Assembly (NCBI GenBank): GCA_964023275.1
Contig: OZ029913.1
Span: forward strand, 46,875,976 to 46,939,975
Reading direction: 5' to 3'
DNA length: 64,000 nucleotides
Source of the DNA: Norana najaformis
Lineage: Eukaryota; Annelida; Clitellata; Crassiclitellata; Hormogastridae
Shown: positions 1-64,000 of the stretch, one piece after another
Layout of the letters: every line of letters begins with the position of its first letter
Numbering within the stretch: the stretch's first letter is position 1
Position numbers and translations under genes: made by a program
The notes under the pieces: generated by a model
What the model saw: the letters and a program-made list of their open reading frames with translations, nothing else
Told to the model about the DNA's origin: nothing
Database searches by the model: none

Positions 1-139
1 AACAAATTTTCCAGTGGTTACGGAAGAAAAATAACCAGTTAAGTATGGACAGACTTACAGCAGGTCGTCACAGAATTTTGTCAGAAGAGATGCAAGTGGT
101 CTTTTCAGAAGAACAAGCGGTAATGAGCAGAGAAGTGAA

Positions 140-511
140 ATGAAACGATGTCACGGATGTGGATCCGGTAAAAATTTGGTCAAAAATTGTACACTTACGA
201 GTACGAATAGCAATTATGCAAGGAATACAGGAAATTCAAAAGTGAATCAGATGCAAGTGATTGACGAGACTCAGATAGGTGGTGGTGAGAATAATGCAGA
301 TAACGCACAAGTTAATCGAATTAAAGTGATGAATATGGCCGATAATCTACAAAACATATCACAACCACTTGTAAAAGGAGGTTATATTATGTCAAAAGGA
401 GAAGTTGAAGAGAAGAAAGAAGTAAAAACTATCATGAAAGTTGAACTACAAAAGGAAGAATTAATGGGTTCGGAGAGTCATGAAAACATTACAGGGAAAG
501 ACGTTGATTAA
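140..511 (+). pseudogene. gag C-terminal fragment with Cys knuckle (Gmr1-like)
   Basis: A short frame opens with a nucleocapsid-like Cys cluster (CHGCGSGKN near residues 4-12) followed by an Asn, Glu and Lys-rich tail. In this family the nucleocapsid binds RNA inside the particle and precedes the protease. It lies immediately upstream of the protease-like frame, which is the main reason for the call. Fossil fragment. Confidence 0.5.
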
Positions 512-544
512 GAAAGCAGCACTGCAGTATATAGATGTGGAAAT

Positions 545-823
545 GTGTGGTATGGATGGAGTACAAGGAAGATCAAAGCATTAATCGACTCAGGAACAGA
601 GATCCCAGTGATTAGCAACGAAGTACCGGAGGGCATGAAAGTTGAAGAGGTCGGAAATGTACAAATTCAGTGTGTAGCAGGAGATGCTATCCCTGCTAAA
701 TTGGTGAAAATGCAGATGAGAATATACAACAATAATGAAGAAACAGATGGGTTTTCACGGAGTCAATACTCGATTACGCCTTATGTTACGCTGATAGATG
801 CAAGTTTGGAAAAAAATGAGTAG
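545..823 (+). pseudogene. retroviral-type aspartic protease fragment (Gmr1-like)
   Basis: The motif ALIDSGTEIPVI near residues 12-23 is the hydrophobic-hydrophobic-D-S/T-G signature of retropepsins, which cleave the gag-pol precursor. A comparable domain sits at the same relative place in the minus-strand copy, just before a charged linker and the integrase. Here a Glu and Lys-rich linker-like frame follows at 886-1200, before the integrase zinc domain. Fossil fragment. Confidence 0.65.
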
Positions 824-1242
824 CAAGGAAAAATTGTTACTGCATCCTACGATGATTGAAGAATTGAGCTGTACCACCGATAAATATGATAAAAGGTGAA
901 ATGCAAGTAAACGTGGTGACAAGAATGCAAATTAAAAGAAATGAAATGGAAGAGGGTGAAGTGGAGCAGGAAATTGAAAAGGTGGATAATAATGAAACCG
1001 GAAAAGGACTCAAAGGAAATAAAATGCAGAAAGAAGTGACAAGGAAAGAAGAGGAGAAAGATAGTAGGAGAGGCGAGAACGAAGAAGAGACTGAAACAAA
1101 AGAGTGGACCGAAGGTGATTTGGAAATAACAGAATTATTTCGAGAAGAAGACAGAATTAATGAACAACAAATGCAGATGGCAGATGCGACAAAGTTTTAA
1201 AAACAACAACGAGAAGATGAATCATTAGTATCTTGGTGGAAG

Positions 1243-1661
1243 ATGGCGAGAAACAAAGGTTCTGACTTTTGTGTAGTAACTGGGTTACTTTATAAAAGGT
1301 ATAAGATGTTGGATCAAGTGATATACCAACTCGTGTTGCCCAAAGAAAGAAGATTGCAAGTGTTGGAACTGGCGCATGAATCTGTATTTGGTGGAGATCT
1401 TGGAGACGAAAAGACAAGAGAACGAATCAAGTTATCATTTGTATGGCCAAAAATGCGAAGAGATGTTGAGAAATATTGCAAGTCCTGCGAAAATTGCCAA
1501 CTGAAATCGAGAAACTTGGTGATGGATAGGGTACCAAATAATCCTACACCTAGGGAAGAAATTCCTTTCCGAAGGATGACTATGGATGTTGTTGGTCCCA
1601 TAGAACCAGCTTCTGCAGCGGGACATAAGTATTGTCTATGTATCGTCGATTCATGTACGAG
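1243..1661 (+). pseudogene. integrase, zinc-binding domain and start of core (Gmr1-like)
   Basis: The frame carries the H-H-C-C zinc-binding fold of retroviral integrases (first His in ELAHESVFGG, the Cys pair in YCKSCENCQ), then the start of the catalytic core with MDVVGPIEPASAAG and the Asp of CIVDSCTRWP. The domain binds donor DNA ends during integration. The rest of the core resumes after the hAT insertion at 4352. Fossil fragment. Confidence 0.85.
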
Positions 1662-2090
1662 GTGGCCTACAGTGATGGAAGTATTTTAAATACTGTGCAA
1701 GTATTTTGGACTTGTATTTGAAATACATTGGAATGACAGTATTTATATTTTTACTTAAAATACTTATTTTGAGTATTTTGCACTTTAAATTATAATGCTG
1801 AAATACATTTTAAAATACTTTATTTTTACATTATAATAACAAAGCAACATTGCATGCATTACGCCTACGTTAATTATTATTGGGCGATAATGATTGGGCT
1901 GGAACATTTAAATGTTGGTACCAGTATTGGTTTTGTAGCGCACCGGAAATAGAAAACCTAAACGATATTATGTTTGGCGTGATTCGTGAACGATGGTGGA
2001 TTGCAAGGAAGCACATGTTTTACCAGCTATTTTAGATGGCCAGTTTTTTTCTATTGTTAAACAAAATGATAAAAACTTTTCTGTTAAGTG

Positions 2091-2338
2091 ATAAAAACTT
2101 GGTACGACTGAAGATTTCGTAAGTAACTCCGATTCGTATGATATTATACCTGATGATAGTTCTCGACATGACTATTCCAACGCGCCTATTCCCGTCTTCC
2201 GCAAACAATCCGGCGATTTTATACGAATTTTTAAAGTGCGTCACTTCATGCGTAAATATCGACATCTGCCATTCAGGTATAATATCATACGAATCGGAGT
2301 TGGACAGTAAATATACAGTCGTACCGTTTTTTGTACTT
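2091..2338. repeat. foldback (inverted-repeat) element inside the hAT
   Basis: Two arms, 2125-2153 and 2273-2301, are exact reverse complements over 29 bases (outer end AACTCCGATTCG, inner end TATACCTGA). Outside them the pairing continues imperfectly through GGTACGACTG and CAGTCGTACC. The spacer is about 120 bases with no coding signal. It looks like a small MITE or foldback element that entered the hAT. Confidence 0.75.
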
Positions 2339-2550
2339 GCAACCCTCAAACTTTCTTGAGCTGTTCCCGCCTACGTTTACTGTCTTTCACTGACGAGACG
2401 AAGGAAGTAATGTTTTAGGCCCCTACTAGGTGACTTGACCCATGAACGAAGTGGTTATTCATTGTGAGCGAGATTTCATTAAAATTGTGATTTCTCTTGT
2501 GAGAGTGATTTTTGACACCATATACACTGGATTCTAGAACAATAATAATA

Positions 2551-2720
2551 CGCATGGTAGCTAAATGATTGGTGCGTTTGGCTTGTAACGTGAAGAGTAC
2601 GGGTTCGAGCCCTGTCAGAGATGGTTTCTGTCTTTGGACATTGAGCCTCAAGTCTTTCACTTACAATTGCTTCGCACCTCTGTTTCAGATTGACTGACCT
2701 TGCACATGTAATAAATGCAA
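2551..2720 (+). mobile_element. tRNA-derived SINE (tRNA-Thr-like head)
   Basis: An A-box-like TAGCTAAATGATTGG at 2558-2572 and a perfect B box GGTTCGAGCC at 2602-2611 are spaced as in a tRNA gene. Between them the loop CTTGTAA suggests a TGT (Thr) anticodon. The acceptor and anticodon stems do not pair well enough for a working tRNA. An AT-rich tail with ATA repeats follows, as expected for a SINE. Confidence 0.65.
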
Positions 2721-2890
2721 TATAATAATATTTATAATAATTTGGTATAGTGAAAAACTATACCTTACTAAATAATGTAAATAATGTGTTTTAGAACGGA
2801 CACAAGAGCAAGTTCAACGATTATACTGAGCACAAAAAGGCTCGCTAGCGGCTGTCATCTACAACTGTAGAGGAATTAGCAAATACCAGC

Positions 2891-4061
2891 ATGTCCAGCT
2901 GTTCCAAGAGGCCTAAGCTTGGTACTAGTAGTCATCGCCAACTAGCTTTTTCCAATGGGAAATCAGTCCTGTTCATCAGCCAAGAAAAAGTTGATGATCT
3001 AAACATGAACTATATTGTCAAAGAAGTTAGACCATTGTGCACTGTTGAGAAATCAGCTTTTAGAGCTCTAGTTTATGTTTGTCGCCATCACATACTGTTA
3101 TGTGCCGCAAGACATTGGACGTTCTTCAGGAGTACTTAACAATTATGGCAACAATTGCCACCACTATAGATAAGCTACAAGGTGAAAATAGCTGCTATCT
3201 TGGGCTGCTTATGCCAACTGTTCAGCAGATTAAAAAGAAGCTCAGCAGTGTTTCCACTACAGTTGAGCACAGTAGACCACTGGTAGATGGCTTAATTGAG
3301 AGTCTTGAAAGATGGTTTCCTCATCTGTTCGAGTACAATAGCAACTCCATGCTATATGCTGCTGCTGCAATATGCCACCCAAACTTCAAATTGTGTTGGG
3401 TGCCTATGGACAAGAAGGATTGGGCAAAATCTGTTTTCTTGGCAGAAGCCAAAAAATATGGTGTTTTTGTAAAAGAGACAACACCTAGTTCAACACAGAT
3501 TTTTGGAAAAGATGTTTTCCTTGAAGATGATGGACCTACAGATGCTAATCTAGAGTCAGTTACTAAGGTAACAACAGCAAAAACTTCATTTAATATGTTT
3601 GTGTGTGCAAGCATGTTTGTATGCATGTATGCAAGTATGTATGTGCATATATTTATCTGGAAAATAGTACATGAAAGTACCTCACAAAGTGCTGGCCAAG
3701 TCACCATTACCATCTTTCATTTCCAATACTGAACTTTCATTTATAGCGTTCTTAGCATTTTGGAATGTTTCAATATTTTGTGTTCTTGCACATTTAAAAA
3801 TTTGTGTTGCATTGTTTTGTATTTATTAAGGTAACAGTGGAATGCCTAAGATATCTGGGTGATCCTTGCTCAATGTCACTGAAATGTCTCCATGCGTTTC
3901 CAACAGTGAAGCTCCTTTTCCGGAAGCTGAATGCTACGGTGCCATCCTCGGCACCAGTCGAGAGATTGTTCTCCGAAGGATCTCTCATTTTATTACCAAG
4001 ACGAAATCGCTTAAATGACAAACATTTTGAGCAACTACTCCTTGTTAAGGCCAATACCTAA
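2891..4061 (+). pseudogene. hAT transposase remnant
   Basis: This is a degraded transposase of the hAT superfamily, the enzyme that cuts and pastes the element between its terminal repeats. The N-terminal piece contains NYIVKEVRPLCTVEK, a conserved stretch after the BED zinc finger. A middle piece (3079 to about 3510) reads like the region before the dimerisation domain. The last piece (3804-4061) is the conserved C-terminal dimerisation domain, FPTVKLLFRKLNATVPSSAP and then VERLFSEGS. The pieces lie in different frames, and the catalytic middle with the first Asp residues is largely missing, so the copy cannot make active enzyme. Confidence 0.85.
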
Positions 4062-4351
4062 GTGCCAAGTAAAGAATGCTGGACTGGAAAATCGTTTTTG
4101 CTGCTGTTCAGAATTCAGTATTAAAAGCAGTGTCGATTTGATACGACTACATTAGTACAGATAAGCTTTGACTCAAAGTATTTTGTATTTAGTATTTAAA
4201 ATACTTTTTCAAAACAAGTATTTTTACTTTAATTTAAAATACTTGTACAAAAAAGTATTTATACTTGTATTTTAGATACTTTTGTGATCAAGTATTTGTA
4301 CTTTTACTCAAATTCCTTTTAAAATGTATTTTCCCCATCACTGGTGGCCTA

Positions 4352-5020
4352 TGATATATTTAATGAAATCGTTGTCAGCAAAAGCAGTATGTGAAGCATT
4401 AATGCAAATGTTTATTGATGTGGGAGTTCCGTCAGTAATTACCAGCGATCAAGGAACGAACTTCACAGCCAGTTTAACAAGAGAATTTCTTAAAATGATG
4501 GGATGCAGTCCAAGATTCGATATGCCTGGACACCCAGAAGCAGCAGGATTAGTTGAAAGATGGAATCGATGTTTAAAACATTTTAAAAAATGATACATCA
4601 TGTGATTATTGATAATCCATATCAGTGGCATAAGATTATACCATTCACAGTTTGGGCGTTAAGAGAAGTTCCTAATGCAACGACAGGAGTAGCGCCGTAT
4701 TTGTTTAATTTATGGAAAACATCCAAGAGGACCTTTAACAGTTCTGAAAGAAAGTTGGTCGAAAGAAATTAACTTACCACCTCACATTGGCGTTCAACCG
4801 ATAAAATATCTGAAAGAAACAAAGGAAAATATGGAAAGAGCGATAGCATATGCAGAAGGTTTCACAGAAAGAAAACAGCATCAATATACTGAACAGTACA
4901 ACAGAAGAGCAAAAGAGAAAGAATTTGAAATTGGAGAGAAGGTGATAGTCCTGTATCCGACGTCAATGAATAAATTATTATCCAGGTGGAACGGCCCATG
5001 TATTGTGTGACAAAGAAGAT
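4352..5020 (+). pseudogene. integrase core and C-terminal part (Gmr1-like)
   Basis: This continues the catalytic core after the hAT insertion. ITSDQGTNFTASL carries the second catalytic Asp, and the Glu is in EAAGLVERWNR. The region to about 5020 resembles the C-terminal DNA-binding part, with YTEQYN and FEIGEKVIVLYP, and has the same motifs as the minus-strand copy (YTEQYNLRSQ, VNEKVLILQP). Fossil fragment. Confidence 0.8.
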
Positions 5021-5043
5021 CAAAAGATTCTTATTTAGTTGAC

Positions 5044-6614
5044 ATGGGAGGTGACAGTCGAAGAGTGATACATGCAAACAAAATGCGAAAGTATGTAACA
5101 AGAACATTAAGTTGTGGTCTGATTGTGGAGGAAGACGAAGATTTTGGAATGGTAGTTGAATTGCCACAGGGTACCGAAAAGAAAGAGAAAGATAAGAAAC
5201 CGATTGAGTTGGATTATGAGCAAATTGCTCATTTGACACCAAGTCAGCAAAAACAGCTGATAGGCCTTTTAAATAAGCATGCTGATCGTTTCTCTGACAG
5301 ACCAGATTTATGCACTATCGTGGAACATGAGATTATCCTGAAACCAGAATTCAAAGAAAAAGAATTTATGGCTTATCGAGTTCCTGTCATTTATCGGGAA
5401 GAGGTAGATAAACAAATCAACGAAATGTTAAAAAACAGTATCAAACCTTCATCGAGTAGAATGGCAAGTCCATTAGTCATCGTGAAAAAGAAAGATGGTT
5501 TGTTGAGACTTGCATGCGATTACAGATATATCAACTCGTTTACTGTGGACTGTAAATATCCCATGCCGATCGTCAGTGATGTGTTAAATAAAGTCGGAAA
5601 AGCCAACGTCATTTCAATTTTGGACTGTCGAAATGCGTATTGGACTTGTCCAGTAAAGGAAGAGGATCAGTGGAAAACGGCGTTTGTGGCCCGCAATGGA
5701 CTGTACGAGTTTACCAGAGCCCCATTTGGTATGGTAAATTCTGGGCGAACATTTGTCAAGGCTATTAACATGGTTTTACAGCCTATACGTGAATTTTCAG
5801 AGTCTTATGTGGATGACATTGCGGTTCATTCCCAGGACTGGGGTCTACATTTGAAGCACTTAGAGGCATTTTTGAAACGTATGAGGGAAAATGATATTAC
5901 TTTGAATGTAAAGAAATGCATTTTTGCTAAAAGCGAAGTTAAATTTATTGGACATGTAATTGGATCTGGCAAGAAAATGATGGACCCAGAGAGGATTGAA
6001 AGTTTGGTTAATTTGAAACCACCTGAAAGTAAGAAGCAAGTAAAACAAATTTTAGGATTTTTTTGGGTATTACAGACAATTCATTATGGATTTTGCAAAG
6101 TTAGCGAAACCATTAACTGATTTAACATGTAAAGAGATGCCGGATAAAATTGTATGGACTGATAAACATCAGCAAGCATTTGATTTAATTAAGGATAGGA
6201 TACGTTGCAATGTGGTTTTGCATGTGTTTGAGGTTGGGAAACCGTTTAGTTTATTTTGTAATAGTAGTGATTTTGCTGTAGGGGGTGTTCTAACACAAGT
6301 AAGTAGACTGTGAGGGAATTCCACGCCCTGTTTCTTTTATCAGTCAAAAGTTAACGGATACTCAAAAACGATGGGCTACTGTTGAGAAGGAGGCTTATGC
6401 CATAGTTTGGGCATTGAACAAATTGAAAGAAATTGTTATTGGATCCAAAATTAATGTATACACGGCCCATAACCCACTCACTTATTTAACTGAATCTATG
6501 TCGATGTCTGCCAAATTGGTACGGTGGGCATTAGCGTTACAAACCTTTGATATAGTGATACATTATGAGAAAGGGCGTTTGAATACGGTTGCTGATTTTT
6601 TGTCAAGATTGTGA
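5044..6614 (+). pseudogene. reverse transcriptase and RNase H (Gmr1-like)
   Basis: The reverse transcriptase shows LVIVKKKDGLLRLACDYRYI, the Asp-containing ISILDCRNAYW, RAPFGMVNSG and the catalytic YVDD box, followed by the connection region FIGHVIGSGKKM. RNase H follows with WTDKHQQAFD, KPFSLFCNSSDFAVGGV and ends at VADFLSRL. These domains copy the genomic RNA into DNA. They lie downstream of the integrase, the order that marks the Gmr1 lineage. Fossil copy with a few breaks. Confidence 0.9.
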
Positions 6615-6650
6615 TGTAGAAAGTAGATAAGATTGCATTGCTGTATAAAG

Positions 6651-7906
6651 ATGTTTCTAATAATAGTTGACGCCGATAGTAAATGGGTCGAATATGCATA
6701 CAATCCTCGGCAACCTCTGCCGCTACTATCGAGAGTTTGGTGCAGACGTTTGCCACTCATGGGCTGCCCGAACAAATTGTGTCAGACAACGGCTCCTGTT
6801 TCACCAGCGAGGAGTTTCGCACATTTCTCCGCAAGAACAGTATCCAACAGACACTAGTAGCTTCTTTTCATCCCTCCTCTAATGGACAAGCAGAGCGGAT
6901 CGTTCAGTCTTTTAAAGCAGCAATGATGAAGTCAGAAAACGGTCCTTGGAGTCTCCAGCGTAGGGTGTCTCGATTCCTATTCATCTATCGCGTGACTCCG
7001 CATACTGTGACGGGTGTGACTCCGGCGGAGTTACTCATGAATCGGGCCCTTCGGACCAGATTCGATGGATTACGACCTAACGTGGCTTCTCGTGTTCAAC
7101 AAAAGCAGGTCGCACAAAAAGCCCTCCACGATTGGCATTGTCAAGCCAAGGGTTTTCAAGTAGGAGATAAAGTTTGGACTCGACATTTTAGCACCCGTGT
7201 GGACTCAGGAAACGCATGGACCCCAGGTGAAATCACCGGACTTACGGGGCCAGTTTCCTATACAGTACAGCCTCAGACGGGGTCACTCATGAGACGGCAT
7301 CTGGATCACATCTGGAGAAGGTGGCCTAAAGGGCAGGAAGACCTACCGGGGTATGAGGGTAATTTCAGTAACGGGGAAGGCTGTGATGGCGTAACAGAGG
7401 AGCAACGGAGGAAATCGCTGTCGACACACCCTCAGAAAGAATCGCTGTCGGCACACCCTCAGGAAGAGGCCCTCCAAGGGAATCAGTCGTGTGGGGTGTC
7501 TTCAGCACTGGAGCATCGTCCTGACAGGCTTTCTGCGTCACAGGAGCCTACGTCACGAACAGATAGTCGACCACCTGGAGAGTCCGTGGTCAACATAGGA
7601 CGACGTTCCCAGAGACTGAGGAAACCTCCTGACTATCTCAAGGATTTTGTGTGTACTTCCAGGTCAGAATAATGCCTGCGAGACATTATTTATTGTTGGA
7701 AGGGAGGGGCAGTCTGCCCCAACCTTCACATTAGTTATAACTGTTAGAAAATTATGTGGGGGTAGGGTGATTTTTGGAACTGTGGGGGAGGCTGTGGTAT
7801 CTTGGGATATATGTGGTCATTGAAGGAAAGGCAGCCATATTGAAAAACGGACTTGGGGGGCTGACAGCACTGTTGCGGATTGATTAAAAACTCTTCAAAT
7901 ATTACA
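6651..7906 (+). mobile_element. second Ty3/Gypsy element: integrase end plus likely 3' LTR
   Basis: The frame up to 7672 is a Gypsy integrase unlike the neighbouring Gmr1-like one: IVSDNGSCFTSEEF, SSNGQAERIVQ and the C-terminal GDKVWTRHF region with RRHLDHIWRRW, typical of mag/SURL-type Gypsy pol ends. A purine-rich tract (GGAAGGGAGGGG) near 7698-7709 fits a polypurine tract. A candidate 3' LTR runs from TGCCCCAACC (about 7715) to ATTACA (about 7906). The 5' part of the element is absent and the piece adjoins the RNase H of the Gmr1-like copy. Old, truncated fossil; the LTR limits are tentative. Confidence 0.75.
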
Positions 7907-8574
7907 CGTCGGGAGGAGCTCAGGAATGTGCCCGGAGACCGCTGTCTGCATCTTCACTCTGCAAAGGCTATTAAATGCGTTAGTGAAATCCAGTTTGACC
8001 AGGACTGACCCTGATGGCAGATCTCCTAAAAAGCGTCTGGCAGCATGCGCGGCGGCCTTGCAGCCCCCAGGGGTACCAACACCAAGCTGCAGAAGTGCAA
8101 AGTAACTGGACAGCTGAGAGAGAGCGTAGGTATTTGCGCATTTAGAGGCAAGACGTCGCCAGTAGTAGCCGATTGCAATGGGACGGAGACTCCAGATTTC
8201 TTTCTCAGCGCGAATAGGGTGCCACCGAACAAGAGAGGTGCAATGGTGTCCGGGCAATTTCCCGCTAGCATGGTGTTTATTAGGGCAGTTAAGGATGTAA
8301 GGAGGGCAGTCCCAACCTCCCTGCAAGTTATGAGATCAAGTATATGCTGGGGGCGTATTCCATCTGGACCCCCGGCCGACCCAGCTGGGAAGGAACGGAG
8401 TGCGCGTAACACATCGCCCTCCGTTATCTGGAGGGCGGGTAAATTTGGTAGAGGATGTGGTCGTTCTGACGTGTCTATTGGAGGAGGATGTTTGTTGCGT
8501 AGCTCCTCCAGAGACTCTGAGTCAGCCGGGACCGGTCTTCCATTTGAGCAGAGGATGCGAAATGCAGCGTGAAT
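7907..8574 (-). pseudogene. REL-type non-LTR retrotransposon A: reverse transcriptase N-terminal half
   Basis: Minus-strand frames carry the start of a non-LTR reverse transcriptase: SFPAGSAGGPDGIRPQHILD, then PIAIGYYWRRLASKCANTYA, then VGTPGGCKAAAHAARRFLGD and VLVKLDFTNAFNSL with the first catalytic Asp. The pieces lie in two frames, so at least one indel is present. The copy is cut off at the low-coordinate side before the YLDD box. Its N-terminal part continues at 13296 beyond the LTR array, so the array is inserted in this copy. The closest family by domain content is the R2/R4 group, which carries a restriction-like endonuclease after the reverse transcriptase. Confidence 0.85.
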
Positions 8575-8579
8575 ATTAC

Positions 8580-8915
8580 TGTCACGTTCCTCGCCTCATG
8601 TGTCGTCGTCGTCCATCACGTGCGTCCGTTGGTGCCCTCTGGTGATCACGGATGGTAGCTGGAGGTGCGCCATCGGCAGGAAAATTCGACACTCACCTGA
8701 CTGACGTGAGGGAGTACCAGAGAGCTGACTGATGAAATGCAAAACTCGATCGAGGGATTGTCACACTAGTTTATAAGGGGAGAAAATGACTTTAGTCAAA
8801 TAGATGCCAGACCGATACAGACCGAGAGAGGGACTGAGCCGTTCGTCAGTCGTTGTTAAGTCTCAGTTAACTAATAATAAAAGACTCTATTCCACTTCTA
8901 CTCGGCATCGTGACA
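8580..8915 (+). repeat. LTR A of the tandem array
   Basis: Starts TGTCACGTTCC, ends GCATCGTGACA, 336 bases. By eye it differs from LTR B at one site. The outer flank ATTAC is the left half of the target duplication. Confidence 0.9.
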
Positions 8916-10127
8916 TAATTGGCGTCGTGAACAGGATTCGTCGAATAGAAGTCGGTGCCGGAGACGGAAAACGACGAACCGCTGGAAGAAGGCGGTGGAA
9001 GAAGGCGAAGCCGTAAACGGAGACGTGGAAAACGACGAGGTGCTAGAAGAAGACAGTGGAAGAAGTCGGTGGACGGAGAATAGAACAACCAGTGAAGGAT
9101 GGGCGCTCGACCGAGAGACTTTTCGCTGCGACAGGAGTGATCGAGACAAAGTTGTGTCCGGTGCAACGAGTTTCGCTCGACTGGGTTTCGTCAGGGTAAC
9201 GCCCACTTGCCAGAGTTCGGTCTGCAGGGCGAGACGAAACGAAGTTTGGAACGAGAGGGTCTTCCGCTGGAGACGTCTACACGTGGCGAAGGTGCGGTCG
9301 AAGAAGTTCGTCTACGGGACGCTCGTTCTACAGAAAATGGTCGGAGTGAAGATGGTCGGCTCGAGATTCGTCCGGTGGCGGCAGTGTGTCCGCTGGTGAT
9401 TCGGTCGGCGACGTGCTCGTCGAAAGCCACGGAGTCAAAGGAGGAGCGAAGGAGGAGAACGGACAATGCGAACGTCGGTGACTTCAATCGGTTGATTGGC
9501 ACGTATGTGAGTACAGGTTTATCAGAGAGTGACTAAATGAGTTCTGCTCGACATTCTTGTGTTACGTATTGCAATAGACCAGAAACTTTTATCGTTTATT
9601 CATCTTCTGGCTAAGTTAGATTTGCATCATCGCACAGTTCAGTGATAAGAAACCAGGAAGGTAGGACATGTTAGGCAGTACCACCATTCGTTCTAGTTAA
9701 TCCGTCTGTACGAGCAGCTTTAAGATTTAGAATGAGGTCTAGATTCAACTGTAGGTATTGATAGATGAATATTTTATATACTCCGGTATATTTTATTGCA
9801 TTGAATTTAGTGTCAAAGTTATGTACCTATGTCTGGAGTTTTGACTGAGTAGGGTAATGGCTTTTATGTCGTGTTGACTTTTGTATCGATTGAGCTTATG
9901 GATTTGTATAGTCCGTTAGGATAGGTGCGGTCGGTAATAGAATGTGTAGGCAACATGATAAGTAGAATGTATAGACAAGGTTTTAATTAGAATGTATAGA
10001 TAATGTGTTATTTGTGTTACACGTTGTTCCTGAGCGTTATGGGTCGAGGGACTACGACGACGAAATGGTCGACAGAGGTGGATGTCCCGTCTGTAAACAG
10101 CCGGGAGCATCCTCTTGAAGGAGGAGG

Positions 10128-10463
10128 TGTCACGTTCCTCGCCTCACGTGTCGTCGTCGTCCATCACGTGCGTCCGTTGGTGCCCTCTGGTGATCACGGA
10201 TGGTAGCTGGAGGTGCGCCATCGGCAGGAAAATTCGACACTCACCTGACTGACGTGAGGGAGTACCAGAGAGCTGACTGATGAAATGCAAAACTCGATCG
10301 AGGGATTGTCACACTAGTTTATAAGGGGAGAAAATGACTTTAGTCAAATAGATGCCAGACCGATACAGACCGAGAGAGGGACTGAGCCGTTCGTCAGTCG
10401 TTGTTAAGTCTCAGTTAACTAATAATAAAAGACTCTATTCCACTTCTACTCGGCATCGTGACA
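10128..10463 (+). repeat. LTR B of the tandem array
   Basis: 336 bases, read as identical to LTR C. Preceded by the polypurine tract and followed by the primer-site-like TGGCGTCGTGAACAGG, so it serves as both a 3' and a 5' LTR. Confidence 0.9.
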
Positions 10464-11616
10464 TAATTGGCGTCGTGAACAGGATTCGTCGAATAGAAGT
10501 CGGTGCCGGAGACGTGGAAAACGACGAGGTGCTAGAAGAAGACAGTGGAAGAAGTCGGTGGACGGAGAATAGAACAACCAGTGAAGGATGGGCGCTCGAC
10601 CGAGAGACTTTTCGCTGCGACAGGAGTGATCGAGACAAAGTTGTGTCCGGTGCAACGAGTTTCGCTCGACTGGGTTTCGTCAGGGTAACGCCCACTTGCC
10701 AGAGTTCGGTCTGCAGGGCGAGACGAAACGAAGTTTGGAACGAGAGGGTCTTCCGCTGGAGACGTCTACACGTGGCGAAGGTGCGGTCGAAGAAGTTCGT
10801 CTACGGGACGCTCGTTCTACAGAAAATGGTCGGAGTGAAGATGGTCGGCTCGAGATTCGTCCGGTGGCGGCAGTGTGTCCGCTGGTGATTCGGTCGGCGA
10901 CGTGCTCGTCGAAAGCCACGGAGTCAAAGGAGGAGCGAAGGAGGAGAACGGACAATGCGAACGTCGGTGACTTCAATCGGTTGATTGGCACGTATGTGAG
11001 TACAGGTTTATCAGAGAGTGACTAAATGAGTTCTGCTCGACATTCTTGTGTTACGTATTGCAATAGACCAGAAACTTTTATCGTTTATTCATCTTCTGGC
11101 TAAGTTAGATTTGCATCATCGCACAGTTCAGTGATAAGAAACCAGGAAGGTAGGACATGTTAGGCAGTACCACCATTCGTTCTAGTTAATCCGTCTGTAC
11201 GAGCAGCTTTAAGATTTAGAATGAGGTCTAGATTCAACTGTAGGTATTGATAGATGAATATTTTATATACTCCGGTATATTTTATTGCATTGAATTTAGT
11301 GTCAAAGTTATGTACCTATGTCTGGAGTTTTGACTGAGTAGGGTAATGGCTTTTATGTCGTGTTGACTTTTGTATCGATTGAGCTTATGGATTTGTATAG
11401 TCCGTTAGGATAGGTGCGGTCGGTAATAGAATGTGTAGGCAACATGATAAGTAGAATGTATAGACAAGGTTTTAATTAGAATGTATAGATAATGTGTTAT
11501 TTGTGTTACACGTTGTTCCTGAGCGTTATGGGTCGAGGGACTACGACGACGAAATGGTCGACAGAGGTGGATGTCCCGTCTGTAAACAGCCGGGAGCATC
11601 CTCTTGAAGGAGGAGG

Positions 11617-11952
11617 TGTCACGTTCCTCGCCTCACGTGTCGTCGTCGTCCATCACGTGCGTCCGTTGGTGCCCTCTGGTGATCACGGATGGTAGCTGGA
11701 GGTGCGCCATCGGCAGGAAAATTCGACACTCACCTGACTGACGTGAGGGAGTACCAGAGAGCTGACTGATGAAATGCAAAACTCGATCGAGGGATTGTCA
11801 CACTAGTTTATAAGGGGAGAAAATGACTTTAGTCAAATAGATGCCAGACCGATACAGACCGAGAGAGGGACTGAGCCGTTCGTCAGTCGTTGTTAAGTCT
11901 CAGTTAACTAATAATAAAAGACTCTATTCCACTTCTACTCGGCATCGTGACA
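11617..11952 (+). repeat. LTR C of the tandem array
   Basis: 336 bases, read as identical to LTR B, at a period of 1489 bases from it. Near-identity of the B and C units suggests that this duplication is the most recent event in the array. Confidence 0.9.
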
Positions 11953-12945
11953 TAATTGGCGTCGTGAACAGGATTCGTCGAATAGAAGTCGGTGCCGGAG
12001 ACGTGGAAAACGACGAGGTGCTAGAAGAAGACAGTGGAAGAAGTCGGTGGACGGAGAATAGAACAACCAGTGAAGGATGGGCGCTCGACCGAGAGACTTT
12101 TCGCTGCGACAGGAGTGATCGAGACAAAGTTGTGTCCGGTGCAACGAGTTTCGCTCGACTGGGTTTCGTCAGGGTAACGCCCACTTGCCAGAGTTCGGTC
12201 TGCAGGGCGAGACGAAACGAAGTTTGGAACGAGAGGGTCTTCCGCTGGAGACGTCTACACGTGGCGAAGGTGCGGTCGAAGAAGTTCGTCTACGGGACGC
12301 TCGTTCTACAGAAAATGGTCGGAGTGAAGATGGTCGGCTCGAGATTCGTCCGGTGGCGGCAGTGTGTCCGCTGGTGATTCGGTCGGCGACGTGCTCGTCG
12401 AAAGCCACGGAGTCAAAGGAGGAGCGAAGGAGGAGAACGGACAATGCGAACGTCGGTGACTTCAATCGGTTGATTGGCACGTATGTGAGTACAGGTTTAT
12501 CAGAGAGTGACTAAATGAGTTCTGCTCGACATTCTTGTGTTACGTATTGCAATAGACCAGAAACTTTTATCGTTTATTCATCTTCTGGCTAAGTTAGATT
12601 TGCATCATCGCACAGTTCAGTGATAAGAAACCAGGAAGGTAGGACATGTTAGGCAGTACCACCATTCGTTCTAGTTAATCCGTCTGTACGAGCAGCTTTA
12701 AGATTTAGAATGAGGTCTAGATTCAACTGTAGGTATTGATAGATGAATATTTTATATACTCCGGTATATTTCATGATAAGTAGAATGTATAGACAAGGTT
12801 TTAATTAGAATGTATAGATAATGTGTTATTTGTGTTACACGTTGTTCCTGAGCGTTATGGGTCGAGGGACTACGACGACGAAATGGTCGACAGAGGTGGA
12901 TGTCCCGTCTGTAAACAGCCGGGAGCATCCTCTTGAAGGAGGAGG

Positions 12946-13290
12946 TGTCACGTTCCTCGCCTCACGTGTCGTCGTCGTCCATCACGTGCGTCCGTTGGTG
13001 CCCTCTGGTGATCACGGATGGTAGCTGGAGGTGCGCCATCGGCAGGAAAATTCGACACTCACCTGACTGACGTGAGGGAGTACCAGACAGCTGACTGATG
13101 AAATGCAAAACTCGATCGAGGGATTGTCACACTAGTTTATAAGGGGAGAAAATGACTTTAGTCAGATAGATGCCAGACCGATGTTAGGCCGATACAGACC
13201 GAGAGAGGGACTGAGACGTTCGTCAGTCGATGTTATGTCTCAGTTAAATAATAATAAAAGACTATTCGACTTCTACTCGGCATCGTGACA
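12946..13290 (+). repeat. LTR D of the tandem array (outermost, oldest state)
   Basis: 345 bases. It differs from A-C at several sites and keeps a short block (TTAGGCCGATACAGACC) that resembles the LTRs of the Gmr1-like element at 35.7-41.8 kb more closely than A-C do. It is followed by ATTAC, the right half of the target duplication. Confidence 0.9.
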
Positions 13291-13295
13291 ATTAC

Positions 13296-13925
13296 CTTCC
13301 TCTAACTTTGAGGAGACCGCCCGAGCTGCACTGTTGGTTTCCGACGACTTGGTTTTGTGTATGTTTGTCGAACTTGACCCAATAGCTGGATTAGAAAAAG
13401 GATCACCTGTTACCATCTCTGATCGTAAAGTGTCTACCCTTTTCTTTATTTTGCGGGAAATATTGTGTCGTTTGCCTCCTTGTGTTCGGTGGCAGCATAG
13501 TTTGGGTCCCCAAAAAAATGTGACCCAACTGTCCTCGTTAACGGGGTCCTGAACGATGCGATCGATTATTGCAATTAGAGCGTTAGCAACTGCCGGTCGG
13601 GCCCCCCTTGGAATATGTTTGATGAGGCTGCCCTGGAAGCTAGGGTGGGCAATGTTACGATGTGGTAAAACTGGATCATTCTGCGTCAGATCAGAACTTA
13701 AGGCAGTAGGTAATGCGTTTTGCAGAGAAGCTGGGGCGTTATGAACTAAATCAGAGTGGACTTGCGTTGTAACTACAGAAAGGGGCGGCCTATTGGAACC
13801 GGGACATGGGTCACCCCGAAGGCCATGTCTATGAACCCTATCGTCAGCCAAATGCAGCTGTCTAGTGGCATGACAAACGCTGCATATGCCCTTGGCCTTG
13901 TTTACGGTCTGAGAGAGGGACCATG
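13296..13925 (-). pseudogene. REL-type retrotransposon A: N-terminal zinc finger and leader region
   Basis: This is the 5' part of the copy whose reverse transcriptase lies at 7907-8574. The minus strand reads GICSVCHATRQLHL, then DDRVHRHGLRGDPCPGS, a Cys/His cluster like the N-terminal zinc fingers that help R2-type proteins bind target DNA. Further on, SLIKHIPRGARPAVANALI and TQGGKRHNISRKIKKRVDTL match the equivalent region of copy L (34.5-34.8 kb), showing a conserved N-terminal domain. Most of it is one open frame (13273-13851), interrupted by the LTR array. An (ATT)n run starts directly beyond its 5' side. Confidence 0.8.
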
Positions 13926-13951
13926 GCTATTATTATTATTATTATTATTGT
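13926..13951. repeat. (ATT)n microsatellite between two REL elements
   Basis: About eight ATT units. It touches the 5' side of REL copy A and the 3' terminus (minus-strand CATCGAAAC) of copy B, as if both had used the same TAA-rich site. Confidence 0.85.
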
Positions 13952-14348
13952 TTCGATGAACATGTGTCTGTCAAGTGTCTTCTTCGATGGACCGTGACCG
14001 GTGGGGATCGGACGAACATCCTGCTCCTCCAACTCCCTCCTCTTCGTCGTCGCTGTCGTCTGCTTCGATGGCAGCTGCGTCGTGGGCTTCGCTGGTCCGA
14101 GCGTCGGAGTCTCCTCGACCTTGACTCGCCGGCTGACCTAGGTCAGGCGTTGCGGCTGCTTGATCTTGAGGACCGGTTGGGACACGTCGGCAGGGTCTCG
14201 TCGAACAGCTCCAGGCTCTCTCCGTTTCTTTAATCTTGGTTACAGGCACCGCCTTTCTCTCCTCCTTTAATTTCGGTTGTAGGTGCCTTCTCCATTTTAT
14301 TCTTGTCGATGAAGACCTTAATTTGCGACTGGATACGCTCGCTCGTTG

Positions 14349-14350
<2 letters not shown>
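13952..14350 (-). pseudogene. REL retrotransposon B: acidic C-terminal extension only
   Basis: A 5'-truncated copy. The minus-strand frame (13971-14351) has the Ser and Asp/Glu-rich extension that follows the endonuclease in one subfamily: EADDSDDEEEGVGGAGCSSD, ending PHRSRSIEEDT. The same acidic block with GCSSDPH occurs at 18.2, 19.3 and 49.4 kb. Its function is unknown. The copy is flanked on both sides by (ATT)n. Confidence 0.8.
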
Positions 14351-14385
<35 letters not shown>

Positions 14386-14391
14386 TACAGT
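14351..14391. repeat. (ATT)n microsatellite
   Basis: About 13 uninterrupted ATT units at the truncated 5' side of REL copy B. Confidence 0.9.
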
Positions 14392-14469
14392 TTGTCCCCT
14401 TCACCCAGCTGGCGTCAAGGTCTGTTTTATTGGGTTTCTACTAACTAAATCATATTCTTATTATTATTA

Positions 14470-14866
14470 TTTTCAACTGTCTGGGTTGGCTAAATCTCGC
14501 TGAAAGAAGATGCTGCAGAAGGCAACAGCATTAAATCGTTGGATGGCAACTGATAGGCGCTGAAACAGGTGGCATGTCTCTCTTTTATCACCAGAAACCA
14601 GCGTCAGAGAACTCCCAAACTCAGATATGAGTTATTAATTGGGCCAAGAGTTTCAAAAAATGACCGGAACCAAATGCTATTGTAGCAGAAGTTGGTTATA
14701 TTTTGAAGTTTTTCTAGATGCTGGTAGTACCGCTGCTCCACCGGCCGAGATAGAAGTAGCAGACAAGTAAGAAGCAGCCAGGGTGTCAGCCACACTGACA
14801 TCCCAAATCAGACTGCGGCCACCGCGCCATGGAATGAGCGTAAGCCCGTCGAGTCTTACCGTCAGT
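14470..14866 (-). pseudogene. REL retrotransposon C: endonuclease C-terminal fragment
   Basis: The minus-strand reading includes FFETLGPINN, the conserved FETLGPIN block found after the endonuclease in every copy here, and the surrounding residues resemble copies E and J. Frames are broken and the 5' side is cut off inside the endonuclease. AT-rich sequence adjoins both sides. Confidence 0.7.
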
Positions 14867-15234
14867 TTTAGATAGGCCTATTAATGGTAATAATAAAAAT
14901 AATATTTATTATAATAATAATATTATTGTTGTTATTATGCTGGTGTTTATTATAAATTATTATACTATAATGATGATATTATTGCTATTATTATTATCAT
15001 TGTTTATTTTTTTTTTTATTTTTTTAGCCGAGGTATTTATGATCCCTCAGGATTTCAGAAATTAGGGACTGCATTTTTCATTTTGTTAATATTGATATTT
15101 TTTACCCGAGGTAGGTATAATCCCTCAGGCGGTAAAAAATTAGTCCGGGACAGTAATTATTATTATTATTATTATTAATTTTACAAATTATTATTATTAT
15201 TATTATGAAGTCAATTCCGCTGTTATGTGACAGT
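14867..15234. repeat. AT-rich stretch with two copies of the REL 3' hairpin
   Basis: (ATT)n-rich sequence without coding signal. It contains two hairpin copies, 15028-15051 (CCGAGG to CCTCAGG) and 15105-15129 (CCCGAGG to CCTCAGG), each with the same loop pattern around TATAAT or TATGAT. They look like the last tens of bases of two severely 5'-truncated REL copies. Confidence 0.75.
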
Positions 15235-16545
15235 TTCATTAAAATAAATTAAATTAATAATCGCCATCTCCAGAGGGTTCAGAGCATGATGGCAATGTTC
15301 CGGAGAGGCAGATGGCATTTCCTCATTGAACAGCCACCGAAATCTTCTGAAACAAGAACGAGGTCTCTATAAGATCATGGGTTACATCTGTTGTCCGGCT
15401 TCCCAATTCTGTGATGAACTCCAGTCCTTCCTTGCTCCAGGCTCCGCTGGTCTCCAAGGCCACCACCACAAAGGTGTGAGGGCTAGTGATGGTGGCGTAC
15501 TTATCCTTTTGGACGAGGCTGCGCGGTCGGCAGCTTCACCTGCTCTGACCGATGTGTGAGGTAGCTGAGACGCTGCATAGGTGTCCAGTACTGTGACGTC
15601 CCATTCTAGGCACCGACCACGCGACCAAGGGATGAGCGTCACACCGTCCGGGCGTCTTCCGTCTTTCCTCGAGAGGCCAAGAGGTTCTTTCTGTGCAGCA
15701 ATTTTGGCTCTGTTCATCGCTCTCCAAATGACGTCGTTCAGCATACTGTGCCGCTGTTGTTTTCTGCCTCCTGCTCTGCAAAACAGGCCGTGTAGTCCAC
15801 TGACGTCGACTTTTCCCCCGTAGTAGTGGCATAAATGCGGTTCGCAAAGTGTTGTGCCCAGTCTCACCCCAATTGCCAACCGTACCTCCTCGTCTGAGAG
15901 ACGCAGTCTCAAAGCAGATACAGGGGGAGCCAGTAGCCAATCACCGGAATGTGGTGCTCATGAGGCAAGGAGGCGAGCGCGATCGTACGGACCGCTAACG
16001 GACCCAAACTGATCTCTGCAGGCCTTGTTTTGTCAACGAGTATCCCAATCTTTTTGGCGGTGTGATGCTACTCCCATTGGTGGCTCCCCACCTGTCAGGG
16101 CCATCCATGCGGTGAGTGCTGAGCTCACGAGTTTGTACGGCATCTCAGCCGAATCCGATGGCAGAATGCAAGCCTGAAGTTCGCTGGTGCTCGCAGCAGA
16201 ACCCAGAAAGGCGGATAATGCCAACGCAGATGCTTAGCGAATCCCCAGACCACCATCTCTCACCGGCAACAAAGCCTGTTGCCAATGGTCATCACAAAGG
16301 TCCACATTTAAAATATTTGACAGACCGTCTCTCAAGTGATCGAACCGAGTGAAGTTCGGGAACTCAGCACAAACGGTTATGCGCATAATGTATAACAGCT
16401 TTGGAACGCTTAAACTGTTCCGCAGCAGAACCAGAGCGTCATGTGCGTGAATCAGACACAGTCTTGTAATCGCTCTCTCAAGATCGTCAGCCTTCATTCC
16501 CTGTCGACAGCTGGACCTGGCATCAACGGCGCGCCCAGCAGAGTC
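15235..16545 (-). pseudogene. REL retrotransposon D: thumb region to endonuclease
   Basis: Minus-strand frames cover the end of the reverse transcriptase (VLLRNSLSVPKLLYIMRI, then LLPVRDGGLGIR) and the endonuclease. The zinc knuckle contains GLHGLFCRAG. The nuclease core has RRPDGVTLIPWSRGRCLEWD followed by VTVLDT, the P-D...D pattern of restriction-like endonucleases. It belongs to the same subfamily as copies K and N (shared IPWSRGRCL and AAQKEPLGL or PAQKEPLGL). Several frame changes make it inactive. It is truncated on the 5' side near the next (ATT)n. Confidence 0.85.
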
Positions 16546-16552
16546 ATCTCCT

Positions 16553-16600
16553 CATTATTATTATTATTATTTTCCCCGAGGTATATATAATCCCTCAGGG
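16553..16600. repeat. (ATT)n plus REL 3' hairpin (copy E)
   Basis: An ATT run is followed by CCCCGAGG and CCTCAGGG at 16574-16600. As minus-strand RNA the stem pairs fully with one U-G wobble. It marks the 3' end of copy E. Confidence 0.8.
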
Positions 16601-17405
16601 TTGTGAAATGTCCGGAGAAAATGATAAATCATCTGGAACGGCTACAACTCGTCAAGTTCGGGTATGGCAAGAAGGCTACGGAAGGCAACGGCATTGAAAC
16701 ACTGAATTGCTATAGTTTAATTGTTATAGTTTAATAATACAGTTTAATTGCTAGGCGCTGAAAGAAATAACAAGTTTCTTTTTGATCTCCGGAAGTTTTG
16801 AATAAGACAGCGTCCTAAGTCCGTAATAAGATCCAATCCAGTGCTGTTAATGGGGCCAAGAGTCTCAAATGCCAATGGTGTGAAGTGGTACATTGAAAGG
16901 AATTGACTGTACTTCGCACTTTTTCTGGAGGCTGTCAGCTCTGCGGCTGCCCCGGCGTTTGCAGCAGTTGCCTGCAAGTAAAAAGGAGCCACAGTGTCAA
17001 TTACTGTAACATCCCAGCTTAGACTGCGACCATTACGCCAAGGGATTAGGGTGAGACCATCAGGTCTCTTGCCGTCCGTTCTAGAAAGTCCGGTTGGTTC
17101 TTTGATAGCTGGAAAGCCCGCACGTATGAGGCTACGACAGATAAGGTCATTGAGGAAGGAATGTCGGGATATACGGCCAGGTCCAAGACCGCAAGAAAGT
17201 CCATGCGTACTTTCTGCCGTCACTAGTGTTCCGCAAGGACAGTCATGCGGCTCACATATGTTAGCTCCAAGACGAAGGCCGACGGCTATTCTTACTGCCT
17301 CGTCATCCAGTCGCAAGACGCAGGTTGTTACTGGAAGGGCAAAAAGCCAGTCGCCTGCGTGTGGTTCAGAAACTGCTTTCAAACGTGCTTGTTGGTAGGC
17401 GTCGG
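16601..17405 (-). pseudogene. REL retrotransposon E: endonuclease and 3' end
   Basis: A single minus-strand frame (16744-17382, 212 codons) spans the block GDWLFALPVTTCVLRLDDEA, the Cys/His knuckle (PCGTLVTAESTHGLSC), RKPD-like [19 protein letters not shown] with VTVIDT, and ends at FLSAPSN. The knuckle and P-D...D core define the R2-type endonuclease that nicks target DNA to prime reverse transcription. Relative to a full protein, the finger region and reverse transcriptase are missing because of 5' truncation at the (ATT)n near 17413. The endonuclease frame itself is intact. Confidence 0.88.
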
Positions 17406-17412
17406 TATATGA

Positions 17413-17540
17413 TTATTATTATTATTATCATTATTATTATTATAAATATTATTATTATTATTGTTGTTGTTGTTGTTATTATTATTATTATGAGATGGAT
17501 AATCTTCGTTGATGTTTATTATTATTATTATTATTATTAT

Positions 17541-17597
<57 letters not shown>
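17413..17597. repeat. compound (ATT)n, (GTT)n and (AGT)n microsatellite
   Basis: ATT runs with GTT and then about 19 AGT units. The high-coordinate end is the 3' tail (minus strand: CTA then TAA repeats) of the complexin-bearing segment. The low-coordinate end meets the truncated 5' side of REL copy E. Confidence 0.9.
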
Positions 17598-17599
<2 letters not shown>

Positions 17600-17615
17600 T
17601 TTGGCATCGTCCGAA

Positions 17616-18538
17616 TCACTTCTCCGTTGCCCCGGACACGGTTGTCATGACATTTCCCGGCAGCTCCTTCACCTTCGTCGTCAAGTCGTCAAAGTTCTTC
17701 GGAAACACCGACTGTTGTTCCGATGCTTCGTCTGGGTTTCCGTCACCCATATCATCCGGGGATTTCTTCTTCCGTCCTAGATGACCTTCGAGACCCGGAT
17801 CTTCCTTTGGAACCTCTTTCTTCTGGATGCCATACTTATCACGAATGCCCTGCCGCGTGACCTCTCGCTCCTCTTCCATCTTGCGGTATTTATCGTTGCG
17901 TTTTTCCTCCGCCTCTCGTATCGCTTCAGCGATTTCTGGATCCTCCTCCTCATCTCCATCGCCCTTCTTCTCCTCCTTCTCTTCTTTGTCTCCACCCAGG
18001 GCACCTGAAGGCTGGTGAATGCTGGGAGGTCGAATGTCATCTGAGAACATCGGAGGCTTTAACGCCTTTGGATTTATGTAACTATCGTCATCATCGCTTT
18101 CATCGTAGCCATCTTTTCCAGTGACAGGAAAAGAGCTAGCTTTTTTCATAACTGCGGGAAAGCGATCTGCATTTCTACCAGGAAGCACGTTCGCAACGTT
18201 AATGTAGTCTGGACAGTTTCGATGGTGTGGATCGGACGAACATCCAGCACCACCACCCTCCTCTTCATCGCCGTCGTCGTCTGCTTCGAAGGCGCCTGCA
18301 TCGTGGGCTTCACTGACGCGAGCGTCGACGTCTCCTCGACCTCGACCCGCCGGCTGTCCTTCGACAGGCGGTGTGGCTCCTTGACCCAGAGGATCGGTTG
18401 GGGCCCGTCGGCTGGGTCTCGACGACCAGTTCCAGGTTCTCTCCTTTTCTTTAGTCTTGGCTTCAGGCACGGTGATTGTTCTCTGGAATTGCCAGTCTTT
18501 GCTTAAATCTGGCTCCAAGAATGTGCCATTAAAGGCAA

Positions 18539-18542
<4 letters not shown>
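17616..18542 (-). CDS. chimeric frame: REL LINE C-terminal extension fused to complexin
   Basis: A continuous 308-codon frame. Residues 1-107 are the REL LINE tail: FNGTFLEPDLSKDWQFQ, a Pro and Arg-rich stretch, then the acidic block DDDGDEEEGGGAGCSSDPH. Residues 108-178 are unrecognised, rich in Asp and Ser. Residues 179-308 match complexin, the soluble protein that clamps and activates SNARE complexes at synapses: DPEIAEAIREAEEKRNDKYR, then the SNARE-binding helix KMEEEREVTRQGIRDKYGIQ at 221-240, then DLTTKVKELPGNVMTTVS near the end. The DNA junction is near 18215, right at the usual LINE 3' terminus (CATCGAAAC on the minus strand). No intron interrupts the complexin part and the stop is about 20 bases from a trinucleotide tail. 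Either a captured retrocopy or a host exon beside a LINE; the former is favoured but not proven. No initiation signal is visible because the 5' side is truncated. Confidence 0.8.
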
Positions 18543-18579
<37 letters not shown>

Positions 18580-18581
18580 TT
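18542..18581. repeat. (ATT)n microsatellite
   Basis: About 13 ATT units directly between the truncated 5' side of the complexin-bearing copy and the 3' hairpin of the next REL copy. Confidence 0.9.
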
Positions 18582-18789
18582 ACCAAGGTAAGTATAATCC
18601 CTTGGTTGTTCAAAAATTTCCGGAGAAAAAGAGAGAGAGGGACTCTGGAACGGCTAATCCTCGTCTGGATTCGGCACCACAAATGTACCGTGGAAGGCGA
18701 CTGCATTGAAACGCTGTAATGTTATAGATAAGCGTTGAAAAAGGTAACCTGTTTCTCTACTATCTCCGGATATGAGGGACAATATAAAA
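18582..18789 (-). pseudogene. REL retrotransposon G: 3' end only
   Basis: Begins with the 3' hairpin (ACCAAGG to CCTTGGT, 18582-18606). The minus-strand frame ends VAFHGTFVVPNPDED and is cut off after ISGDSRETGYLFQRLSITLQ. Over about 210 bases it differs from copy J (21045 onward) at only about two sites by eye, so the two are recent relatives. Confidence 0.85.
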
Positions 18790-19060
18790 TATAATAATAA
18801 TATTATTATTATTATTATCATCATCATCATCATCATCATCATTATTATTGCTATTGTGATCATTATTATAATAGGCGTCAGAAACGACTTCCAGGGTGTC
18901 GGACCATTTTCAATTATGAAACAAATCTATTGTTGCTGGAGCAAGTAGAGCTGCTGTGGCGTCCATTATTATTATTATTATGCAAATAACCATATCATTT
19001 GTGCAATAATTCTGAGCAGAAAGTTAGTTTGTTGTTATAATAATAATAATAACAATAAGA

Positions 19061-19093
<33 letters not shown>
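18790..19093. repeat. (ATT)n/(ATC)n tract with a minute REL fragment
   Basis: Mostly ATT, ATC and AAT repeats. At about 18948-18976 the sequence GCTGGAGCAAGTAGAGCTGC and the next bases match the extreme 3' end of copy I at 19094, with one visible difference, before meeting ATT repeats again. This looks like a roughly 30-base, extremely 5'-truncated insertion. Nothing else is recognisable between 18861 and 18947. Confidence 0.65.
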
Positions 19094-20977
19094 GCTGGAG
19101 CAACTAGAGCTGCTGTGGCGTCCTGGTTGGCACACTGGAAACAGGTCGACTAGCTGCACCTCCGAATCGCGTGATCTTGTCTTTAAGCGCCGTGGTGAAG
19201 AAGCAACCCTGAGTTAGCGGTCGCGTAAGTGTAGAGCGTTCTGTGGGCGTTTCTTCGATGGGGCGCAAGAACTTCCGGTGTGGATCGGACGAACATCCAG
19301 CACCACCAACTCCCTCCTCTTCATCGCCGTCGTCGTCTGCTTCGAAAGCGCCTGCGTCGTGGGCTTCGCTGACCCGAGCGTCGACGTCTCCTCGACCTCG
19401 ACCCGCCGGCTGACCTTCGACAGGCGGTGTGGCTCTTTGACCCAGAGGATCGGTTGGGGCCCGTCGGCTGGGTTTCGACGACCAGTTCCAGGTTCTCTCC
19501 TTTTCTTTAATCTTGGCTTCAGGCACGGTGATTGTTCTCTGGAATTGCCAGTCTTCGCTTAAATCTGGCTCCAAGAATGTGCCATTAAAGGCAATCGCGT
19601 TAGATCGCTGGATGGCAATGGAGAGGCGTTGGAACAGGAAAGAAGTCTCCCTCTTATCTCCCGATGCTTGAGTTAAATGGCGTCCGATTTTCTTGATGAG
19701 GCTGAAGCCTTCCTGATTTATGGGGCCTAGAGTCTCGAAGGCCAGAGGGACGAAGCAGTGTGTCGAGAGAATATCACTGTATTTTGAGGTCTTTCGTTCT
19801 GCTGCGATCTCAGCAGCAGCACCTGCGACCACGGCTGTTCTGGATCGATAAGAGACTGCCAGAGTATCGATTACTGTGGCGTCCCAGGTCAAGCATTTAC
19901 CCCCTTCCCAAGGAATGAGGGTTGCTCCATCAGGTCGTCGGCCGTCGGACCTAACCAATCCTGCTGGTTCTTTAGTTGATGGAAAGCCAGCCTTCACGAG
20001 GGCGCGCCACACGATGTCATTGATACAGGCGTGTCTTGCTGTTCTCCCTGGGCCTAAAGGGCATGCTAGACCGTGCGAGCCGTCCGCAGTGACCAGAAAC
20101 CCACAGGGGCAAACGTGAGGGGCGCACAAGTCTATCCCAAGTCTTAGGCCTGTTGTGATGCGTACAGCCTCATCGTTTAGCCTCAAGCCGCAGGCACTTA
20201 TGGGCAGCGCCAAAAGCCAGTCGCCAGAGTGTGGTGAAGAAACTGCCTTAAATCTGGCTTCGTGGTACTCGGATGTTATTGAGGCTCTGAGGGTTGCCAG
20301 ACTCTTTTGGATAAGTGGGCGGTCCCAAGTTGCCTGTTTATGGGATATTGGGGCCTCGGGATTGGGGGCATTTAATTCCGCTGACCAGCGGGTCCGGGCT
20401 TGTTCCAAAGGGCCATACGGGGGCAGGTCGCAAGAGGTAAGAATGGAATCCTGTAACGACGTGGTGCCTGCGGCTGAAGCCAAGAAGGCGGGAAGTGCCA
20501 GCGAGGACGCGCGACGTATACCAAGACCTCCGTCTCGGACAGGTAAAGATGCCTGATCCCAGCTCTGATCATTCAGAGCCAAGTTGAGCATGTTGGTGAG
20601 GCCTTTGCGAATGTGTCAAGAGCCGGGTTGTCCATGCATGGTGTGCAGCGGAGTGTGTGGAGCAGGGTGCAAGAGCTTAGTGAGTTGCGAAGAAGAATTA
20701 TGGCATCATGCCTAGATATGTAAGCCATACGGTCAATCCCTAGTGATAGTTGTGCGCATCGCTTCTCCAGTGCATCCCTTAGAGCTCCGCCCGTGGAAAG
20801 AGGTGCGCCCAAAAGACAAGCATTGTCAGAAGGTGTGACCGTGAAGCAGTCTAGAGGAGATGGCAGGTTGGTACATTGGATATGTGTTATCACTTCGCAC
20901 TTACTGACATTTAGTGTCAAACCCATTTCGCCCGCGACCCTGATAATAGATTCGACGTCTGCCGCCACTACGGATGC

Positions 20978-20980
<3 letters not shown>
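19094..20980 (-). pseudogene. REL retrotransposon I: reverse transcriptase end, endonuclease, acidic extension
   Basis: The longest REL frame here (19104-20591, 495 codons). Order: RT-thumb tail LPVRDGGLGIR (16-26), GDWLLALPISACGLRLNDEA (123-142), zinc knuckle with C161, C163, H173 and C177, KEPAGL (207-212), RPDGATLIPWEGGKCLTWD (219-237) with the P-D and second D of the restriction-like nuclease, FETLGPIN, then a Pro/Arg-rich and acidic extension with GCSSDPHR and a tail ending TPQQL. Only about 10 bases lie between the stop and the (AAT)n tail. A second frame (20573-20968) holds the preceding thumb segment (GMGLTLNVSKCEVITH-like context), separated by an indel. The copy is truncated before the YLDD region. 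The endonuclease looks intact. Confidence 0.9.
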
Positions 20981-21010
<30 letters not shown>

Positions 21011-21044
21011 TATTTATTTATTATTTTTTTTTATTTTTTTTTAT
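20981..21044. repeat. (ATT)n and T-rich tract
   Basis: ATT repeats passing into T-rich sequence, between the truncated 5' side of copy I and the hairpin of copy J. On the minus strand this is the A-rich plus TAA tail of copy J. Confidence 0.9.
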
Positions 21045-21843
21045 ACCAAGGTAAGTATAATCCCTTGGTTGTTCAAAAATTTCCGGAGAAAAAGAGAGAG
21101 AGGGACTCTGGAACGGCTAATCCTCGTCTGGATTCGGCACCACATATGTACCGTGGAAGGCGACTGCATTGAAACGCTGTAATGTTATAGATAAGCGTTG
21201 AAAAAGGTAACCTGTTTCTCTACCATCTCCGGATATGAGGGACAATATACGCCCCAAGTCTGTGATAAAGGTCATACCCAAACCATTGATAGGGCCTAAA
21301 GTCTCGAAGGCCAGAGGGACAAAGTGGTATGCATTAGTGAGATGATCATATTTCAAAGTTTTTCTATCGGCCGCCAGTTCAGCTGCGCCTCCTGCTGTAA
21401 CAGAGGTTGCCTGTAAGTAAGAATGTGCAAGCGTGTCAATCACGGTGACATCCCATAGAAGGCTGCGCCCCGAACGCCAAGGAATCAGGGTAAGGCTATC
21501 CGGTCTCTTGCCGTCTGTTCTAGAAAGACCCGTAGGTTCTTTCACTGATGGGAAGCCCGCTCGCGTCAGACTTCTGTGAATAAGGTCATTGAGACAAGCG
21601 TGACGTGCCATTCTGCCGGGTCCCAAACGGCAAGAGAGACCATGCGACCCCTCAGCAGTCACCAGAGCTCCACATGTGCAATTATGTGGTTGACATAGGA
21701 TAGCTCCGAGACGGAGACCTACGGCTATACGTACGGCTTCGTCATCCAGGCGAAGACCGATTGAGTTAATGGGGAGGGCAAATAGCCAATCCCCGGCATG
21801 AGGCGATGACACCGCCTTTAGACGTGCCTGGTGGTACGCGTCG
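21045..21843 (-). pseudogene. REL retrotransposon J: endonuclease and complete 3' end
   Basis: Starts at the 3' hairpin (21045-21069). One clean frame (21117-21812, 231 codons) runs from SSPHAGDWLFALPINSIGLR through the knuckle (CGALVTAEGSHGLSC), RPDSLTLIPWRSGRSLLWD, VTVIDT and FETLGPIN to the end PNPDED. Compared with copy I it has no acidic extension, so at least two C-terminal types exist in this family. Truncated 5' at GTTATTATT. The position equivalent to Gly in RPDG is Ser here; the P-D itself is kept. Confidence 0.9.
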
Positions 21844-21911
21844 TTATTATTGGTAATAAGTGTAGTTTTCGATATTTCGTACAGAGGTTTATCCCACTGG
21901 GATTGTTTCTG

Positions 21912-21952
<41 letters not shown>

Positions 21953-22020
21953 ACTCCCTAATTATTCAATAACTATAATTACTGTGGTTGACTGTACGCC
22001 TGTTCTGGTGTGGGGTAGGG
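21844..22020. other. short unassigned stretch with (ATT)n
   Basis: About 60 bases of unassigned sequence, a 40-base ATT run (21914-21951), then about 70 bases leading into the P-type element. Nothing else is visible. Confidence 0.6.
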
Positions 22021-22115
22021 GCAGGCTCTGAATGCCCACCACTGCCTGTCATCGCAACACCAATTGTGTGAGCAACAGCTGATCCAACAGTACCACCTGC
22101 GGCAGTTGCGGCCAT

Positions 22116-24511
22116 TTGCGCGAAGAAATTACTCTTCCTCAGGGCTTCACAATTAAACTCACTGACCAGACGCTGTACATCTACATGATTGAAGTTACGG
22201 ACGATGTGCCCAAAATTAAAGGCTCACTTACAGTGAAGACCGATCTGTCTGTAGTTCTTAGCATTGATGGAAAAACCATTCATGTGTCACAATTCAAAGA
22301 CCTGGTCAGTGGCTCACTCACGAAGATGTCACAACTCGTCAACTTGATGGCTCGCATCAAGTCTTTATGTTTAGAAACACAGACAAGATCCCTTGAACTG
22401 CTGGTTCACATGGCTGTAGAGTGTCTAAAAGCTGGTCTGGCGAACATAGATGACTCACACAGCCCAGAACATCGGAAGTTAAGTTTCATTGTAGAGCAGC
22501 TGCAGCTACTCATGAAGCATAAATTTTCTCGCCGGTATTCGCCTCAGCTGATAATTATGTGCTTCATGGTCTACGCTGCCAGCAAAGCAGCCTACACTGT
22601 TTTACTGGAGGAAACATTTTGGATATTCCTTCAATCAATACACTAAGAAAAGTTACCAGACGGGTGAATGTCAGTGAAGGATTGGACAACTCTTCATATT
22701 TGAAGCTACGTGTTTCCAAGCTAAATGAGTTTGAAAGAGTTGTTTTACTGATGATTGACGAGAGCTATATTGCAAAAAGAGTGGAATATAGCGGTGGAGA
22801 AGTGAAGGGACTGACACCAGATGGGGCAGTTGCATCAACGTTGTTATGCTTTATGGTTAAATCCCTGGTTTCCAAATTCAAGGATCTTGTTGGTATCTAT
22901 CCAATGGATAAATTAACAGCAGCAAAACAGTTCGAGTGCTATAATGAGGTGATGGCTCTTCTGCGCAGCGTTGGTCTCAATGTTATTGCCATCTCAGTGG
23001 ATAATACAGCTACAAACCGGAAGTTCTTTGTTGATTTCCTCTGCAATGGCCAGCTGCAGACAAACATCACCGATTCTGTCACTGGCCAGCCAATTTTCCT
23101 GATATTTGACCCAGTTCATGACTTGAAGAATGTTTACAATAATTTTCAGTCGAGAAAAACCTTCCAATGTCCACCAATGGGTTCCAACTTGCCTCTGGAA
23201 GAATGTACAGTGGAGTTCCAGCACATAGTAGATCTTTTTAACATGGAGGCCGTTATGTCTCTCAAAAAGGCACACCGATTGAGTCCAGCTGTACTCCAAC
23301 CCAAAAGCATTGAAAAAATTTCTGTGAAACTGGCTACTGCAGTCTTCAATGAGTCGACACATGATGCTCTGCAGTTCTACGCTGCCAACGAGAACAAGCC
23401 ACATTGGATGAGCACGGCAGCTTTCATTAAACTAATTATAAAGCTGTGGAATGTCATGAACGTAAAGTCTAGCACTAAAGGCAAACACAAGCGTGATTAC
23501 ACGATGGATCCAGTTCGGTCTTCAAGTGACTGGAAGCTGGTGTTTTTGCGAGAGTTTGCTGACTTCTTGTGGCGCTGGGAAACCAGCAAATCACGAGGAT
23601 TGACACATCAGACTTTCTTGGCGCTGCGACACACCTGCCTGGCTCTGGCTGATTGTGCAGCATACATGCTCGACCGACTGGCCTTCAATTACGTGTTGTT
23701 AGGCAATCTCCAGTCTGACGCCATTGAATCACGGTTTGGGTGGTTGCGACAACTTTCAGGCGCTAATTTCTATATTTCCATGAGGCAGGTGCTCGAAAGT
23801 GACCGCAAGATAAGAGCTTTGTCTCTGCTTAAGTTTTCGTCATTCTCTTTGTCTGAAATAGACAACAACATTCAGACAGACGTGCAGCATTTATTGTCGG
23901 TTGAGAACAGTTATGCGGACCAGATAGTGGAAGAACTGACATTCAGGCATGCACCAACTTTCAGTGATGCCAACATCATCTTCTATGTAAGCGGATATAT
24001 TGCGAGGTCAGTGTTTAGATCCAACCGATGTGAACACTGCAAGGAGAGTCTGGTCAACTCTGACCCGCTGGAACCGCTCACATTGAGTGAAACACTGGAC
24101 AATACCGCCACACTATTCCTGGACAGCATTAATCGCGGCGGTCTGTCAAAGCCGACAGATTTGGCATTCATGATGACCATCCACTGCTGGAGAGTCTGGG
24201 AAGAAGTAAGGTCAACACCACACTTTATGCAGCTATTCCTGACCAGCTCCTGTCAACGATCACTGTTCTGTAAAGTGATGGACCGCGCCTCTTACGCTGA
24301 CAACTTCGCTGATCAATTCAGTGGTGAGGATGTGTGTACCAGTGGTCACGATATGATGTCACTGACTGCGAGACGCTTCTTTAACTGTGTCGCTAAGAAC
24401 TTAGCAAAGGAGTTCACCAATAAAGCCAATCAACAGTCAGGACAATCTGGAAAATCATCAGCGAAAAAGCGCAAAATTGCCAAACTCTCCAGTACTTCAT
24501 CACACCAGTGA
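22116..24511 (+). pseudogene. P-element/THAP9-like transposase, nearly complete
   Basis: Two overlapping frames (22116-22646 and 22559-24511) form one transposase interrupted by a single-base frameshift near 22600. The first has the leader and coiled region ending KHKFSRRYSPQLIIMCFMVY. The second (650 codons) has the RNase H-like core: MIDESYIAKRVEYSGGEVKG with Asp 67, ISVDNTATNRKFF with Asp 148, FDPVHDLKNVYNNF (183-196), and LQSDAIESRFGWLRQLSG with Glu 390 after a long insertion domain. A CEHC motif and a basic Lys-rich tail follow. This matches P transposases and human THAP9. No N-terminal THAP zinc finger is seen; TTCCTCAG followed by GGCTTC near 22145 could be an acceptor for an exon that carried it. 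P transposases excise and reinsert DNA with 8-base target duplications. Confidence 0.9.
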
Positions 24512-24879
24512 ACTTTTGACTGAGAAAATGCTGCATAATTAGTGAAACCGATATGTACTATTTCTTTGTTGATCTATTTTTAAAAAAATATTTCCATTAA
24601 CAGTCTTTTGCTCACACTGCACAGCAGCATTTTCAGTTATAGTTACATGAGATGACACATAAAATAACAAAACTAGGGTTTTAAATGGTTCATAAAACAT
24701 GTAATCTGTGTTACAAGCATTGCAAAGTTACTGGAAATGCCTAATAGTCAATCTTTCCGGGCTTCTTAAATGCTGTGCCAGTGTCAACTTTGCATATACT
24801 TGCTGTGTAAAGTAGACCAACTGATGTATACGATAAACGACAGCTGTATGTCCTGCTGTGCTATTGTAGAGGAGTCCAT
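24512..24879. other. 3' flank of the P-type transposase
   Basis: AT-rich, non-coding sequence, probably the 3' untranslated part and right end of the P-type transposon. I could not find a matching inverted terminus or target duplication. It stops at about 24880 where REL copy K begins abruptly. Confidence 0.5.
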
Positions 24880-25806
24880 GGTTTGGGCTATAGTGGCGTA
24901 TTTTAACCTTTTGGCTGAGACTGCCCGGTTTGCAGCTTCACTTAGTCCGGTTGAAGTCAATCCTAGATGTGACGCTGCAAGTGTGTCAGAAACTGTCACA
25001 TCCCATGTGAGACACCTTCCGCGAGACCATGGGATAAGAGTAACGCCATCCGGTCGTTTGCGATCTTCCCTGGTGAGTCCTAACGGTTCTTTCTGAGCAG
25101 GGATGTTCGCTCTGGCAAGCGCTCTCCATATAATGTCGTTGAGCATGTTATGGCGTTGTTGTCTGCCAGCACTCTTTCTGCAGACCAGACCGTGAAGTCC
25201 TCTGGCGTCGACTCTTTCGCCACAGTGACACAGATGTGGCTCGCACAGTGTGGTTCCCAGTCGCATTCCAACCACCTCATCCGAAAGACAAAGTCCCAAT
25301 GCGGTTACTGGAGGAGCCAGCATCCAATCTCCAGAGTGTGGTGCTTGAGAGGCCAAGAGACGAGCACGGTCTAGTGGGTTGTTCGCAGACTCATCATGTA
25401 AGCTCGCCGACGCCTTGCTTGTCCAGCGACTGTCCCATTCCCTTTGTCGATGAGCTGCTGATCCAGTTGGTGGTTCTGCACCCGTGAAGACCATCCATGC
25501 ATTCAGTGCGGTATTCACTAGCTCGTCTGAGGTATCGGTTGATTCTGGTGGCAGTATGTGTGTTTGGAGTTCGCTTGTGCTTGCAGCAGAGGCCAAGAAG
25601 ACAGAAAGTACCAGCGTAGAAGCACAGCGAATCCCAAGACCCCCATCCCTAACCGGAAGGGAAGCCTGAAGCCATTTCTCATCCGACAGCTCAACATTTA
25701 AGATAGTCGATAATCCATCTCTTAAAAGAGAGTCAAATCTGGTTAGACTGAGGCATTCGGTGCAAACGGCTGTGCGCATTGTGTAGAGCAGCTTCGGAAC
25801 GCCCAT
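24880..25806 (-). pseudogene. REL retrotransposon K: thumb region to endonuclease
   Basis: One minus-strand frame (24784-25806, 340 codons) covers VPKLLYTMRTAVCTECLSLT, LPVRDGGLGIRCASTLVLSV, GDWMLAPPVTALGLCLSDEV, the knuckle (CHCGERVDARGLHGLVC), RPDGVTLIPWSRGRCLTWD and VTVSDT. The last 30 codons run out of the element into flanking sequence. Over its first 54 bases (from GTTTGGGCTATAG) it is identical by eye to the copy at the right edge of the window. The 3' end is cut at the P-type element, and the 5' end is truncated next to a short ATT run. Confidence 0.88.
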
Positions 25807-25814
25807 ATATTTCT

Positions 25815-25867
25815 TACTATTATTATTATGTTTTTTTTTGTACCGGAGGTAGGTATAATCCCTCAGG
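25815..25867. repeat. (ATT)n, T tract and REL 3' hairpin (copy L)
   Basis: A short ATT run and nine to ten Ts precede CCGGAGG and CCTCAGG (25843-25867), the 3' hairpin with one mismatch. It marks the 3' end of the near full-length copy L. Confidence 0.8.
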
Positions 25868-26449
25868 TGGTGAAAAAAATTAGTCTGGAGACATATTGAG
25901 CATCTGTAACGGCTACGTCTTATCCGGCTCTGGCAGAGAGAAGGTACCTCGAAAGGCGACGGTGTTGAAATGTAGAATTGTGATTGAGAGCCGTTGAAAA
26001 AGATAGCTAGATTTTCTCGCTTCTCCGGAAAAACGAGACAGACAACGTCCCAAATCAGAGATGAAGGATAAGCTGGTGCTATTTATGGGGCCAAGGGTTC
26101 CAAAGGCCAAGGGAATAAAATGATGTGAATCGAGAGTGGATTATATTTCAAGTTCTTTCTGAGTTTCTGGCAGCTGCCATCTTCGCCGCTGCGCCAGCTG
26201 TTACTGCAGTTGCTGGTAGATAGAAGGCGGCTAGGGTGTCAATAACCGTGGCGTCCCATATCAGGCTACGTCCAGCGCGCCAAGGGATCAGTGTGAGGCC
26301 GTCGGGTTTCTTGTCATCAGTTCCAGACGGCCGATGGTTCCTTGATGACTGGGAAACCGGCCTTAGAAAGGCAGCGGCATATGGGGTCGTTGAGGACACC
26401 GTGCCGGGCAATTCGACCGGGGCCCAGGGCGCAAGAGAGCCCGTGAGAG
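25868..26449 (-). pseudogene. REL retrotransposon L, part 1: endonuclease and C-terminus
   Basis: Minus-strand pieces contain TLGPINSTSLSFISDLGRCL, ending LPEPDKT, and upstream [20 protein letters not shown] with ATVIDT, the P-D...D nuclease core. The frame breaks near the knuckle, where the hAT element is inserted. The bases CGTGAGAG at 26442-26449 are the left half of the hAT target duplication. The element continues at 32200. Confidence 0.85.
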
Positions 26450-27139
26450 CAGGCCCGGCCTTAGGGCAAGGCGAACGAGGCAACCGCCTTGGGCCTGCGC
26501 TTCCAGGGCCCCGCGTTTCTGACAAAACATTTTTTACTACTTGTTACTACTAAGAAAACTTTATAATAAATGAATTATTTATTTTCTTTGGGACTTTGTT
26601 TATATTGCAGGATAAAAATAGAGTAATAATAATTACCTGTCAATGCCATTGATTTAAAATTATTATCGTTAAGAATACGCTATATAAATTAACACTGTCA
26701 TAGAACAGCAGGAAGACAGCGTTGTTTTAATACGTCATTTTCATGGTCTGCTGTCTGCACGCATCTTGCTTTTGCTTCAGGCGAAGTAAACGAGATATTT
26801 CTTAAAACCTAGAATAGCTAAAATATTGCAATGTTAAATTTGTTTTATTGTGTCATTCATATTCATAGTTTGGAGCGAATCAATCCCTGCTTGTATTCAG
26901 TATTCTTTTCTGTTTATCATTGAAAACCAGGCCTAATTAAATTATAATTATTATTAAAACCGCTTGCAGAATAAATGAAGATCTAACTGAAATAATGTAG
27001 CGCGAACTCCTGTGAAACCATTTTTTTTAAAATTTTCAACCCTGTATAGTGTATAGGAATTTCTTCCAATACAAAGTTCACGGGTATTATATTTGTATAC
27101 TATATTACTAGTCGTGACTTTAAACATTTTATCCTATTT

Positions 27140-27720
27140 TACTTGAGTCCGTTGAGGGGATATGCCACCAAAACGAGACCGCGATTTTGGCAGAAAATAT
27201 AGAGGTGGCAAACATGAAGGGGCATAAGTCAGGCGTACAATATCGTCTTTTACAACTAAATCATAGGGCATTTTTTACCCCTTGTGCCTGTCACATCTAC
27301 AACTTGCTGCTATGTGATATAGCGAAAACTTGCCCTGATGCAATAACGTTTTTTTGGTGTAATTCAACAAATCTATGATTTATTTTCTGCTTCAAAAAAG
27401 GGATGGGCTATCTTTTCCAAGTGTGTTCGAAATATTTCAGTGAAACCACTTTGTAAAACACGATGGGAAAGTCGCGTGGAAAATGTAAAGGCAGTGCGAT
27501 AACAAGCAGGCGAAATCTATGATGCACTTTTTGAAGTTGTACAGCAAAGTAGTGAACCAAAAGCTCGAAGTGAAGCAGAGTCATTGTGCAAAGAACTTAA
27601 CAACTTCAACTTCATTGTTTCAATTGCTTTTTGGTACGACATATTGTTCCAGTTTAATTAAATCAGCAAAGAATTATAAAAAATATCTCTGTCGATCTAG
27701 TAACTGCAATTAACAGCATG
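27140..27720 (+). pseudogene. hAT (TTF-type) transposase, middle fragment
   Basis: Frames read HRAFFTPCACHIYNLLLCDI, then AKTCPDAITFFW, and later SETTL and TMGKSRGKC. These match the conserved central region of TTF-type zinc finger/ZMYM1-like hAT transposases (the FFTPCGCH..NL and RWESR region). The N-terminal zinc finger part is missing and the frame is broken several times. The coding sequence is split by the L2 insertion and resumes near 31148. Confidence 0.75.
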
Positions 27721-27797
27721 GAACATACTTGCAAATTGTAATTGTAATTGTAATTGTAATCTGACATTTATAAAGCGCCACTTCAAGAATAGACTCA

Positions 27798-29189
27798 TCA
27801 GAAGCGCTCCCGACCCGAACCAGTGAGACCACTGGCAAATAATACAGACTTCAGGCGCTTGCGAAACTGCGGAAGAGACAAACTGAGGAATACTAGCCGG
27901 AGCTCTCGGGAAAGGCGATTCCAGCTATTGGGTCCAACATAGGCAAAGCTTCTAGACTGCGCTGTAGCAGGGTGCATACGAGGGACAGTCAGAAGTCCAA
28001 GGGAGGCCGACCGGAGAGTGCTACGGCCTGGAACCAAGGAGATCGAAATGCAGAAGTCCCTAAGATATGATGGAGCAGAGCCAACGAGACAATTACGCAT
28101 GAGCGTTAGGATCTTGAACTGGATACGCTGCTGAATGGGAAGCCAGTGTAGAGTGTCCCGTATAAAGGAATTTATATGGCCATACCTGGGGACGCCTCCA
28201 ATAAGACGGGCAGAAGCATTGAGAACAGATTGAAGCTTGGAAATATTGGCAAGTGAGAGTCCAGCAAAGATAGCGTTACCAAAGTCCACCCTGGTGCAGA
28301 TAAGGGCATGAATTAGAGTAGTAACGGCACGAAAGGAGAGGGAGCGGCGGATGGTACGAAGCTGACAAAGGTGATAAAAGCATGACCGGGAGACACTGTT
28401 AACATGATCGGTCAAGGAGAGTTCCCGGTCCCGAACAACCCCAAGATCACGGACTTTGGAACAGAATAGAATGTCCAGAAACCTCTGGCGTAAGGATGAT
28501 GAATCAATCTTTGCCAGCTGATCACGACCACCAAGCCAGATGAACTGGGTCTTAGCAGAGTTCAGTCGGAGGCGATTAGAGGACATCCAGAGACCAAGGG
28601 CAGATGTTGCGTCAAGAATACTCTCAACCAGAGAGGAAGCCGCTTCCGCTGGGCCATGAACGAAGGCCTGAGTGTCGTCTGCATACTGATGGACAGCAAC
28701 ACCCATGGGAAGGAGAACCCGTGCCAGGCCGGCAGTGTACAGAATGTAGAGAAGAGGGGCCAGGACAGAACCCTGAGGAAGGCCAAAAGGTATAAGGGAC
28801 CAGGCGGAACGTGTAGGCCCAAAGATAACAGAATGAGAGCAGTCTGAGAGGAATGACTGAAACCAAAGAAGGGGCGTATCAGTAATGCCAAAAGATTTGT
28901 CTAGACGCTCCAAAAGGATAGAGTGATCCACAGTGTCAAAAGCAGCATTAACATCATAGAGGGCAAGAAGAGTAACATGTCCACGGTCAAAAGCTCCAAA
29001 GACGTCAGCCAGGAGACGTGTAATAAGTGATTCAGTAGAATGGAACTTCCTAAATCCGGATTGAAGAGGAGGCATGAGGGAGTTAGAGTCAAGGTAGTCG
29101 ACCAGTTGGACGGACACATCTTTAAAGAAGCTTAGAGAGGAAGGAAAGGTTAGAGATAGGTCGGCAGTTAGAGATATCATTGGGGTCAA
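27798..29189 (-). CDS. L2 LINE ORF: reverse transcriptase palm, thumb and C-terminus
   Basis: 463 codons; the first 20 or so are out-of-frame reading of the overlap, with genuine homology from about VQLVDYLDSNSLMPPLQSGF. Motifs: LALYDVNAAFDTVDHSILL (first catalytic Asp), FGLPQGSVLAPLLYILY, and HQYADDTQAF with the YADD box at 169-172. Next come LRLNSAKTQFIWLGGRDQL and the C-terminal LHWLPIQQRIQFKILTLM and FAYVGPNSWNRLSREL blocks typical of L2 and CR1 proteins. It copies element RNA by target-primed reverse transcription. Stops about 60 bases before the hexamer tail. Confidence 0.93.
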   Translation of the reverse strand: MTPMISLTADLSLTFPSSLSFFKDVSVQLVDYLDSNSLMPPLQSGFRKFHSTESLITRLLADVFGAFDRGHVTLLALYDVNAAFDTVDHSILLERLDKSFGITDTPLLWFQSFLSDCSHSVIFGPTRSAWSLIPFGLPQGSVLAPLLYILYTAGLARVLLPMGVAVHQYADDTQAFVHGPAEAASSLVESILDATSALGLWMSSNRLRLNSAKTQFIWLGGRDQLAKIDSSSLRQRFLDILFCSKVRDLGVVRDRELSLTDHVNSVSRSCFYHLCQLRTIRRSLSFRAVTTLIHALICTRVDFGNAIFAGLSLANISKLQSVLNASARLIGGVPRYGHINSFIRDTLHWLPIQQRIQFKILTLMRNCLVGSAPSYLRDFCISISLVPGRSTLRSASLGLLTVPRMHPATAQSRSFAYVGPNSWNRLSRELRLVFLSLSLPQFRKRLKSVLFASGLTGSGRERF

Positions 29190-30945
29190 GTCCCTGGCGC
29201 TTCAGAGAGGGAAAGACTACAGCACGTTTGTGAGAAGCCGGGAGTGAACCCTGACCCAGGGAGGTATCACATAGCAAGGGTAAGAACGGAATTAAGTCAT
29301 CTATAAAATCCTTGATTAAAAATGGTGGTAATAAGTCCAGTTCACAAGACTTAGCAGGTGACTCCAGCAGGAGCCGACGAAGGACGTCCAAAGGCAGAGG
29401 CTTCCAGCATGAAAGCCTAGATGACGTAGGAGGAAAGGAAGGAGGAGGAGAACCATCAGTGGATTGGCGGGTCGATTCGATCTTCCCGCGCATGTAGTCG
29501 AGGTAGTCGTTCGCTGTGAACGGAGGCTGGGCCGGAGAGTTAGAAGCGGTAGAACGGCCGAGGACACCGGAGAGCGAAGACCAGAGCCGACGCGGATTGC
29601 TCCTCTCCCGCTCAATCAATGACTCCCAGTATGCCATTTCTTCGGCTCGAAACTCCCGGTGCATTAAGCGAAGATGGTGGATCCAGTCGAGACGATCGGC
29701 AGGATCACGTGTTCGTCGATACCTTCGCTCGTGCCGCCTGACATCACGACGTAAAGTACGGCAGGATCGGTCAAACCAAGGTGCTAACGGTCTCCGACGG
29801 GCCTGCTGCAGACGAAGCGGAAGGAGGTGATCGATGAGGAGGCGAACTGAAGAGTCAAAGAGAGCAAAGAGCTCTTCAGACGAGCGACCAGCGAGGGAGG
29901 AGAGGTCCCCGCAGAGAGGACTATTGTTCAGACCAGCACGGAATGCCTCACGGTCCAAGTTGTTCCAACCACGTACAAGCCGAAGCGCGTATGTTGGCTG
30001 GGTACATAGAAAAGGAACCTTGTATAGAAGTAGTCCATGATCTGAGAGAGCTGGAGGTTCTACTATAACATCTGAGATGTTACAGTCATCACGGGTGATA
30101 ATGACATCAAGCCAGCCTCCCAGCACATGAGTAGATTCAGCGACATGCTGAACGAAGCCAAATTGGAAAAGCAGATCGTTGAAGCGGACAGACTCTGGAA
30201 GATCTGGGTTCTCGAGGTGAATGTTCAGGTCCCCGGTTATGATTAGCTGGCAGTTGAAGGTGGCGAAGACTTCCAGAAGCGAGGAGAACTCGGTGTAGAA
30301 GGTCGACGTAACAGGAGAGGAGCCTGGCCGGTAGAGGGCAAGAACGGTGACTGGACCACGAGTCGTGGCGCAGGAGAGGCATAATGCTTCGAACGTGGAA
30401 ACAGGGAGAGGAAGAGGGATCTTTTTGACCCGAAAATGTTCTCGATGGTAGACTACAATGCCACCATGATTTTGTGCAAGAGGATGGGAATCACGTGAGG
30501 GATCAACCGGGCGAGGAGCGTCGAGGAATAGGTAGCCCGGAGGAGCAGCGCGTCGAACCGGAACATCAGAGGAAGAGGAGTGCCAAGACTCCGTGACGAC
30601 GAGTATATCCAGATTATGCTGAGAGATAGAGTTAGCGATCTCCATAAACTTATTTCCCAGTGACCGAGCGTTCAGTGTCCCAAGTCTAAGTCCATCACTG
30701 CCACCTAGGTCTGAGGGCAGCCGAGAGGTAGGCGACGGAGCAGAGTCCAGAGGTATAGGCTGAGATTGGCAGGAGGGAGACGATAATCCAGGCCGTGAAG
30801 ATGCCGGTCGCCCTAGATGAAGCTTGAATAGAGTCTTACGTAAGGAACGTCGAATGGTGAGAGCGGGTTGATTGTAGGTACGTAGCTCAGCGGAAGTGTA
30901 CACACGAGTCGGAGGAGTGGGGGAAGGAGCGGCCATCATCGTCAA
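29122..30945 (-). CDS. L2 LINE ORF: endonuclease and start of reverse transcriptase
   Basis: 607 codons from an ATG close to the element's 5' end. The N-terminal 85 residues are basic and Ser/Pro-rich. The APE-type endonuclease spans about 86-310: LRLGTLNARSLGNKF (Asn), LVVTESWHS (Glu 119), LALYRPGSSP, ITGDLNIHL (Asp 239, Asn 241) and ALSDHGLLLYK (Asp-His 302-303), i.e. all catalytic positions. This enzyme nicks target DNA. A linker with LRRDVRRHERRYRRTRDPAD follows, then reverse transcriptase block 0-1, CELDLLPPFLIKDFIDD, up to NCRPISNLSFLSKLL. The frame ends there because of a single-base shift near 29125; the rest lies in the neighbouring frame. Confidence 0.93.
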   Translation of the reverse strand: MTMMAAPSPTPPTRVYTSAELRTYNQPALTIRRSLRKTLFKLHLGRPASSRPGLSSPSCQSQPIPLDSAPSPTSRLPSDLGGSDGLRLGTLNARSLGNKFMEIANSISQHNLDILVVTESWHSSSSDVPVRRAAPPGYLFLDAPRPVDPSRDSHPLAQNHGGIVVYHREHFRVKKIPLPLPVSTFEALCLSCATTRGPVTVLALYRPGSSPVTSTFYTEFSSLLEVFATFNCQLIITGDLNIHLENPDLPESVRFNDLLFQFGFVQHVAESTHVLGGWLDVIITRDDCNISDVIVEPPALSDHGLLLYKVPFLCTQPTYALRLVRGWNNLDREAFRAGLNNSPLCGDLSSLAGRSSEELFALFDSSVRLLIDHLLPLRLQQARRRPLAPWFDRSCRTLRRDVRRHERRYRRTRDPADRLDWIHHLRLMHREFRAEEMAYWESLIERERSNPRRLWSSLSGVLGRSTASNSPAQPPFTANDYLDYMRGKIESTRQSTDGSPPPSFPPTSSRLSCWKPLPLDVLRRLLLESPAKSCELDLLPPFLIKDFIDDLIPFLPLLCDTSLGQGSLPASHKRAVVFPSLKRQGLDPNDISNCRPISNLSFLSKLL

Positions 30946-31147
30946 CTTAATTCAAAAAAAAATTAAGATAACTTACGCTCGTTAACCCAAGAACAAACAA
31001 GCCGTAGTAATCCACAAGTTAGATAGCGTAGGTATAATCCAACAGAAAACGCAAAAAACGCCCGAAGTTGACGAAAATCCGATGAAAATTCAAATACAAA
31101 CGGGTCGGCAACAACACACCGAAGCGCAAACATGACGTCACCCAAAT

Positions 31148-31794
31148 GGTTGAAATCTTACAGATTTGAAACAGCAATTGCAAAAGAAATTGCCACGGAC
31201 TTAGAAGTAAAACCAGTTTTCAAAGAGACGAGAGTGCGAAAAAGAAAAAAAAACAATTTACATATGAAGGAGACGATGAAAAACTTGTAGATGCATCGGA
31301 AAAATTTCGCATAAATTTTTTAAACCGGATTGCTGATTAGGAAATCATGTCGATGAACAGCCGCTTTAAACAACTGCGAATGCATCGTGACTCGTTTGGA
31401 TTTCTTTACAAATTTCACGAGTTTCAAAAAACTGATCTACTGAATTGCAGTATGAAGCTGGAAAAAGCTCACAACCGGCGAAACTAAGGATCTTGATGGT
31501 TTCATGCTTGCTGAGGAGTTGCAATCATTGAGTTCCATAATTCCTGCAGTCACCTGCAACGATCCCGTTAAGATTATGCAGTTTATTTCAATAAACAAGC
31601 GATATAGTGACTTTCCTAACACACACATTGCACTTCGAATACTTCTGACTGTTCCTGTCACTGTGGCTTCTGGAGAAAGCTTCTTGAAGCTAAAACTTAT
31701 CAAAACCTACATGCGATCAACGATGCTTCAAGAACGGCTCACTCACTTGGCTATTTTGTCAATTGAGAATGATGATGCTAACGATTTTGACTAA
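31148..31794 (+). pseudogene. hAT (TTF-type) transposase, C-terminal fragment
   Basis: Resumes after the L2 insertion with AIAKEIATDLEVKPVFKETR, and a frame from 31504 holds LQSLSSIIPAVTCNDPVKIM and LRILLTVPVTVASGESFLKL followed by KLIKTYMRSTMLQERLTHLA. The last part is the hAT dimerisation domain, whose usual form here is GERSFSKLKLIK. Frame breaks near 31490 show it is not functional. Confidence 0.85.
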
Positions 31795-32199
31795 AATGAA
31801 CTCACTGCGGATTTTGCATCCGTCAAAGCTCGCAAGATTTGCTTGTGAGTAGTAAAACATGTTAGAAGTAGAAAATACAGTAGAAGTAGAGTAGAAGCTA
31901 GGGTCTATATATTGATAAGCAAACTTTCAATTAGCAAACCAAAATATTTTAATTATTAATATCTTTTTTGAGTTTTCAGATAATCAATTAAATGAATAAA
32001 ACTATAATTGTTGCTCTCGTAGTAAACATTTTAATATTTTTTACTGTTGAGGCTGATTTACATTTTGTAAAATTGTGTCCAATAACCAATTTAATTTGGA
32101 TTTCGCATTATTTTAATATATGTCGAAATGCATTTTTTTGCATGGGCCCCGCTCATTGCTTGGCTGCCTCGGGCCCCGCATACTTTAGGGCCGGGCCTG
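31795..32199. other. 3' non-coding end of the hAT element
   Basis: AT-rich sequence after the transposase, then a GC-rich terminal segment with two GGGCCCCGC repeats and the inverted terminus. No gene is seen. Confidence 0.8.
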
Positions 32200-33580
32200 C
32201 GTGAGAGCTTTGGGCGGTAATCAAAGTACCGCAGGCACAAATGTGTGGCTTGCATGTTGCTATTCCGAGGCGCAGGCCAAGGGCTATTCTAATGGTCTCG
32301 TCGTCCAGTCTCAGACCGCATGCTGCTATGGGAAATGCATATAGCCAGTCGCTAACATGCGGGGCGGAGACAGCTTTTATGCGTGCTTGATCGTCCGTGT
32401 CTTTAAGTGAATTACTAAGATTTAGAGCAGCCTTTTCGAGCAGTGGCCTATCCCAATATGATTGTCTATGGATAGTGGTGTTATCAGGATCAGAGACCTC
32501 GAATTCTGTTGGCCACTGTGTTAACATAGCATCGTATTGTGCATCTGTGGGAATGTGCACGCCCCTTAGTATGGAGGACTGGAAAGGCAGGGTGCTCGTG
32601 GCGGAAGCCAGAAAGGCGGAAGTGCCAGCGCTGACACCCTACTGATACCCAGTCCGCCCATTTTAATGGGGAGGGATGCCTGAGACCACTGGTTCTCAGT
32701 GAGAGCAACATTTAGAATGAGGCCAAGACCTTTACGTAGGAGGGAATCATAAACCTCTAGACAGTGGTGATTAACACAAGGACAACAGCGTAGCATATGC
32801 AGCAGTTTTTAAGGAGCTTCTGAGCAACAGGAGGGCATCTTGTCTAGCAATCAACGTGAGTCTGTCGAGCGCTAGAGAAAGCTCGTCGTTGTGAGCTTCG
32901 AGGGTGGACTGAAGGGCGTCCAAGATCGACAGAGGGGCACTGAGCAATGTCGCAGAAGCTGGTTTAATGTATGAAAATTGCCTCAGTTATCTATATTTGC
33001 CCTCAGGATTGTCATGTGAAATTACCTCACATCTTGTGCGGTTCAGGTCAAGTCCCAGGGCTTTACAGCTGTGCTCAATAATCTCTACATCTATGCCTCC
33101 CACCCAGTGTGAGATCGTCAAGGTAACCAAATGTGAGTGGGGAGAGCAACTTGAGAAGGACCGGTTGCAGAGGGAGGAAGAAAAGCAGTGGGCCCAAAGG
33201 CCTTCTTGTTGTGGTCCAAAGTGGGAAAGGGCTGTGAAACTGCCAAATATGAGGTTGGTGGCCTCTGAGTAGGTTGAGTAGCAAAAAGGTGCGAGTTCGG
33301 GTAGAATTTCATTAACTGATGACAGCATGCAGTCCCGATACAAGCAACTGAATGCATTGGAGAAGTCCAGCTTGACTAGAATAGATCCCTGCTCCATATC
33401 AGCCATGAAACGCCTAGCTGTATGAACGGCAGCCTCACACCCGCCTGGTACCCCCACGCTGACCTGTCTTGGTGATAGATAAGTCGTGATTCGAGCGACT
33501 GCGTAAGCGTTAGCGCATTTGGAAGCAAGCCTGCGCCAATAATACCCGATGACCACTTCCGGGGAGCCCACTACATCCAT
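32200..33580 (-). pseudogene. REL retrotransposon L, part 2: reverse transcriptase and thumb
   Basis: Continues copy L on the far side of the hAT. Minus-strand pieces: CKPHICACGTLITAQSSH (knuckle half), GDWLYAFPIAACGLRLDDE as seen in VSDWLYAFPIAACGLRLDDE, PIKMGGLGISRVSALALPPF, then the catalytic box TFGYLDDLTLGG near 33100. Upstream lie VKLDFSNAFSCLYRDCML, GVPGGCEAAVHTARRFMADM and GYYWRRLASKCANAYAVA. YLDD is present where other non-LTR families have YADD or FADD. Frames shift several times, so the copy is dead. It ends at the SINE-like insertion. Confidence 0.87.
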
Positions 33581-34195
33581 TATTGTAATTGTAATTGTAA
33601 TTGTAAGTTTAAATTTGTATAGCGCCTCTTCAAGCAAAAACTAATCAGTGGCGCTCACTGCGCTAGACTTGATGTTAAAAGTCACTAATGATGTTAAGTG
33701 TCATTAAGAACAGAGTAGTTTCCTGCAAGTGAACATAACTCAGACAACTAGAAGAGTCACCAATGGCAAGCTCGCGCACACACGCAAAGCCATACCAACA
33801 GATTCCCAACTAGAGTTTAAAGATGATGGCATGTTCTGAAGTCCCGAAGTTCCTGAAGCTCGTGGCACCAAGGATGAGGAATGAGGAATGACGATGGGCG
33901 ATGTGATCCGCCGCCGATGGCACACGGTTGTCTCACCGTCCAACAGTCCCTCGCAGGTGGAAAGCCACGCGGCGATCAGATATTCCCCGATCCGAAGGAT
34001 ATACGCAGGACGGACAGGTATTCCTCGCCCGCCGGCCGGTAGGTTGTTAGGCCGTTAGTTAGTTGAACCATTCCGTGGCTGACAGTCGGAGCCGCTCCTA
34101 AGACTTTCTTCGCCCTTCCTCCACCGAGACAAATTCCCGGCGTAGACCGCGTGCGTTGGTCTGAAGGTCCGAAGCTCGACATTCAAGCTGGAAGC
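33581..34195 (-). mobile_element. SINE-like insertion sharing the L2 3' tail
   Basis: The low-coordinate end has four ATTGTA-type hexamers and a roughly 60-base stretch (TATAGCGCCTCTTCAAGC to GTGGCGCTC) that closely parallels the 3' end of the L2 at 27.7 kb. The remaining 500 bases carry no reverse transcriptase and are unlike the L2. Such sharing is typical of SINEs that borrow a LINE tail to be copied in trans. I cannot identify a tRNA or 5S head. It is inserted in the reverse transcriptase of REL copy L; the high-coordinate boundary is approximate. Confidence 0.55.
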
Positions 34196-35324
34196 CTGTC
34201 GCCCCTCTGTTGGTGGACTCTTCCATGTTGGGGCCGGAGACCGTGCGGCCCCCCTGCGGAGCCCGCCGGGAAAGTACGCATGAGGTTCTGACTCAGTTGT
34301 TTGAAAAGGTTTGTCGGTAGATGGTGGTGGGACAAGGGGTCGGTCAGGAGGGGAAGCTGGGTGTTTTGAGCGTAGTTCATCGAACGTCTCCTCGCAAGCT
34401 GGGGCAGGTCTGTCGCTGGAGCGTAGGATTCTGACCGCAACCCTACTGTTCCTATCCTCCAGTTTGGATGCTACCGCTGCTGCTATCGCCTGTTTGTTAC
34501 ATGGCGCCCTCCCCAGACTCCTCCCCGGCGGATCCTGTGGGTCCTAGGCGAAAAGTTCGACCGATTTAACTGGTAAAATGTTAAAAAAAAATTCGTCACA
34601 CGCTTAATGATGGTAGATGTTAGGTTGTGGCGCTTTCCCCCTCGAACTGGCTGCTCTAATATGATGGTCCCAAAGGCGAGACGACTTCGCCTAGTGATGA
34701 GGTTCAGAGGGTCTGACAGAATTTGGTTGATAGTAGAAGTTGAGAGTTTGCCGACACTTGCTCTAGCTCCCCTGGGGATATGCTTGAGAAGCCTAGATTG
34801 TAAGAAGGGATGCTGCATGAAATTTTGGGTGTTAATTGACGCTGTGTCATGTGTATTAGTTGCACTAGAAGTATTTAGGGGCGTGTTGGGGAATGGTCCA
34901 GATTGTTAATGGGTAAGTTAACAAAAGAATCATTTATTGTTGTGTGAACCGGGGCAAGGTTTAGCCCTGGGGCCGTGCAAGTGGACCTTGCCGTCTTTGT
35001 TGTGTAGTTGTCTGGTTGTCCGAAGCCTTTTGCCTTCTGTGAAGTTGGGATGAGAGGTGGGAGTGAACGTACGAGGGTGGCAAGAGAAGGTTAAGGACAG
35101 AACGGCCGCAGTCCCGTGTCTACCAAAGTAGGTCACTCAGGGGGCGTGGTTGTTTCGGGTAAAACAAAGGATATATCAATGCAAAAGCCAACGGATGTTA
35201 CAAAGTGTAGTTACAGCAAACCTGACAAAAGCCGCCTCCTAAAACCTCGCCGCAGCATCGGATCGCGAAGCAGAGCTATTTACATTCAGAATAAAATCAA
35301 AACATACATGCATACATACATACA
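34196..35324 (-). pseudogene. REL retrotransposon L, part 3: N-terminal region and 5' leader
   Basis: Minus-strand pieces include MRTFPAGSAGGPHGLRPQH (start of reverse transcriptase), LLKHIPRGARASVGKLSTST and RGGKRHNLTSTIIKRV (the conserved N-terminal domain also seen in copy A), and TRQLHNKDGKVHLHGPRAKP followed by CPGS, part of the N-terminal zinc finger. The last 190 bases before the ATT run are probably 5' untranslated. Together with parts 1 and 2 this makes copy L the only near full-length REL element here, about 3.1 kb without insertions. Confidence 0.82.
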
Positions 35325-35355
35325 TATATTATTATTATCATTATTATCATTATCA

Positions 35356-35387
<32 letters not shown>

Positions 35388-35412
35388 CTTATTATTGTTA
35401 TTATTATTAGCC
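35325..35412. repeat. (ATT)n microsatellite at the 5' side of REL copy L
   Basis: ATT and ATC units preceded by CATA repeats. Together with the ATT run at 25815 it puts TAA repeats on both sides of a near full-length copy, which fits insertion into a TAA microsatellite. Confidence 0.88.
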
Positions 35413-35478
35413 TATTATTATTTGTCATTTAGTTAAACATATGCTTGTAACATGTATCAATCTTGAATTGTGATCATG

Positions 35479-35611
35479 ATCTGGAACCGAACGTTTTTGC
35501 CTATCGATTTTGTTTTGACTCAGCGCCTGTAAATAAGCTGGTTCTCGCGAATTAGCTTTCGTTGGGCGCTGTAGAAATCTCGAGATTACGATTACGATTA
35601 CGAATGAACGA
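35479..35611 (+). mobile_element. CR1 LINE 3' end fragment 1
   Basis: Matches the last 130 bases of the CR1 at 46.3-49.1 kb: TTTTGCCTATCGATTTTG, the GC stem AGCGCC and GGGCGCT, GAAATCTCGAGATTACG and ATTACG hexamers. A very short 5'-truncated copy. Confidence 0.9.
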
Positions 35612-35661
35612 GAAGAATGAATGAAAATATATGTTTAAAGCAATTGTGAACGGTATTATAC

Positions 35662-35951
35662 TGTCACGATGCCGAGTAGAAGTGGAATAGAATCTTTTAT
35701 TATTTAACTGAGACTTAACATCGACTGACAAGGGGCTCAGTCTCTCTCTCGGTCTGTATCGGTCTAACCCAAAGAGTCACTTCCCCCCCCCCCTATTTAA
35801 CGAGTCTGACAATCCCTCGACAATCTCTGGTGAATCTGTCTGGCAGTCTGTCGCATCAGGTGAGTGTCCAAATTTTCCCGCCGATGGCGCACCTCCAGCT
35901 ACCATCAGTGAACATCTGACGACGACGACACGTGAGGTGAGGAACGTGACA
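35662..35951 (-). repeat. 3' LTR of the Gmr1-like element
   Basis: 290 bases. Plus-strand end GAACGTGACA adjoins the polypurine tract CTTCCTCCCTC. TATAC flanks it at 35657-35661. Confidence 0.93.
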
Positions 35952-36079
35952 CTTCCTCCCTCAAGAGGATGCTCCCGGCTGTTTACGGACGGGACATCCA
36001 CCTCTGTCGACCATTTCGTCGTCGTAGTTTCTTAACCCATAATGCTCAGGAACAACGTGAAAAACAAATAAACAAAATA

Positions 36080-37315
36080 TTTAATATATAATCTATACAT
36101 CGCACTTATATAACACCCCCGGTGAGTCCACTCTGCCATATTTACAAATCTGGCCTCAACTGGGTTAGGGCATCTGCAGCAATGTTTAGTTTGCCTGCAT
36201 AATAACAAAACTCAACTTCAAACTCTTGTAAAGCTAAAGCTCAACGCATACGTTTCGCGCTTATAGGCGCACTCTGCTAAGTACGTTAGCGGGTTGTGGT
36301 CTGAATAAATGGTGACTCTCCCGTCCCAAATCCAATTTCGGAACTGGCGTAGGGCTGCCAACGCAGCGTACGCCTCCTTTTCAACTGTAGCCCAACCCCT
36401 TTGGGTGGTGCTCAGTTTTTGACTGACAAGGCCACAGGCAGAATCGATCCCTCTATCCCTCGCTGGGTCAAGATCCCTGCGACAGTATGGTCGCTAGCGT
36501 CCACATACAATTGAAAAGGTAGAGATAAATCAATTATCCATAAGCAATTAGTAGTAGCTTTAATCAAAGCTGCTTTCAACTCATCAAAAGCTTGCTGTTC
36601 TGATGGTCCCAGGGCAATTTATTCGTTACCCGTTTTCCAGTGAGATCAGTTAGAGTCTTAGCTATGGCTGCATAATTAGGTATATGGTCCCGAAAGTACC
36701 CGAAAAATCCTAATACCTGCCGTACCTGTGACTTGGTCTCTGGGACCTTTAGGTCACATACTGCAGCGACCTTTTCAGGATCCGCTCGCCGTGTACCAGA
36801 GCCTACTATTTCACCGCAAAATTTCACTTCAGGCAAGGCGAATCTACATTTACTTAATTTAAGAGTCAAACCGCATTCTCTAATTCTTTGCAAGAATTGT
36901 CTAAGGCATCTTAAGTGCATATGCCACTGATTAGAATACACAGCCATATCATCTATATAAGAAACAGTGAATGACTTGATTGGTTGTAAAATGTGTTATA
37001 CAGCGCGTACAAATGTATATTACCACTTGATTTCATTCCAAAAGGCGTGCCTGTCCACTCAAATAATCCAGCATCACATACAATAGCGAATAACCATTGA
37101 TCGGTCTGCTTTATCGGCGTCTGCCAATAACCACTGCATGCATCAAACGTGCTTATGTATTTTGCATGTCCAACCTTCTGTATAACTTCCGTTATTTCTG
37201 AAAGTGGAAACGCATCAGCTATTGTAAATTTATTCAGATACTGATAATCAATAGCAAAACGTACACCGTCTTTGCCATTCTTGCCCTTGAGGACGCATAC
37301 CAACGGACTGGCCAC
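36080..37315 (-). pseudogene. reverse transcriptase and RNase H (Gmr1-like, minus copy)
   Basis: Motifs: MASPLVCVLKGKNGKDGVRF, AIDYQYLNKFTIADAFPLSE, ISTFDACSGYWQTPIKQTDQ, TGTPFGMKSSG and a YIDDMAVYS box near 36950. The connection FCGEIVGSGTRRADPEK follows, then VLGFFGYFRDHIPNY. RNase H lies at roughly 36080-36600. It copies element RNA. The domain lies after the integrase in the direction of translation. Fossil. Confidence 0.88.
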
Positions 37316-39632
37316 TTTTTGATGGCTTGATAAACCCGAGTCTGAGTAACTCCTCGATTTGTTGATCTACCTGAGGTCTCAATCGTTCAGGTACACGATA
37401 AGCGCGTAACCTTTTGGGCTCAAATTCCTTTGTGACAGGGATGCTGTGTTCCACAATGTCACAAAAGCCTGGCGAATCCGAAAGCACATCCGGAAATTCG
37501 TGTAGAAGATCTAGTAATTCTTGTTTCATTTTGGGCTCTAAATGTGCCAATTTAGAGGATTCAACCCTCTTACTGGGGCATGGTAATTTCTGTTCATGTG
37601 GATCTCTTACCAACAATGCAACCCCATCAACCGTTTCAATTTCCCCAAAATCTTTGTCATGATCATATATTACGGCACAAGTGGCAACTTTAATCCCCTC
37701 TGGAGTAAAACCCATTGCATCAACAACTACTTTATCAACCCTCACATGAAAATGGCGTAGCTGGTTTGCATGTAACCGATACCGGCGCCCCTCTAGTTCG
37801 ACAACATAGCTGTATGGGGATCTTATCTCCACCACAGTAGCTAGGCCCTTCCACTTACTATGCAGACGGCTTATGGTAGAATCAGGTTGCAAAATCAACA
37901 CTTTTTCATTAACTACAAAATGTTTATCCTGGCTGCGTAAATTATATTGTTCGGTGTATCGTTTTTGGGCTCTTTTGGTGTTTGCCTCAGCATACGTATT
38001 GGCAATCCCCAAATTCTGGTGTAATTCTTTCAAATATTCAACCGGTGATTTACCTAAGTTTAATGGGAATTCACGCTCACCACACCACGTTTCTTTCAAG
38101 ACAGACATAGGTCCCGGGGGTAATCTTCCAAAGGCCATCATCCATGTTGCTACACAGGTGGTTTCATCTGGAATTTCTCGTAGCGCCCACATAACAAATC
38201 CCAGGTATTTATACCACGACTTCGGATGGTCCACAGCCATTTTAGCGATAGACAACTTGACCGTACCCACCATGCGTTCAACCAATCCCGTAGCTTGCGG
38301 ATGGTAACAATTATTTAATCTAGGACTGCGGCCCATACGTTTCATAAATTCACTATTCAATCGGGATAAAAAATTGGTAGCATTGTCGCTCGATACGACG
38401 GAAGCCACCCCAAAATACATGAATAAAGACATTAAACAATCACATACAACCTTGGGTGTTACAGATCGCAGTGGAAAGGCTGCTGGGTATCGTGTTGCGC
38501 TATCTACCAAAATCAAACAATAGTTAAAGGCGCACTTATTACCAGTAATAGGCCCAAGTACGTCCATAAACCAATGATCAAAAGCAATCTCTGCTCGGGG
38601 TATAGGCTGTATCGGAACCCGATCCCGAAAAGTAATACGTGCCTTTTTCTGACAAATTTCGCACTTTTGACAATATTGCTTTACATCTTTAATTATGGTA
38701 CTCCAATAGAAACTGAGACGAATGCGTTGGCTGGTTCTTTCTGGACCTAAGTGACCCCCTAATTCATGCCCCATTTCTAAAACTTGACCTCTCCTACACA
38801 GTGGTAAGCATAATTGGTTGAACCTTTGTCCCAACAGGCTTTCATGATGCATTAATAGCCCATCCTTATAAAAGAATCCTCCCTTCCGTCGTGAAGCTAA
38901 TGCCCGTGTACTACGCAACGTATCATCCCTTTTCTGCTCGCTTATTAGCTCCTCGACAGAGGCGCGCTGTGAATCATTCACAGGTGGCGCACATATCTCC
39001 TGCGAGTCGACATATGCTGTTGTATTTACTTTATCACCATTAGGCCTAACCTCTTGCATATCCGTTGTCAAAATCTCATCATCACCACTGTTATCAATTA
39101 CTTCACTAACACTATCACGGATTTCATCCGTCTTATCCATACTGTTATTGAGACAAACACTTCCCACTCGTCTTATGACGTTACATTGACAACCATGATT
39201 TCGTAATTGTTCAGCCGTGTCTGCCGTAATCACTAAAGAATCACTGACCTCGTCAGACACCGCACATAACATTGGTATCCAACATTGACGTTGTTTATCG
39301 TCTACATCAGTCTTACAATTATGGTCTAGGCTAAGGTACAGCCTAACAAGTTTAGCCTTAACGGGCGCCCCAACAATGCCTCGTAAAGTTATCGATCCTA
39401 AGTGTTCTACATCTCCCAGGTTATTAATAGTCCTGGGTTTTGCAACCGCTACTTCAGCACCTCCATCATCCAATGCGGGAGATACCTGAAAACCTTTACC
39501 CGGTTCACCAGCAACACGAACATTAAGATAGAGTAACTTTGCAAAATCAGAACATGTACCCTCATGAATATCTGTCCTCTTATCAGTTTTGATCGCTCCT
39601 GTTACTACCACTTCATTAACAACAGAAACCAC
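37248..39632 (-). pseudogene. protease, integrase and start of reverse transcriptase (Gmr1-like, minus copy)
   Basis: A long frame of 794 codons. An aspartic protease-like segment (FQVSPALDDGGAEVAVAKP) comes first, then an acidic linker, then the integrase: zinc domain GHELGGHLGPERTSQRIRLS and YCQKCEICQKKA, core FMDVLGPITGNK, VVSSDNATNFLSRL and QATGLVERMVGTVK, and a C-terminal part with YTEQYNLRSQ and VNEKVLILQP. The last 150 residues are the fingers of the reverse transcriptase. The fused order shows directly that integrase precedes reverse transcriptase in this lineage. Fossil element. Confidence 0.92.
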
Positions 39633-39741
39633 ATTTGTATCGGTGTCCTCAGATGCTCCAGCACTGGGGGCCTGATCACACGTTGGGGTTCGCGCCTCTT
39701 GTATAAGCTCCCGTTGTTGAACCTCCCCCAGGAGAATTAGG

Positions 39742-41065
39742 CTAGGCAGAACTAATTAAGCCCTTCCCTCTACATCTGTCGGCCGTGCAAGTATTTACCT
39801 GGCGTATCCCGTTAGTTGCTGCTGGTCGAAACCCTTTACTTTGATCCTTACTGCATTCAGCTTTAAAATGGGAATAACTTCCACAATTAAAACAACGTTT
39901 TGGCTTCCTACCAACAGAACTCTCGGTTGCCTGATTAGAAGGCATTCCCTGGGGCTTTGGAAAAGATAAATTGGGAGGAGCACCTGTTCCTTTATTCATT
40001 CCTGCCTCATTAAAGAGCGGTGTCGGCTGACCCAATGCTTGAGCTCGCGGTTTATCACCGATATGATTAGCTAAATAGCAATCAATAGTTGACGCAAGTT
40101 TAGCCGAATCGACCCAACCTAATTCGGTGGCTGACTCTACTGATAAAACATATCGTAAGCAAGATTCAGAAAGGCAAGACTCGACACGATCGCATACTAA
40201 CAAATCGGTCGTCTGCTTCAAAGTTGTTACCATGCGGCTTTCATATAATAAGACAAAACTGCTTGTAAACGTGAAGTAAACATAGCAAATGTCTCCCCTT
40301 CCTTTTTCGTCAGACGGTTAAACGATCCCCTGTACATCGCTGGTGATAATTTGTATTCTTTTAACACCAACTCTTTAATTTCGTCATAATTTGTGGATCT
40401 CGAGGGATCCATGCGTCCTACGAGTTCTTTTGATTTTGGATTTAGATACGGACGAATCAATATGCCGCGCACTTCGTTTGGCACCCCAATTGGGTCGAAC
40501 AAGTGTTCAGCATTCCGAAAAATGCAATTGTTTCAAACGGGTCTGTGGATTGCACAGTAATGCTGTTTTTAGCCGCATCGTCAAAGGTTTTAATTTTAAA
40601 TGCCGCGCTATTATTGCGTTCCCTTTCGGCCGCCTCTCAGGCCGCTTGTCTCTGTGCATCCCTTTCTTTCAAGCCCAACTCTGCCCGATTTTTCACCTCT
40701 TCCATACGAGCTTTATCGAGTTGAAACTGTAGTTCTCGTTCACGCAGTTCCCTCTCTCTCAAGCGTTCCGCCTTCTCTTCTTCATATTTTTGCTTCTGAA
40801 AAGCAAGCCTCTCCCTTTCGAACTCCACGTCACATCCGACTGCCCTTCGAGTCTCCGTCACCCTCGTCACGGGTTTATCCTTCCCGGATACCACTAATTC
40901 CGTCCACTTTGTCAAAAGTTCCTCTCTCGTAAATTCACAAACGGCTTCCTCCTCAAAACCAACTCTCAATAATTTTAACCTCAACGCATCAGTTGACAAC
41001 TTTTTCACCCCTTCCTGTTGTGATTTCGTTAATCTCTCCATTTTCCTCACGACAAGAGAACGCAA
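39742..41065 (-). pseudogene. gag (Gmr1-like, minus copy)
   Basis: Three pieces. The N-terminal part (40637-41065) is strongly coiled-coil, with FERERLAFQKQKYEEEKAER and more Glu/Arg heptads. The middle (40227-40502) resembles a Gypsy capsid with KELVLKEYKLSPAMYRGSFN and EGETFAMFTSRLQ. The C-terminal piece (39742-40233) ends with a CCHC zinc knuckle, CFNCGSYSHFKAEC. Gag forms the particle and packages RNA. Fossil. Confidence 0.85.
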
Positions 41066-41467
41066 CTCGATACTGCAATTATTTCGGTAAAATTTGAACT
41101 CCCCCTTTCGATAACTGCGATGTACAGTACTCTATTCCACCCAGTAAAACGCGTTCCCTGTCCTATCCCGCCTGCTGAGACCAGATACAACTCCCACCAC
41201 TACCAATTTGGTTGAGGCAGAGTAGCTCACCTTTTGTCTTCAATCCTTGAGAACGTCCACGCCGTCTTCCACCAGACGTCGTCTTCCACCGTCTTCTTCC
41301 AGTGGCTTCGTCTTCTCCCCGTCTTCTTCCAGCGGTTCGTCGTTTTCCACGACTCCGTTCACCGACCGTCGTCTTCTACCGCCCACCGCCTTCTTCCAGC
41401 GGTTCGTCGTTTCCACGACTCCGTGTACCGCCTTCTATTCGACTAATCCTGTCCACGACGCCAATTA

Positions 41468-41781
41468 TGTCACGATGCCGAGTAGAAGTGGAATAGAATC
41501 TTTTATTATTATTTAACTGGGGCTTAACATCGACTGACGAGCGGTTCAGTCTCTCTCTCTCTCGGTCTGTATCGGTCTAACCTAAAGAGTCACTTTCCCC
41601 CTATTTAACGAGTCTGACAATCCATCGACAATCCCTGGTGAATTTGTCTGGCACTCTGTCGCATCAGGTGAGTGTCTAAATTTTCCCGCCGATGGCGCAC
41701 CTCCAGCTACCATCAGTGAACACCAGAGGGCACCACCGGACGCACGTGCTGACGACGACACGTGAGGCGAGGAACGTGACA
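41468..41781 (-). repeat. 5' LTR of the Gmr1-like element
   Basis: 314 bases. The minus-strand end GCATCGTGACA is followed after four bases by TGGCGTCGTGGACAGG, a likely tRNA primer site. The leader just inside (41216-41467) has short GA-rich repeats (GCTGGAAGAAGGCGGTGG type) shared with the tandem array. TATAC flanks it at 41782-41786. Confidence 0.93.
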
Positions 41782-41789
41782 TATACTGA

Positions 41790-43540
41790 CAATTTTTGTT
41801 TCCTGTTGTCCGACTGCTGATGATGTCATCATCAATAGCATTTTCAAATGTTACAGTTTTTCTTTCTGGGATTTTGTACGATTTATCTGAAAAATGCTGC
41901 GTCTAATTGTTCGATTCTGTTTCGACCTTCGCGTCTTTATCGTCGGCCTGAGGAGGACGTGGAAGGAGTCGGTTCTGCTCCAGTGGAATCGACACAGGCT
42001 GTCCGCCAACACCAAGTCAATGTAGGACAGTTTGCTTGCCTCCAAGTCGGCGAGATGGGCCATGTGCCAAATTTGACCTTGATGATGTCGCTGATATACC
42101 TTATGCCTTCCTCGGACGCTGTTGGTCACTGATAGGCCTCTTGCCTCCTGTGCGTTCCTTGAGACCATTGTGTTTACTGAGAGGCCTCGCGCTAAGTTTG
42201 AGATCGACCATGACACAGATGTTTTCGCTGATGGCCTTTGAACCGAGTTCAATGCGGCCAGTTTCAAAGACCAGCCGAATTCAAATCACACCAATACTGA
42301 CCACTGGGCGACCGCATGCAGTGGCACAAGTATCATATCTGGATGTGTGACACAGAGGCTTTGGACGAACCACGTAGCCACGAACCTAGTGCCAATTTCG
42401 ATACCTTTCTTAGGAGATGGTCTAGGATTGATCTGAGTTACACCGCTAGTAGTCAAGAGGATTATGGTTTGGATGAGGTGTACAGTGTCGGTGGAGAATC
42501 GAGTCAGATGCTGCCGTTCCCGGCAGAGGACCAAGTTCCACGTTTTAATACAGTGCTGCTACCAGCGAAGTGGCTTGTGAAATGCTCGGACTGATGTTGA
42601 CTGATTTATCAAGTGTCAGCGACTTTTCTGATGAGGAGTGCAGCATTGACGACGACTTGGAACTAGAATAGATCAGTGATGATCAGCTTAGTGAGTCTGA
42701 TTTGACAAGTGTCACTCAACTGTCTGGTGGCGAGTGCAGTGACTTGGGAAAAGAATCAACCAGTGATGATCTGAGTGCTGAGTTTGATGTGCCTGGTTCC
42801 AAGTTTGACGAGGATGCTGCCGTTGTTGACGAACAGCCAAGTACCGATGCAACTAGCATTAGCTCTAGTCATACAACTGTCAGTGAAGTGTCTGTTGATC
42901 GGTGCAGTGTCAGTGAGAAACTAGAGTTCAACAGCGACACCGAATCTTGGTCGGACGTCGACGAGGATTCTACCTGCCTGACTCCTGGATCTTGACCCTT
43001 TTGCCTATCGATTTTGTTTTGACTGAGCGCCTGTGAATAAGCTGGTTCCCGCGACTTAGCTTTTGTTGAGCGCTGTAGAAATCTCGAGATTACAATTACG
43101 ATTACGATTACCTGCAGACAGTATTTACCGTTCAGTGACGCAGACAGTTACGCGAAGTATTTTGGTAAAGCAAATGTTATCACTTCTGCTGGCATTGTTG
43201 ACGGCAAACGGTCTGTTGTCGACCTTGACAAGCTTAAAGGTGAACCTCAGCAATGTCGATTGGACAGTACCTATCGTTGTCAATGAACCAGATATGGAAT
43301 ATAAGAACGCCAATGACTCTGACCCCATGTATGACATCGACTCGAAGCCACCCACGCGACGCCTGTTTTGTGGCTGCTTCCCTAGGTCTAAGCTCCGACC
43401 CTTTCACCTGAGCCGGGCGAGGGTTAAAAAGGCGACGAAAAAGGAGGAAGTGCCCCATGAACAGGAAGCCCAGAACAAGGAGTCTGTTCAAACAGAAAAG
43501 CCCAAATGCTCACTGAGGCGTCTCTTTCATCGTAACTAAT
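41790..43540 (+). pseudogene. unidentified coding-like stretch, acidic, split by a CR1 fragment
   Basis: Not recognised. Several plus-strand frames look coding but shift repeatedly. The clearest are 42702-42995 (98 residues, Ser/Asp/Glu-rich with CSDLGKESTSDDLSAEFD) and 43063-43539, whose C-terminal part has NDSDPMYDIDSKPPTRRLFC, GCFPRSK and a basic, Lys-rich end. Codon composition is less AT-biased than the neighbours. A 137-base CR1 3' end sits in the middle. It could be a decayed host gene or the protein of an unclassified mobile element; I see no catalytic motif that decides. Confidence 0.35.
42975..43111 (+). mobile_element. CR1 LINE 3' end fragment 2
   Basis: Begins TGCCTGACTCCTGGATCTTG and ends with ATTACG hexamers, as in the long CR1 at 46.3 kb, with a short internal difference. 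The flanks share (T)ACCTGC, a possible target duplication. The 5' truncation is extreme. Confidence 0.88.
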
Positions 43541-44045
43541 TCTCCTCGAGTCTGCATCAGGCGAAGTACCCTGAGGAAACACGCATCACAGAACTGAGTG
43601 TTTCCATGAGCATTCATTATTTTCTGTTGGTGACTTATCGGCTTCCAGTAATCGAAGAAATCTGCTAGTGTACACTGAGCTTTGGAAAGCCAGCCAAACA
43701 TTGCTTCTGGAGAAATTTCCGATTTTCGTCTATCTCGTTCAGTCAGGGTTCTTCTAACGTTGTACGAATCTTGTGAGCCAAAACCTCTCCGGCGAAAAGT
43801 TCCTTCCGAAAACTTGTGTAATTGGTTCACGTGACATATGATGTCAGATAGCAACGTAGACGCCTGAGCCTCGTCTTCATTGCCAGATATATTCCGGGTA
43901 TGTTACTAAATACGCGTGATAAATAAATCATTTCTAACAAATAATTAATAATAATAATAATTATTATTATTATTTAATAATTAATAATAATAATTATTAT
44001 TATTATTATTATTTAATAATTAATAATTAACAAATAATTGTGAAA
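43541..44045. other. unassigned sequence ending in an AT-rich (ATT/AAT)n tract
   Basis: 43541-43890 has no recognisable gene. A 114-codon minus-strand frame (43510-43854) overlaps the previous stretch but matches nothing I know. 43940-44035 is alternating ATT, AATAAT and TAATTA repeats. Confidence 0.5.
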
Positions 44046-45314
44046 GTCCGCCAATCATTCCGCCCGTGACCCACTTTCCTTTATCTCAGCACGTACTGTA
44101 TGTCAAGTTGGAAGTCATATTCATATTCGCTAGATTTGGGGGTCATGCTAATGTCCAGATTCCCCAGTGGTTACCGAAATGTTAGTCATAGATATACTCC
44201 GCTTTCATTAACATAAAAGAGCTTCATAAGCCCTACACTCTACCCATGGCCCTACTGAGAACGCTGAACAACTAGTGATCACATTAACAAGTCTGCGAAG
44301 CACCCCTTCAAACCACGCATTGCATTGCATGGTAGAAACTACTGCAAATTCGCGAGCAGAAATGAGATACTCATCCCGAATGGAAACCAAAGCGCTTCAC
44401 AGACCACACCCCCAAACTTATGACTATCCAAAACCACCAATAGCTATCCGTTACACTAAGTAACATTTCCGCGAGAAGCCTTCAAACTTTCCGTTTCAAT
44501 GCATTGCTCTGCATGGCAAGAACTATTGCAGGAATGGGGTGGGTGGCATGGGCGTCGGAACCTATATCCGTGGGACGGCTTGAGCCGTCCCAGTTTGAAA
44601 AGTGGGACGGCAAGAATAGGGTTTTGCCGTCCCACTTTTTAGTTGAAATAGTAAAAATATTTTGGGTATTTAACTGTTTGTATGACTCACATATTGAACG
44701 CTGAACATGGGTTGGGACTATTCACTGGTCAGCTTACGTTATACATCTGGACAAGTAATTAAGCAGAGAGGCTGTTTGGCAGAGAGGCTGCCGCTCTCTG
44801 CATCTTAGCTGTCATCGCAAATATCGAACTTCTGTGTAGTTGTAAGAAATGGTAGTCCCGTCAGCAGAATTAATTGCAGTCGACCTGTGAACCGGCCAAG
44901 ATCTCCTGGTATATAAATTCGGAAGAAATGTGTGCCAAATCTATTGGCAGCTGCACATTAGGCTATATCTTAGCCGTCTTAGCCATGGAAACCTGATATC
45001 AAGAAATTCAGTCTTAGCAAACTGCCCCACTGCGAATCTAGACAACTGGAATGTTGACGTTAGAAATATGTGAAGCTTAGGCTCCGATCAGTTGAGCAAA
45101 TATATAGTGTAAGTGAGCATTAGCCTATAGTTGCCAAAATAATGAAAAGAATTGAACGTGGCGCAAGTAAGAAACGGCAAAACAGCCCCAATTATGAAGT
45201 TTAAAAGTCAAATTCTACATGGAAGAAGAAGCTGCAACAGTTTGCTTTATATGAACGTTCGCCGAAGCAACTTACGATACTGACCACTGTCATTACTTTG
45301 TTTTCGGCAAAAAG

Positions 45315-45470
45315 TAGCGAAAGGAAGGAAGGAAGGAAGGAACTAAGGAATGAAGGAACTTTAGGAAATAAAGATGGACGGTAGGAAAGACGGAAAGAAG
45401 GAAGGATTGAAGGAAGGAAGGAAAGAAGGAAGGAAGGAAAGAAGGAAGGAAGGGATAAAGGTGCCAAATT
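45315..45470. repeat. (GGAA)n microsatellite 1
   Basis: Imperfect GGAA and AGGA repeats. Their translation gives meaningless Ser/Phe/Pro repeats on the other strand. Confidence 0.9.
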
Positions 45471-45674
45471 AGGAAGAAACACGGCTAAGCTCGGCCTTGG
45501 CAGCAGTTAAAGGTTCAAATAGGTCGTAGTGTAGATGTTTTTGATGCTTCAATAGCATTCGGTGTTTGGAAACCCACAACAGTAGATTAGCAATAGGTTT
45601 ACGCTTTTGTCTTAACACTATATAGTGTGCTACCACTTGACAATGCTATGTTTTCGGCCGAAATGAGCGAAACG

Positions 45675-45760
45675 AAGGAAGGAAGGAAGGAAGGAAGGAA
45701 GAAAGGAAGGAAGAAAGGAAGGAAGAAAGGAAGGAAGGAAGGAAGGATGTAAGTATGGAA
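45675..45760. repeat. (GGAA)n microsatellite 2
   Basis: A second GGAA run in the same small transposon, preceded like the first by similar sequence (TTTTCGGC...GCGAAA), suggesting an internal duplication of the element's middle. Confidence 0.85.
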
Positions 45761-46309
45761 GAAAGGGAGGAAAGAAGTAAGGCGTTTTAGAAGTCATTAA
45801 ATTAGACTAGATAAACTATGTTCAATTGCATGTTGTATGTGCAACACTTAGCTCATTTCTGCGTTTTCTCAGCGTTCTCCAGAGGCTTACTATCGACGTC
45901 TTCGGTGACTCACTTATTGTTCGGCTGAGGAGTGAGCCGTCCCACTTTTAAAACCATTCCGACGCCCATGGTGGGTGGTCTGTGAAGCGCTTTAGTTTCT
46001 ATTGGGGATGAATAGGCCCTATGTCATTTCTGCTCGCGAATTTGCAATAGTTCTTAACATACTGTCCAATGCATTGAAATGGGAAGTTTGAAGGGCTATA
46101 GTTGAGCTGCGGGTGATTGTAACAGATATGTTCTGGGTGTTTTGGTAGTAATGTGGTGGAGGAGTAGGGTGTTCCTAATTGACGAAACTGAGCTATTGCT
46201 CCATTCACAATTATTTAGTCTAGACTCCACGTGATAAGCGTTTACTTTTCAGTTTTCAAGGTACGGGTCAAGATTTACCCACTGTTCTCAGACGCGGAAA
46301 TTTCTTCCC

Positions 46310-49088
46310 AAAAAATTGAACTACAGTACGACGACCAAATTAACACCGCCTCGCCCCTCAGAATCACATTTTGTCCTAAATGACCCCTCTGACACATTTG
46401 CTTCTGAATTCCTCACCCTATTATCTTCAACTAATCTGGTTCAACATGTCAAATTCCCCGCCCACATTCACAATCACACACTTGACCTTATTATAACATC
46501 ATCATTCTCCACTCTATCACCTGATAAATCTTTTTCTTTTGACACACCATCTGATCATTACCCCATTTTTACATGTCTTAACATTCTTCCGACTCCACGT
46601 GCTGATCCTGTCTTTCATTCTTTCCGTCGGATTAGTTCAATAAATATTGAAGCCTTCATACAAGATATTTCCTGTTCTGACCTCGTTTTAAATCCACCCT
46701 CTTCCCTTTATGACTTTCTGTCTTCCTTAAATCTGCCACTCTTTCCACCATCCTTGACAAACATGCTCCTATTATTACCAAATCCAGCTCTCACTCTAAC
46801 AATCCTTGGTTCAATTCCTATCTCCAGGCCTTCAAATCTTTCCGGCGACGCCTTGAGCGCATTTACAAATGCACCAGGGATCCTCAACTTCTTTCTGCCC
46901 TTAAATCTGCCACAAGTAAATACCATCACCTTCTTACTGCAGCTAAACAGAGTTTTTACTCCTCACTAATTCATTCTCGATCCTCTAATCCTCGCCTACT
47001 CTGGAAAACCATAAACCAACTCCTCCATCAAAACTCAGCCAGCCCACTTCCAAATTCTCTTTCGTCTTCTTCAATAGCTGACTCGTTCTGTTCTTTCTTT
47101 TCGAACAAAATTAGTACCCTCCGTCTCTGTCTTCAATCTCTCCTCCCCAAAGCCACCAATGACCAACCTGATGATGCTCCCTTCCCCACTCATGACTCCC
47201 CACCCTCCCCACCTCGATCCTCATTATCTTTCTTTCTACCCACATCAGAGTCTGAAATATTACACTTGTTAAAATCACTTCCAAACAAACACTGCGAACT
47301 TGACCCTATGCCCACCTGCTTTTTGAAAGACTGCGCATCTGTCCTTGTCCCAATCATTACCAAAATAGTTAATCTCTCCTTATCTACGGGTAATTTCCTC
47401 CTCCTATTCAAACACTCTCATGTTACCCCTCTTCTCAAGAAATTATCTCTTGACAAGGAAATCCTTTCGAACTACCGGCCTGTTTCTAACCTGACTTTCA
47501 TCTCCAAATTAACTGAACGGATTGTCCTCTCTCGAATCAATGATATTTAGCTTCTAACTCACTCCTTAACCCACACCAGTCTGGTTTTACTAAATGCCAC
47601 TCAACCGAAACTCTGCTGACATCTCTCTACAACAAGCTTGTTCCTGCCATTTCTCATCAACAAGTTTCTTGCCTCTGTCTTCTTGATACCTCTGCAACCT
47701 TCGACACCATAGATCACAATATCTTACTCCACCGACTTTCAACCTGGTTTGGTTTTGCTGACGCTGCTCTCCTATGGATACAGTCTTAAATCTCCTCCCG
47801 CTCTTTCTCTGTTAAAACTTCGGGACCCTCTTCTCAGTCATGCCCTCTCACTTGTGGAGTTCCACAAGACTCCGTTCTTGGACCTCTTCTGTTTATCCTC
47901 TACACTACCCCCTCAGTTCACTCATTAAAGCATCCTCAGTTGATCATCACCTCTATGCCGATGACACCCAACTATTCATCTCTTTCTCTCCGAATTGGTT
48001 TAGCGACTCTATAAATCGTCTTCTTTGTGTGGTTAAACAAATCTCCTCCTGGATGACATCTAATCTCTTATGCCTAAACCCATCTAAGACGGAATTCATA
48101 CTTATTGGCCTACGTGACCAGCTGAAGAAAATTCCTGACCCTTCTATCTCCCTCACCCTGGACTCTACCTCCACCAACACATTTAATTCTAACTCCTCTG
48201 TCCGTAATTTAGATGTTATTTTCGACCAGAACCTTACCTTTTCTGATCATATCACCCATCTTTCCCGCTCTTGCTTTATGCATATCCGCGACCTTCGCAG
48301 AATCCGTCCTATGCTTGACTTCAAAACCACATCTATCATTGCCACATCCATAGTCCATGCAAAACTTGATTACTGTAATTCACTTTTCCTCAATACAGAC
48401 AAAACCCAGATAAATCGCCTTCAAGGGATTTAGAATGCTCTCGCTCGTGCCATCACCAAATCTCCCAAATACCATCACATCACTCCTGTTCTGAAATCAC
48501 TTCACTGGCTTAAAATACCAGAACGAATAGAGTACAAGGTCTTATCCCTCATCTACAACACACTTCAATCCTCTCAACTGTCCTATCTTCGTCAATTATT
48601 TACAATCCAACCACTCCGCTCAACCCGCCTCTCATCTGTCCTAACACTTCTTCGCCTTCCCGTCACCTCATCCTTGAATTTTGGAAATCGCTCTATAGAC
48701 ATAGCTGCCCCACCCCTTTGGAATAAACTCCCGCCAGAATTGCGACAGTTGTCTGGTCAATCATACGAACTCACCAACACTTCACCTCTTTCAGTTTCTG
48801 CGCAGGTCTTTCACTCAAGACTGAAAACACTTCTTTTCCCAAAAAATCTTATCCTGATTCTTCCTCGTCTCCTTATCACTCTTCTCACTTCAATTTCAAA
48901 CACCATCCACTGTAGCCGTCCGACTATCTGACTGCCTGACTCCTGGATCTTGACCTGGAACCGAACCCTTTTGCCTATCGATTCTGTTTTGACTGAGCGC
49001 CTGTGGATAAGCTGGTTCCCGCGACTTAGCTTTCGTTGGGCGCTGTAGAAATCTCGAGATTAAGATTACGATTACGATTAAATTTAAT
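46310..49088 (+). mobile_element. CR1/L2-group LINE, 5'-truncated, degraded
   Basis: Plus-strand frames hold the last third of an APE endonuclease (46316-46600: PAHIHNHTLDLIITSSF, TPSDHYPIFTCLN), then the linker and reverse transcriptase: HCELDPMPTCFLKDCASVLV and LSNYRPVSNLTFISKLTERI at 47266-47550, the HHLYADDTQLFISF box near 47950, and LHWLKIPERIEYKVLSLIYN with APPLWNKLPPELRQL at 48490-48760. At least four frame changes and some stops make it inactive. The 3' end has the GC stem (GAGCGCC, GGGCGCT) and GATTAAG/ATTACG hexamers. It is the reference for the two short CR1 ends at 35.5 and 43.0 kb. Confidence 0.9.
47840..48433 (+). pseudogene. CR1 reverse transcriptase, palm and thumb piece
   Basis: The longest intact piece of the reverse transcriptase (197 codons). 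It contains the catalytic YADDTQLFISF, SSWMTSNLLCLNPSKTEFIL, IGLRDQLKKIP and the thumb blocks LTFSDHITHLSRSCFMHIRD and HAKLDYCNSLFL, standard for CR1/L2 proteins. Ends at a stop just after NRLQGI, with the same frame resuming as NALARAI. The first catalytic Asp lies upstream in another frame (DTSATFDTIDHN). Confidence 0.9.
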
Positions 49089-49385
49089 TGCATGATCCTA
49101 ATGTAATTATCCCGGGATCCCACTTACACGCATTATTTACAATATTTCTTTGCATGGGGAATAATCTGCTTCCTCAACAGACCAATTATTTATAAATTTG
49201 CCTATACCTATCCGGAATGTATTTGTCAAAGGAAGAGATTTCGCACGTATACAGTGCGAAATTTTATCCTGGCAACGGCAGTGGGCGTGGCCGGAAGGAT
49301 TTTGTCGTCGAAAGAAATTTCGCATGACACCGGCAGAACATTCTAGACTTACCCGACTTCTGACTCATAATAATTATTCTCTTAC
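49089..49385. other. unassigned sequence with a small perfect hairpin
   Basis: No gene is seen. ATTTCGCAC (49238-49246) and GTGCGAAAT (49254-49262) form a 9-base perfect stem with a 7-base loop. A similar GAAATTTCGCATG follows at 49314. Confidence 0.5.
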
Positions 49386-51145
49386 TCATAATAATTGTTC
49401 GATGGACCGCGAGAACATCCGGTGCGGATCGGGAGGACGTCCAGCACATCCTTCCTCCTCTTCTTCGCCGTCGTAGTCTGCTTCGATGGCACCAGCGTCG
49501 TGAACTTGGACGACGAGAGCGCCGACGTCTCCTCCACCTTGACCCGCCGGCTGACCGTCGGGCGATGCTGCTCCTTAACCTGGAGGACCAGTTGGAACCC
49601 GTCGGCTGGGTCTTGCCGACCAGTTTCTGGCTTTCTCTTCTTCTTTAGTCTCGGCTACAGGCACCACCTTCTCTCCTTCTTTGTTTACGGCTGTACACAT
49701 AGGCGCCGTCTTCTTCTTTGTATTCGTGTCGATGAAGACCTTGAATTGCCAGTAGATGCGCTCGCTCACTGCATTAAAAAATGCGGCTTTTGAAGTCATG
49801 AGTTCGTCTGACTGCCTCTTCTGACGAACTCCGTTCGTCTTTCCTCCCGTGAACCTCTGCTAATGTGTCGTCATAATTGAAGACCTTCACTTCTTCTTCC
49901 ATCGATTGAAGGTCAGACGGAGACAATTATTCTCGGTTAGGCAGAATACGAGGGAAATGACGAGGAAACGAAGAGGCGTTGTCTCTGGTAGAATGTACGT
50001 CGCGCTCAACTGAGGCTGTCTTCCGACCGGAGATTGATCTCTGTGATGGCCAATCATCGCTCAAATCTGGCTCCAAGAAAAGCTCCATATTAAGAAATTA
50101 TAAGCAAAGCAACTGCGCTAAAACGCTGGATAGCAACAGAAAGACGTTGGAAAAAGAAAGAAGTCTCTCTTTTGTCTCCCGACACTTGAGTTAAATAGTG
50201 ACCAAATTTCTTTATAAAGTTAAAACCTTCCTGAGTTAAGGGACCGAGAGTCTTGAGGGCCAGAGGGACAAAGGAATGTGTCGATAGGATGTCGGTGTAA
50301 TTTGCCATCTTTCGTTCTGCTGCGATCTCCGCAGCGGCACCCACGACCAAGGCAGTTCTGGATCGATACGAGTCTGCCAGAGTGTCGATTACTGTTCCAT
50401 GTCAAACATTTGCCCCTTTGCAAAGGAATGAGGGGGTAAATGTGATGGAAAACCAGCCTTCACGACGGCGCGCCAAACGGTGTAATTGATCAAGGCGTGT
50501 TGCAGTTTTACCATGGTCCAAAGGGCATGCTAGACCGTGAGAGCTGTCTGCAGGGACCAGAACCCCGCAGGGGGATTCGTGAGGGCGCATAAGTCTGTCC
50601 CAAGTCTTAGACCTATTGCGTCTAGCCTCAAGCTACAAGCACTTATGGGCAGCGCCAAGAGCCAGTCGCCAGAGTGTGGTGAAGAAAATGCCCTAAATTT
50701 GGCTTCGTGTTACTTGGGTGTTATTGAGGCTTTGAAGACTGCCAGATCCCTTTAGATAAATGGGCGGTCCCAAGGTCCTTGTTTGTGGGATATTGGGGCC
50801 TCGGGATCGGGGGCATTTGATTCGGTTGACCAGCGGGTCCGGGCCTATTTCTAAAAGGTCGTCCGGAGGCAGGTCACAAGAGGAAAGAATAGAATCCTAT
50901 AGCGTCCTGGTGCCCGGCTGAAGCCAAGAAGGCGAGAAGTGCCAGCGAGGACGCGCGACCTATACCAAGGCCTCCATGTCGAGCAGGTAAAGATGTCTGA
51001 TCCAGCTCTGATCAGTTAGAGCCAAGTTAAGCATGTTGGTGAGGTCTTTGCTCAGCAATTGATCGAACGTGTCAAGAGTTCGGTTGTCCAAGCATGGTGT
51101 TCAACGAAGTGTGTTGAGCAGGGTGCAAGAGCTTAGGCAGTTGAA
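49386..51145 (-). pseudogene. REL retrotransposon M: endonuclease and acidic extension, old copy
   Basis: On the minus strand the 3' terminus CCATCGAAC lies next to AATTATTATGAG, where younger copies have (AAT)n. Recognisable parts are the Pro/Arg-rich and acidic tail, ALKTLGPLTQEGFNFIKKFG, HYLTQVSGDKRETSFFFQRL, RPHESPCGVLVPADSSHGLA (the knuckle) and thumb sequence up to about 51140. It is closest to copy I but carries many frame changes and losses, including much of the nuclease core. An older relative outside the main cluster, in the same orientation. Confidence 0.85.
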
Positions 51146-52139
51146 ATCTTTGCACATGATTGGTATTTGGGTTGCAGATTTCCACTTCATAGGGTATATC
51201 CAGTAAGCTTAGCTTTATCAGATGCCCATCATTAGATACTGACAGACGAATCCATGCCCACCATCTTAAACAGGAGAGCGATCTGGTAACTTTGTTAAGT
51301 GTCACATCTATAGTCCAGTTAGAGTCACCATCGTGAACGTAAAGATGGTTCAGTTTTTCATTAGGTACAACTTTTCATGGAATTGAAATCTCGTCTATAA
51401 GGATTAGCCAGAGAAGGGCGAAAGGACTTCTGTCTTCGTAAACACGGATTGAAGGAATGTCATGAGAAGAAAACCCTGCGCAGAATGTGTAGATGTGCTT
51501 TCTTAATTTTGTCACTCCCCATATTTCGCAAAGAGGCACATCCAGAGTAGGAACGAGATTCCACCTTAAAATATCTTCTTTGCCTAAAGGAAAATATTCA
51601 TGAGAAGTATTAATTAAGTCATAGTCTGTTTCAGGCTTATATCAGGCCATCTCACAAGGTTGACATCTAAGCGAAATTTGCACTGCTGTGTTCTAACTTT
51701 TAAACACACTGAGTGGCTTTTACTTTCGGCATTAAATAACACTTAGTGCAACTTGTAACTCCAACGAAATGTCGCCTCTCTTAAAGACCAACTTAGTCAA
51801 ATGGCAGACACTGTACTGCACTGATTTATCAATAGTAATGTTTCGCTGTAGACAGCTAAAGAAACATTTCAAGTTTTCAACCTATCTTAAGTCACATATA
51901 TTTAGATCTGCCATGTGTGGTGCCATTGTGAGGTTCTTTTAAATAAGATAGAATGAGTAGTTTATTAACGTTTTTCACGATGCTGGTCTTCATTGCTTAC
52001 TGGCTTTGGAGTGGGGACGTCTGCAAAGGGGGAGGGGAGGGGGAGGGTAAGGCCAAATGCGGACAGAAACGGACAAGGGGGAAGGAGGGGTCCAAAGTAG
52101 GTCATTTTTTGTGGACGTCCTTTATGGACGACCCCTTAT
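51146..52139. other. unassigned non-coding stretch
   Basis: No frame above background and no repeat recognised, apart from a G-rich patch (GGGGGAGGGGAGGGGGAGGG) near 52028. Confidence 0.5.
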
Positions 52140-52149
52140 GGGTAATTTT

Positions 52150-52310
52150 CTTGTAGGCTGCGCCCCACCTTATCTCAGGGAGCTACGTGTCCCGGTCTCT
52201 TCCACCTCTGGACAGAGATTTCTTCTCTCTGTTGCGAAAGGTAACCTGGTTGTCCCGCCCACAAGAACTTTCGCGGTCCAAAACAGAAGTTTCATTGTTG
52301 TCAGCCAATC
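52150..52310 (+). pseudogene. CR1/L2 reverse transcriptase C-terminal scrap
   Basis: The frame reads APPYLRELRVPVSSTSGQRF and LVVPPTRTFAVQNRSFIVV, the conserved block near the end of CR1/L2 proteins (usual form PYL..L..P.......LRS....L..P.T....G.RSF). Only about 50 codons survive. Confidence 0.7.
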
Positions 52311-52593
52311 TTCCTGAAATAATCTGCCTTGCAACCTGCTACTGTACTTGAGCTTCTTGACTTTTCTTTGTCTCTTTCAGTAGGTGCTTGGACTCGTTCT
52401 ATTTGATCGTGGTTTTGAATAGCGCCTGTGATGAGTTTCGCCTGCTGTGGCGTTATTAAATTCGCCATTACAGAGTAACAATCTACATTTGAAGATACAC
52501 TCTGACCATACAATTCGCCCCTGTCCATCGGACTTACCCCAACTGGCTTAGAGTAACTCCCACTGAAGGTACATTTTCTCATGCATTTCACTC
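52311..52593 (-). other. unassigned open frame
   Basis: A 96-codon minus-strand frame, rich in Ser, Lys and Gln near its end (ERVQAPTERDKEKSRSSSTV). I do not recognise it, no splice sites are convincing, and it may be chance. Confidence 0.2.
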
Positions 52594-52693
52594 CTGCTTA
52601 AAGGACTTTTTCCGCTGCTGCCACCTCACCTATCACAATGGGCAGAACGCTAAAGACATGAACTTTGAACTTTTAAGCAAGGCTAAGTAAGAG

Positions 52694-52910
52694 GGTGAAC
52701 GATAGTCTAATCGTTAGCATGTTTGACTGTCAACCAAGAGGTCAAGAGTTCAAATCATCGCCAGGACAAAATATATTCCAAAGTTTCTTTTCCATTTGAG
52801 CCTCTTATTGAACTCATCTATAAATGAGTACTTTCTAAGCGCCTGTATGAATCCCATAAGCGCCTTTTTGAGGCTCTTAAAGACGCTATATAAACAGCCA
52901 AATTACATGC
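52694..52910 (+). mobile_element. tRNA-derived SINE (tRNA-Asp-like head)
   Basis: An A-box-like TAGTCTAATCGTTAGC near 52703 and a B box AGAGTTCAAATC near 52745 bracket a loop CTGTCAA (GTC, Asp). The body is followed by AAGCGCCTGTATGAATCCC, GCGCC and GACGCTATATAAAC, an ending like the GC-stem plus TATAAA tails of L2-type LINEs. The head is too diverged to be a working tRNA gene. Confidence 0.65.
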
Positions 52911-53035
52911 AAACATACACAACTCGGATCTGGCCATCTGATCCAGTTAACATCTTATTTCATTTTACAATGATTCTGCCAGTTCTTCAAAAAATTTAAT
53001 GTTACATTAGTCCTTTTCTTACTGTTTTCTCAGAT

Positions 53036-53124
53036 TGCGAATTTTACCTTGGGGGTCTAGCGTGATATAAATACAATCAATGCGGATTTTAGCTTGGGCG
53101 TCTAGCGTGATATAAATACAATCA
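53036..53124. repeat. tandem duplication, unit about 44 bases
   Basis: Two adjacent copies sharing TCTAGCGTGATATAAATACA and a GC(A/G)ATTTTA(C/G)CTTGGG start. Confidence 0.85.
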
Positions 53125-54137
53125 TTTTCTTTTTAATACATAATATACATTATATTCAACTCTAGTATAATAATATTTATCAATCTTGTCCAACACAGTT
53201 GAGAAGCACTTAGATTAATTTCCAAACAGTCTGTATAGGCCTACTGTTTCCTTTGTTCATGCCGTTCCACTGAGGGATGAATGGATTAATTTCATTATAG
53301 AATAAGCCAATTGTTCTAATAACATTGCATATTTCTAACGCCGTTTTTCTGAATATAAAGGAAAGATAGTACCGAATCTCATTAAAGAAATTTTGACTGT
53401 GGACACACAAGTTTCAACTTAAAATGTTCTGCATTTTGTTGATTGCGACACTTTTCTTTGGCAATGCCTTTTCAGTCGGTGAGCTGGAAGTTTTCTTATT
53501 ATTGGAATAATGAGTTATAATGAGCAGAGGTTTGACCGCTTAAAAAGTCACGCATTCAATAGTTCTTTCTTGCTATTCAGAAGGTCCAGTTCGCCTGCAC
53601 AAATGAACCGGCTAAAGACACAAAACGAGCTTAAACGCCTACATAGTGATTCATCTTTTCTCGCGTCGGGAAAATGTTATTTTAAAAGTCGGTGATTCTC
53701 GACTATCTTTTCCAGACAGCGCTGTCCTTCTTTTCTTTAGTTCAGGGGATTAAAACCCGTTGGTGTTCATTGCACTCGTCAACTTTTTGCCCATCCTTGT
53801 GTTAACTATCCTATGTACAGTAATGAGTAATGTCAACATCGTTATCTCTTTTCGTCCACTGCACACCGCGAATCGTTTCCCTTTCAATCTCACTGCCGCG
53901 CGCCATTAAAACCAAGTGAATGAGCGCAATAGGCGATGTCTAAAAAGACTATTTTAATATAGTATGTGCATTATTTAAGAGTATCTCGAATATGTGAAGA
54001 ACGCACCATCTCTGGACACATTGAAATCAAGGCTCAATATTTTTTTCTTTAAATATCGCATGACTCTAGTTTTTGAACTGATACACAGCGCCCTCTTTCT
54101 GACTCGGTCGTGCTACGGAGCTATTTAAATCCATGTC
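53125..54137. other. unassigned non-coding stretch
   Basis: Short frames only; no recognisable family, splice signals or repeats. Confidence 0.5.
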
Positions 54138-54169
54138 ATCGGCTCATCATCATCATCATCATCACCACC

Positions 54170-54203
<34 letters not shown>

Positions 54204-54272
54204 TCAGTGTTATTGTTACTACTACTATTACTACTACTACTACTACTACCACCACTACCACCACTACTACTA
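54138..54272. repeat. compound (CAT)n, (CAC)n and (TAC)n microsatellite
   Basis: Trinucleotide runs. The poly-His and poly-Tyr translation is an artefact of the repeat. Confidence 0.92.
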
Positions 54273-55448
54273 TTATACTTTGAGGCCATCTTATTCTGAA
54301 GATTCTCAACAGATGTCTTTACAAAACGCTACATAAATTATGTATTGCATTAAACTATAAGGAAATGCTTTGCATGAAATTAAATTGTGTCAAAAGTTTG
54401 TGTCACGAAAACCCGAACACAGTCAATATAAGAGAAAACAAATCATGGTCACGTTTTCGAGTTATATTATGGAAATCAAATGACAGAACAAAAATATATA
54501 ATCTAATATATGTGTCATTATTACGTTTAAACTAAATATGACAATGTCCTTAATTGTCACGAGATAAAATGAACAAAGTTGTTCCTCTGAAAACGCGAGA
54601 AATTCAGTGTACAAGTCGCTTTACCCTATTATGCATGTTTGTCAATAGTTTTTCACTGGAAATCACGTCCAGAGTACAACCACGTGAAAGAAATTGAAAC
54701 CAAAAAACGACCTCATTTCAGGTCTTTCGCCTTCCTTTCAAACGAGCAGGTAATCGGTGCGTCACGTGACATTCATTCAGATACACTTAACGAATGTTTA
54801 TACGGATTTGATCCTGATATTCGGTTCCTAGAAAAATCAGTTTAAAATCACGCAAAAGGTTTAAACTGGAAGGTTATTAATATTAAATAGGTCTACAAAA
54901 CCAAACTTGTAACTTTGTAAGTCATAACAACTCAGCATCGTTATTCAGATTTTTAAATTTAACTAGCTGGGTTCAGAAGTAGGCTTGAGCGTCTTTAAAT
55001 TTAGAACCGGATTTCTCATTACACGTAGGTTAATTAATTTATTAATCTTTCAACACATCGGCAATGTTTTATCCGCTATTCGTGTAGGCCTATCAGTTAA
55101 GACGACATTCAGCCACGCATACACAAATGATGCGCTTCGTAAAGAGGCAGAGGGAACTTTACATCACACCATCACCACTGAGATGCATTCTCCCAGCCAT
55201 TATGTTCCTGCTCAAAGGTCTTTCTTCCGCTGAATTTAACGCCACATTGCACCCTGCATACATGCACACAGACAAACACATCCTTATAACTGATTGCAGG
55301 CTCACCCACAGTTTTCACAGCCTCTGTAGTAATAGTGATTTCTGAGCAGGCACTGTTCGCGTGTTCTTCCTGAGTTATCCAGTTGTCAGGTCCTTCCTGA
55401 GTTAAGGATACGGCAACACAACTACTAAACGATACATTATCTAATCTG
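54273..55448. other. unassigned AT-rich stretch
   Basis: No gene, repeat or RNA feature could be supported. Confidence 0.5.
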
Positions 55449-55958
55449 CTATATGCATCCTCTAGGTACGACTTTTATCATGCAGTGATCAAACTGACTT
55501 GGAACACAATGATTCGGGACAGTGCTGTTTCTGTTCCCTGCATTCGAATGGAAGTCGATGGAGCTGTCTAATGAGACAGCTTCAACTGCTTTGCACAGCA
55601 CTGGGCCTGTTTGCTTTTCGTTGTACCATGCACATTCACAGTCGAACCTGCCTCTAAGCACTTCAAAAGCACCCGGTCAGTTACGCAACTGATGTACTAA
55701 AGCGCGAAGAGGATGGAGCCTGCCCTTTTCCCATTCGTTCTGATACAACTGCATCAACACATCCGCCAACCCACAGCAACTTATGCCCATACGAAGAAGG
55801 AAGATCTGGCTTATCGATGTCACGGAGGTTTTAAAGTGTGCACAACTTTGCTTGACGCAGAACTCGCTATCACTGAACAGTGACAATCGGCTGCCAGGCT
55901 TAAGCAATAGGCTATGCACATGATAAAAGTACATATCTCTATATACATATATATACAT
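55449..55958 (-). other. unassigned Cys-rich open frame with one internal TGA
   Basis: A minus-strand frame stays open from 55958 to 55449 except for one TGA near 55676. It has many Cys (CVKQSC, GISCCGL, DCECAW, PVLCKAV, NHCVPS, FDHCM, PRGCI), as in secreted proteins. I do not recognise it. It may be a decayed exon, or chance. Confidence 0.2.
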
Positions 55959-56576
55959 GATATGTATGAATATTTATAAGGGTGAATGTAAAGCTGGATA
56001 GGTATGCCAGCTCCCTCTCAGATGAACAGTGCAATTTATGGATGAAATTTCCATAGATCTCTCTCCTTACTTGTCGTAAACTTACAACCTTCGTATTTAA
56101 ATTATTTGTTTTCAGCGTTACACAACTCTGTAAATACATATGTAATTAAATGAAATTTACTGGTCAGTTTGGGTCATTCTGGCTATGGCTTGTAACGGAG
56201 AAGAGACCAGGGAGTAGTTGTGCAGAGCAAACTTACGACCATCGGAGAGCATTTGCGGATTTAAACTATTTACATTATGAATGTTCAATAGGCTATCTGA
56301 ACATTTACATATGTTCAGATACATACGTATATCTAAAACATTTCTTTAAAATTGGTGTTTAATAGTTCGCATTGCTCGAGGTCCCGTTGAATGTCCAGGC
56401 CTGTTTAACCACTGCAGAAATACGTGCGTAAAATTCAGCTGTACACAACAGTTGGGTCCGAATAACCGTGCACACATTGCGTAAATTACAAGAAGAATCC
56501 GACCGTTGTAAGTCCGGGTTCCATTTAAATCAAACGTACTGTTCACTTTCGGCTCAATGTATCAAAGCGATCACAA
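55959..56576. other. unassigned stretch
   Basis: Nothing recognisable on either strand. Confidence 0.5.
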
Positions 56577-56762
56577 CAGCATTTCCAAAGTGATATAGCA
56601 TTATCGAACAGCTAGGCCTACGTGTAATTTTTACAGAATTGTAGCATTATGCCAACTAGCATTATTCTAGCTTTATGTAAACAACCTTTGTCATTTGCAA
56701 AGCAGTGTAGCATTATCGAATAGTTATATAGCTTTTCCAAAGTAATGTAGCATTATCGAACT
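56577..56762. repeat. three copies of a TAGCATTATCGAA motif
   Basis: A unit of the form (C/G)CAAAG....TAGCATTATCGAA(C/T) appears near 56585, 56697 and 56735, with further partial TAGCATTAT copies between. It is an irregular short repeat. Confidence 0.7.
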
Positions 56763-57569
56763 TATGTGGCACCAGTAGGAAAGCCACTACGTTTGTCCTT
56801 GGAAGTTCAACGTCAAAGCAGCGAAACATTTCAACAAAATAAAACCTTTTACCCAAACCGAACACGACTAAGCTTACGACGATTAAAAATGCGCCGCTCT
56901 GCCTCCTCTATCAAGTCTCCGACAACAGAATCCTAACAACGCTTCTCGAAATCTCATCCAAACAACGTTTAAAATAATTCAATCGTCACTCGTTCTACCC
57001 TAGCGCATCAAAATATTGAGAATTATTGAAATAAATAAATATTGATCACTATACAAAACTGCTTAAAAGTAAAGTAATCGCGACTGAAAAATCCAGAATC
57101 TGTCATAATTCGAGGCAAAACTGTGCAAAATTGTAAAAAAACTTTCTTTTACAACTGCTCGTTTTTTAAATCGCCGCGCCAGCAGGTATTCAACAGGGTA
57201 CAGTGATCCAACAGGCCAGCAACCGGATACCTGCGCTCAAATTAGCTATCAGTAGGCTTCGCTGAACCCACAGGCCGCCACTGTTCTTTATAAGTTCAGC
57301 TCTTTATAAGCTAAATCTATAAGTTCCTTACAAGTTTTTCAGAGGTTCTTTAATCGCACATAGAACCGTTGCCTGCTGAAAGGATGTGTATAAGCTATAT
57401 CTGAATATTTGTACAACGTCTTTTGCCTGACCTCTCAAAAGCGGTGTGACGGTGATGGATGCAAACGCTGAACTGGATTACACCTTAACAAAATGGATCT
57501 ATATTAGACTGTCTTTAGCTTTCTCAGTATGAAGCCAGGACAAACACGAGTCTTCGCACACTGGATCAA

Positions 57570-57780
57570 AAGTGGTCATCTAAAGTAGTGTCATTAAAAC
57601 TAATGTCACTTATGCTGTCAACGGAAAAGGTATAATCTAAACTGGTATCATCTGTAGTTATGTCATCATCTGAAGTGGTCTCAACGAAAACGATGTCATT
57701 TGGTATCATCTGAAACTGTGTCACCCAAAGCGAAAGTCATCTAAGTGGTGTCATCTAAAAGGTGTCATCAAAGCTATTGT
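57570..57780. repeat. degenerate GTGTCATCTAAA minisatellite-like tract
   Basis: About a dozen loosely spaced copies of GTGTCATCTAAA or GGTATCATCTGAAA, with varying spacers. No coding frame spans it. Confidence 0.65.
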
Positions 57781-58560
57781 TCACACATCATTCGTGTCTG
57801 AACTCCAAACGTGTCGTCAACATAGAATGGAGCAAGTGCTAGCTCGTACCGTATTGTATTGTACCAACTGATAGGATGGACAGATGGATCAGAAATATCA
57901 TCGAACAATACCCATGAGAACAGAACCTGTCTTAATTCATAGCAAAATGAGTTTAACAGCCAATTCAACCAGGGTTCAGAACGAAAACGTTAAACGTCCT
58001 TTGCGTGCAACATTTGATATATAAAACACGCAGTTCTTTTTTAAATTTAAACAACAAAAACTAAACAAAGTATACGAAGAAAAGTCTTGACAATGCAGAC
58101 AGCTTCTAACTTTGACAAGTCTTGAATTACAGTAGTTAGAAAAACAACGACACACGTAGGTTTTACGGAGGTAACAAAGGGGTCTTCAAAACAGTCTACC
58201 GAAATTTAAAATTCCCCTCTGACAATGAAGCAATGTCGAGCTAAGAACGAAACCTGAACTCAGAATTTATAAAAATAAGATTTCTGTTCGAATCTTTGCC
58301 TTTCTGCATTGAAAGGTGACAGAGACAAAAAATGCAATATTATCCATTCAGATACCACTTCTTAAATAGCAATCAAGTCTACAAGTTGCCTACAGGCACG
58401 ATGCTCGAATGATGTGTTTACGATATGGTTCCAGGTCGTCTTAACAATTACATCATCTTCCACTTACTCAGTCAGCCTATCGAATCCTGCATTCCGCAAA
58501 ATTGCACTTCTTGGTGTTCTGATAGCCTTCATGTACGTCTGCCGACCCTAGTTAATGTTC
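57781..58560. other. unassigned stretch
   Basis: No gene or repeat is recognised. Confidence 0.5.
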
Positions 58561-58564
58561 TCGT

Positions 58565-58680
58565 TTAGCTTTTTTGACACAAGCTTTGCATCTGACACCG
58601 TCGATCACAATATCTTAATGCAGCAACTACTAGGGATCAGACCTCTAGCTTCTCTTGGTCGGTCAATGGCAGCAGGTAGG
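58565..58680 (+). pseudogene. LINE reverse transcriptase scrap
   Basis: One frame reads FFDTSFASDTVDHNILMQQL, the motif A region (D.S.AFDTVDHN.LL) of CR1/L2 reverse transcriptases. Flanks are unrelated. A very old fragment. Confidence 0.65.
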
Positions 58681-60100
58681 AAACTTAACTGTAGATGCCA
58701 TTAATTATCCAAGAAAAATTAAACCACGTAGGTCTAAAGATGGTGTACAAACAATATAAAACCCCATCCATTCTTCTGTTACTCAGTTCTTGGTCCGTTT
58801 CTGTTGCTTTTTACTCTTGTCTATATACCTCACCTCGTCCTTTAATGAAGCTACATACATATGCATATGACCACCAAATGGAATCTTCTTCTTTCCTTCC
58901 CTCCTTCAATTTCAGCTGCCGATTTGTCTGGAATTACATTTAAGTGCATCTTGCTACATGATTGGTATGCTCAAACCGGACTATGCCTTAAGAAGAAAGA
59001 ACTTAGTTTGTTCCTCCCAGACCTTTTATTTGAAGCATTCATATCCTACTGAATATAGTTATTCTGAAAATGTCACGTGTTAACAAACTATTTAATTCTG
59101 GTGTGACTTTGAATCAAAAACAAAGATAAAATTCATTAGCACTTAGCCTAGATGTTTAGATAAAATTCATTATCACTTAGCCTAGATGTTTAACGTTCTA
59201 TAGAAACAGGAATAAAACTATTTTTAAATGAAAGTAAAACCTGTTAATTTTAAAACATCTTTTTCTCAATAATTGTAAAACTTGCAGCAGTCTTTAGTTT
59301 CTAAAACTTGGCAACATGAAATTCTTAAACTCAGTTAACAAAAAAGTTTAAAGCATCAGAATTTTTTTGGCTCCTTCAAAACGCGAGAAAAATCCAATTT
59401 TCTTCCTCATCAAAGCATCAGCAATCACATTTGCTTAAACTTAATACTCAAACTGCTGGGTCCTACTGACTTAGTAACAGTTGAGCACATGCATCTAGTA
59501 CTGTAAAATGATGTCGTCCATCTGAAGTAACAACGTTCTGAGTAAATGGGTGGCCCTACTAGGTGGCCCTACTAGCGAGATAAATTGTCCGTTCTTGGTT
59601 TCTCATCCTTTCAGACCTTGTTATATGGCATTGTATGAATATATTAGATGAGTTATAGCGTTGGTGCTCTGTAAAAGCTATTTGGTTTGAGTCATATTCG
59701 ATTGGAAATCGAAATCGTGACAGGACACGGACATTTCTCCAGGTGACCAGATGGAGGTATCCAGAATGCAATTTGTGGGCTAAGAAAGAGGTAATTTTGC
59801 CCAAACTGGGTGGGAAAAAATCTAGTATTTACACAAAACGAACAAGTGGGCTCTGCTGAAACACAATATGAGTAGCGATACCCTTTGTCCCTTTATACTA
59901 ACATTTATCCAAGTTAGACGTGACAGGGTGTTTGTGTAGCTTATGTGAAGCTAAGTTAGATATAGATATGTAGCCTATGAATCTAACTGCCAGCAAGTAA
60001 GTAAGGCAACACACCACGTGTCCATCGGCTGAGCGAGGAATTGTAGGCATGGATGAGTCACAGCGATCAGACAACAAAAGCAAGACGGTACAAATATGTC
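58681..60100. other. unassigned stretch with one small tandem duplication
   Basis: 59124-59193 is a two-copy tandem repeat (about 35 bases) containing ACTTAGCCTAGATGTTTA. Otherwise there are only short chance frames. Confidence 0.6.
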
Positions 60101-60850
60101 TTAAGCCGCTTTACCAATATGTCTAACGAAATGTTGTTGTGAGTAATGTGAACATGTGTGACTGCTCCAGATGAGTGGTGCAAAATTGCTGAATCCATAT
60201 CTGGAGAATTCATACCGATAGCCTCGGATGTCAGGAAGAGACAGATGGCTTAGTCTAGCCGAACGCCGATATGTTGATGGCTGACAGCGCTTTAAGGACG
60301 ATGACAGATAACCAGGTTGATTGGCTGAGAGACTCTTACGTGTAAGGATAGCTATCTTTGTAAGTGATTGTGGAGCTGACAGGCAGCCAGCGTAGATTTG
60401 AGAGTATAGGAGTGACGTGATCAAACCTGCGAGTTCCTGTCACTAGTCGGCTAACGAGTTCTGGACGCGTTGAACTTTGGCAATGTTGTAATGCCGTACA
60501 CTGGGAATTACAGTAGTCGAGTTTTGCCCTGACTGCACTACAAGCGACTGTCTTCATAAGTTCCTGTGGCAAGCACGATCAAATATGACGCATGGCTTTT
60601 GTATGGAAATACGAAACCTTGCAGACAACGGTGACATGCTGGTTGAATGGTAGAGTCGATTGTCACTCCAGCATCTGAATATTAAATTATTCGCTTCGAT
60701 CTTTAAAATATTAGAAGTAGGCTGTGGGAAACTGTTCTTCGAATACAGCGTTAGATAGAATTGATACAGCAATACACTGGGCGTCGAATACAACATGGAA
60801 AAGGAGACAAAGAAATTTAGATCAACGGTTGGCTCAGGGTCGTTAGGTTG
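60101..60850 (-). pseudogene. CR1/L2-type LINE remnant, thumb and C-terminus
   Basis: The minus strand reads VRAKLDYCNSQCTALQHC (usual VRSRLDYCNSLL), STRPELVSRLVTGTRRFDHV, TPILSNLRWLPV and further on RRSARLSHLSLPDIRGYRYE with NFAPLIWSSH, parallel to the C-terminal blocks of CR1 proteins. It is spread over two or three frames. Old and incomplete, with no 3' tail. Confidence 0.75.
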
Positions 60851-62878
60851 GAAGCAAATGAGTTTGTGGAGCGCAGCAAGGAGCTAACGAAGTCACTTCA
60901 GTCGAACTTCAGATGCGCAAGACGTTGAAGCCGTTAGATAGAGTTGATATTGAGTTGATGCCGTTAAAGCAGCTTTGTAGAGGACCGCTGGATCAGTAGT
61001 TTCGAAAATGGCATTCAATCTGACAATATTTGTCAATTATTCATAGTGTTTGGACCGTATATTCTGAACATTGCGATTTGTAGTCGTACGAACATTGAAA
61101 CAGTGCGAAGGACTTTGGTCTTGTCTGAGTCTCTTCTGTCAAGCGGGAAATGTAGAGGGAAGGCGAGAAATTTCTCCCTCAATGGGTGAGTATGTATGTA
61201 TGTATGTATATATGTACGTATTATGTATGTATGTATGTATGTATGGATCTGATTACCTGGTGAATTGTCCGTATTCTGTAACGTATTCGATTCCCAATTG
61301 GATATTTCAACTCGACTCAAACAGCTTTTTGAACACCATTGCTTTAACCGGCGGCTTTTAAGAGACCTTCCACGTACAGCGTTACAAACACTTTCACACT
61401 GACCTAAACAGATGCAACTTAACAGCGAATGCATCTCCCCGTTGCTCACTGATCCAGAGGTCATCCCCACATTGCATGTAGCTGAATATTCATGTATAGA
61501 GCACTTAATGACCTGTTAACAGCGATTCATTATGATGAAGTTTCCTATTGATTATGTTGCAGAACTATCAACCCCTCCTACACTCATTCCACCAACAAAT
61601 CGTACCCTGTCTTCGCACAGGCATTGTTTGATCGCCTACTCAAACGCGAAAGAAACTTCCCATTCATTGGTTCAGACTACGATTACTCGGCGTAATTGCA
61701 CAACACCTGTCCACAATCAGCTTCTATGATAATACAGACTTAAACTCGTTTACCCATTATCTGAAATGCTGGTCGCTTAAAACTAAACAACTTAATGAAA
61801 CTAGCATAAAACAAAATGAAAGAAAATAGAAATGCGATTATTGTGCCAGTGTTCTTCCGCGCCAGCCATATCCTCTCCGCATTTGTCCTCCAGGCCAAAG
61901 CAACCGTCCATCCATCAGGAAGCGTGGCTGCCTGCCCAGATCCAGGGACATCTGATCCATAGTTTTTAGAGAATAAGTCATCTGTTTGACTCCAAAACTT
62001 GCTATGGTTGCCTTTCAAGGTTTGAAAGGAAAATACTGGGAAATTAAAAACAGTAATCACAAATGAGAAATAACAAAATTCATCAAAAAAGTGGGAAACT
62101 AACAGGTCATAAAAACTGGAAAACTATAAAGGTAATGAAAAGATGAAAACTGCTTGCGTAGTAAATCCACAGCAACATAAAACCCGCCAAGTTAAGTACG
62201 ATCTTGCTTACTTGGTACCCATTGTAAACTTCTGGTTCCACCACTGGGAAAGGGTGACTTTCCCTGGGCTGCCTAGCAGAGACTCAGAAGAAGGAAGACG
62301 AGGATCAGCTGCGTCGCAGCTGCTGCCATCAACTGAAGCAGACGATCGTAGCCGGACGATATGGACGAAGAGGTCAGAGAGGCGGGAAATTTTGAGAACA
62401 ACGGATTTCCACTTGAACTGGAAGTCGTATGCATCTCCTTGTTATCACCTGGATAGCCGAAACAAACACACGACTCCGTAGAATCTCTTTCGAAGCGTGC
62501 CTGCTACTCTGTCTGTGTCTCTTTAGAAGTCTCTTTGTCTGTGCCTCTGCCTGATGCAGAGCCAAAGAGACAGACAAACAGGTAGACAGAGGCAGAAAAA
62601 CAGACAGGGACAAAAAGCAGAGGCAGACAGACAGAAAGACAGACAATGGCAAGCAGACAGAGGCAGACAGAGGAAAGCTGAGGCAAACAGAGGCAGACAT
62701 ACAGATGCGTTTCATGCCAGATGACACTTTTTAGAAAACGGAAAAAGGCAACAGCCAGACAGACAGAAAGACAGATACACAATCAGATAAACAAACAGGC
62801 AGGCAGATGGATACAGGGATACAAGTAAATAGGGAAGAAAGCAAAGTAACTTAGAGACCGCGGTGGTCGGATGCATAC
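60851..62878. other. unassigned stretch with GTAT and CAGA microsatellites
   Basis: 61187-61245 is a GTAT repeat and 62540-62800 an imperfect CAGA/GACA repeat (the source of Cys/Leu/Ser-rich minus-strand frames). The frames at 61740-62060 (minus) and 62143-62481 (plus) match nothing I recognise. Confidence 0.55.
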
Positions 62879-63067
62879 CCGCATTATTCGGAAGATTTGG
62901 ATAGGATGGATACAGTTCCTCGCTGGGGTAAATATACTCATCATCGATAGTTGAAGGCATCGTCGTCGTCGTCGACGTCGTTGTCGTTGTGAAGTAAGTC
63001 TCATCTTTGCACTGATTAGGTGGCGCTGGTGTCAGACAGCGTTCTTTTGCCGTTTTTTCGCTCACTC
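62879..63067 (-). other. candidate host-gene exon (extracellular-type, Thr-rich)
   Basis: On the minus strand, TTGTCTTTAG is followed by an open frame of 189 bases that ends at G before GTATGC, so both splice signals fit and the exon is phase 1-1. The translation has RCLTPAPPNQCKDETYF, a TTTTTSTTTT linker and an acidic/Tyr/Pro stretch (DDEYIYPSEELYPSYPNLP), like a secreted or mucin-type linker. The Thr run comes from a CGT repeat, which weakens the case. I do not recognise the protein, and neighbouring exons are not visible. Confidence 0.35.
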
Positions 63068-63339
63068 CTAAAGACAAGGCACCATAATGAATAAAATTAC
63101 AGTGTGGGCTGCTTTCTAGTCTATGAATACAGTTATCCTTTCTACCTCAGAATACTTGAGTGGTTTAGCATAATAAATAGCAATAGTACAGTATAGCATA
63201 GTGCATAAAAGTAAGTTATAAAGTAATATAGCAGAGCACAGTGTATCAAAGCCAAGAAGTTCCCTATAGCATAGTATAATATGGAATAAAATAGTAAGAT
63301 AAGAACACCCCCAAACAAGTACGAATTGTACTTCACCTC

Positions 63340-63667
63340 AAATTGAATAATAATAATGATGATGATGATGATAATAATAATAATTATTATTATTATTATT
63401 ATACAATATTATAATAATAGTATAATAAAATATAAAAATAATAATAGTAATAATTATTATTTTTACCCAAGGTAGGAATGATCTCTCAGGAACTAAAAAA
63501 TTAAGCTAGGAGTATAAATATCATTATTATTATATTAATAATAATAATAATAACAATAATAAAAAATAATAATACTTATTATTATAATAATTATTATTAT
63601 TATTATTTTTAAATATTATTATTTTTTTTTGCCCTGAGGTATTTATGATCCCTCAGGGAGCTGAAAA

Positions 63668-63717
<50 letters not shown>

Positions 63718-63720
63718 GAC
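63340..63720. repeat. AT-rich (ATT/AAT)n tract with two REL 3' hairpins
   Basis: Long ATT, AAT and ATG repeats. One degraded hairpin (63465-63490, CCCAAGG to CTCAGG) and one perfect hairpin (63632-63658, CCCTGAGG and CCTCAGGG, 11-base loop) mark the 3' ends of REL copies. Between the second hairpin and copy N lies another ATT run. Confidence 0.85.
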
Positions 63721-64000
63721 ATTTCTCAGTTATTGGTATTATTGTTATCCTAGATGTTCATAGTAGAGTTCCGAAGAAGCAGATGGCGTTCCCACGCTGG
63801 ACAGCTACTGAGAGTCTTTGGAGCAGGTAGCTGGTCTCCAGTGGATCGTGGGTTGCCATTGTCATCCTTCATCCTAACTCCGACATAAAATCCAATCCTT
63901 CCGTACTCCATGCGCCGCTGGTCTCCAGTGCGACCGCCACAAAAGAGTGGGTTTGGGCTATAGTGGCGTATTTTAACCTTTTGGCTGAGACTGCCCGGTT
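63721..64000 (-). pseudogene. REL retrotransposon N: endonuclease C-terminal part, runs off the window
   Basis: Same subfamily as copies D and K. From about 63947 to the window edge (GTTTGGGCTATAG onward) it is identical by eye to 24890-24943 of copy K. The part before that (GTTCCGAAGAAGCAGATGG) resembles the 3' side of copy D near 15300. The endonuclease itself lies beyond the edge. Confidence 0.8.

Follow-up and report, generated by a model that had tools for sequence, protein, structure and literature searches.

To our knowledge, the shuffling of exons by LINEs has been argued mostly from cell assays or single cases. Among the closest described systems are two SVA subfamilies of apes, in which a non-autonomous element took up a first exon on its 5' side: SVA_F1 with MAST2 exon 1 and the chimpanzee pt_SVA_D6 with STK40 exon 1 are described with 84 and 94 copies, and some of their members bear exons of further genes (PMC6139936). 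In 3' transduction by LINE and SVA elements, read-through past the element's end takes downstream sequence to new sites (PMC9311842), and end-to-end template jumping of the R2 type could likewise join LINE and host RNA (PMC4117753). LINEs of the R4/Dong type, which have a restriction-like endonuclease, insert into (TAA)n, and host exon capture goes unmentioned in the parts of that source that concern us (PMC7998251).

The new data from a 64,000-nucleotide stretch of Norana najaformis DNA (the window) describe a minus-strand open frame that is a 5'-truncated member of a LINE subfamily, one among at least 30 complexin-bearing copies. As in SVA_F1/MAST2 and pt_SVA_D6/STK40, the subfamily would have been made by splicing host sequence to an element and would then have been amplified (PMC6139936). 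Unlike those cases, the carrier is a LINE, the host sequence lies on the 3' side, and terminal exons of two genes follow one another in series and in frame with the LINE protein. Whereas 3' transduction carries flanking DNA (PMC9311842), this element carries spliced host exons and its own 3' end is gone. The copy flanks show the (TAA)n target of R4/Dong elements, a likeness in insertion site and not a placement by a clade tree. In the literature searched, mostly outside subscription journals, there was no report of a LINE with a trapped complexin or with serial host exons at its 3' side.

The window copy

An earlier note, made from the sequence alone, had described one open frame of 308 codons joining a LINE C-terminus to complexin. 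This frame is present, uninterrupted at 18653-17616 on the minus strand, with 308 codons and a stop within 18542-17616. Read along the minus strand, the copy consists of LINE sequence, exons a and b of a second host gene (gene X), complexin exons 2, 3 and 4 with the start of an alternative exon 5, and a (CTA)n(TAA)n tail. Its parts and a native copy for comparison are as follows.

18541..18579, no strand: (ATT)n/(AAT)n microsatellite, the left target flank where the 5'-truncated copy begins (Tandem Repeats Finder, period 3, 13 copies, 100%)
18224..18542, minus: LINE A part, C-terminal acidic extension to ...GCSSDPH (GATCCACACC); 96% identity to the LINE copy at 19277-19596
18113..18223, minus: gene X exon a; source C2:7847228-7847338, between ttcttag/ and /gtctgt; 96% over 110/111 nt, exact exon limits
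18005..18112, minus: gene X exon b; source on C2, tctgtag/ATGCC to CTTCAG/gtagga; 96% over 108 nt, exact exon limits
17835..18004, minus: complexin exon 2; source on C8, ctgcag/GTGCCC..GATAAG/gtcaga; 99% over 170 nt
17714..17834, minus: complexin exon 3; source on C8, ttgcag/TATGGC..CACAAC/gtatgt; 97% over 121 nt
17618..17713, minus: complexin exon 4, up to the internal donor GAGAAGT/gtagtc that removes the CSLQ end; 100% over 96 nt
17597..17617, minus: start of complexin alternative exon 5; source C8:33033335, ttatag/GATTCGG; 21/21 nt
17541..17599, no strand: (CTA)n tail, then (TAA)n; tandem repeat, 100%; same tail in copies L002 and L010
19092..20615, minus: LINE A copy free of host exons and with the native 3' end nat1, the comparison element; 503-aa frame 20615-19107, then (AAT)n

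The host exon joins have neither lost nor gained a base, and the stop TGA (17618-17616) straddles the join of complexin exons 4 and 5. Several further readings of the layout proved accurate: the complexin part has no introns, which the source gene does have; about 18-19 bases (the note had said about 20) lie between the stop and (CTA)n(TAA)n; and the LINE side is 5'-truncated, the copy starting inside (AAT)n with a close LINE copy at 20615-19107. The roughly 70 residues between LINE and complexin, offered as a possible alternative complexin N-terminus, are instead two spliced exons of gene X. At the protein level, two changes arose within copies, M>T (common to L010) and R>H. The differences K>I, E>D and L>F are not damage, since the complexin gene on contig C8 carries all three. 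Rfam had no match on the window.

Elsewhere in the window, a tandem unit of 1489 bp is present in about 3 copies at 8580-13071 (98-100% identity between the 300-nt pieces compared; edge spacing 1329-1548). A minus-strand chain of LINE pieces occupies 13980-26448, several of them starting or ending in (AAT)n in the stretches read, a pattern that would arise if newer LINEs had used the microsatellite tails of older ones as insertion sites. A plus-strand frame of 662 aa at 22523-24511, with TNP-like RNase H and GTP-binding insertion domains, is presumably a P-element-like transposase.

The complexin part and its source gene

That the C-terminal segment of the frame is complexin, as first proposed, is clear from its match to Pfam Synaphin (E 7.8e-28, profile positions 17-141 of 142); complexins in the PDB also match (best E 9.6e-12), and the central SNARE-binding helix is present. 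A search with the 201-aa protein gave a Synaphin domain in 120/120 matches listed (best 120 of 129), and among the matches listed from the protein collection the closest complexins include P0001 (93% over 65% of the query), with leech identities of 80% for Hirudo and 66-68% for Helobdella. Five proteins in the database, by their appearance read-throughs of genomic sequence (P0040, P0045, P0046, P0049, P0099), have the same starting glycine, and their matching ends with a valine after IRDK/IREK, as expected at an intron; the window copy continues uninterrupted through this point. The window segment lacks the exon 1 segment and the annelid-type CxLQ C-terminal box, ending GATEK-stop, and is a complexin fragment inside a LINE frame, not a complexin gene. 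Nor does it look like a processed pseudogene, since there is no exon 1 and no poly(A), and the LINE is joined on the 5' side.

The complexin gene on C8 has the exons ctgcag/GTGCCC...GATAAG/gtcaga, ttgcag/TATGGC...CACAAC/gtatgt and cgccag/AGTCGG..., the third of which reads on to CSLQ and a stop; exon 1 was not found by regular expression within 18 kb. This is the separate, intron-containing gene with near-identical exons that the earlier note had proposed to look for, its exons being 97-100% identical to the window copy. The note had also considered that the window might hold the only complexin locus, and thus a genuine set of host complexin exons adjoining a LINE. The open frame and the window by itself are compatible with such an arrangement, to which we give next to no credence in view of the gene with the CSLQ end on C8 and of further complexin-like exon matches on C5. 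The C5 matches, both exon 2-like (C5:24509858-24510035 and C5:26343706-26343835; 74-78% identity), are possible complexin paralogues.

Downstream on C8, position 33033335 reads ttatag/GATTCGGACGATGCC, an alternative exon 5. Joining the internal donor GAGAAGT/gtagtc to it yields GAGAAGTGATTCGG, the same as in the LINE copies, and the stop arises at the join. Loss of the CSLQ end by mutational decay was rejected, since the joining of exon 4 to exon 5 itself makes the TGA. Because the LINE copies carry this join, we infer that Norana najaformis has a complexin isoform with exon 4 spliced to exon 5 and without CSLQ. In Drosophila, alternative 3' splicing likewise gives complexins with and without a CAAX end (Cpx7A/Cpx7B), there through an alternative exon 7, whereas the predicted non-CAAX end of the captured isoform comes from the stop at the exon 4/5 join (PMC10312600).

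Gene X and the order of capture

Database searches gave no match for gene X. On contig C2 its exons read ttcttag/GTCGAAACTG...GGAAAAG/gtctgt (a), tctgtag/ATGCC...CTTCAG/gtagga (b) and tatag/GTCATTAACTT... (c). A neighbour copy of exons b and c lies about 12 kb downstream (C2:7859658-7860637, 76-90% identical), and by this resemblance gene X may belong to a small tandem family. Both source genes, X and complexin, thus persist elsewhere with introns, with AG/.../GT sites at the same points.

Four copies in the genome carry X with its own last exon c and no complexin, and 2/4 are still joined to the LINE: L021 and L022 read LINE/a/b/c, and L026 and the X-only copy in L048 are 5'-truncated inside X. 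All four run into AAT repeats after exon c, at differing points of that exon. At the six positions where the family base differs from the C2 gene, the X-only copies, compared with the complexin copies, have the family base at 6, 6, 5 and 3 readable positions. X was presumably captured first, since the X-only copies have every readable X difference in common with the complexin copies, and on these comparisons the simplest order would be LINE, then LINE.X, then LINE.X.complexin. Relative to the source genes, 6/219 positions have changed in X and 2/387 in the complexin coding part; an excess in X is expected if X came first, although complexin is probably also the more constrained gene.

Copies across the genome

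The genome searched was the window's own assembly (608 Mb, 17 contigs; one assembly). A 676-nt query (18235-17560, minus strand) gave 44 matches, with 40 of 49 candidates scored: 30 complexin copies including the window's, 4 X-only copies, 3 complexin exons on C8, 3 X-type exons on C2, 2 complexin-like matches on C5 and 2 short repeats. An exon 5 query gave 41 matches, namely the C8 gene, 26 at counted copies and 14 others with only an exon 5 piece (two of these adjoining), so that 30 complexin copies is a lower bound.

Copies that reach the respective parts read LINE/a/b/2/3/4/5 with abutting ends, and the exceptions are damage to single copies: L009 and L015 lack some exon 2 bases, L011 lacks the first 22, and small indels occur elsewhere. 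Among the 30 complexin copies the 5' ends form a graded series, with 10 reaching the start of the query and the others starting at positions 63 to 574 of 676, and the 5' junctions lie in AAT- or ATT-rich DNA in 19/21 cases (the window copy included) and in (AAG)n in 2/21. Exon 5 spans 82-131 nt in most other tabulated copies and 21 nt in the window copy. At the 3' end, the main form is ...GCATGTATCTATT(ATA)n. Other copies are shorter, continue beyond CTCCACATA for up to 43 bases (the Y2 form) or, like L002, L010 and the window copy, end in (CTA)n; Y2 may be a later 3' transduction.

Common joins, graded 5' truncation and AAT-type tails are the hallmarks of retrotransposition in offspring copies, and the window copy arose by later ordinary retrotransposition. 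The earlier note had read it as a complexin mRNA captured once, at this locus, at the LINE 3' terminus. An intron-less, in-frame complexin beside a LINE piece would suit a capture of this kind, but the same joins recur in at least 30 copies around the genome and the LINE is not joined at its terminus, which leaves the reading practically no probability. Capture of host complexin RNA by a LINE thus stands, and the place given for it, this locus and the LINE terminus, does not; two host genes and two steps are involved.

The LINE family and its 3' ends

The DNA had been thought to change exactly at the LINE's normal 3' end, but native LINE A continues past GATCCACACC. What had been taken for the terminus, CATCGAAAC, is in the window copy the start of host exon Xa (GTCGAAAC) with a G>A change, also found in L004, and L007 reads GTCTAAAC. 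Eight copies (L002, L003, L005, L006, L008, L009, L011 and L021, with L022 left out) read CACC/GTCGAAAC at that point, and CATCGAAAC was accordingly set aside as a coincidental resemblance to a LINE 3' terminus. The CGTCCGATCCACACCNNNNGTTCTTGCG pattern has 281 genome matches, and among the first 100, CACC is followed by GG in 98 and AG in 2, so that a GT donor after CACC is absent from these native copies. The exact pattern CACCGTRNG has one match genome-wide (C16:2794527, GTAGG), in a nat2-type copy.

Native LINE A has two 3' ends, nat1 and nat2, which diverge within about 10 bases after GGAGGT (window 19092-19180; L016, L035, L050); by BLAST, they have a 20-column match at their common start (90%, two gaps). 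Otherwise BLAST found no similarity among the ends nat1, nat2, Xc, exon 5, Y2 and one near window position 14000, bar 8-nt matches with exon 5. The LINE could thus still move after its own end had been replaced by X exon c, by complexin exon 5, or by exon 5 and Y2 together. In a quick tree built from LINE tails (17 rows, including 3 duplicates) the X and complexin copies stand apart from the native ones, with uneven support of 0.2-0.98; the complexin copy L011 wrongly bears an X-only label in this tree.

As for the element's own proteins, the truncated copy L044 has a YLDD motif, with an RVT_1 match at E 0.097, below the curated cut-off. Pfam gave no match for a LINE endonuclease; a RPDG...WDATV motif, picked by eye, may mark a PD..(D/E)xK endonuclease. 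The LINE C-terminus searched against the protein collection gave 620 candidates and 0 at E <= 0.01, and a search of viral contigs gave nothing relevant. A further form of LINE A has about 350 extra bases near LINE position 1090-1102 that are not in the window copy, located as follows.

L016, 2201-2554: LINE A extra segment of about 350 bases
L046, 6815-7164 (turned): the same segment
L034 and L035 joined, 16113-16465: the same segment

Splicing as the likely route of capture

It is very likely that a (TAA)n-targeting LINE successively gained two host 3' exon sets by the splicing of read-through transcripts and then spread. In the first step, a LINE A copy would have lain in sense within an intron of gene X, upstream of exon a; in a read-through transcript, a splice site after ...GATCCACACC would have been joined to exon a, with b and c following, and retrotransposition would have given LINE.X. 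In the second step, a LINE.X copy in sense within complexin intron 1 would have given a transcript spliced from the end of exon b (CTTCAG/GT) to complexin exon 2 and then to 3, 4 and the alternative exon 5, with LINE.X.complexin as the product. LINE.X.complexin was then amplified to at least 30 copies, the window's included, with LINE-typical 5' truncation and AAT-type tails.

The first base of each captured block coincides with a 3' splice site, as would result from splicing out of a LINE in a host intron followed by retrotransposition; the exon a start and the joins a/b, b/complexin 2 and 2/3/4/5 all fall on splice sites of the source genes. Arrays of (TAA)n, the type of site that this LINE targets, occur on the gene-sense strand some 450 bp upstream of exon a and, in the complexin gene, 580-960 bp upstream of exon 2. 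Against this route, no LINE A was present upstream of either exon in the stretches of the one assembly compared (C2 from 7838001, C8 from 33022001), and the founding intronic insertions are therefore not seen. The GT donor that the route predicts after CACC is likewise missing from the native copies (first 100 of 281), and the single genome-wide match to a GT pattern belongs to the nat2 type. As to the donors, one G>T change in CACCGGAAGT would, we propose, give a strong donor by the splice-site consensus; the X-to-complexin donor, CAG/GTCATT within LINE.X, would presumably be weak by the same measure.

Alternatively, during target-primed reverse transcription the LINE enzyme could have switched template between LINE RNA and a mature mRNA of X or complexin, with the fusion amplified afterwards. 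The captured RNA is indeed entirely spliced, native LINEs have no GT donor at the junction (first 100 of 281), and R2-type reverse transcriptase has been described to jump templates in vitro, aided by microhomology (PMC4117753). Both blocks, however, begin at exon starts that are internal in the mature mRNAs, with the upstream exons missing; R2-type template jumping is not expected to respect exon starts, and a jump into a mature mRNA need not hit one twice. Template switching is therefore an unlikely account, and the exact exon starts favour splicing.

Whether this LINE family habitually trades its 3' end for trapped host exons, and so goes on shuffling exons, is a more tentative matter, and we lean somewhat against it. 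The idea draws on the mobility of copies that end in X exon c, in exon 5, or in Y2 after exon 5, and on the two ends of the native family, nat1 and nat2. If true, a (UAA)n-like RNA end would be all that the enzyme needs to recognise, with no set structure in the 3' untranslated region, and any LINE-spliced transcript with such an end could be carried.

Coding capacity of the fusion

The LINE frame is open through X and complexin in the window copy and several others, and a 714-aa frame of L039 spans all three; frames were listed for two (L039, L044) of the nine LINE copies fetched at length. Changes were counted as differences from the column majority at 24 loci, with the best match per locus and L021, L022, L025, L026, L028 and L030 left out. 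Of 101 changes within copies, 28 are silent, 68 replacing and 5 stops, against an expectation of 27%, 70% and 3% (transitions weighted 4:1), and single copies look as if they decay neutrally. The fixed differences from the source genes are replacing in 5 of 6 cases in X (by two translations) and in 1 of 2 in the complexin coding part; 4 further fixed differences fall towards the 3' limit of the exon 5 part, at the passage of the copies into their repeats.

Given this apparently neutral pattern of change, we regard the fused protein as most likely a passenger, with the host sequence now acting as the element's 3' end. A LINE.X.complexin protein might instead be made and its X and complexin segments used by the element, for example in placing its complex at membranes or vesicles. 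Both fusions are in frame, as would happen in one of nine cases by chance if they were independent, and the long frame of L039 covers all three parts. The changes within copies nevertheless fit neutrality, although that test covers dead copies and not the active lineage, and replacing changes predominate among those fixed in X and make up half of those fixed in complexin. Such a use of the protein thus seems improbable, and we retain the passenger reading.

Implications

Taken together, a single genome holds the series of native LINE, LINE with X, and LINE with X and complexin, along with both source genes. The series shows that a LINE has acquired spliced host exons one set after another, each in frame, and illustrates that mobile DNA can shuffle gene parts. 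Moreover, the mobility that the element kept after its 3' end was replaced by host sequence bears on how LINE enzymes choose their RNA.
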